Assembly (NCBI GenBank): GCA_016930855.1
Contig: JAFGFX010000086.1
Coordinates: forward strand, 1-33,278
Source: Sedimentisphaerales bacterium
GTDB lineage: Bacteria > Planctomycetota > Phycisphaerae > Sedimentisphaerales > SM23-30
Direction: 5' to 3'
Length of the DNA stretch: 33,278 nucleotides
How positions within the stretch are numbered: the stretch's first letter is position 1; every line of letters starts with the position of its first letter. The notes beneath the pieces are model-generated. The model was not told the DNA's origin. It worked only from the letters and a program-made list of their open reading frames with translations, and ran no database searches. Both the position numbers and the translations under genes were made by a program. Below, in pieces: positions 1-33,278 of this stretch.

Positions 1-381
1 GACCTGCTCGCCGCAGTGGCCGTAGGGCGGATGGCCCAGGTCGTGCCCCAGGCAAACCGCCTCGGCCAGGTCCTCGTTCAATCCCAAAATCCGCGCCATC
101 GTCCGGGCGATCTGGGCCACCTCGACCGTGTGGGTCAGCCGGGTGCGATAGTAGTCGCTGTCGGCGTCCAAAAAGACCTGCGTCTTGGCCTCCAGGCGGC
201 GAAAGGCCGCGCTGTGCACGATCCGGTCCCGGTCCCGCTGAAAACAACTGCGATAGTCATGCTCCGGTTCGGGATACTCCCGCCCGCGACTGGCGTCGCT
301 AAAGACCGCATAGGGTCGAAGCCGCTGGCGCTCCTGCTGCTCCTGCTCGAGCCGGTTTAATAATCCATACCGCTGAATCAT
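1..381 (-). CDS. dgt: dGTPase-like HD-domain triphosphohydrolase (N-terminal part, runs off the left edge)
   Basis: Only the first 127 residues are in the window. They match the start of deoxyguanosinetriphosphate triphosphohydrolase-like proteins, which remove triphosphate from dNTPs. Visible hallmarks are the region [20 protein letters not shown] (residues 50-69), the first metal-site histidine in [13 protein letters not shown] (His84), and the motif [14 protein letters not shown] (residues 112-125) with the HD pair His113-Asp114. The ATG at 379-381 is chosen because AAGGG lies 9 nt upstream and no other in-frame start precedes it nearby. It lies 87 bp downstream of tsaB on the same strand and is probably cotranscribed with it. 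Whether it is a true dGTPase or a dgt-like paralogue cannot be decided from the N-terminus. Confidence 0.88.
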
Positions 382-468
382 GCCTGTTGGCCCTTGTCCA
401 TTTCCACGCCCCCTGCAATCGTCACCACCTCCTGCAATGGCCGGGCCGATCGGCGTGGTTTGACGCCC

Positions 469-1257
469 TTAGGTTTTCCCGTGCAGATGTTCCCAACGCT
501 CCACCGCCTCCGGGCGGCGCAGATAGAGCGGCGCCAATTCATCGGCCGTGGTAAATTGGCCCGCCTGGGCCCGCCGCCAGCCGCAGCGGTGCACTTGGTC
601 CGGCCGGGGCTGCCAATATGACTCGTCCAAAAAAAATACCCCCTCCTGTGTTAATGCCTTTCGATGCGAGACCAGCGCCGGCCCCAGCACCAACAGTGGC
701 TTGCGGGAAACAGCCAGCAGTTGGGTCGCCGAGATGACCGCCGCCGGCCGCACCGTGCGAAATCGGGCCACCGGCTCGTCGAATTGCCCATCCCCGCTGG
801 ATTGTCCGTCTGGTTCCGCCTCGTCGGGCCGCCGTTCGTAGAGGGCGGCGTACAACTGCTGGCGCTGGGCGTCGATCACCACGGCCACCTGCCGCACGTT
901 AGCGAGCCGCTCGGCGGCGTCGGCCTGCAAGGCGTTCTGCGCGATCACGTCGGTGCTGGGGACCGCCACGATCCGGATCTGCGGCCAGGCGAAGGCCAGG
1001 GCCTTGGCCGCCGCCGTCGCAATCCGCAACCCGGTAAAGCTGCCCGGCCCGGCCGAGACGTACACCTGGTCGATCCGACCGACCGGCCAGCCCTGGGCCC
1101 GCACCAGGCGATCCATGGTCCCCAACAACTGGCCCGCATGCCGCAGGTCCGCGGTGAACTGCTCCTGGGCCAGCAGTCGGGGGCCCGAGGCCACCGCCAC
1201 GCCGCCGATCCGGGAAGAGGTCTCTATCGCGAGTATCCGTACCGGCTCTGCCGTCAT
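469..1257 (-). CDS. tsaB: tRNA threonylcarbamoyladenosine biosynthesis protein TsaB
   Basis: This is a 262-residue protein of the ASKHA fold. TsaB pairs with TsaD and TsaE in the cytoplasm to transfer the threonylcarbamoyl group to A37 of ANN-decoding tRNAs. The N-terminus has the family signature ILAIETSS (residues 8-15), and the conserved loop SAGPGSFTGLRIA spans residues 68-80. Family members are usually nearer 230 residues. The extra length lies in the variable C-terminal half, which contains an acidic Asp/Glu/Gly-rich loop. The ATG at 1255-1257 has no Shine-Dalgarno beyond a GGGG just upstream, and a candidate -10 box ends 6 nt before it, so translation may be leaderless. The dgt-like gene follows on the same strand. 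Confidence 0.92.
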   Translation of the reverse strand: MTAEPVRILAIETSSRIGGVAVASGPRLLAQEQFTADLRHAGQLLGTMDRLVRAQGWPVGRIDQVYVSAGPGSFTGLRIATAAAKALAFAWPQIRIVAVPSTDVIAQNALQADAAERLANVRQVAVVIDAQRQQLYAALYERRPDEAEPDGQSSGDGQFDEPVARFRTVRPAAVISATQLLAVSRKPLLVLGPALVSHRKALTQEGVFFLDESYWQPRPDQVHRCGWRRAQAGQFTTADELAPLYLRRPEAVERWEHLHGKT

Positions 1258-1263
1258 GGCCCC

Positions 1264-1292
1264 ATCCTATTCGCTTTCACCTGCCAAAGCAA
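1264..1292 (-). promoter_or_regulatory. Candidate leaderless promoter of tsaB
   Basis: Read on the minus strand, TTGCTT (1287-1292) is followed after exactly 17 nt by TAGGAT (1264-1269). Six nt then separate the -10 box from the ATG. A start about 7 nt after the -10 box would fall on or next to the A of the ATG. The hexamer match is moderate (4/6 each to TTGACA and TATAAT). Confidence 0.4.
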
Positions 1293-1419
1293 TCGGTCCG
1301 CATTCGATGGATGCTGTTTCAACCTTTCTGATCAGATAGTTTCTCTACCTGGACTTCCATCGTGATTCACGTCGACAAACCGCTTGGCCAGGCCTATGTT
1401 CTCGGGTGGCCGCCGAAAC

Positions 1420-2763
1420 CTAGAGCAAATCAGGCAGGTCCCGTTCCAGGGCCGTCCGCACGATATCCAGCATCTCGGCCAGTATCGCCGCCGGCATGGC
1501 CAAAGGCGGCATGAGGACCAGCACGTCGCCCAAGGGCCGCAGGATCAGGCCCCGGTCGCGCATCCGGTGGCAAAGGCGGCTACCGACGCGGCCGGCCGGA
1601 TCGAAGCTGCGTTTGCTCACCCTGTCCTCGACCAGCTCGATGCCGACCATCAGACCCCGCCGCCGAACGTCGCCGACATTATCCAGCTCGGCAATGGATT
1701 CGAGTGCCTTGGCGATCTGGTCCATCTTGGCCGGCAGGTGCTCGAGGGTGCGTTCCCGGTCGAAGAGATCCAGGCTGGCCAGGGCGGCCGCACAGCCCAG
1801 GGCGTTGCCGGTGTAGGTGTGGCCGTGATAGAAGGTGGTCTGCGGCCAGGGCTCGCGCCGGAAGGCGTCGAAGACGGCCTCGGTGGCCAGCGTGGCCGCC
1901 AGGGGCAGATAGCCGCCGGTGAGGCCCTTGGCCAGGCAGAGAAAATCAGGGCTGACTGATTCCTGCTGGCAGGCGAACATGCTGCCCGTCCGGCCGAAGC
2001 CGGTGGCGACCTCGTCGGCGATCAGCAGGACGTTCCGTTCCCGGGCCAGCCGCGCCACGCCCCGTAGAAATCCCTCGGGATGGACGATCATCCCGGCGGC
2101 GCCCTGGACGAGCGGCTCGACGACGATGGCGGCGATCTGGCCGGCATACCGGTCCAGCAGGTCGGCCATCTGCGCCAGGCAGACGTCGCGGCACTGGTTG
2201 GGTGAACCGTCAAAACGATACGGGTGCGGCGTCGGGCTAAACAACGCCTCGAAGGTCAGCGGGCCGAAGATCTCATGGAAGATGGGGATGCCGCCGACAC
2301 TGACCGAGCCCATGGTGTCGCCGTGGTACGACTGCCGCAGGGCGATAAAGCGGGTCCGTTGGGACTGGCCGAGGTTGCGCCAATACTGGAAGGCCATTTT
2401 CAGGGCGATCTCCACGGCGGTGGCGCCGCTGTCGGAGTAAAACACCCGCTTGAGCCCTTCCGGCGTCAATTCCACCAACCGCTTGGCCAGCTCGATACTG
2501 GGCGGGCTGGCCAGGCCCAGCAGGGTGCTGTGGGCGATTCTTTCCAACTGCTCGCGGATGGCGGCATTGATGTAGGGATGATTGTGGCCGTGCACGTTGC
2601 ACCAGAGGGAAGAGACGCCGTCGATGTAGCGTTTGCCCTCGGTGTCGAAAAGATGGACCCCCTCGCCCCGTTCGATAATGAGAGGATCCTCTTTGAGCCA
2701 GAACCGCAGCGGGCAAAACGGATGCCAGAGATATTGCCTGTCCCAGTCGTGCAGAATTCCCAT
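1420..2763 (-). CDS. bioA: Adenosylmethionine-8-amino-7-oxononanoate aminotransferase
   Basis: This 447-residue class III PLP aminotransferase converts KAPA to DAPA with SAM as amino donor, in biotin synthesis. The N-terminus [11 protein letters not shown] (residues 8-18) and [13 protein letters not shown] (51-63) are BioA-type. The PLP site shows [14 protein letters not shown] (145-158), [13 protein letters not shown] (248-260) with the pyridine-binding Asp250, and [16 protein letters not shown] (277-292) with the Schiff-base Lys279. The length is normal for BioA. GGGAG lies 5 nt before the ATG. No other bio gene is in the window, so the rest of the pathway must lie elsewhere. The gene upstream, for a small membrane protein, ends 44 bp before it on the same strand. 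Confidence 0.95.
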
Positions 2764-2807
2764 TACCGCTCCCGTAAGGCGCGAATCGTGCTGAATCCAT
2801 TCAAACG

Positions 2808-3410
2808 TCAGTATAATCCGCTGTCCAGGCGGCCCTTGCGAAAGACATTGATGCCCTCGTCGTCACCGAAGCCGGTCATCTCCAGGTCCTGCAGGCGGAA
2901 TTGCTTGTCCGGATCGCGCACGAAGTCAAACCGCCAGCGGGTCTTGATCAAGGGATAGTAGCCGTAAACGCTTTCCTGGTCGGTGTTGGTCATGACGGTC
3001 AGCTCAACGGAGCCGCCGTCGTCGCCGGCCCGCGTCACCTCCAGGCGGGTGATCCGGTTGCTCTCGATAAGGGGTTTATCCGCGCGGAGGTGGTAGCGCA
3101 GGATCCCCTCGGTCATTTCCTTGGTGACCACACCGTGGCGAAAGGAGTCGCTCAAGAGGGAAATGATCGTATCGGCATCCTCCTGCTCGGCGGCCTGGAC
3201 CAGCCGGCGGGTGGCGTCCTCGAGCGCTTCCCGGTTGGTCTGAACCAGCCGGTCCAGCAGCAGGAACAATCCCGCCAGCGCCGGCCCCAGCAGCAGCAGC
3301 GGCCGGTGGAACCGCTGCTTGCGGATTGCCCAGGTCATCACCAGCAGGAATTCCAGCACCACCGCCAGCAGGATCCCGGCGGACGGATCTTCGAACAAAT
3401 AGTGGTTCAT
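2808..3410 (-). CDS. Small membrane protein: two N-terminal helices plus soluble domain, unknown function
   Basis: I do not recognise a named family. The 200-residue protein has two hydrophobic stretches, about residues 11-29 and 37-53, separated by a short basic loop (IRKQRFHRP). A soluble domain of about 145 residues follows. It starts with a helix rich in Glu/Asp/Ala (TNREALEDATRRLVQAAEQ) and continues with alternating strands, with a pattern reminiscent of the NTF2/SnoaL-like fold (a helix that 'handles' sub-threshold events, then a curved sheet). That fold assignment is inference only. It is probably cotranscribed with bioA 44 bp downstream, but nothing in the sequence ties it to biotin. 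The ATG has only a weak GGGG nine nt upstream. Confidence 0.75.
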   Translation of the reverse strand: MNHYLFEDPSAGILLAVVLEFLLVMTWAIRKQRFHRPLLLLGPALAGLFLLLDRLVQTNREALEDATRRLVQAAEQEDADTIISLLSDSFRHGVVTKEMTEGILRYHLRADKPLIESNRITRLEVTRAGDDGGSVELTVMTNTDQESVYGYYPLIKTRWRFDFVRDPDKQFRLQDLEMTGFGDDEGINVFRKGRLDSGLY

Positions 3411-3427
3411 CGATCATGACCCCGCAA

Positions 3428-3455
3428 AATATATGATCCGCTGAATTAAAGCCAA
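3428..3455 (-). promoter_or_regulatory. Candidate promoter for the membrane-protein/bioA unit
   Basis: On the minus strand TTGGCT (3450-3455) is followed after 16 nt by TATATT (3428-3433), 17 nt before the ATG at 3410. The -10 hexamer is a good match; the -35 is moderate. Confidence 0.4.
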
Positions 3456-3521
3456 CGGCCCGGAAGGACCGATAACTGCTAGGGCGATCCGCTCTGGCAA
3501 TCAAGATAGCGGCGTGCCGGC

Positions 3522-3552
3522 AAAATGTAAAATTAAATTTAAGATTATATTT
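3522..3552. other. AT-rich stretch in the divergent spacer upstream of the glycosylation operon
   Basis: Of 31 consecutive bases, 29 are A or T, in a neighbourhood that is otherwise clearly GC-rich. It contains TATATT (3546-3551), a possible -10 element for the plus-strand operon, although no convincing -35 hexamer sits 16-18 nt before it. AGAAGGG (3554-3560) then gives a clear ribosome binding site for the gene at 3564. The stretch could be an UP-element-like or bendable promoter region. Confidence 0.45.
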
Positions 3553-3563
3553 CAGAAGGGTTT

Positions 3564-5540
3564 ATGATTCAACTGCCCGAATGTGTCGAGCCGCGGACCG
3601 TCTGCCTGGCCAACCTGAAGGTCCTCGCCGAGCATGCGCCGGGTCTTTGCCATACGATCGATCAGGTGGACCCGCGGGATTTTGTCGAGTGCGAGCCGAC
3701 CCGCTCGGGGGATCTGACCTGCCGGCTGGCGGGCTCGTCCGGCGCGCCCGTCTATTTGCACAGCCGCTATGATCCGGTGCGGGAGGCGGTCCGCTGGGCC
3801 GACGGGGTGGAGAAACTGGCCCGCGGCCTGGAGGAGAAACAGGACGGCCATATGCCGATGTGCTTCTTCGTGGACGGCTTCGGCCTGGGCTATCACGTCA
3901 AGACCCTGTTCGACCGCCTGGCGGCTCCGGCGTTCATCGTGGTCAGCGAGCCGAACGTCGCCCTGCTGCGGACGGCCCTGGAGCATTTCGACTACGCGGA
4001 GATGTTCGCCAGCGACCGGCTGATCGTGATCACCGCCGCCCAGCGGGACGAGATCTTCAAGAAGCTGGAGCTCCACAGCCACGCCATGATGATGGGCGTG
4101 GTCTTCACCCAGCCGCTCCAGCGGATCGAGGGCGAGTTTCACGCCCGGATCCACACCCTTGTCAGTGAGTACGCCGCCTACGTCCGCACCACGCTGATTA
4201 CCGTCCTGGCCAACGGCGTCCGGACGTGCACGAACATATTGCACAACCTGCCGACCTACGTGGCGACCGGATCAATCGAGGTGCTCAAGAACCGCTTTAC
4301 CGGCTGCCCGGCCGTGCTGGTCTCGGCGGGCCCGTCCCTGCGCAAACAACTGACGCGGCTGAAGGCCGTCCGCGAGCGGGTTGTCGTCGTGGCGGTCCAG
4401 ACCACGCTCAAGCCGCTGCTGGCGGCGGGCATCAAGCCGGACTTCGTCACCAGCCTCGACTACCACGCCGCCAGCAAGGACTTTTTCATCGGACTGAGGG
4501 ACGACGATTTGCAATCGGTGCACCTGGTCGCCGAGCCCAAGGCCCATTGGGAGGTGATCGACACCTACCGCCGGGCCGGCTGCGTGAGCCTGCTGGGCAA
4601 CGAGTTCGCCCAGCTCGTCCTGCGGGGCCGGCCGGACGACCACGACCGGCTGCGGGCGGGCTGCACGGTGGCCCACCTGGCGTTCTATCTGGCCCAGTAT
4701 CTGGGCGCCGATCCTATCATCCTGATCGGACAGGACCTGGGCTTTACCCACCACGTGTATTACAGCCCCGGCGTGGAGCTGCACGACCGCTGGCGGCCGG
4801 AGCTGAGCCGGTTCGGCACCATGGAGATGAAGGAATGGGAACGGATCGTGCGGCACCGGGGGATCCTGCGGCAGGTGCCGGACTACCAGGGCCGGCCGAT
4901 CTATACCGACGAGCAGATGTTCACCTACCTGCAGCAGTTCGAGAAGGATTTCGCCCAATGCCCGGCCCGGGTGATCGACGCCACCGAGGGCGGCGTGTTG
5001 AAGCAGTTCTGCCGGACGATGCCCTTCGCGCAGGCCATCGAGGCCTTCTGCCAGGCGCCTATCGAGCCCGAACGGTTCGCGTATCTGCGGCAAATGAACT
5101 GGTTCGATGACCGCCGGCTGCCCGAGGCGCGGTCCCTCGTCGAGAAGCGGCTGGAGGAAGTGGCCGAGTTCCTGGCGATCGGCCGGGAAACGGCCGAGCT
5201 GGTCACCGGGATGATGGATCTGGTGGATGACCAGCCGGCGTTGAACCAGCGGATGGTGCGGTTGGACGAGCTGCGGCGCAAGGTCAACCAGCGGCCCCAG
5301 GTGTACCGGCTGGTCAGTTACGTCTCGCAGATGGCCGAGATGTACCGCCTGCGGCAGGACAGCCGCATCAAGCTGGACCGCACCGAGGGCAAGGAACGCC
5401 AGCGCCGCCAGCTTCGCCGCGACATCCACTACGTTACGGAACTCAACAAGGGCTGCGAGCGCCTGATCGACATGCTGCGGGATTGTCTCAAACGATTCGA
5501 CGCGGACAGCGGGTCCGCCGGCCCAACGGAAACCGCATGA
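3564..5540 (+). CDS. Maf/DUF115 family putative protein glycosyltransferase (flagellin nonulosonic-acid transferase type)
   Basis: This 658-residue protein resembles the motility accessory factor / MptE-like (DUF115) family. Members in flagellated bacteria are required for attaching pseudaminic, legionaminic or sialic acids to flagellin Ser/Thr. The recognisable core begins near residue 243 with NRFTGCPAVLVSAGPSLRK (AGPSL at 255-259) and continues through KPDFVTSLDYH (291-301), GCTVAHLAFYLAQYLGADPIILIGQDLGF and HHVYY. The N-terminal 230 residues match the variable N-terminal part of the family (for example FFVDGFGLGYHVKTLF at 101-116). The C-terminal 150 residues are helical and charged. It is the first gene of the operon, with AGAAGGG 3 nt before the ATG, and overlaps the next gene by ATGA. 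Its neighbours neuA, neuB and neuC supply the likely CMP-sugar donor. The acceptor protein is not in the window, and no flagellin gene is seen. Confidence 0.8.
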   Translation: MIQLPECVEPRTVCLANLKVLAEHAPGLCHTIDQVDPRDFVECEPTRSGDLTCRLAGSSGAPVYLHSRYDPVREAVRWADGVEKLARGLEEKQDGHMPMCFFVDGFGLGYHVKTLFDRLAAPAFIVVSEPNVALLRTALEHFDYAEMFASDRLIVITAAQRDEIFKKLELHSHAMMMGVVFTQPLQRIEGEFHARIHTLVSEYAAYVRTTLITVLANGVRTCTNILHNLPTYVATGSIEVLKNRFTGCPAVLVSAGPSLRKQLTRLKAVRERVVVVAVQTTLKPLLAAGIKPDFVTSLDYHAASKDFFIGLRDDDLQSVHLVAEPKAHWEVIDTYRRAGCVSLLGNEFAQLVLRGRPDDHDRLRAGCTVAHLAFYLAQYLGADPIILIGQDLGFTHHVYYSPGVELHDRWRPELSRFGTMEMKEWERIVRHRGILRQVPDYQGRPIYTDEQMFTYLQQFEKDFAQCPARVIDATEGGVLKQFCRTMPFAQAIEAFCQAPIEPERFAYLRQMNWFDDRRLPEARSLVEKRLEEVAEFLAIGRETAELVTGMMDLVDDQPALNQRMVRLDELRRKVNQRPQVYRLVSYVSQMAEMYRLRQDSRIKLDRTEGKERQRRQLRRDIHYVTELNKGCERLIDMLRDCLKRFDADSGSAGPTETA

Positions 5541-7201
5541 GCGAGACAAACGGCCGAAAAAATGTTGCCGTCCTCTACGCCTGCCCGGCCGGAGGCGTGC
5601 TGGGCCTGCGCTCGCGGATCGCCGAGACCATCGCCGGCCGACCCATCCTGCGCCGGACCGTCGAACGCCTGCAACGGGCCCAACGGCTAAGCGAGATCAT
5701 CGTGTTCTGCCCGGCCCAGGACGGCGATCGGATCCAGGTGCTGCTGGCCGGTACGCGGGCACATCTAATCGGATTGAACCAGCCCCCCCCCGTCAGCCGC
5801 CACGTCCGGCGGCGCAAATGGTCCCTGCACAGTTGGCGCGGCGGGATCCGGGAGGCGACCGTCTTCGACGAGCAGCCCTGGACTACCGAGATGATCGAAC
5901 TACTGCGCCGCCGGGAGGTCTTCACCGTGGTGGCGGTCCCGGCCGAGGCGATCCTGGTCGATCCGGACCTGATCGACGGCCTGATCGACCATCACCACGA
6001 GCAGGGCGCGGCGATGCGGTTCACCTTTTCCCAGGCGGCGCCCGGCCTGGCTGGCTGTGCCTACCGGCTGGACCTGCTGCACGAGCTGAACCAGGCCCAG
6101 ATGGGCGTGGGCGATCTGCTGATGTACGATCCCGAGAGCCCCCACGCCGATTACATCATGCAGGAGTGCAATTACCGCGTCCCCCGCGACCTCTGCGTAA
6201 CCGGCCGGCGGTATATCGCGGATACCCAGCGCAGCTTCGAGCTCCTGGAGCGTCTGGCCGCCGCCGGCAACGGGCAACTGGAGGGCGACCCGGCCGAGCG
6301 GCTGATGGCCCGCCTGTCGGAGATACCGGAAATCATTGATCCCCTGCCGCGGGAACTGGAGATCGAGATCTGCACGGCGCCTAGTAACCGCATCATCGGG
6401 TATCCGCACCGCGGCGACAACGGCCACCCGAACCACCCCGCACGCCTGGCCCGGCCGGACATGCCGCTTTCACTGTTTGAAAAGATCGTCGGCGACTGTG
6501 GGGCCTACGATGATCTATGCCTGACCATCGGGGGATTCGGCGAACCGCTATCCCGCCCGGATCTACCTCAGGTAATCGAACTGGCCAAACAAGCGGGCAT
6601 CTGGGCCATTCACATCGAGACCGACGGCCTGGGCCTGGAAGGCCGGCTGGCCGAGGCGCTCTGTGAATCCGCCGCCGATGTGATCAGCGTTTACCTGGAC
6701 GCCGACAGCCGCCAGACATACCAATCCGTCAAGGGCGCCGACCAGTTCGAGCAAGTGACCGCCAACATCGAGTCGTACCTGGAAATGGCCCAAGCCCGTA
6801 AAGGACCGGCTCCCCTGCTGATCCCCCACCTGGTCAAGTCGCGCCAGACGATCGACGAGATGGAGGCCTTCTACGACCGCTGGCTGCGGCGCGGCGGCGC
6901 GGCGGTGATCGAGGGATACAACGACTTCGCCGGCCAGATCGAGGACCGGGCGGTCATGGACATGTGCCCGCCGCAGCGGTTTGCCTGCCGCCGCCTGGAT
7001 CGCACGCTGACGATCCTGTCCGACGGCAGTGCCGTTATCTGCGGCCAGGATTTCCGCGGCGACCGGCCGATCGGCCACGCCGGCCAAACCAGCATAAATC
7101 AGCTCTGGCAGACACAGCTAAAAGAGCTGCGGCAGGCACAGCGGCAGGGACGATTCGATGCCAATCCGCTCTGCGCCCGCTGCAAGGAATGGCATCGCTG
7201 A
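5537..7201 (+). CDS. Nucleotidyltransferase-like / decayed radical SAM / SPASM fusion protein
   Basis: The ATG at 5537 is chosen over an in-frame ATG at 5483 because it makes an ATGA overlap with the preceding stop; this gives 554 residues. Residues 8-60 look like a sugar-nucleotide cytidylyltransferase start (LGLRSRIAETIAGRPILRRTV), without the usual basic loop. Residues about 272-470 have the layout of a radical SAM barrel: strand EIEI, then a cluster position, then GGFGEPL (332-338) in the SAM-binding place. The expected CxxxCxxC instead reads Cys279-x3-Ser283-x2-Ile286, so the SAM cluster cannot form normally. The C-terminal SPASM-type cysteines are kept: Cys477, Cys484, Cys502, Cys546, Cys549. 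From memory it resembles proteins called spiro-SPASM in spirochaetes, but I am not certain. Function is unknown; the operon position suggests a role in nonulosonate glycosylation. Confidence 0.7.
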   Translation: MSETNGRKNVAVLYACPAGGVLGLRSRIAETIAGRPILRRTVERLQRAQRLSEIIVFCPAQDGDRIQVLLAGTRAHLIGLNQPPPVSRHVRRRKWSLHSWRGGIREATVFDEQPWTTEMIELLRRREVFTVVAVPAEAILVDPDLIDGLIDHHHEQGAAMRFTFSQAAPGLAGCAYRLDLLHELNQAQMGVGDLLMYDPESPHADYIMQECNYRVPRDLCVTGRRYIADTQRSFELLERLAAAGNGQLEGDPAERLMARLSEIPEIIDPLPRELEIEICTAPSNRIIGYPHRGDNGHPNHPARLARPDMPLSLFEKIVGDCGAYDDLCLTIGGFGEPLSRPDLPQVIELAKQAGIWAIHIETDGLGLEGRLAEALCESAADVISVYLDADSRQTYQSVKGADQFEQVTANIESYLEMAQARKGPAPLLIPHLVKSRQTIDEMEAFYDRWLRRGGAAVIEGYNDFAGQIEDRAVMDMCPPQRFACRRLDRTLTILSDGSAVICGQDFRGDRPIGHAGQTSINQLWQTQLKELRQAQRQGRFDANPLCARCKEWHR

Positions 7202-7272
7202 ACACCGACCAAACCGGGGCGATTTTTATCGAGATGCGCAGATCCTCGGCGTACATACGAAAGGCGGCTGAT

Positions 7273-8007
7273 TTGAAGGTCTTGGGACTCATACCGGCCC
7301 GGGCGGGCAGCCAGGGATTACCCGGCAAGAACATGCGGCCCCTGCTGGGCAAACCCGTAATCGCCTATACGATCGACGCGGCCCTGGCGGCCAAACGGCT
7401 CAGCCGCATCGCCGTAACCACGGACGATCCGCAGGTGCTGCAACTTTGCCGTCAGAGCTATCCCGACTCCGTAATCGCGCTGAAGCGTCCGGCCGAGCTG
7501 GCCGGCAATACCAGCCGCATCGACGACGTCATGCGGCACGCCTGCCGGCTTCTTTGCGAGCAGGACGGATTCCGGCCGGACGCCGTGGCCCTGCTCTACG
7601 CCAACGTGCCCGTGCGGGCCGCGGGCATCATCGACCGGGCCATCGAGCACCTGGAAGCGACCAGTGCCGACTCGGTCCAGACCCTTTCGCCCGTGGGAAA
7701 ATTTCATCCCTACTGGCTTTACCGGATGGACCAGGATCGGATACATAAATACCAGGACAACCAGGTATACCGCCGGCAGGAGCTTCCGGCCTGCTACTAT
7801 ATCGATTCGGCCGTGGGACTGACAACCTGGAAGGCCCTGTTCGCCGCCGAGGGCGATCCGGACCCCCACGCCTTTTGGGGCCCAGACAAACGGGCGCTCG
7901 CCCAGCCTGCCCAGGAGACCATCGACATCGACACCTACCGGGACCTGCTGCTGGCCGAGGCGGCCCTCCGGGAAAAACAGACGCCATCGGAGCCGCCCGC
8001 CTCCTGA
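7273..8007 (+). CDS. neuA: CMP-nonulosonic acid synthetase (acylneuraminate cytidylyltransferase)
   Basis: This 244-residue enzyme activates a sialic-type sugar with CTP to give the CMP-sugar donor. The N-terminal signature is complete: MKVLGLIPARAGSQGLPGKN (residues 1-20, with the nucleotide-binding Arg/Ser/Lys positions), followed by KPVIAYTIDAA and VTTDD (48-52). The conserved end ETIDIDTYRDLLLAE is also present. I chose the TTG at 7273 because AAGG lies 8 nt upstream and the protein then starts where the family normally does. An upstream in-frame ATG at 7234 would add 13 residues that match nothing. It lies 71 bp after the SPASM gene. The sequence does not separate Neu5Ac from legionaminic or pseudaminic acid as substrate, but the operon partners point to Neu5Ac. 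Confidence 0.9.
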   Translation: MKVLGLIPARAGSQGLPGKNMRPLLGKPVIAYTIDAALAAKRLSRIAVTTDDPQVLQLCRQSYPDSVIALKRPAELAGNTSRIDDVMRHACRLLCEQDGFRPDAVALLYANVPVRAAGIIDRAIEHLEATSADSVQTLSPVGKFHPYWLYRMDQDRIHKYQDNQVYRRQELPACYYIDSAVGLTTWKALFAAEGDPDPHAFWGPDKRALAQPAQETIDIDTYRDLLLAEAALREKQTPSEPPAS

Positions 8008-8110
8008 GCCGGCAACCAACCGGATCGACGGGGCCGCTGCGGCCATCGGCCTTTGCCGCCGGATAACATGACGGAGGATCGTGACAAGCTCGTTTCTATG
8101 AGGAGATATC

Positions 8111-9640
8111 GTGGCCTACATCTCTCATGACATCGCCTTGATCTTCCCGCCGATCCGCACCTGGGACCGGCCGCGGAATTTCCCCACGGGACCGGGGCTA
8201 ATCGCCGCCCGCCTGCGCAGCAGCGGTTATCGCGTATCCGTGATCGACGTCAACGGCCTGCGGCTTAGCGACGAGGAGGTCCTCGAGCGCATCCGGCAGG
8301 TCGATCCGGCGGTCATCGGCATCGGCGGCCTGATCACCACCTACGGCTGGATCAAACGATTAACCCCGCAAATCCGCGGCCTGCGACCCGACCGCCCCAT
8401 CGTCCTGGGCGGCTCGGTCGGCACCAGCATCATCGAGACGGCGCTGGCGAACCTGGACATCGACGTGATCGCCGTGGGCGAGGCCGACGAGACCATCCTG
8501 GAACTCATGCCGGCCCTGCTCGCCTCCGGCCGATCGACGGAGCCGCTGGAAGCAATCGCCGGCCTGGCATTCCGCCGGGACGGCCAGGTCGTCCGCACGG
8601 CGGACCGGCCCCTGCTTAAAGACCTTGACATCCTGCCCTATCCGGCCTGGGACCTGTTCCCCATGGAGGTGTACCTGGCCAATCCGATCGTGGGGGTGGG
8701 CAGGGACATCGACATCATCAGCTCGCGGGGCTGCCCGTTTGCCTGCGCCTACTGCTACCGCATCTTCGGCCGCCGCTACCGGGCCCGCAGCGCCGCGCAC
8801 GTCGTCGGCGAGATGGAGGCACTCCAGCGTAATTACGAGGTGGATTTCATCAGCTTCCAGGACGACTGCTTCGTGGTGGACAAGCAGCGGGCCTATGACA
8901 TCTGCGACCTGATCGACCGCAACCGCCGCCTGGCGTCGCTGCGCTGGAGCTGCACGGGCCGGGTGACCGTCTGCGACCGGGACCTGCTGGACCGCATGCG
9001 GGCCAGCGGCTGCGTGTCGGTCAGCTACGGCATCGAAAGCGGCTCGGAGAGCATTCTGGCGGCCATGAGGAAAAACGCCAGCCTGGCCCAGGCCGCCCGG
9101 GCGATCGAGAACACGCGGGCGGCGGGTCTGCGTTGTCCGGTGTCGTTCATGATCGGCTATCCCGGCGAGACCCGCCAAACGGTCATGGAGACGGTCGAGT
9201 TCTGCCGGCGGGTGAACATCCCGCTAACGTCGCTGATGTTCACCTGCCCCTATCCGGGCACCGAACTGTACGAGCAGGTCAAGGATACGCCCCGCTTTCG
9301 CCGGCAGTTCGCCGGCGAGGAGGATTTCGTCCGCCGCCTGGGCGATGCCGTGGACCTGACGGTCAATTTGACCGAGCTGGAGGACGCACAACTGACCGCC
9401 CTGCGGGACGAGGCCCTCAATCTGGCCCGGCAACAGTACCGGCCGCCCTCGCCGGCCGAACGCGACGCCCAGGAACGAAGCCTCTACGGCGAAGCCCTCT
9501 ATGCCAAGGCCCGCGAGCAACTGGAAACCGACGCTTTGAAGGAACATCGCCGCCGGCACGGATTCAATGAGTCGCTCGATTCGGAATCGCATTTGCCCAA
9601 TCCCTCCCAGGAGCCGTTCCATGCCGCAGGTCCGCAATGA
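8111..9640 (+). CDS. B12-binding-domain radical SAM protein, unknown reaction
   Basis: This 509-residue protein has two parts. Residues about 6-140 form a Rossmann-like domain of the cobalamin-binding type (LIFPPIRTWDRPRNFPTGPGLIA..., VLGGSVGTS, VIAVGEADETILEL) but show no DxHxxG motif, so cobalamin, if bound, is probably base-off without the usual His. Residues about 200-430 are a radical SAM barrel with SSRGCPFACAYCYRIFG, giving cluster ligands Cys208, Cys212 and Cys215. YGIESGSESIL and SFMIGYPGET are the expected later barrel motifs. The start is GTG at 8111 with AGGAG 5 nt upstream. The 3' end overlaps neuB by 20 bp, so it is translated within the sialic-type operon. The reaction is unknown; such enzymes often do methylations, cyclisations or sugar/lipid modifications. 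Confidence 0.85.
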   Translation: MAYISHDIALIFPPIRTWDRPRNFPTGPGLIAARLRSSGYRVSVIDVNGLRLSDEEVLERIRQVDPAVIGIGGLITTYGWIKRLTPQIRGLRPDRPIVLGGSVGTSIIETALANLDIDVIAVGEADETILELMPALLASGRSTEPLEAIAGLAFRRDGQVVRTADRPLLKDLDILPYPAWDLFPMEVYLANPIVGVGRDIDIISSRGCPFACAYCYRIFGRRYRARSAAHVVGEMEALQRNYEVDFISFQDDCFVVDKQRAYDICDLIDRNRRLASLRWSCTGRVTVCDRDLLDRMRASGCVSVSYGIESGSESILAAMRKNASLAQAARAIENTRAAGLRCPVSFMIGYPGETRQTVMETVEFCRRVNIPLTSLMFTCPYPGTELYEQVKDTPRFRRQFAGEEDFVRRLGDAVDLTVNLTELEDAQLTALRDEALNLARQQYRPPSPAERDAQERSLYGEALYAKAREQLETDALKEHRRRHGFNESLDSESHLPNPSQEPFHAAGPQ

Positions 9641-10814
9641 ATTGCCGTGGCCACCGGGGCAGCCGGGGCAAAGCCGGCCGTACGTCATTGCCGAGGCGGG
9701 CGTCAACCACAACGGCCGGATCGAGATGGCGTCTCAACTGATCGACGCCGCCCGGCGGGCGGGGGCCGACTGCGTCAAGTTCCAGGCCTACAGTACCTCG
9801 GAACTGGTCACCCGCTCCTCCGCCAAGGCCGACTACCAACAGGCCTGCGGCCCCGCCGGGGAAAGCCAGTTCGAGATGCTTCAGCGCTATGAGCTACCGG
9901 TCGAGGCCTTCGGCCGGCTGAAGGCATATTGCGACAAGCAAGGCCTGGATTTTCTGGTGACGCCCTTTTCACCCCGCTGGGTGAATCTGCTGGAGGAACT
10001 GCACGTCAGCGCCTACAAGATCGGCTCGGGCAACCTGTGCCATCCGGACCTGCTGGAGGCCGTGGGGCGAACCGGCAAGTGCGTGTTCGTCTCCAAGGGC
10101 ATGGCGAGCCTGGCCCAATCCGATCGGGCCCTGCAGGCGCTGCGCCGGGCGGGCTGTAGCTGGATCTGCCTGCTCCACTGCATCAGCTCCTACCCGACGC
10201 CGATAGAGGACGCCCACCTGCGGACCATCGGCATGCTCGCTGCGCATACCGGCCTGCCGATTGGGTTCTCCGATCACACGCGCCAGATCGAAACGGGACT
10301 GCTGGCGGTCAACGCGACGGCCGTCGTCCTGGAGAAACATCTGACCCTGGATAACACGCTGGCCGGGCCCGATCACGCCATGAGTCTAACACCCGACCAG
10401 TTGGCCGAATATATCCGCCTGGCCCGTCATCTGGGAACAATCCCCCCCGAAAAACGCCAGCGATACATTGACCAGGACGAGCATCTGGCGGCGATGTGGG
10501 CCGTCGCCGCCGGCGACGCTCTAACGGAGCCGCTGCCTGCCGAACGCCGACTCAAAACGGTCGCGGGCCTGAGCGTGGTGGCCGCCTACCCCATCGGCCG
10601 GGGCACTATGATCGCGCCGGCCATGCTGACGATCAAGCGGCCCGGCAGCGGCATCCCCCCTGATCAACGCCATCTAATCATCGGCCGCATTGCGGCCAGG
10701 GACATCGGTGAGGATCAACCAATCGAATGGGACGACATCGACAAGGACACCGGCCCGGCAGCCGCGCCGGGATCGGCCGGCAGTCCCAGAATCTCGAAGG
10801 TGGAGAACCTGTGA
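9621..10814 (+). CDS. neuB: N-acetylneuraminate (nonulosonate) synthase
   Basis: This 397-residue enzyme condenses phosphoenolpyruvate with ManNAc, or a related aldose, to form a nonulosonic acid. The TIM barrel has YVIAEAGVNHNG (residues 21-32), CVKFQAYST (51-59), FLVTPFS (111-117), KIGSGNL (133-139) and the metal-ligand pair GFSDHT (His219) and LEKHLTLD (His240), then GPDHAMSL. A C-terminal SAF/antifreeze-like domain (about residues 310-372, VAGLSVVAAYPIGRGTMI) closes the dimer active site in this family. The ATG at 9621 has AGGAG 7 nt upstream; an in-frame ATG at 9567 lies deeper inside the previous gene and lacks this. The stop overlaps the next gene as GTGA. Confidence 0.93.
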   Translation: MPQVRNELPWPPGQPGQSRPYVIAEAGVNHNGRIEMASQLIDAARRAGADCVKFQAYSTSELVTRSSAKADYQQACGPAGESQFEMLQRYELPVEAFGRLKAYCDKQGLDFLVTPFSPRWVNLLEELHVSAYKIGSGNLCHPDLLEAVGRTGKCVFVSKGMASLAQSDRALQALRRAGCSWICLLHCISSYPTPIEDAHLRTIGMLAAHTGLPIGFSDHTRQIETGLLAVNATAVVLEKHLTLDNTLAGPDHAMSLTPDQLAEYIRLARHLGTIPPEKRQRYIDQDEHLAAMWAVAAGDALTEPLPAERRLKTVAGLSVVAAYPIGRGTMIAPAMLTIKRPGSGIPPDQRHLIIGRIAARDIGEDQPIEWDDIDKDTGPAAAPGSAGSPRISKVENL

Positions 10815-12100
10815 GTCATGCCCAGAAAAAACACGTAGGGTTTGTAGCCACCCGCCTGGCCGGCAACGACGGGGTCTCGCTGGAATGCGCCAAATGGGCC
10901 TCGGTCTTCGAGCGGGAGGGATTTTCCTGTTTCTACTATGCCGGCGAGCTGGACCGGCCGCCGGAGCGGTCGCTGCCGGTGCCGGAGGCGCACTTCCAGC
11001 ACCCGGCGATCCGGCAACTGCAGGAGGAATGCTTCGGCGCCGCCCGGCGCCGCCGGGAGGTGACCCGTCAGATCCAGCAGCTCAAGGACCTTTTAAAAGA
11101 AAGCCTCTATGCCTTCCTGGAACGATTCGATATTTCTCTGCTGGTCATCGAGAACGCCCTGACGATCCCGATGAACCTGCCGCTGGGTCTGGGGCTGACC
11201 GAGCTGATCAGCGAGACCGGCATCCCCACGATCGCCCATCACCACGATTTCTTCTGGGAGCGGCAGCGGTTCTTGAGCAACTGCGTCTGGGACTACCTGA
11301 ACATGGCCTTTCCGCCGCACCTGCCCAGCATCCGCCACGTGGTGATCAACTCCAGCGCCGACAACCAGCTCAGCCTGCGCACGGGGATCTCGCCGACGCT
11401 GATCCCCAACGTCATGGACTTCGAGTCGCCGCCGCCCGCGCCGAATCACTACGCGGCGGACATCCGGGCGTCCCTGGGCATCGCCCGGGGCGAATACTTC
11501 GTGCTGCAGCCGACCCGGATCATCCGCCGCAAGGGGATCGAGCACGCCGTCGAGCTGGTCAGTCGGCTGGGGTTGCCGGCCCGTCTAATAATCTCCCACG
11601 CCGCCGGCGACGAAGGCCACGAGTACGAGCAGCGAATCCGCAGTTACGCCCGCCTGCTGCAAACGAACACGCTGTTCGTCTCCGATCTGATCCGGCAGCA
11701 GCGCGGCCGCACGCAAGAGGGCCAAAAGCAATACACCCCCTTCGACATCTACCCCTATTGCGACCTGGTGACCTATCCGTCCGACTTCGAGGGGTTCGGC
11801 AACGCCTTCCTGGAGGCGGTCTATTTCCGCAAACCCCTCGTGCTCAACACCTACTCGATCTACACCTACGACATCAAACCGAAGGGCTTCCGGGCGATCG
11901 AGCTGCACGGCTACGTCACCGAGGAAAGCCTCCAGCAGACCCGCTCGGTGCTGCAGGATGAGCACCTGCGTCGGGAGATGGTCGATCACAATTACCAGCT
12001 CGCCCGGCGCTACTACTCATATGCCGTGCTGCGCTGCCGCCTGCGGTCGCTCATCCACGACTGCCTCGGTGTTAGATACGCCGGCCTCGACGCCGGATAA
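10811..12100 (+). CDS. GT4-like glycosyltransferase
   Basis: This 429-residue protein has the GT-B architecture. The N-terminal domain starts HVGFVATRLAGNDGVSLE, and a linker HHHDFFWERQRF is followed by INSSADNQLSLRTG. The C-terminal domain has VLQPTRIIRRKGIEHAVELV (the usual donor-site Arg/Lys loop) and the EX7E motif in EGFGNAFLEAVYFRKPLVLN. These features fit a retaining family 4 glycosyltransferase that uses a nucleotide sugar. The GTG start overlaps the neuB stop (GTGA) and has GGTGGAG just upstream. The sequence does not reveal donor or acceptor. CMP-sialic-type donors usually need other GT families, so this enzyme may add a different sugar of the same glycan. Confidence 0.85.
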   Translation: MSHAQKKHVGFVATRLAGNDGVSLECAKWASVFEREGFSCFYYAGELDRPPERSLPVPEAHFQHPAIRQLQEECFGAARRRREVTRQIQQLKDLLKESLYAFLERFDISLLVIENALTIPMNLPLGLGLTELISETGIPTIAHHHDFFWERQRFLSNCVWDYLNMAFPPHLPSIRHVVINSSADNQLSLRTGISPTLIPNVMDFESPPPAPNHYAADIRASLGIARGEYFVLQPTRIIRRKGIEHAVELVSRLGLPARLIISHAAGDEGHEYEQRIRSYARLLQTNTLFVSDLIRQQRGRTQEGQKQYTPFDIYPYCDLVTYPSDFEGFGNAFLEAVYFRKPLVLNTYSIYTYDIKPKGFRAIELHGYVTEESLQQTRSVLQDEHLRREMVDHNYQLARRYYSYAVLRCRLRSLIHDCLGVRYAGLDAG

Positions 12101-12153
12101 TCAGGCTGTCGCGCCGGACAGCGGCTCCAAACCGGCCCAAGGACGGATCGTTC

Positions 12154-13308
12154 ATGCCGCCGACCAAACACAAACGGATCGTCGCCGTCGTCACCGGGGC
12201 CCGCTCGGACTACGGGATCCTCCGGCCGGTCCTGAGCGCCATCGCCGCCCATCCCCGCATGGAGCTCAAGCTGCTGGTCACCGGCATGCACCTGCTGCGC
12301 CGGTTCGGCTATACGGTCCGGCAGATCGAGCAAGACGGCTGGCCCATCGCCGGCCGGATCCGCCTGCAGGGCGAGCGGGACGATCCGATAACCCAGGGCC
12401 GCGGCCTGGGCCGGGCCATTACGGGCCTGACCGACGCCCTGGCCGCCTGCCGGGCACAGATCGTGCTGGTGCTGGGCGACCGGATCGAGGCCTTCGCCGC
12501 CGCCGCCGCCGCCACGGCCAGCAACCGCATCCTGGCCCACATCCACGGCGGCGACGCGGCCGTTGGGGTCCAGGACGACGCCTACCGCCACGCGATTACG
12601 AAGCTGGCGCACGTGCATTTTGCCGCGTCCAGCGAGGCCAAACGGCGGCTCAAGCGGCTGGGAGAGCCCGATTTTCGTATTTATCAGACCGGCTCACCCG
12701 CGGTCGATAATTTATCCCGGTTGATTTGCCGGGACGAGCGGCTGCTGGGCGAATGGGCCGGTTTCGATGTCCGCGAGGATTTTCTCCTGGTTCTGCAGCA
12801 TCCCGCCGGCGGCTCGGGTGTAGAGGAGGAAAGGCGGATGAGGCAAACCTTGGCCGCCTGCCGCCATAAAGACATGTATACCATAGCTTTATATCCCAAC
12901 AGCGATCCGGGCTTTTCCGGGATCCTGCGGGCCGCCCGGCGGGAAAGCCGCCGGAAGCGATTCCGACTGCTCAGGAGCGTGCCACGGGAGATCTATCTGG
13001 GCCTCTTGGAGCGCTGCCGGATATTGGTGGGCAACAGTTCCAGTGGTTTAATTGAGGCGGGTTACCTAAATGTCGATGTTATCAACGTCGGACCGCGTCA
13101 GCTCGGCAGGCCGCGTAGCCCGAACGTTCGGGATGTCCCCTACGGCCCGCCGGTGAACAAGGCCGTCGCCGAGGCCTTGGGGCGGCGCCGAACGCCTCGC
13201 CGCCGCCGATCGCTGTATGGAGACGGCAACAGTGGCCGCCGGATCGCCGCGATCCTGGCCCGGCTGCCGGACGATGCTTGTTGGAGGCAAAAACGGATTG
13301 CCTATTGA
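12154..13308 (+). CDS. neuC: Hydrolysing UDP-GlcNAc 2-epimerase (ManNAc-forming)
   Basis: This 384-residue GT-B-like enzyme is of the NeuC/LegG type. It releases UDP and ManNAc (or a diacetyl analogue) as substrate for NeuB. Signatures are VTGARSDYGILRPVL (13-27), LLVTGMHL (40-47), LGDRIEAFA (107-115, Asp109 and Glu112), HIHGGDAAVG (129-138), DDAYRHAITKLAHVHFA (141-157, Asp141) and the UDP-site motif LVGNSSSGLIEAGY late in the protein. Homologues I know read HIEGGE or HIHGGE where this one has HIHGGD. It is the last gene of the operon, 53 bp after the glycosyltransferase gene. The C-terminus is unusually Arg-rich (RRRTPRRRRSLYG). No LegB/LegC/LegH-type genes accompany it, which favours the Neu5Ac route. 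Confidence 0.9.
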   Translation: MPPTKHKRIVAVVTGARSDYGILRPVLSAIAAHPRMELKLLVTGMHLLRRFGYTVRQIEQDGWPIAGRIRLQGERDDPITQGRGLGRAITGLTDALAACRAQIVLVLGDRIEAFAAAAAATASNRILAHIHGGDAAVGVQDDAYRHAITKLAHVHFAASSEAKRRLKRLGEPDFRIYQTGSPAVDNLSRLICRDERLLGEWAGFDVREDFLLVLQHPAGGSGVEEERRMRQTLAACRHKDMYTIALYPNSDPGFSGILRAARRESRRKRFRLLRSVPREIYLGLLERCRILVGNSSSGLIEAGYLNVDVINVGPRQLGRPRSPNVRDVPYGPPVNKAVAEALGRRRTPRRRRSLYGDGNSGRRIAAILARLPDDACWRQKRIAY

Positions 13309-13363
13309 GGCCGTTAAGCGAATTCGAGGCGAACGGCCAGGCCCGGGAGTTTTTACGCCCGGG
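13309..13363 (+). terminator. Two stacked inverted repeats after neuC (weak terminator or processing site)
   Basis: Directly after the neuC stop, GGCCGTT (13309-13315) pairs with AACGGCC (13332-13338). CCCGGG (13342-13347) can then pair with CCCGGG (13358-13363) around a T-rich loop. No T-run follows, so this is not a classical intrinsic terminator. It may separate the glycosylation operon from the HDOD gene. Confidence 0.35.
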
Positions 13364-13398
13364 TGGCGAATTTTGCCAGAGCCTATAAGGGAGTAAAC

Positions 13399-14247
13399 GT
13401 GACTGCATCACCAGCCGAAAAGATTGCCGGTAAAATCCCTGAGCTGTCCACCCTGCCGCAGGTGACCATGCGGATCATCCAGGTCGTTCAGGATCCGCGC
13501 AGCACGGCGAACGACCTGCACAAGATTGTATGCAACGATCCGGCGCTGTCCGCCCGGGTTCTGCGGGTCGTGAATTCCGCCTTTTACGGCCTGCCCGGCC
13601 AGATCGGCAGCATCGACCGGGCCATCATGCTTTTGGGCCTCAACGCCGTGAAAAACATCGCCATCGCCGCCTCGCTTTCGAAGATGTTCAAGAAGCTGAC
13701 CCCCTGCGACGACCTGACCGGCAGGGACCTCTGGACCCACAGTGTCGCCGTGGGCGCCACCAACAAGCTGATCACCACGGCCATGGGCCTGGCCCTGCCG
13801 GACGAGGCCTTCCTGGCGGGCTTGATCCACGACATCGGGCTGGTGGTCGAATTGCAGGCCGAAGGCAGCGAGCTGATCCAGATCGTCCAGCAGACCAAGG
13901 CGGGGCTAACCTTTTGCCAGGCCGAGCACAACGTGCTGGGCACCGATCATCAGGAAATCGGCATGGTCCTCACCCAGCGCTGGAAGTTCCCCCGCTCATT
14001 CCAGTACGTGGCCGGCTACCATCACCGCCCCGGGGACCTGGCCCAGGAAAACCGGCTGCTGGCCGTGGTGACGCACCTGTCGGACTGCATCTGTGCCCGG
14101 CGGGAACTGGGGATCCAGATCACCGTGGCCGGCAAATGCCCCGAGCCGGAATTCGTCCGGGAAATCGGGCTGCCCCAGGCCAAGCTGGAAGAAATCTCCG
14201 AGATGATCGAAAGCGAGCTGGAGACCGTGCGGTCGCTGATCGAGTAG
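13399..14247 (+). CDS. HDOD domain signalling protein
   Basis: This 282-residue, single-domain HDOD protein is from a family of HD-related, usually non-catalytic output or scaffold domains in chemotaxis, motility and c-di-GMP signalling. Hallmarks are IPELSTLPQVTMRIIQVVQDP near the start, IVCNDPALSARVLRVVNSAFYG, IDRAIMLLGLNAVKNIAIA, then LWTHSVAVGATNKLI and AGLIHDIGLVVEL, where the HD pair is retained. HHRPGDL marks the third conserved histidine region. The GTG at 13399 is chosen because AAGGGAG lies 5 nt upstream; an earlier in-frame GTG at 13363 falls in the repeat region. A PilZ gene follows after a 331-bp gap containing a strong terminator, so the two are separate units. It has no receiver domain, unlike the REC-HDOD protein at 29683. 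Confidence 0.88.
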   Translation: MTASPAEKIAGKIPELSTLPQVTMRIIQVVQDPRSTANDLHKIVCNDPALSARVLRVVNSAFYGLPGQIGSIDRAIMLLGLNAVKNIAIAASLSKMFKKLTPCDDLTGRDLWTHSVAVGATNKLITTAMGLALPDEAFLAGLIHDIGLVVELQAEGSELIQIVQQTKAGLTFCQAEHNVLGTDHQEIGMVLTQRWKFPRSFQYVAGYHHRPGDLAQENRLLAVVTHLSDCICARRELGIQITVAGKCPEPEFVREIGLPQAKLEEISEMIESELETVRSLIE

Positions 14248-14282
14248 GCGGCCGTACGCCGCCCGGCCCGAGCGAATGAGAA

Positions 14283-14353
14283 GCCGTTTCACGACCTACC
14301 CTCAACGGTGGTATTACTGCTGATAACGCCGGTTGACGAGGTTGTGAAACGGC
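14283..14353. other. 71-nt long hairpin element in the intergenic region
   Basis: The outer arms GCCGTTTCACGACCT (14283-14297) and AGGTTGTGAAACGGC (14339-14353) pair over 15 bp with a single G-U. Inside, TCAACGGTGGTATTA (14302-14316) pairs with TGATAACGCCGGTTGA (14321-14336), with one bulge and one G-A mismatch, closing on the tetraloop CTGC. The asymmetric ACCC/CG internal loop joins the two helices. It begins 36 nt after the HDOD stop and lies upstream of the terminator at 14399. Possible identities are a structured 3' UTR, a small RNA or a miniature inverted-repeat element. Confidence 0.7.
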
Positions 14354-14398
14354 CTCTAGAGAAACGAATCAACCATCGGAATCAGGAGGCATTCCGTC

Positions 14399-14428
14399 AG
14401 ACGGTCGCCTGCGCGGCCGTCTTTTTTT
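14399..14428 (+). terminator. Rho-independent terminator
   Basis: AGACGG (14399-14404) pairs with CCGTCT (14417-14422), followed by an uninterrupted run of T to 14428. It should end the HDOD transcript. The 331-bp gap 14248-14578 contains this terminator, the long hairpin and, at its end, the GGAGG-type ribosome binding site of the PilZ gene; I see no other feature there. Confidence 0.8.
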
Positions 14429-14578
14429 GCGCGGCAGAAGCTCCGGAATCCCCGCCGCTCGGCTTTTTCCCTTTTTGACGATTTTTCCATAAATTCGCCC
14501 TTCGATCCGCCCGAAACATAGCAGGGAGAAACAGGGGCTAGATCCTCGTGTCGCCTGGTTTGCGGAGGAAGGTTTAAC

Positions 14579-14974
14579 ATGTCAGCTGCTTCGGACCGTC
14601 GCCGAGAACGTCGGATTCGCTTTTCCTGGCCGCTGTGGTTCGGGTACGATCCCAACGGCCAACTCCTGCAGGGCAAGGTCGCCGATTTGAGTCGAAGCGG
14701 CGTGGCATTTCTGACCGCCCACGATCAAGCCCCGGCGCCGGGATCCCACGTACTGACCCGTTTCAGTTATCCGCTCGAACGCGACACCCGATTCGCCATG
14801 GGAAGCTATCTTCATTGGGCCGAAGTGCTCCGTTGCGACGAGGCGGCCTACGGCCAGAGGCGGGTGGCCATGCGCCTGCACCAGCCGCTGCCCGGTGAAT
14901 TCGCTCCCGTCGACCGAACGCCCGACAAGGCCGAAGCCCCGGAGCCCGCCGCCGAGCAGTTGTGTTCCGTATAA
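14579..14974 (+). CDS. PilZ domain protein (c-di-GMP receptor)
   Basis: This 131-residue protein is a stand-alone PilZ domain. The two c-di-GMP-binding motifs are both present: the arginine motif in DRRRERRIRF (residues 6-15, RxxxR) and the D-x-S-x-x-G motif in DLSRSGVAF (Asp36, Ser38, Gly41). The barrel continues to about residue 110 with YLHWAEVLRCDE and RRVAMRLHQPLP. The last 25 residues are Pro/Ala/Glu-rich and probably disordered. Its small size suggests an adaptor that passes the c-di-GMP signal to a partner. GGAGGAAGG lies close to the ATG. It stands in its own unit, after the terminator at 14399. Confidence 0.9.
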   Translation: MSAASDRRRERRIRFSWPLWFGYDPNGQLLQGKVADLSRSGVAFLTAHDQAPAPGSHVLTRFSYPLERDTRFAMGSYLHWAEVLRCDEAAYGQRRVAMRLHQPLPGEFAPVDRTPDKAEAPEPAAEQLCSV

Positions 14975-15107
14975 CGCCCCGGCCGCCGGAATCCGCGCCG
15001 AGGGAAAATCGCCCGCCGGCATCCCACTTACCGGACCGTCACCCCGTCACGACCGGCACAACCTGCCAGTTTCTTTAGGCAATCCTCCGGCGTCGGCCGC
15101 CGGGAAT

Positions 15108-15136
15108 TTGCCCATCTTTCCAACATATTTTATACT
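15108..15136 (+). promoter_or_regulatory. Promoter for the alpha/beta-hydrolase-like gene
   Basis: TTGCCC (15108-15113) and TATACT (15131-15136) are separated by exactly 17 nt. The predicted start near 15143 leaves a leader of about 195 nt before the ATG at 15338. The 363-bp gap 14975-15337 holds this promoter and otherwise no gene or clear element. Confidence 0.6.
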
Positions 15137-15337
15137 GAACCAGAAGCCCCAGCGCCGTTGGGCATGACCGCATACACCGCCTCGATCCGCAGCACCAAGG
15201 GAGCATCGATCCACGGTTGCCCCGGAACCCTTGGCCGGGCTCGGCGAATCGGCGGTCCCGGATGCGGGCGGTGAGGCCCGTTATCGGGCGCTGAGCGATC
15301 CCGAATCAACGTCCGGATCATCGGAAAGGGTACGAAC

Positions 15338-16492
15338 ATGAAACGACAACGACGAAAACAGCCGATCCGACGTTGCGCGCTGATCATCGCGCGCGGCCTT
15401 TGGGTTGTCGTGCGCTGTCTGTTTCGCATCATGACGTATCGCGTGATCCGCCTGGGCGAGTACCGCCGGCCTCGTTTCACGGCCACGCCGCGCGGCGCCG
15501 GTGAACTTGGTCCGCAGAACGAGCGCTCCCGCCGCCGCGCCTGGCTCCAGTCGGTTATCTTCTGGCGCCTGCTGCGGCCGGTGGCCCTGCGGCTGCTGGT
15601 GCTGCCGCCGTTGTTGTTCGTCAGTCTGGCCCTGATCGTCTGCATCAGTGTTAGAACCGGACGAACGGAGATTCGGCAGTTCCCGGACGGCATGCGCCTG
15701 TGTTATCAACCGGTCGAATTCCACAGCGAGGACGGCACGCTTCTGCGGGGCTGGTTCATCCCGTCGCTCAAGCCGGAGGACGTGCTGCGCGAGGGGGACC
15801 GCCTGCTGCGGCAGCAGCGGCCGGGCGTGGTGCTCTGCCACGGCCTGGGGACCAACCGGGGCCAGCTGCTTTCACTGGCGGCCCATCTGAACCAGGAGGG
15901 ATTCGAGGTGCTGCTGTTCGACTTTCGCGGCTGCGGCGCCAGCGACGGGCAGATCCACAGTTTCGGCCTGCGGGAGCGAAACGACGTCCTGGCGGCGGTG
16001 CATTTTCTGGCCGACCGCGGCAGCGTGGATCGCAACCGCATCGCGGTGGTCGGCCAGGACGTGGGGGGATTCGCGGCGCTGGGCGCCTCGGTGCGCGATT
16101 ACAGCATCCGCGCGCTGGTCCTGGCGGACGTGGACCGGGATATGCGCACGGCGATCGGCCGGCGACTGGGGGAATCGCGCTTTTGGTGCGACTGGTTCAC
16201 GCTGGCGTACCTACGCGGCTACCAGACCTATTTCCGGGCCAGCGAGCGGCAACTCTCCGCGGAGGGCATGGCCGAATCCCTCAGCGAGACCCAGCGGCTC
16301 TTGATCATCGCCCCCCACAACGACGCCAGCCTGAAGGATTCGGCCGGCCGGATCATCAAACAATCCAAGGCCCAGGCCGAACTGCTTCTTATCGAGGAAC
16401 TCTATCCCAGCACCCTGATGGACGCCAGCAAGGTCGGTCCGGCCATCGCGGATTTCCTGCGGCGCAGCCTGGCTCCTCCCGACGCCGCCTGA
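15338..16492 (+). CDS. Membrane-anchored alpha/beta-hydrolase-fold protein lacking a normal catalytic triad
   Basis: This 384-residue protein has a very basic N-terminus (KRQRRKQPIRR), a hydrophobic segment at about residues 82-104 that should anchor it in the membrane, and an alpha/beta-hydrolase fold from about residue 125. Fold landmarks are GVVLCHGLGTNRGQ (163-176, oxyanion region), VLLFDFRGCGASDG (191-204) and RIAVVGQDVGGFAALGAS (234-251). The last is the nucleophile elbow, but the usual Ser is Asp241 (G-Q-D-V-G). The C-terminal segment where the catalytic His is expected (ELYPSTLMDASKVG) has no His. It may be an inactive scaffold or use a different chemistry. It stands alone, with AAAGGG before the ATG. 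Confidence 0.8.
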   Translation: MKRQRRKQPIRRCALIIARGLWVVVRCLFRIMTYRVIRLGEYRRPRFTATPRGAGELGPQNERSRRRAWLQSVIFWRLLRPVALRLLVLPPLLFVSLALIVCISVRTGRTEIRQFPDGMRLCYQPVEFHSEDGTLLRGWFIPSLKPEDVLREGDRLLRQQRPGVVLCHGLGTNRGQLLSLAAHLNQEGFEVLLFDFRGCGASDGQIHSFGLRERNDVLAAVHFLADRGSVDRNRIAVVGQDVGGFAALGASVRDYSIRALVLADVDRDMRTAIGRRLGESRFWCDWFTLAYLRGYQTYFRASERQLSAEGMAESLSETQRLLIIAPHNDASLKDSAGRIIKQSKAQAELLLIEELYPSTLMDASKVGPAIADFLRRSLAPPDAA

Positions 16493-16672
16493 CGGCCGGG
16501 TGATGGAGGAGTATCGGCCGGCGTTGCTCCCATCAAAAAGAGCCCCTCTCCACGTCCGCACCCGTAAGTGTCGCCCCCGGGAAGATTTGTCTGGCCGCAG
16601 TTTGCCTGGGCAGGATTGACCGCCTTATAACTCCTAAGATCATGAGCAACAGAGGCAATAAGCCACCCGAGC

Positions 16673-16694
16673 AGGGCCATTTGCCCTCATTTTG
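16673..16694 (+). terminator. Weak hairpin downstream of the hydrolase-fold gene
   Basis: AGGGC (16673-16677) pairs with GCCCT (16683-16687) around a CATTT loop, followed by CATTTTG. The stem is only 5 bp and the T-tract is short, so termination would be inefficient at best. Confidence 0.25.
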
Positions 16695-16704
16695 TTAGAC
16701 GCCC

Positions 16705-17640
16705 TTAGAATCCGCCCCGGCCGGGCACGCCGAAGCGCCCCTGGTTCAACCGGTTAATCAGACTGCTACCGCTGCCGGAGCCGCTGCCGTAGGAACCGCC
16801 ATAGGAACCGCTGCGGCCGTAGTTGCCGCCACCATAGTTGCCCATGCCGCTGCCATAGCCGCCGTAGCTGCCGCCGCCGTAGTTGCCCATACCGCCACCG
16901 TAGTTACCCATGCCGCCGCCGTAGCCGCCGAAGTTCTGCATGCTACTCTGCGGTTGTAGCAGGTCTGCGACATAATAATCCCGGACATATTCGCGCCGGG
17001 TAATTTGGTCTTGCAGGTTGATCTCCAGCACCTCCCGGTCCACCGTCCAATCCAGTTTTTCCGCCCGGCCGCTGGAGGCATAGGCCAGAACGGCATCGAT
17101 CACCTTCTCCACCGGGACGTTATCCAGCTTGATCGTGACCGGATCCTCCTGCTCGAAACCGGCGACCTGCAGTGCCGGCCAGTATACCAGGATGTTGACA
17201 TCCAGCCGCTGGCGCAGATCGCGGAACACCGCCGCCAGCGGCGCGTCCTGGTAATCCACGGAAATCCGCAGCTCATCAAGATGCTGCAACGGATTCGCGA
17301 CCCGGCGGGCGGCCGCCTGCCGCGCAAGGGTTGCGATCCGGCCCGGATTGGGCGCAGGAGTATTCGACCGGTTGTTTTCGACCATTGAAGTAGCCGGCGG
17401 CATCTCGGCCGGCGCCGCCGGTCTCGGCCCGGCCGCCGGGATCTTCGCCGGCAGTGTCTTTCCGGCGATATTGGCCTGGATGGGTCCGCACAGCACCCGG
17501 CTGGGCGCTGCGGCCGTCGGCGGGGACTGGGCCGCCAGCGGCGCCAGCAGGGCAATTCCCAGCACGGCCCAGGACATTAAGACAACACCGAAAAGGCGTT
17601 TGGCACCATTACGACGGGGGAAATAATCCGACCGGCACAT
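16705..17640 (-). CDS. Secreted STN/secretin-N-like protein with Gly/Tyr/Asn-rich tail
   Basis: This 311-residue protein starts at the ATG at 17640, which has GGAGG 7 nt upstream; a TTG at 17655 is the only alternative. A signal peptide spans about residues 10-38 (RLFGVVLMSWAVLGIALLAPLAAQ). A Pro/Ala/Asn-rich linker follows to about residue 115. Then comes a compact alpha/beta domain (about 123-208: ISVDYQDAPLAAVFRDLRQR, VTIKLDNVPVEKVIDAVL) with the pattern of the short STN/secretin N-terminal domain. REYVRDYYVADLL (216-228) is a motif that often follows this domain in planctomycetes. The tail (about 237-293) is built of GNYGGG/GSYGG-type units. It is probably exported. A role in envelope assembly or adhesion is inference. 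It has its own strong promoter. Confidence 0.75.
   Translation of the reverse strand: MCRSDYFPRRNGAKRLFGVVLMSWAVLGIALLAPLAAQSPPTAAAPSRVLCGPIQANIAGKTLPAKIPAAGPRPAAPAEMPPATSMVENNRSNTPAPNPGRIATLARQAAARRVANPLQHLDELRISVDYQDAPLAAVFRDLRQRLDVNILVYWPALQVAGFEQEDPVTIKLDNVPVEKVIDAVLAYASSGRAEKLDWTVDREVLEINLQDQITRREYVRDYYVADLLQPQSSMQNFGGYGGGMGNYGGGMGNYGGGSYGGYGSGMGNYGGGNYGRSGSYGGSYGSGSGSGSSLINRLNQGRFGVPGRGGF
16762..16929 (-). repeat. Low-complexity coding repeat (Gly/Tyr/Asn/Ser units)
   Basis: Degenerate tandem units encode M-G-N-Y-G-G-G and related G-S-Y-G-G peptides, at least three of them near-identical at protein level and with synonymous changes at DNA level. The array is prone to length change by slippage. 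Glycine-rich tails of this type are typically flexible or self-associating. Confidence 0.8.
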
Positions 17641-17704
17641 ACCTTCACCTCCCAACCACCCCTACCGCCCCCTGCAACCCCCAGCTACCCCCACGCTATG
17701 GATA

Positions 17705-17733
17705 ATTATAACCGATTTTTGCCGCCGGGGCAA
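17705..17733 (-). promoter_or_regulatory. Strong promoter of the secreted glycine-rich protein
   Basis: On the minus strand TTGCCC (17728-17733) is followed after exactly 17 nt by a perfect TATAAT (17705-17710). The predicted start near 17698 gives a leader of about 58 nt before the ATG at 17640. Confidence 0.7.
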
Positions 17734-17844
17734 CCGGTAGATTCCAATAAAACTGTCGATCCTGGCTTAAAAAATGGCCTGGTTTGGCCTATGGCATCGG
17801 TTTTGCGAACCGGAATTTCTCACCCGATTATGCCCGCTGGCAGT

Positions 17845-18765
17845 TTAGGCCTTGAAATACCACCGCAGATTGACCTGCTCGGTTCGGATCAGTCCCCGGC
17901 CGAAGAGATCCTCCACCAGTCGCCGGGCCTGCTCGGGGGCGATGGCCAGGCCCTGGGCGATATCCTCGATCGAACAGGGCCGCCGGCGGAGCATGGTTAA
18001 AATGTCCTCCTCCCGAACATCGGCGGGTGTCGGCGGAGGGCCTTTGGGATTAGTGGCGATGATCTCCACATTGGGGCCCAGCAAGGCCGCGATCCGCTCG
18101 AGCTCGGCGGCCGGGACCGCGGGCGTATCCTTCTCGGCGGGCGGCCGGGATACAGTATTCAGTTGCACCCGGTCCGGGCGAATGCGCTGCAGGCAGTCCT
18201 TGATCCGCTGCAATTCCAAATGATCGGTATTCAGACCGGGCAGCAAAAACACCTCCAGCCAGATCGGCCCGGCGTATTCCCGGCGAAAGGCCACCAGGCC
18301 CTCGAGCATATCGGCGAAGGATATCTCTGGGCAGGGCCGATGAATCCGCTCAAATATCTCCTGACTTCCGGCCGAGAGGGTGGGCAGTACCAGATCCGCC
18401 CGGACCAAATCCCGGCGGACCTCGGGGCGATCCAGCAGCGAGCCGTTGGTGATCACCGCGACGGGGATATCGGTCAGGCGTTTGATCGCCTCGATGAGCT
18501 CGGCGAGCCGCAGATACAGCGTCGGCTCGCCGGAGCCGGACAGGGTGATGTAATCCGGCCGGCGGGATATCCCTTCGGCCAGTTGCTCCAGGACCGCCTC
18601 CAGCGGCACCCACTCCCGGCGCTCGCAGGTCTGTTCGGTGGTGCGCCCCACCTGGCAGTACACGCAATCGTAGGTGCAGGTCTTGGCGGGCACCAGGTCC
18701 ACCCCCAACGACCGCCCCAGCCGCCGCGAGGGCACCGGCCCGAATATGTACGAGGTCTTGGCCAT
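17845..18765 (-). CDS. Radical SAM protein of the COG0731 type with C-terminal winged helix
   Basis: The 306-residue protein begins MAKTSYIFGPVPSRRLGRSLG, the characteristic N-terminus of COG0731 Fe-S oxidoreductases, which are related to the wyosine-base enzyme TYW1 but mostly of unknown reaction in bacteria. The SAM cluster is C-TYD-C-VY-C (Cys30, Cys34, Cys37). ITLSGSGEPTLY is the SAM-contact strand and AVITNGSLL a later barrel motif. The last 60 residues (EEDILTMLRRRPCSIEDIAQGL...ARRLVEDLFGRGLI) look like a winged helix, an accessory domain. There is no ribosome binding site, and a promoter -10 box ends 8 nt before the ATG, so the message should be leaderless. The first six codons and the promoter are duplicated 690 bp upstream. 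Confidence 0.88.
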   Translation of the reverse strand: MAKTSYIFGPVPSRRLGRSLGVDLVPAKTCTYDCVYCQVGRTTEQTCERREWVPLEAVLEQLAEGISRRPDYITLSGSGEPTLYLRLAELIEAIKRLTDIPVAVITNGSLLDRPEVRRDLVRADLVLPTLSAGSQEIFERIHRPCPEISFADMLEGLVAFRREYAGPIWLEVFLLPGLNTDHLELQRIKDCLQRIRPDRVQLNTVSRPPAEKDTPAVPAAELERIAALLGPNVEIIATNPKGPPPTPADVREEDILTMLRRRPCSIEDIAQGLAIAPEQARRLVEDLFGRGLIRTEQVNLRWYFKA

Positions 18766-18840
18766 GGCGGATTATCGTACCGCACTTTCGGCCGACATTC
18801 AATAGAAAGTGCACCTCGGCGGAGACCGAAGGGTCTAAAA
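18750..18840 (-). repeat. Direct repeat copy 1: promoter plus first six codons of the radical SAM gene
   Basis: This block aligns without gaps to 19440-19530 at a constant offset of 690 bp, with 70 of 91 positions identical (my count). It covers the codons for MAKTSY, the start codon and the promoter. Similarity stops abruptly inside the coding region at 18750. Confidence 0.88.
18774..18802 (-). promoter_or_regulatory. Leaderless promoter of the radical SAM gene
   Basis: On the minus strand TTGAAT (18797-18802) is followed after 17 nt by TACGAT (18774-18779), then 8 nt to the ATG at 18765. The predicted start lies about two nt before the ATG. Both hexamers are unchanged in the second copy of the repeat, while the 17-nt spacer differs at six places. 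Confidence 0.6.
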
Positions 18841-18918
18841 AAGTCCCTTTTTCTGCCTTGTCAAACCGGCCTGTGGCGTTTCGGGTGCTTCGTCGCGAAA
18901 TCCGTGTGACAGCGGCGG

Positions 18919-19359
18919 TCAAGACAGCTGCGCCGACTCGGATGTTGCCAATACCTGTCGGGCCGCAATCAGCTTGCGGCATTTGGCGTACAGCTTCTGG
19001 GCGTCCTGGGCAACGAGCGCCTTGAGCATGTCGCCTTCGATCTCCGCCACCTCAAGCCGCTGATAATAATCGAGCGACTCCTTGAGATGGGCCATGACGA
19101 TCATTCCGGTCAGAAGGGGATGATTGTTGGTGACATTGGCATCCTCGTACTGGGTGCCGTGTTCCAGTTCCACTTCCAGCCCCAGCCGAAAGGCCTCGGG
19201 GCTTACGGGAAGCGATTTTTGATTCACCTGGGCCAGGATCTTGCCGGCCTCCTCGACGGTGACGCCAGGTTCGTCCAGCGCGGTCCAGTCCCGGATTCCC
19301 AGCCGGGAACAGACCCGGCGGACCTCCTCCTTGGTGATGTACTGCGGTAGGGTAATCAT
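18919..19359 (-). CDS. DUF5661-like protein, unknown function
   Basis: This 146-residue soluble protein matches what I recall of DUF5661: a helical N-terminal part (ITKEEVRRVCSRLGI), then EAFRLGLEVELEHGTQYEDANVTNNHPLLTGMIVMAHLKESLDYYQRLE, where ELEHG, the NVT-N-P-L-TG run, AHL-E and DYY-RL are the conserved pieces. The C-terminal 45 residues are helical. Family function is unknown to me; the conserved Glu/His residues could bind a metal. AAAGGAAG lies just upstream of the ATG, unlike the radical SAM gene downstream. Expression probably comes from the second promoter copy at 19464, through a short leader ORF. Both genes flanking the repeat thus share one promoter type. Confidence 0.75.
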   Translation of the reverse strand: MITLPQYITKEEVRRVCSRLGIRDWTALDEPGVTVEEAGKILAQVNQKSLPVSPEAFRLGLEVELEHGTQYEDANVTNNHPLLTGMIVMAHLKESLDYYQRLEVAEIEGDMLKALVAQDAQKLYAKCRKLIAARQVLATSESAQLS

Positions 19360-19398
19360 GGTTCTTCCTTTCGCGTAAGACGGATTCCTCTGCCCAAA

Positions 19399-19455
19399 TC
19401 AAGTCCAGCGGGAATCCCTTTGCTGTGTATTTGAATCATACGACGTCTTGGCCAT
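19399..19455 (-). pseudogene. 18-codon remnant or leader ORF beginning MAKTSY
   Basis: On the minus strand an ATG at 19455 reads MAKTSYDSNTQQRDSRWT and stops. The first six residues equal those of the radical SAM protein at 18765, with synonymous differences in two codons (ACC/ACG, TAC/TAT); the rest is unrelated. It sits in copy 2 of the repeat, 39 bp before the DUF5661-like gene. It is either a truncated relic or a translated leader peptide. Confidence 0.6.
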
Positions 19456-19530
19456 GACGGGTTATCGTAGCACGTTTACGGACGACATTCAAGGGAAAGG
19501 GCATATCGGCTGGGGCCGGAGGGACAAGAA
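19440..19530 (-). repeat. Direct repeat copy 2: duplicated promoter and start region
   Basis: This is the second copy of the block at 18750-18840, in the same orientation. The two copies flank the DUF5661-like gene like the ends of an inserted cassette. The 314-bp gap 19360-19673 holds this repeat, the 18-codon ORF and a divergent plus-strand promoter. Confidence 0.88.
19464..19492 (-). promoter_or_regulatory. Duplicated promoter, now upstream of the DUF5661-like gene
   Basis: TTGAAT (19487-19492 on the minus strand), 17 nt, then TACGAT (19464-19469) and 8 nt to the ATG of the 18-codon ORF. The geometry equals that of copy 1. Confidence 0.6.
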
Positions 19531-19533
19531 TGG

Positions 19534-19562
19534 TTGCCAAACGACACTGTTGCGGCTATGAT
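19534..19562 (+). promoter_or_regulatory. Promoter of the secreted PQQ-like protein
   Basis: TTGCCA (19534-19539) and TATGAT (19557-19562) are separated by 17 nt. The predicted start near 19569 leaves a leader of about 105 nt before the ATG at 19674. Confidence 0.6.
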
Positions 19563-19673
19563 AGGGGGCAGACTGAAGTACCGAGTTGGGCAAAATGAGC
19601 GGTCGGGACATCCGACGATGCGGGCAGGGCCAAGTGCCTACATTTTGCGGGACACCCTCAGAGGAGACATTGC

Positions 19674-20969
19674 ATGAAGAGTCGGAAGATTTTCCTGGGT
19701 CTGCTGGTGGCGGTTGTGAGTCAGATTTCCTGCTGGATGGCGGCCGATGCCTTGGGCGACTGGCCCCAGTGGCGCGGGGGCGATCGGGACGGGATCTGCA
19801 CCGAGACCGGACTGCTGTCGGCCTGGCCGGCGGACGGGCCCAAGCTGCTCTGGGAGATGAACGGCCTGGGGACGGGCTATTCCGGCGTCGCCATCGTCAA
19901 CGGCACGTTATATACGCTGGGCGATATCGACACCGCCGACGGGAAGGCCCAGTGCATTATCGCCATCGATCCGTCCAGCCGCAACATCCTTTGGACCGCC
20001 AGGGTCGGCTCACCGCATGAAGACGGTCCCCGCTGCACGCCCACCATCGACGACGGCTGTGCCTATGCGGTCGGCACCGGCGGCGACGTCGTCTGCGTCG
20101 AGATCAAGACCGGCAGGGAACTCTGGCGCAAGCACCTGCAGCGGGACCTGGGCGGCGGCTCCAATCCCGGCTGGAAATTCAGCGAGTCCCCTCTTATCGA
20201 CGGCGACAAACTGGTCTGCACGCCCGGCGGCCGCCGGTCCGTTATGGCGGCGCTGCATAAAAAGACCGGCCAGGTCCTCTGGCAGGCCGCCATGCCCGAC
20301 ATCGGCAATCGCGGCAAGGACGAGGCCGGCTACTCCTCCATCGTGATCAGCCGCGCCGCCGGGATCAAGCAATACGTGCAACTGACCAACAAGGGCTGCC
20401 TCGGCGTCGACGCCGAGGCCGGGCGATTCCTCTGGGGCTATAACCGCATTGCCAACCGGGTCGCCAACGTCCCCACGCCGGTGGTCTGGGACGATTACGT
20501 CTTCTGCTCGACCGCCTACGGCACCGGCAGCGCCCTGCTGCAAATCGGCAGGCAGGCCGATCAGGTCACGGCCCAGGAGCTCTATTTCCTCGGCGCCGAC
20601 GACTTCCAGAACCACCATGGCGGCTTCGTGAAGGTAGGTGATTTTCTCTACGGCGGTCACGGCCACAACCAGGGGGCGCCCACCTGCCTGGAAATCAAGA
20701 CCGGCAAGATCCGCTGGAAGGCCGCCCAGCCCGGCGGCGGCTCGGCGGGCGTACTCTACGCCGACGGTCACCTGATCTTCCGCTACCAGGACGGCAGCGT
20801 CGCGCTAGTCGAGGCCAGTCCCGAGGCCTACCGGCAGACCGGGTTCTTCCGGACACCCGACCGGCCCGGCGCCCGCGGCGAAAGCTGGTCGCATCCGGTC
20901 ATCGATGCCGGGCGTCTCTATCTGCGCCATGGCGACGTATTGTTCTGCTACGACGTCAAGGCGCCCTGA
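19674..20969 (+). CDS. Secreted PQQ-like beta-propeller repeat protein
   Basis: This 431-residue protein has a signal peptide (KIFLGLLVAVVSQISCWMAADALG, about residues 4-27; the Cys at 20 is in a poor lipobox context). The mature part starts DWPQWRGGDRDGICTETGLL, the classic start of planctomycete outer-membrane/PQQ-like propeller proteins. Blade-type repeats recur: LLWEMNGLGTGYSGVAIVNGTLYTLG, VVCVEIKTGRELWRKHL, LHKKTGQVLWQA, CLEIKTGKIRWKA (the A-x-D/K-TG-x-x-x-W pattern). No PQQ-ligand set or dehydrogenase domain can be recognised, so it is more likely a structural or binding propeller than an enzyme. GAGGAG lies 8 nt before the ATG, and the gene has its own promoter. It is monocistronic; the next gene is convergent. 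Confidence 0.85.
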   Translation: MKSRKIFLGLLVAVVSQISCWMAADALGDWPQWRGGDRDGICTETGLLSAWPADGPKLLWEMNGLGTGYSGVAIVNGTLYTLGDIDTADGKAQCIIAIDPSSRNILWTARVGSPHEDGPRCTPTIDDGCAYAVGTGGDVVCVEIKTGRELWRKHLQRDLGGGSNPGWKFSESPLIDGDKLVCTPGGRRSVMAALHKKTGQVLWQAAMPDIGNRGKDEAGYSSIVISRAAGIKQYVQLTNKGCLGVDAEAGRFLWGYNRIANRVANVPTPVVWDDYVFCSTAYGTGSALLQIGRQADQVTAQELYFLGADDFQNHHGGFVKVGDFLYGGHGHNQGAPTCLEIKTGKIRWKAAQPGGGSAGVLYADGHLIFRYQDGSVALVEASPEAYRQTGFFRTPDRPGARGESWSHPVIDAGRLYLRHGDVLFCYDVKAP

Positions 20970-21093
20970 CAGACGGCTATGCGCTTTTGCCTGACGAAAC
21001 AGCGAAACAAAGGTGACCCAGACACCGGCGATGCAAAGAAACCAGGCCCCCGTCATCCCGGCCTATCGAACACGGCGGGCCAGCCGATGGAAA

Positions 21094-22548
21094 TCAGCCC
21101 ACCTCGGGAAAGGCCACGTTGATCTGGCGGGCGGCGGCCGTTTCGTCCAGCCGCCCCACCGGCGTGGTCCGCGGCGCCGAGCGCAGCGAGTCGGGATCGG
21201 TCTGGGCCCGCCGGGCAATCTCGATCATCGCCTCGATGAAGCCGTCGAGCGTTTCCCGGCTTTCGGTCTCGGTGGGCTCGATCATCAGCGATTCCTTCAC
21301 TATCGTGGGGAAATACACCGTCGGCGGGTGAAATCCGGCGTCGATCAGGGCCTTGGCGATATCGATCGCGTGCAGATGCTGTTCCATCTGGCGGCGGGCG
21401 CTGAAAACGCACTCGTGCTTGCAGGCCTGGGCGAAGGGCAGATCGTAATGCCCCTTGAGCTTCTCCTTGACGTAGTTGGCGTTCAGCACGGCATTGGCCG
21501 CCACCCGTTCGAGCCCTTCCCTGCCCAGCATGCGGATATAGACGTAGGCCCGCAGGATCACCCCGAAGTTTCCGTAAAACGGCGCCACGTATCCGATCGA
21601 CTTGGGCCGGTCGTATTCCAGGGCGAAGGTCCCGTCGTCCCGCTTGACGACGAGGGAGACGGGCAGGTAGTCCGCCAGCCGCTCGACCACCCCCACTGGT
21701 CCGGCGCCGGGCCCGCCGCCGCCGTGCGGCGTGGCGAAGGTCTTGTGCAGGTTGATGTGCACGATATCGAAGCCGATGTCGCCGGGACGGACCATGCCCG
21801 TGATGGCGTTCAGGTTGGCCCCGTCGTAGTAGACCAGCCCGTCCGCCTCGTGCACCAGCCGGCAGATCTCCTTGATGTGCGGATTGAACAGGCCCAGCGT
21901 ATTCGGGCAGGTGAGCATCAACCCGGCGACCTGGTCGTTCAGCATCCGCCGCAGGGCCTGGACGTCCATCACGCCGGTCGCGTCGCTGGGCACCGCCTGG
22001 ACCTGATAGCCGGCGATCGAGGCGCTGGCGGGATTGGTCCCGTGGGCGCTGTCGGGAATCAGCAGCGTCGTGCGGCGGCTGCCGCGGTCGCGGTGATACG
22101 CCGAGATGATCATCACGCCGGTCAGCTCGCCGTGGGCCCCGGCCAGCGGCTGCATGGTGAAGGCCGCCATCCCAGTGATCTCCCGCAGCAGCAGGTCGGT
22201 CTCGTACAGCACCTGCAGCGCCCCCTGGGTGAGGATCCCGCCCATCCGCAGCTGCGGCAGCAGCGGATGCAGGTCGGCGAAGCCCGGATAGCCGCCGATG
22301 ATCTCGCTGACCTTCGGGTTGTATTTCATGGTGCAGGAGCCCAGCGGATAAAAATTCGTGTCCACCCCGAAGTTCCGCCGGGACAGTTCCGTGAAGTGAC
22401 GCACCACGTCCAGCTCGCTCAACTCGGGCAGTTGCGGCGGCTTCGGCCGCAGCAGGCGCTCGTTGATATGGATGCTGGTGGGCACGTCGCTGCGGCAGGG
22501 CCGCACGCCCCGGCGGCCCGGCACGCTCTTTTCGAACAGCAGCTTCAT
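21094..22548 (-). CDS. gcvPB: Glycine dehydrogenase (decarboxylating) subunit 2
   Basis: This 484-residue subunit of the split P-protein binds PLP and, with GcvPA, decarboxylates glycine and passes aminomethyl to the lipoyl arm of GcvH. Diagnostic stretches are FYPLGSCTMKYNPK (66-79), GALQVLYE (109-116), AGAHGELTG (136-144), PDSAHGTNPASA (165-176) and the PLP lysine in HINLHKTFATPHGGGGPG (Lys269). The length is normal for the split subunit. Its ATG overlaps the gcvPA stop by 4 bp (22545-22548), so the two are translationally coupled. It is the last gene of the operon. The 124-bp convergent spacer beyond it shows no clear terminator. Confidence 0.96.
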   Translation of the reverse strand: MKLLFEKSVPGRRGVRPCRSDVPTSIHINERLLRPKPPQLPELSELDVVRHFTELSRRNFGVDTNFYPLGSCTMKYNPKVSEIIGGYPGFADLHPLLPQLRMGGILTQGALQVLYETDLLLREITGMAAFTMQPLAGAHGELTGVMIISAYHRDRGSRRTTLLIPDSAHGTNPASASIAGYQVQAVPSDATGVMDVQALRRMLNDQVAGLMLTCPNTLGLFNPHIKEICRLVHEADGLVYYDGANLNAITGMVRPGDIGFDIVHINLHKTFATPHGGGGPGAGPVGVVERLADYLPVSLVVKRDDGTFALEYDRPKSIGYVAPFYGNFGVILRAYVYIRMLGREGLERVAANAVLNANYVKEKLKGHYDLPFAQACKHECVFSARRQMEQHLHAIDIAKALIDAGFHPPTVYFPTIVKESLMIEPTETESRETLDGFIEAMIEIARRAQTDPDSLRSAPRTTPVGRLDETAAARQINVAFPEVG

Positions 22549-23876
22549 AACTGGGCCTCCAGGGCCTCGGCCAGCATGCCGATCTCCTGCTTGGTCCGCT
22601 TTTCGGTCACGGCGATCAGGATCGACCGGTCCATGTCCTCGTAGTACCTACTCAGGGGGAAGCCGGCGGCAAAGCCCTTCTCCACGAGCCGAGCGATGAC
22701 GTCCGCCGCCGGGCCGGGCAGATCCAGCACGAACTCGTTGAAGAACCACTTGCGGTGAAACCGGCTGGTCACCCGCGGTAGCGCCGTGAGACGCTGGTAG
22801 GCGTAGCTGGCCTTGTCGGCGCAGCGCTGGGCCACCTCCTGCAGGCCCGTCGGACCCAGCAGGGACAGATAGATCAGCGCCCGCAGGGCGCAGAGGCTTT
22901 CGTTGGTGCAGATGTTGGAGGTGGCCTTGTCCCGCCGGATGTGCTGCTCCCGCGCCTGCAGGGTAAGCACGAACCCGCGGCGGCCCTCGGCGTCGGTCGT
23001 CTGGCCGGCGATCCGGCCCGGCATCTTGCGGATGTACTGCCGGCGGGTGGCCATGAAACCCAGGTACGGCCCCCCGAACGACAGCGGCAGGCCCAGGCTC
23101 TGGCCCTCGCCTGTGACGATGTCGGCGCCCATGGCCCCGGGCGTCTTGAGGATCCCCAGGGCGAGAGGATAGCAGGACACGATCAGCAGCGCCCCCTTTT
23201 CGTGCACGGCGACCGACAGATCGCGATAGTCGTCCACGCAGCCGAAGAAATTGGGGTTCTGGACAATCACCGCGGCTGTCTGAGCGTCGAGGTTCTCCAG
23301 GATCTCGCAGCGGTTGGCCAGACCGTCGTCGTTGCGGGTCGGCACGAACTCGATGCGCAGGTTGCGGCTGTAGGATTCGATGATCACCCGGTAGATCGGA
23401 TTGACGCTGTCGTCGAGGATGATCTTGTTGCGGCCGGTGATCCGCAGGGCCATGGTCATGGCCTCGTACAAGGCCGTACCGCCATCGTAGAGCGAGGCGT
23501 TGGCCGCCTCCATCTGGGTCAGCCGGCAGATCATCGTCTGGTACTCGTAGATCGCCTGCAGGGTCCCCTGGGAGATCTCCGGCTGATAGGGCGTGTAGGC
23601 CGTATAGAACTCGCTGCGGCCCGCCAGGGCGTCGATCGCCGCAGGGATGAAATGATCGTAAAAACCGCCCCCCAAAAAGCAGACCAGCTCGGTGGAGTTC
23701 TTGCCGGCCAGCTCCGTCAGTTGCCGGCGGACCTCCTGCTCACTGATGCCCTCCGGGATATTCAGCCGCCCGCAGCGCAACTCCGGCGGGATGTCGGCGA
23801 ACAGGTCCTCCGGCCGCAGGCCGATCTCCCGCAGCATTTGCTGGCGCTGCTGATCCGTATTGGCGATAAATGGCAT
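22545..23876 (-). CDS. gcvPA: Glycine dehydrogenase (decarboxylating) subunit 1
   Basis: This 443-residue subunit is the PLP-free half of the split P-protein. It begins MPFIANTDQQRQQMLREIGL and has the usual GGGFYDHFIPAAID, FYTAYTPYQPEISQGTLQAIYEYQTMI and NASLYDGGTALYEA motifs, with QAREQHIRRDKATSNICTN near the C-terminus. It lacks the PLP lysine motif, as expected for this subunit. AAGGGG precedes the ATG, and the gene starts 12 bp after gcvH ends. Split P-proteins are typical of many thermophilic, anaerobic and planctomycete-type genomes, whereas enterobacteria have a single fused protein. Confidence 0.96.
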   Translation of the reverse strand: MPFIANTDQQRQQMLREIGLRPEDLFADIPPELRCGRLNIPEGISEQEVRRQLTELAGKNSTELVCFLGGGFYDHFIPAAIDALAGRSEFYTAYTPYQPEISQGTLQAIYEYQTMICRLTQMEAANASLYDGGTALYEAMTMALRITGRNKIILDDSVNPIYRVIIESYSRNLRIEFVPTRNDDGLANRCEILENLDAQTAAVIVQNPNFFGCVDDYRDLSVAVHEKGALLIVSCYPLALGILKTPGAMGADIVTGEGQSLGLPLSFGGPYLGFMATRRQYIRKMPGRIAGQTTDAEGRRGFVLTLQAREQHIRRDKATSNICTNESLCALRALIYLSLLGPTGLQEVAQRCADKASYAYQRLTALPRVTSRFHRKWFFNEFVLDLPGPAADVIARLVEKGFAAGFPLSRYYEDMDRSILIAVTEKRTKQEIGMLAEALEAQL

Positions 23877-23888
23877 GGGATCCCCTTG

Positions 23889-24269
23889 TCACTGTTCCTG
23901 GAGATACTGTTCGTATTGCCCGGCGTTCATCAATCCGAACGTCTCCGGGCCCCCTTGCGCCTGGATTTTGCAGAGCCAGCCATCCTGATAACAGCTCTGG
24001 TTGATCAGCTCCGGCTCGGACTCCAGCCGGCCGTTGACCTCGGTGATCTCGCCGGCGACCGGGCTGTACACCTCGCTGGCGGCCTTGGAACTCTCGACGG
24101 AGCCGATCGGGTCCATCGCCTTGATCCGGCGGGCCGGGGCGGGCAGCTCGACAAAGGTGATCTCGCCCAACTGCTCCTGGGCATGGTGGGTGATCCCCAT
24201 GGTGGCCGACTGGCCGTCAAAACGAACCCATTCATGCTCCTTGGTGTACCACAAGTCCGAGGGAATCAT
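23889..24269 (-). CDS. gcvH: Glycine cleavage system H protein
   Basis: This 126-residue lipoyl carrier shuttles the aminomethyl group between P and T proteins. The start WYTKEHEWVRFDG (7-19), ITHHAQEQLGEITFVELP (26-43) and the lipoylation loop ESSKAASEVYSPVAGEI with Lys62 are all canonical. The ATG at 24269 has AGGAG 7 nt upstream; the frame is open further upstream, but that extension matches nothing and overlaps gcvT. It lies 40 bp after gcvT and 12 bp before gcvPA. No lipoate ligase/synthase or lpd gene is in the window. Confidence 0.96.
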   Translation of the reverse strand: MIPSDLWYTKEHEWVRFDGQSATMGITHHAQEQLGEITFVELPAPARRIKAMDPIGSVESSKAASEVYSPVAGEITEVNGRLESEPELINQSCYQDGWLCKIQAQGGPETFGLMNAGQYEQYLQEQ

Positions 24270-24309
24270 GCCGTCTCTCCTTCCGCTTGGCGATTTGCTC
24301 ATCCTGCCG

Positions 24310-25533
24310 TCAAAACCGCGCCATCCGTTCGAGGATGGTGCCGTTGACATCCGGCGCCATCGTCTCGCCCAGGCGAACGGATTCCTTTCGCCCCTCCTGC
24401 CGGTGCCGCTCGCTGCGGGCCAGGTAATATACTCCGACCGTTTCTTGACATTCCAGGCGGGCATCCACCAGGGCCAGGGCGATCTGGGACTCCCCGACAC
24501 GGGCGCAGCTCAGGACCCAGCCGACGCATTCACCGGAATCGGCCAGCACCGCATCGTCGGGCCGGACCGGACGGACGCCCGGCCGGCCGGGAAGCTCCAG
24601 CCGCTGGACCTGCTGGGTATAGTCGGTGCTCTGGGCCCGCAGGGCCTCCTGGCCAATGAAAAACGGCTTATCCAGCTTGACCGCCCAGCCGTAGCCCGCC
24701 TGAAAGGGGGATATCCGGTGGGCGCCGGCCAGCTCGTGACCGTACAAGGGCAGGCCCGCCTCGATCCGCAGGCTGTCCCGCGCCCCCAGGCCGCAGGGAA
24801 CCAGCCCTAGATCTTCGCCGGCCTGCAGCAATCGCTGCCAGATTGGACCCGCCTGGTCGGGATGGACGTAAAGCTCATAGCCGACGCTGGATCCGGTATA
24901 GCCGGTGGCGGCGATGAACACATCCGAGCCCTCCAGCCGCGTCGGGAATCCTTCAAACGACTTCAATTTGCCCAAAGCGTTCCGGGCCGCGTCGTCAGGC
25001 AATATCCGCTCCAGGATCTCGCGGCTGGCCGGGCCCTGCAGGGCCAGGTCCACCCGCCGCCGCCGGCCCTGGGCCGGATCGGCCAGGTCGCAGATCTCCG
25101 GCGCCGCCGCCCCGGACAATCGCTCGTCGAGAATCTCCTGCGCCCGGGCGAACCAGCGGCCGATCTTGTCATGATTGACGGCGTTGACCACCATCATGAA
25201 TTCCTGCGGGCCCAGGCGATATACGATCACGTCATCGAGGACCGCGCCGACCGTATCGACTATATACCCGTAGCGGGCCTTGCCGGGAGCCAGGGAGGCG
25301 ATCGTTTGGGTGGTGAGCCCCTCGAGAAAATCGGCCGCCGTCGCCCCGCGAATCGACCAAACCCCCATGTGCGTGCAGTCGAACAGGCCGGCGGCCTGCC
25401 GAACCGCCTGGTGCTCCCGCGGGATGGAGGAATACCATACCGGCATGAGATAGCCGGCAAACTCAATGAGCCGGGACCGGTCCGTCCGCAGCAGATGCTG
25501 TTCATACAATACCGTTTTTCTGGCTGGCGACAT
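24310..25533 (-). CDS. gcvT: Glycine cleavage system T protein (aminomethyltransferase)
   Basis: This 407-residue, tetrahydrofolate-dependent protein releases ammonia from aminomethylated GcvH and forms methylene-THF. Motifs are FAGYLMPVWYSSIPREHQAVRQAAGLFDCTHMG (25-57), ARYGYIVDTVGAVLDDVIVYR (86-106, catalytic Asp100/Asp101 region), VNAVNHDKI, FIAATGYTGSSVGYELYV and GLGARDSLRIEAGLPLYGHEL. The protein is about 40 residues longer than E. coli GcvT. An insertion around residues 130-155 (SGAAAPEICDLADPAQGRRRR) and a longer tail that replaces the usual C-terminal PFV-type strand account for this. It is first in the operon. There is no strong Shine-Dalgarno before the ATG. Confidence 0.93.
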   Translation of the reverse strand: MSPARKTVLYEQHLLRTDRSRLIEFAGYLMPVWYSSIPREHQAVRQAAGLFDCTHMGVWSIRGATAADFLEGLTTQTIASLAPGKARYGYIVDTVGAVLDDVIVYRLGPQEFMMVVNAVNHDKIGRWFARAQEILDERLSGAAAPEICDLADPAQGRRRRVDLALQGPASREILERILPDDAARNALGKLKSFEGFPTRLEGSDVFIAATGYTGSSVGYELYVHPDQAGPIWQRLLQAGEDLGLVPCGLGARDSLRIEAGLPLYGHELAGAHRISPFQAGYGWAVKLDKPFFIGQEALRAQSTDYTQQVQRLELPGRPGVRPVRPDDAVLADSGECVGWVLSCARVGESQIALALVDARLECQETVGVYYLARSERHRQEGRKESVRLGETMAPDVNGTILERMARF

Positions 25534-25584
25534 AGGCGTATTCCCGGCTCGGCACTATCATCCCCGCTCGATCAATCCCTTCAT

Positions 25585-25613
25585 AGCCTACAATCGCCCG
25601 GAGAAGTTTGCAA
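25585..25613 (-). promoter_or_regulatory. Candidate promoter of the glycine cleavage operon
   Basis: On the minus strand TTGCAA (25608-25613) is followed after 17 nt by TAGGCT (25585-25590), which would give a leader of about 45 nt. The -10 match is poor. No glycine-riboswitch core is visible between 25534 and 25760. Confidence 0.35.
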
Positions 25614-25665
25614 TATCCAATATCAGGATTTTATACACCCTGACCTATCTCCGCCGGCCGGGCGG

Positions 25666-25694
25666 TTGATTGCCCGGGCAAGACCGGCTATACT
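25666..25694 (+). promoter_or_regulatory. Promoter of the glycoside hydrolase gene with an internal palindrome
   Basis: TTGATT (25666-25671) and TATACT (25689-25694) are 17 nt apart. A perfect 12-bp palindrome TTGCCCGGGCAA (25670-25681) overlaps the -35 element and the spacer, where a bound repressor would block RNA polymerase. The leader is about 60 nt. Confidence 0.55.
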
Positions 25695-25760
25695 CCAGCA
25701 AATCCATAGTGGAGGGCATTGTCTCTATACCCATGAACTCGTCTGACGTTTGAAAGGGCT

Positions 25761-27740
25761 ATGTCTATGTACTCATCCACCTCTACGGCGCGGGCGAGGT
25801 TTCTTGTCCCGCCGGGCGGGCGGCTCTGTCGCCTGCTGGTCTTGATCGTCGGCCTGGCCGTTCTGTACTTGGCCGCCGACAGCGGACGCGGTGAGATTGC
25901 CAGTCCCTACGGGCTCTGTGCCCATGTCTCGCGCGGCGCGGACCATCGGCAGGCCGACGAGCAATTCGCCCTGATGCGCCAGGCCCAAATCGCCTGGACC
26001 CGGACCGACTTCGACTGGACCACACTGCAACGCGAAAAAGAAGGGCCTTGGCGCTTCGAGGTCTTCGACGAAACCGTCGCCGGGGCGGCGAAGCACCAGA
26101 TAACCATCCTGCCCATCCTGGATTACGACGTCTCCTGGGCCCGGCCCGCCTACCGGCACCTGGACCTCTGGCGGGAATACGTCCGCCGCACCGTGGGCCG
26201 CTACAGTAGCCGGCTGCCCTGCTGGGAGGTCTGGAACGAGCCCAACCTGGAGCAGTTCTGGAAGGAGAAACCCGACGCCGAGAACTATGCCCTGCTGCTG
26301 AAGGCCGCCCACGAGGAGATCAAGGCCATCGATCCCGATCTGACGGTCCTGCTCGGCGGCCTCGCCGGGATCCCCCTCGATTTCATCGAAGGCCTGTACC
26401 AGGCCGGGGCCAGGGATTATTTCGACGTCATGAACGTGCACCCCTACCGCTACCCCCAGGCGCCCGAACAAGGGAATCTCGTCGCCGACCTCGAGGCCCT
26501 GCGCCGGCTCATGAGCCGCTACGGCGACCAAGACAAGCCCATCTGGATCACGGAAATCGGCTGGCCCACCCATCGGCCCGACATCGAGCTAACGGCGCAG
26601 ATCGTCCGGGCCGGCTTGCAAGAGCTAGACGGCGCCCGGGACCGCTGGACGATGGCGGTCCTAGACGACCCGCAGTACCCGGTCAGAAATCCCTTCAGTC
26701 GGGCCGACTGGCTCGCGATGCTGCCCGCCGGGGGCAGTGCCGAGGCCGTACTCTTGAAGGACCTGCCGGATTTGTCGGTCGCGAAGTACAATGTGCTGCT
26801 CCTGCCGCCGGCGGAGTCCTTCCCGGCCGATTATTTCGAGGCCCTGGAGGGCTACGTCCGCCGCGGCGGCATCCTGATCCTGACCCATGGCGTGCCCTTG
26901 TATTATTCCCTGCGCCGCGAACCCGACGACACCTGGAAGCGGCAAGGCGTGGACGATTCCTACCGACGCCGTTTGCGTATCGGCTGGGAGGCGTGGTGGA
27001 CCCGCCAGGACGTCCCCCGCCAATCCACCCGATTGCAGGTGCCCGAGGGTCTGAAGGACCGCATCCACCCGCCCGCGGCCAGGACCGAGGCGAGCCGCTT
27101 TCTGACCGACCAAGGGCTCGAATCCGCCGACCGCCTGATCCGCCTGCTGACCGTGGAAGAGGGTTCCTATCGCGGCGTGGTCGCCGCGGCGATCGACCTG
27201 AAGGGCACGCTCAAAGGCGGGCTAATCGTCTCCACCCTGCAGCAGGACTTCCGCGGCGTTTCGCCCGAGACCCAGGCGCGGATCCTGCCGCGGGCCTATC
27301 TGCTATCCTTCCAGGCGGGCGTAGAGAAGGTGTTTTGGTACAACTTCCGCGCGTTCGAGAACAATCTCTATTATAACGAGGATCATTTCGGCATTCTGCA
27401 CCGGGACTTATCTCCCAAGCCGGCGTACGAGGCCATGCAGACTCTCATTCGCGTCCGACCGGCCGGATCGCGACAGCGGCCGATCGCTGGACAACAAGCG
27501 AATTTGTATTGCCTGTCCTGGCAGCGGCCGGATGGCCGGGTCGGCTGGGCGCTGTGGCAGACGGGCGGGGCCGAATCTCAGACGCTTGTCTGCCAAGGTC
27601 CCCTGCAGGAAGCCTACGGCCATCGGGGAAATCCGCTGGAATTCGACCGCCAGGGCCAGTCGGTCACTCTCAAACTCGATGACGCCCCCTTGTACCTGAT
27701 CGGTCCGCAAGTCATCAAGGCGATCCCTAAGGACCGGTAA
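25761..27740 (+). CDS. Secreted clan GH-A glycoside hydrolase with a domain inserted in the TIM barrel
   Basis: This 659-residue protein has a signal peptide (about 21-45, RLCRLLVLIVGLAVLYLAADSG). The TIM barrel starts at YGLCAHVSRG (50-59). It has the acid/base glutamate in CWEVWNEPN (Glu160) and the nucleophile in IWITEIGWPT (Glu265), both at clan GH-A positions and closest in feel to GH39/GH5-type enzymes. After residue about 285 the barrel is left: residues about 295-380 look like a GATase/flavodoxin-like domain (KYNVLLLPPAESFPADYF, LEGYVRRGGILILTHG). The closing barrel strand appears only at 501-565 (AYLLSFQAGVEKVFWYNFRAFENN, HFGILHRDLSPKPAYEAM). A C-terminal beta-domain follows (570-659). 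The substrate is unknown. AAAGGG precedes the ATG. Confidence 0.8.
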   Translation: MSMYSSTSTARARFLVPPGGRLCRLLVLIVGLAVLYLAADSGRGEIASPYGLCAHVSRGADHRQADEQFALMRQAQIAWTRTDFDWTTLQREKEGPWRFEVFDETVAGAAKHQITILPILDYDVSWARPAYRHLDLWREYVRRTVGRYSSRLPCWEVWNEPNLEQFWKEKPDAENYALLLKAAHEEIKAIDPDLTVLLGGLAGIPLDFIEGLYQAGARDYFDVMNVHPYRYPQAPEQGNLVADLEALRRLMSRYGDQDKPIWITEIGWPTHRPDIELTAQIVRAGLQELDGARDRWTMAVLDDPQYPVRNPFSRADWLAMLPAGGSAEAVLLKDLPDLSVAKYNVLLLPPAESFPADYFEALEGYVRRGGILILTHGVPLYYSLRREPDDTWKRQGVDDSYRRRLRIGWEAWWTRQDVPRQSTRLQVPEGLKDRIHPPAARTEASRFLTDQGLESADRLIRLLTVEEGSYRGVVAAAIDLKGTLKGGLIVSTLQQDFRGVSPETQARILPRAYLLSFQAGVEKVFWYNFRAFENNLYYNEDHFGILHRDLSPKPAYEAMQTLIRVRPAGSRQRPIAGQQANLYCLSWQRPDGRVGWALWQTGGAESQTLVCQGPLQEAYGHRGNPLEFDRQGQSVTLKLDDAPLYLIGPQVIKAIPKDR

Positions 27741-27751
27741 AACCTTTACCG
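27735..27751 (+). terminator. Hairpin spanning the stop codon of the glycoside hydrolase
   Basis: CGGTAAA (27735-27741) pairs perfectly with TTTACCG (27745-27751) around a 3-nt loop; the UAA stop is in the stem. Only a broken T-rich tract follows, so its strength as a terminator is doubtful. The spacer to the next, convergent gene (27752-27897) shows nothing else. Confidence 0.3.
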
Positions 27752-27897
27752 CAGGATTTCTTCGACCTTATTTCGATGGACAGGCGGCGGCAGAAACGGC
27801 TCGAGATTCTGGGCCGATATCTGACCGACGCGGTGAAGGCCTCGGCACCGTCAGGGTAAAAGGAAATGTATGGATTGCCACCGCCGACCCATCGGTA

Positions 27898-29058
27898 TCA
27901 ATCGAAATAATCCGGGCAGGGAATCCGCACGCGGAAGGGTTCCTTGATGCCGACGCGGCCCTGATGGAAATTGCGGACCCGCTCCAGGACCGGATAGGTG
28001 ACCTCGTGGCCCAAGGGGACCAGCAACACCCCTTTCTTGCTCTTGATGTGCTCGTCGGTGACCATGCCGATTTCCATCTCCTCGACGGTGATCTCCCGGA
28101 TCTCGACCTCCACCTGATCCAATTCGAGGGTTTCCAGGGCGTCCAGCAGGGCGGGATTATACTGGCCCGGGCGCTTGCGCAGGGCGTTGAGGGAGGCATG
28201 GGGGGAAATGGCGCGGGCCACCAGTTGATCGTAATCCATGGCGATCCGCAGCATCTGGGAGCCGACGGCGGCCAGGCGGTCCTGCTGGGACCAGTGCTCC
28301 GAGCCGGTATACTCCTCGAAGGGCTTGAGCTGATTCTCAATCATCCGCGAGACCAAATCCAGCCGAGGGATCCGTTCCAGGAGTTTTTGGGCCACCTTGG
28401 GATGGGCCTTGAACATCTTGTTTTCCGCGTAGGACAGGTCCCGGCGGCGGTAAATCTTGTTGATGATCAGCTGCGGCAGGGTCACGCAGCCCACCTGGGA
28501 CAGCATGGCGGCGATCTCGTACTGCCAGGGATCGGGCAGCTGCAATTCGCGGGCCATGTGCTTGACGTACTGCTTGATGCGGGCGGTGCAACTGAAGGCG
28601 GTGGGATTGACCAGGCTGAGGATCTCGGTGAGGACCTTGATGCTGCCCCGCAGGGTTTTCTCCAGCAGTTCCTTCTCGCTGTGGATCAGACGATACTGGG
28701 CCAGGGCCGCCTGCAGGGTCTCCACCATCATCTCCGGCGGACAGGGCTTGTTGAGAAAGCGGAAGATGCACCCCTGGTTGACGGCATCGATGGCGGTCTG
28801 CAGATCGGCGTTGCCGGTGAGCATCATGCGGACGCTGTCGGGATACAGTTCGCGGACGCGCCCCAGAAACTCGATGCCATTCATGCCCGGCATGCGCATA
28901 TCGGAAACGATGACGGCGAACGGTCCGTTGTCCTTGGTCAGTTCCAGGGCGCGCTGCGGGCCGTTGGCGGTCTCCAGCTGAAACTGCTTGCGGAGCTGAC
29001 GCTTGTAGCTGTTGAGAAGGTTTTCATCATCATCGACAAACAGGATCTTCTCATGCAT
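27898..29058 (-). CDS. Response regulator: receiver plus decayed HD domain
   Basis: This 386-residue protein has a complete receiver domain (1-120): acidic pocket DDDE, phospho-acceptor Asp53 in VSDMRMPGMNG, Thr in MLTG, Lys104 in FLNKPCPPEM. A helical linker with a coiled-coil character leads to an HD-GYP-related domain (about 140-260), where the expected catalytic HD reads Ser187-Gln188 (AAMLSQVGCVTLP). The later helix YAENKMFKAHPKVAQKLLERIP, with His219, still matches the family, but no GYP motif is present. Phosphodiesterase activity is unlikely. The C-terminal 130 residues are acidic and end in a small beta-rich region. It is last in the cluster, 12 bp after the lone receiver gene, with GGGA 7 nt before the ATG. 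Confidence 0.85.
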   Translation of the reverse strand: MHEKILFVDDDENLLNSYKRQLRKQFQLETANGPQRALELTKDNGPFAVIVSDMRMPGMNGIEFLGRVRELYPDSVRMMLTGNADLQTAIDAVNQGCIFRFLNKPCPPEMMVETLQAALAQYRLIHSEKELLEKTLRGSIKVLTEILSLVNPTAFSCTARIKQYVKHMARELQLPDPWQYEIAAMLSQVGCVTLPQLIINKIYRRRDLSYAENKMFKAHPKVAQKLLERIPRLDLVSRMIENQLKPFEEYTGSEHWSQQDRLAAVGSQMLRIAMDYDQLVARAISPHASLNALRKRPGQYNPALLDALETLELDQVEVEIREITVEEMEIGMVTDEHIKSKKGVLLVPLGHEVTYPVLERVRNFHQGRVGIKEPFRVRIPCPDYFD

Positions 29059-29070
29059 TCGTCGTTCCCT

Positions 29071-29667
29071 TTACCCCTGCCCGGCCGGCTCGGCCGCCAG
29101 CCGGCACTCGGCGCGCTGAATCTCGGCGTCGATCTTCTGGATCAACACGTCGAAACTTTCGATCGGGGCTTCCAGAATCAGCGCTCCCTGGGGGCCCTTG
29201 TCAATTCGGGTAATGCCGGGGTGCTTGCGCTCCAATTCCTGCAACAGGGTGAATTGCCGACGGGCAACGCGCAGCAGCTGGCGGCTCTTGGCGATCAGCT
29301 GCTTATGCTGGAGCGCCTGGCGGATGGTGATGGCCAGGTCCAGGCCGTTGCAGGGCTTGATCAGAAAGCGGTATATCTCGCCCTCGTTGATGGCGGTGAC
29401 CGCGGTTTCCAAGCGGGCATGGCCGGTCATGATGATCCGAACGGTATCGGGGAAATCGGCGCGGACCACGCTGAGCAGCTTCGTCCCGGACATGCCGGGC
29501 ATCTGTTCGTCCGAGACCACCACGTCGATCTCTTCCTTCGCCAGGATGCGCAGGGCCTCCTTGGCATCCCCGGCGCTGAAGATTTCGTACGCTTCCCTGC
29601 GCAACATATGCTTGAGGGAACGGGTCACGTTCGGCTCGTCGTCGACAAACAATACCTTATGACTCAT
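29071..29667 (-). CDS. Stand-alone response regulator receiver protein
   Basis: The ATG at 29667 has GGAGG 6 nt upstream; an in-frame TTG two codons earlier is less likely. The 198-residue protein has a receiver domain with DDE (9-11), phospho-acceptor Asp53 in VVSDEQMPGMSG, Thr in IMTGHARLETAV and Lys in RFLIKPCNG. The remaining 80 residues (from about 118) are mostly helical (HKQLIAKSRQLLRVARRQF), then a short beta-type stretch and a final helix. There is no DNA-binding or enzymatic domain, so the tail may act in protein interaction. It lies 15 bp after the REC-HDOD gene and 12 bp before the REC-HD-like gene. Confidence 0.88.
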   Translation of the reverse strand: MSHKVLFVDDEPNVTRSLKHMLRREAYEIFSAGDAKEALRILAKEEIDVVVSDEQMPGMSGTKLLSVVRADFPDTVRIIMTGHARLETAVTAINEGEIYRFLIKPCNGLDLAITIRQALQHKQLIAKSRQLLRVARRQFTLLQELERKHPGITRIDKGPQGALILEAPIESFDVLIQKIDAEIQRAECRLAAEPAGQG

Positions 29668-29682
29668 AGGCAACCTCCGCCG

Positions 29683-30900
29683 TCATCCCGGCACGGAAAC
29701 GGCGGATCGGCACCGGTTCCGCCACGGTTCCAGGTGATCCGCCAGCCCCAGGCCCGCCAGATAGTCGCCATCCAGCGGCTCGCGCGGCCCATCGGGATTA
29801 TCGGCCGATTCCTGTTCGCGGCTGAGCCAATTCGCCGCGTAGACGGCCGTCAGGGCCACCGATGCGGGACGTTGCGCCTCGGACGGCCGGTGATGATAGC
29901 TCAGGGCATCGATGATCTCGTGATGAAAGCCCCATAATCCCAGCAGATAGGCCCCGATCTCGGCATGCGTGTTGCCGAGGATCTCCTTCTCGGCCTGCTC
30001 GCTGGTCAGATGGTCCGTTTCGGATCGCTCCATGACGGTTTCATACTGTTCGGGCAACTGGGTGGCGAGGATCAACTTGCCCACGTCATGCAGCATGCCG
30101 GCCAGCAGGGCGTTATCCAGGGACGGCGGTTCGGCCCGGAGCTGCTGGGCAATGGCCCTCGACCACTGGCCGACCTGGAGGCTGTGATCCCACAGATCCG
30201 AGAGGATAAAGTGTGATTTTTCCTGCTTGGGAAACTGGGTGAAGATCTTGATGGAAAGGGCCAGCGATTTGATGGTATCCAGCCCCAGCAGCCCGACGGC
30301 CTGGGGAATGCCGGTGATCCGCTGACGGACGCCGAAAAAGGCCGAATTGACCAACTGGAGGATCTTGGCGCTCATGGCGATATCCTGGCCGATGATCTCG
30401 CCGACCGCCTTCGCCGAGCACTCCTGCGACTGCAGGGTCTGCATCAACTGGGTATACACGCTCGACAGGCAGGGCAGCGACTCCATCTGGGCCACAAGCC
30501 CCTGGAGCGATTCGTTGTGGAGAAGGCGATGCAGGGATCCCAGCCGATCGATCGCCCTTTTGAGCGTTTCGGCGTCGCAGGGCTTGGACAGGTATTGATG
30601 GGTGGGGCCGACCGAACGCAGGATTTTTTCCTTGGAGGTCTGTCCCGACAGGGCCACGCGGGCGATGTAGGGCTGATGGACCTTGACCCATTCCAGCAGT
30701 TCCAAGCCGTTCATGTCGGGCATGCGCATGTCCGTCACCAGCACGTCAATAGGCCGGCTCTGGAGCAGTTCGACGGCGGCGCGGCCTCCGTCGGCAAAGG
30801 ACATCTCCCACTCGTCCCGCAGGCCGCGGAGCATCCGCCGCAGTCCGGCCAGGACGTTCGGCTCGTCATCCACAAAGAGAATTTTCTTCTTGGCGTTCAT
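29683..30900 (-). CDS. Response regulator with HDOD output domain
   Basis: This 405-residue protein has a receiver domain (1-125): FVDDEP, phospho-acceptor Asp57 in VTDMRMPDMNG, Ser/Gly in LSGQTS, Lys106 in YLSKPCDAETL. An HDOD domain (about 135-345) follows: MESLPCLSSVYTQLMQTLQ, IIGQDIAMSAKILQLVNSAFFG, IPQAVGLLGLDTIKSLALSIKIF, and an intact HD pair in AGMLHDVGKLIL (His271, Asp272), then SYHHRPSE. The family usually has a regulatory rather than hydrolytic role. The start lies inside the upstream histidine kinase gene (35-bp overlap), with GGAGG 8 nt before the ATG, implying coupled translation. It is closely similar in layout to the receiver-less HDOD protein at 13399. Confidence 0.92.
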   Translation of the reverse strand: MNAKKKILFVDDEPNVLAGLRRMLRGLRDEWEMSFADGGRAAVELLQSRPIDVLVTDMRMPDMNGLELLEWVKVHQPYIARVALSGQTSKEKILRSVGPTHQYLSKPCDAETLKRAIDRLGSLHRLLHNESLQGLVAQMESLPCLSSVYTQLMQTLQSQECSAKAVGEIIGQDIAMSAKILQLVNSAFFGVRQRITGIPQAVGLLGLDTIKSLALSIKIFTQFPKQEKSHFILSDLWDHSLQVGQWSRAIAQQLRAEPPSLDNALLAGMLHDVGKLILATQLPEQYETVMERSETDHLTSEQAEKEILGNTHAEIGAYLLGLWGFHHEIIDALSYHHRPSEAQRPASVALTAVYAANWLSREQESADNPDGPREPLDGDYLAGLGLADHLEPWRNRCRSAVSVPG

Positions 30901-32134
30901 GGCCGCCCTCCATTGTGCTTTCGTCCGAAGGATGCGCTAACGGCAACCAGATCACAAAGGTGGTTCCTTCGCCCTTCGCGGACTCAAAACGAATTTTCCC
31001 CCCGTGTTTGTCCACGATGATCGACTGGCAGATGCTCAAGCCCTGGCCGCTGCCCTTGCCGACCTGCTTGGTGGTGAAGAAGGGATTGAAAATCTTGTCC
31101 TGGATTTCCCGGGGGATCCCGCCGCCGGTGTCCGCCACGTGGATTTCCACGCCGTCGTCGACCGTGCGGGTCCGGACGGTGATCGTGCCCTTGGTGCCGC
31201 CATCCTCGCCGACGACGTCGGTGATGGCATCCACGGCGTTGAGGATCAGGTTCAAAACCACCTGGTTGAATTCCGCCCCCAGGGCGGGGACCAGCGGCAG
31301 GTCGGGATCGAAATCCGTCTCGACGTTCGCCACGTACTTCCAGCGGTTCGTGGCCACGGTGATGGTGCTCTGCACGGCTTGGTTGATGTCCAGGGCGGTC
31401 TTCTGCGTGACGCCTGGGTGGGCGAACTCCTTCATGGCCCGCACGATGGTGCTGATGTGCTCGACCCCCTCGATGGATTGCTGGATCGCCTGGGGGATCT
31501 CGGTCGTCAGGTAGTCCAGGTCCACTTCCTGGACCATCCGGGTCCACTCGGCGGCCCGCTCGGCGCCGCCGGCGACGCTCTTGAGCTGCTCCATGATGTC
31601 GGCGCCGGTTTTCAGCAGCTTGCTCAGATCCGCGAATCCCTCCTGCATGAAGCGGATATTGTCGCCCACGTATTGAATGGGGGTGTTGATTTCGTGGGCG
31701 ATGCCGGAGGCCAACTGCCCGATGGATTCCAGTTTTTGGGCCTGGGTCAGTTCCCGCTGCAGGGTGATGATCCGCTGGCCGACCCGCAGCCTCGCCAGCA
31801 GTTCCTCCTTTTCGAAGGGCTTGATGACATAATCGTTGGCCCCGGCCTGCAGGGCGGTGGTGATGTTTTCCGTCCCCTCGCGGGCGGTCAGAAGAATGAT
31901 ATAGAAGATCCCGGCCTTCTGCTCCTGGCGGAGCCGACTGCAGATCTCCACCCCATCCATTTTCGGCATTATCCAGTCGAGAATCACCAGGCGGATATCC
32001 GGTTCCGACTGGAGATACTCCCAGGCCTGGGCGCCGTCCTCGGCGGTCACGACACTATAGCCGTTTTTCTCCAAGGTGACTTGCAGCAACTTGCGCGTCA
32101 CCAGATGATCATCCGCCACCAGTACCTTTTGCAT
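30866..32134 (-). CDS. Receiver-histidine kinase hybrid (REC-HisKA-HATPase)
   Basis: This 422-residue soluble protein has no membrane segment. The receiver (1-120) has VADDH, phospho-acceptor Asp53 in ILDWIMPKMDG, LLTAREG and Lys in YVIKPFEKEEL. After a helix (RIITLQRELTQAQKLES) comes the HisKA phosphorylation site GIAHEINTPIQYV (His147). The dimerisation region is unusually long. The ATPase domain has FNQVVLNLILNAVDAI (N box), VADTGGGIP (G1), FNPFFTTKQVGKGSGQGLSI (F and G2 boxes). Input is by phosphorylation of the N-terminal receiver rather than a sensor domain. The start overlaps the upstream Hpt gene by 26 bp and has AGGAG 7 nt before the ATG. Confidence 0.94.
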   Translation of the reverse strand: MQKVLVADDHLVTRKLLQVTLEKNGYSVVTAEDGAQAWEYLQSEPDIRLVILDWIMPKMDGVEICSRLRQEQKAGIFYIILLTAREGTENITTALQAGANDYVIKPFEKEELLARLRVGQRIITLQRELTQAQKLESIGQLASGIAHEINTPIQYVGDNIRFMQEGFADLSKLLKTGADIMEQLKSVAGGAERAAEWTRMVQEVDLDYLTTEIPQAIQQSIEGVEHISTIVRAMKEFAHPGVTQKTALDINQAVQSTITVATNRWKYVANVETDFDPDLPLVPALGAEFNQVVLNLILNAVDAITDVVGEDGGTKGTITVRTRTVDDGVEIHVADTGGGIPREIQDKIFNPFFTTKQVGKGSGQGLSICQSIIVDKHGGKIRFESAKGEGTTFVIWLPLAHPSDESTMEGGHERQEENSLCG

Positions 32135-33278
32135 GTGAACTCTCCTGGCTCCATGAATCCCAAGGATCCGATTTCAAATACGTCCGAAGCTGTTGGAATT
32201 CGCTTTCCACGGTTTGCATCAGTTGTGCCAACCGATCCTGCTGCTGGGCCTTGGCCGCCAGTTCCAGTTCGCGTGCCGCCGCCCGTACCGATTCGGCGCC
32301 CAGATTGGCCGCCGCCCCTTTGATTTTATGCGCCAAGCGAGAGGCGCTGTCCGTCTCGTTGGCCCCCAGCGCCTGGGCCAGGGCGCTGAGATCTTCCATC
32401 GTCGATTCCAGGAACAACTCGGCAATGTCTCTTAAAACATCGATATCTCCATCCAAGGCCCGCAGCGCCTGCCGGGGATCGAAGATAATGTATTCATCGG
32501 TTGCCGTTGACTCCGTCTTCATCTCTGTTTTCGCCTGCGGCTCCGGTGTCGGCTCGGGCGATTCTGCCGCCGGGTCATCCGGCCGGCCGGCGTCCGAGGC
32601 ATCGAGCCTGGCCCAACGCTGCATCACCGGTATCAAGGCATTCTTTAAGAGCGGTTTGGAGATATAATCATCCATGCCGGCGTTGAGGCACTTTTCCCGA
32701 TCCCCCGGCATCGCATGCGCCGTCATGGCGATGATGGGAATATTCGCCTCCCGGGATTTAAAACGGCGAATCCGGGCCGTGGCTTCGTATCCGTCCATTT
32801 CCGGCATCTGGCAATCCATGAAGACCAGATCAAAGGGTTGATCCTGCAGAATATCCACGGCTTGCCTGCCATTGTCGGCCAATTCCACCTGACAGCCCAA
32901 CATGGCGATCATGCGCTTGGCGACGATCTGGTTGACGGGATGGTCCTCCACGATGAGTACCCGGCCGGCAAACCGCGGCTCCTGGGCTTTGGTCGGGACC
33001 GAATCCGACGGTTCCTTCGGAGCCGGGCGGTCGTCGTCGCCCCCGCCGGCGGCGGCGTCTTGCCCGGACAGGATTCGCTTCAGGTCTTCTTCCTTGAGCG
33101 GCTTATACCAGGGTTCCGCCTGATACATCCGGCGCCACGGCTCGGCCTGCTCTCTCTGCCAGGGATACAAAATCGGCACGCAGCGCATGTCCTCCTTCCG
33201 TACGGCCTCCAGAGACCGGCCCAGGGCATCCAGCGATTCCGGCAGTCTCTCCGGGGCGTTGACCAGAACCAGGATCGA
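32109..33278 (-). CDS. C-terminal part of a multi-domain phosphorelay protein (pseudo-receiver, receiver, Hpt); runs off the right edge
   Basis: The frame is open to the window edge, so the N-terminus is missing; 389 residues are visible. The first 70 (SILVLVNAPERLPESLDALG..., CVPILYPW, PWYKPLKEEDLKRIL) look like the second half of a degenerate receiver. After a charged linker comes a full receiver with VLIVEDHPVNQ, phospho-acceptor Asp155 in FMDCQMPEMDGYEAT, MTAHAM and Lys208 in YISKPLLK. A linker rich in Pro/Glu/Thr leads to an Hpt domain with the phospho-His317 in RLAHKIKGAAANLGAE. This is the end of a hybrid sensor kinase of the BarA/ArcB type; its sensor and kinase core, if present, lie upstream outside the window. 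Confidence 0.9.
   Translation of the reverse strand, partial: SILVLVNAPERLPESLDALGRSLEAVRKEDMRCVPILYPWQREQAEPWRRMYQAEPWYKPLKEEDLKRILSGQDAAAGGGDDDRPAPKEPSDSVPTKAQEPRFAGRVLIVEDHPVNQIVAKRMIAMLGCQVELADNGRQAVDILQDQPFDLVFMDCQMPEMDGYEATARIRRFKSREANIPIIAMTAHAMPGDREKCLNAGMDDYISKPLLKNALIPVMQRWARLDASDAGRPDDPAAESPEPTPEPQAKTEMKTESTATDEYIIFDPRQALRALDGDIDVLRDIAELFLESTMEDLSALAQALGANETDSASRLAHKIKGAAANLGAESVRAAARELELAAKAQQQDRLAQLMQTVESEFQQLRTYLKSDPWDSWSQESSHAKGTGGG

Follow-up and report, generated by a model that had tools for sequence, protein, structure and literature searches.

What is the function of a protein that joins a cytidylyltransferase-like head to a radical SAM barrel lacking its SAM cluster, and why is it encoded directly beside maf? 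Maf is the enzyme that places sialic-acid-like sugars on flagella, using CMP-nonulosonates as donors. We examined this in a contig stretch of 33,278 nucleotides from a Sedimentisphaerales bacterium, here called the window, which contains the following features:

3564..5540, forward strand: Maf-type flagellin glycosyltransferase (PF01973, PF20157; similar to 5mu5)
5537..7201, forward strand: pSAM, a pseudo-radical-SAM/twitch protein with a cytidylyltransferase-fold head, 554 aa
5555..6331, forward strand: pSAM head, approximately residues 7-265, with the NeuA/KdsB/IspD cytidylyltransferase fold (Foldseek, sequence)
6332..6961, forward strand: pSAM radical SAM barrel without SAM cluster, approximately residues 266-475 (alignment, model, Foldseek)
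6380..6403, forward strand: site of the lost CxxxCxxC, codons P282 to Y289 (ligand positions P282, I286, Y289)
6530..6550, forward strand: GGFGEPL, residues 332-338, counterpart of the SAM-binding GGEP motif
6986..7183, forward strand: pSAM twitch region with conserved C484, C502, C546, and C549
7234..8007, forward strand: NeuA-like CMP-nonulosonate synthetase, likely start ATG 7234, with intact RAGSQGLPGKN
8111..9640, forward strand: B12-binding radical SAM protein, same operon
9567..10814, forward strand: NeuB-type nonulosonate synthase (open frame; the true start is probably further in)
12154..13308, forward strand: UDP-GlcNAc 2-epimerase (NeuC-like)

The start codon of pSAM shares bases with the stop of maf (ATGA, 5537-5540). 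An AlphaFold2 model of pSAM built with 51 aligned homologues had a mean pLDDT of 93.2 and a pTM of 0.92. With Foldseek, its N-terminal half matched the cytidylyltransferases 6oew, NeuA (6ifd), KdsB, and IspD, and its C-terminal half the radical SAM twitch/SPASM proteins BtrN (4m7t), SuiB, DesII, MoaA, and SkfB. The partial TIM-barrel fold of the radical SAM superfamily is present in pSAM by both model (pLDDT 93) and Foldseek, so the structure prediction that a preliminary description of this DNA had proposed as a check did yield a radical SAM barrel. A PDB search with the single pSAM sequence gave no useful match for the pSAM family itself. In a genome search the close relatives of pSAM fell in the window's own family, and the two named homologues are both in Phycisphaerae MAGs.

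The CxxxCxxC motif is near-universal in the radical SAM superfamily. It is absent from the 554-aa pSAM of the window. Canonical relatives read E-x-T-x-x-C-x3-C-x2-C-P at this place, and the near-invariant E277 and P290 of pSAM lie 13 residues apart, as they do in the canonical relatives, with no gap. Because of this spacing, we assign the ligand positions to P282, I286, and Y289. The preliminary description had placed them at Cys279, Ser283, and Ile286 and counted two of three ligands as gone. Its central claim that the cluster is lost stands, but the gapless flanks put that register three residues off, and all three ligands are missing. Cys279 lies outside the motif at the T of E-x-T, where most relatives carry T or N. 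The GGFGEPL that it reported is retained, and G335 within it is invariant across the stand-alone pSAM family.

This loss extends through the family. The CxxxCxxC columns held no Cys in 50 of 51 aligned stand-alone pSAM proteins and a single Cys in the remaining one, and the motif was found at the ligand columns in 0/51 stand-alone and 0/30 Maf-fused forms (81 proteins). The same searches supplied 28 canonical controls, all of which contained it. An intact CxxxCxxC in close homologues had been named beforehand as the finding that would overturn the claim, and it did not occur in any head-bearing homologue. A pattern search for CxxxCxxC matched three stand-alone pSAM proteins, in each case in the twitch tail, outside the barrel. 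Two loci considered as head-bearing relatives with an intact motif were rejected, since the N-terminus of L069 is unrelated to the pSAM head and L055 has no such head by eye; both belong to the canonical clade. Because the SAM-cluster ligands are missing, pSAM is predicted to carry out no radical chemistry.

The gene is closely tied to maf. In 38 of 43 extended loci, maf and pSAM share a strand with maf directly upstream, and the stop of maf often overlaps the start of pSAM by 4 bases; among the five loci without maf in that place, one reflects a contig end and one has maf downstream. Adjacency was also seen in ten further stand-alone loci and was independent of whether NeuA, NeuB, or NeuC genes follow. 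No Maf was found within about 1.5 kb among the canonical radical SAM/SPASM loci examined. The B12-binding radical SAM gene occurs in loci of the window's family and is absent from the other loci examined.

Maf and pSAM also co-occur. We scored pSAM presence by profile search, setting aside 17 matches of canonical strength. Ignoring kinship, 397 Phycisphaerae genomes divided into 203 with both proteins, five with Maf only, eight with pSAM only, and 181 with neither, which places pSAM in 203 of 208 Maf-bearing genomes. Four of the five Maf-only genomes were weak, MptE-like matches. Flagellin and a strong NeuB were present in all 41 sampled genomes that bear the pair, compared with flagellin in 14/20 and strong NeuB in 6/20 pair-free controls. 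Because of these counts, the pair appears to track nonulosonate flagellin glycosylation and not flagella alone.

Families f8 and f11 have long open frames for Maf, of about 1100-1480 aa. In these families, each of the 30 loci read encodes Maf and then pSAM in one chain of about 1100-1380 aa. A predicted fusion of 1184 aa had a pLDDT of 89 and a pTM of 0.85, with halves that match Maf 5mu5 and SuiB/BtrN; such a pTM over two modules suggests that, in the model, the halves pack in a fixed arrangement. The fusions retain 0 or 1 of the four twitch cysteines per protein (n = 30; each cysteine at 3-10%), and many of them have an eroded C-terminal part. The head residues R93, R101, D111, G170, Y197, D205, and R225 are 97-100% conserved. 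Because the head is conserved in fusions with neither cluster, this pattern suggests that the head is the functional core shared by the pSAM forms. The link to Maf drawn in the preliminary description is borne out by adjacency, co-occurrence, and fusion alike.

Together, the genomic linkage, the fusion, and the conservation pattern make it very probable that pSAM is a subunit of Maf. Sequence and model further favor, with less assurance, a non-catalytic subunit that would hold the sugar donor and/or flagellin, and the binding or scaffold function that had been suggested for the pseudo-radical-SAM barrel next to Maf is supported. In this mechanism, pSAM would dock on Maf, the NeuA-derived head would hold CMP-nonulosonate (or CMP) and pass the donor to Maf, and the barrel would hold or orient flagellin or make a docking surface. 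Donor binding is the simplest role for the head, given that CMP-sugar synthetases have this fold and CMP-nonulosonates are the donors of Maf, and by this analogy we put it forward tentatively. The radical SAM/SPASM barrel of relatives such as SuiB has a peptide-binding cavity, and because these relatives bind peptides the pSAM barrel could serve as a flagellin-binding or docking surface. More speculative is the full sequence of events, in which a dead CMP-sugar synthetase head presents CMP-nonulosonate while a dead barrel grips flagellin, and loss of the SAM cluster was followed by fusion to Maf and then by loss of the second cluster. Against the need for a partner, the Maf of C. botulinum modifies flagellin when only those two proteins are co-expressed (PMC11339370).

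The resemblance of the N-terminus to sugar cytidylyltransferases, noted in the preliminary description, is upheld by the fold match to 6oew (Foldseek TM-score 0.73-0.75 by target length) and by alignment of the head to the neighboring true NeuA (E = 1.4e-5). The same fold and alignment would fit a head that is an active, divergent CMP-sugar synthetase loading the donor beside Maf, with the radical SAM half alone dead. Several families and 90% of the fusions keep an Asp where the metal would bind, and about half of the examined loci have no NeuA beside the pair, both of which also fit an active head. However, the GxxGLPGKN signature of true NeuA (RAGSxGLPGKN) is absent from the head, where an LGxRSR-type sequence (here LGLRSR) stands in its place, and many members have Ala, Gly, or Glu in place of the metal-binding Asp, the window protein having Glu137. 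In addition, a NeuA with an intact signature follows pSAM in the window, and the head scores below Pfam cut-offs. On balance, we consider an active synthetase unlikely. Some residual catalysis by the head is conceivable, given the metal-type Asp of several families and of fusions and E137 here.

In common with NeuA, KdsB, and IspD the pSAM head has the cytidylyltransferase fold; unlike them it lacks the catalytic signature and, in the window protein, the metal Asp, and has its own conserved set, R93, R101-G-G, and D111-E. Overall, R93, W100-R101-G-G, D111-E, D142, G170, Y197, D205, R225, and D229 are invariant or nearly so. The label "double pseudo-enzyme" is therefore well justified in the case of the barrel; for the head, it is probable but not proven.

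The pSAM C-terminus reads C484-x12-G-x4-C502 followed by C546-x2-C549, which agrees with the CX9-15GX4C and CX2C arrangement of the first four SPASM/twitch cysteines, and it scores 35.3 bits with PF13186 (SPASM/twitch) against a cut-off of 21.5. A full SPASM domain has seven cysteines and two clusters (PMC6231123, which defines the twitch/SPASM cysteine motif); pSAM does not match that motif, with 5 residues after C549. By its cysteine spacing, the pSAM C-terminus is twitch-type. The four cysteines were kept in 51/51 aligned stand-alone proteins and were invariant in 54/54 head-bearing homologues of our first sets. Five SPASM-type cysteines had been described previously; the fifth, C477, is not conserved among the homologues.

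This invariance, and the four-Cys arrangement that in BtrN fully ligates one [4Fe-4S] cluster (PMC6231123), might indicate a twitch cluster that carries electrons, or one that senses iron or oxygen and so switches Maf on and off. Such a role is quite improbable, since all 30 fusions have 0 or 1 of the four cysteines, and the stand-alone proteins L153, L158, and L159 lack the full set, even though Maf and the head remain conserved; in the stand-alone branch a sensor is still conceivable. Because the twitch cysteines are lost while the conserved head residues stay, the electron transfer suggested in the preliminary description is disfavored as a core role. We infer instead that the simplest role for the twitch cluster is a structural one. 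It would stabilize the C-terminal part of stand-alone pSAM and would become dispensable once Maf and pSAM are joined into one protein.

The Maf-subunit reading also has to be weighed against one in which pSAM serves flagellin folding or export, as a maturase or scaffold, and its gene simply accompanies maf. The strict tie of pSAM to flagellin-bearing genomes and the fact that twitch/SPASM proteins usually act on peptides would both suit this. By contrast, pSAM is absent from flagellin-bearing genomes without Maf, and the covalent fusion is to Maf and not to export proteins, so we regard a maturase as very unlikely.

We built a tree from the barrel and twitch only and rooted it at the midpoint. 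A branch with support of 100/97 separated the canonical radical SAM/SPASM proteins from all pseudo forms, and the Maf-pSAM fusions had a single origin (100/99). Midpoint rooting does not itself set the direction of change, so the case for descent from a catalytic ancestor, with loss of its SAM cluster, depends on the motif being nearly universal in the superfamily. In the closest pSAM pairs dN/dS was approximately 0.10-0.15, with head, barrel, and twitch each constrained. This constraint, and conservation across many Planctomycetota families, argue that the pSAM pattern is not due to chance. The absent motif cysteines might suggest that an ordinary radical SAM/SPASM enzyme has mutated or is decaying in this copy, but this is refuted by the family-wide absence of the motif, the well-supported branch, the low dN/dS, and the invariant residues elsewhere in pSAM.

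Among known families, the best profile match and nearest named relative of pSAM is TIGR04321 (spiro-SPASM, NCBIfam), which aligns to residues 127-553 with the same layout. pSAM scores 154.9 bits against a cut-off of 250 bits; we searched planctomycete genomes twice, about 390 each time, and none reached this value. When we probed this profile with changed residues, the three motif cysteines added 9-11 bits and one fixed twitch Cys was worth about 7; these profile probes indicate that the motif columns are partly, not uniformly, Cys. The profile gives no weight to the planctomycete head residues R93, R101, and D111-E112. Plasmid searches for spirochaete homologues yielded only partial radical SAM/SPASM matches. 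TIGR04347 (Haloarchaea, NCBIfam) is, by its name, a precedent for a pseudo-SAM/SPASM family, and its match to pSAM is a stray one (17.9 bits; cut-off 525). A literature search covering few subscription journals found no paper on spiro-SPASM or pseudo-radical-SAM proteins. BtrN, SuiB, MoaA, and SkfB share the barrel fold with pSAM, and BtrN also has four Cys and one auxiliary cluster, but these enzymes keep CxxxCxxC and cleave SAM whereas the pSAM family is without the ligands. Maf (5mu5, PF01973/PF20157) is encoded next to pSAM and makes up the N-terminal half of each fusion; elsewhere it is a single three-domain protein without a pSAM-like partner (PMC11339370).

In flagellin recognition by Maf, no conserved sequon is known (PMC11339370). 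A dedicated partner such as pSAM makes the question of how Maf picks its donor and recognizes flagellin testable. Of the 397 Phycisphaerae genomes sampled, more than half carry pSAM, and it also occurs in other planctomycete classes. Automatic annotation of pSAM as "radical SAM" would mispredict radical chemistry. These proteins form a series in which a radical SAM fold loses its catalytic and later its auxiliary cluster and yet is retained, and this series is useful because it allows structural and redox roles of twitch/SPASM clusters to be separated.

In the family to which the window belongs, nearly all loci with sufficient reach carried the B12-binding radical SAM gene of the nonulosonate operon; none was seen in the loci of other families examined. 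This gene may have a role in sugar modification. The window genes considered here are as follows:

8111-9640, B12-binding radical SAM gene, within the nonulosonate operon
13363-14247, HDOD gene, last gene of the nonulosonate operon
21094-25533, minus strand, glycine cleavage system (two P-protein subunits, H and T)
24862-25746, open frame of 294 aa
27964-29937, open frame of 657 aa
29683-33188, cluster of response-regulator, histidine kinase-type, Hpt and HDOD genes

In relatives, the HDOD gene at 13363-14247 occupies the same operon-closing place. Neither open frame (24862-25746 or 27964-29937) had a Pfam match at E<=1e-5. On the spirochaete plasmid pBHWA1, from Brachyspira, the locus L071 carries several radical SAM/SPASM genes in a row with a HAD hydrolase alongside.

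Flagellin frames were compared among sampled genomes, one of them represented by G000:C320:6042-6455. In those with the Maf-pSAM pair they were about 440-660 aa, whereas in pair-free genomes of the same class the frame was often only about 275 aa. The longer flagellin in genomes with the pair fits a larger glycosylated outer domain.
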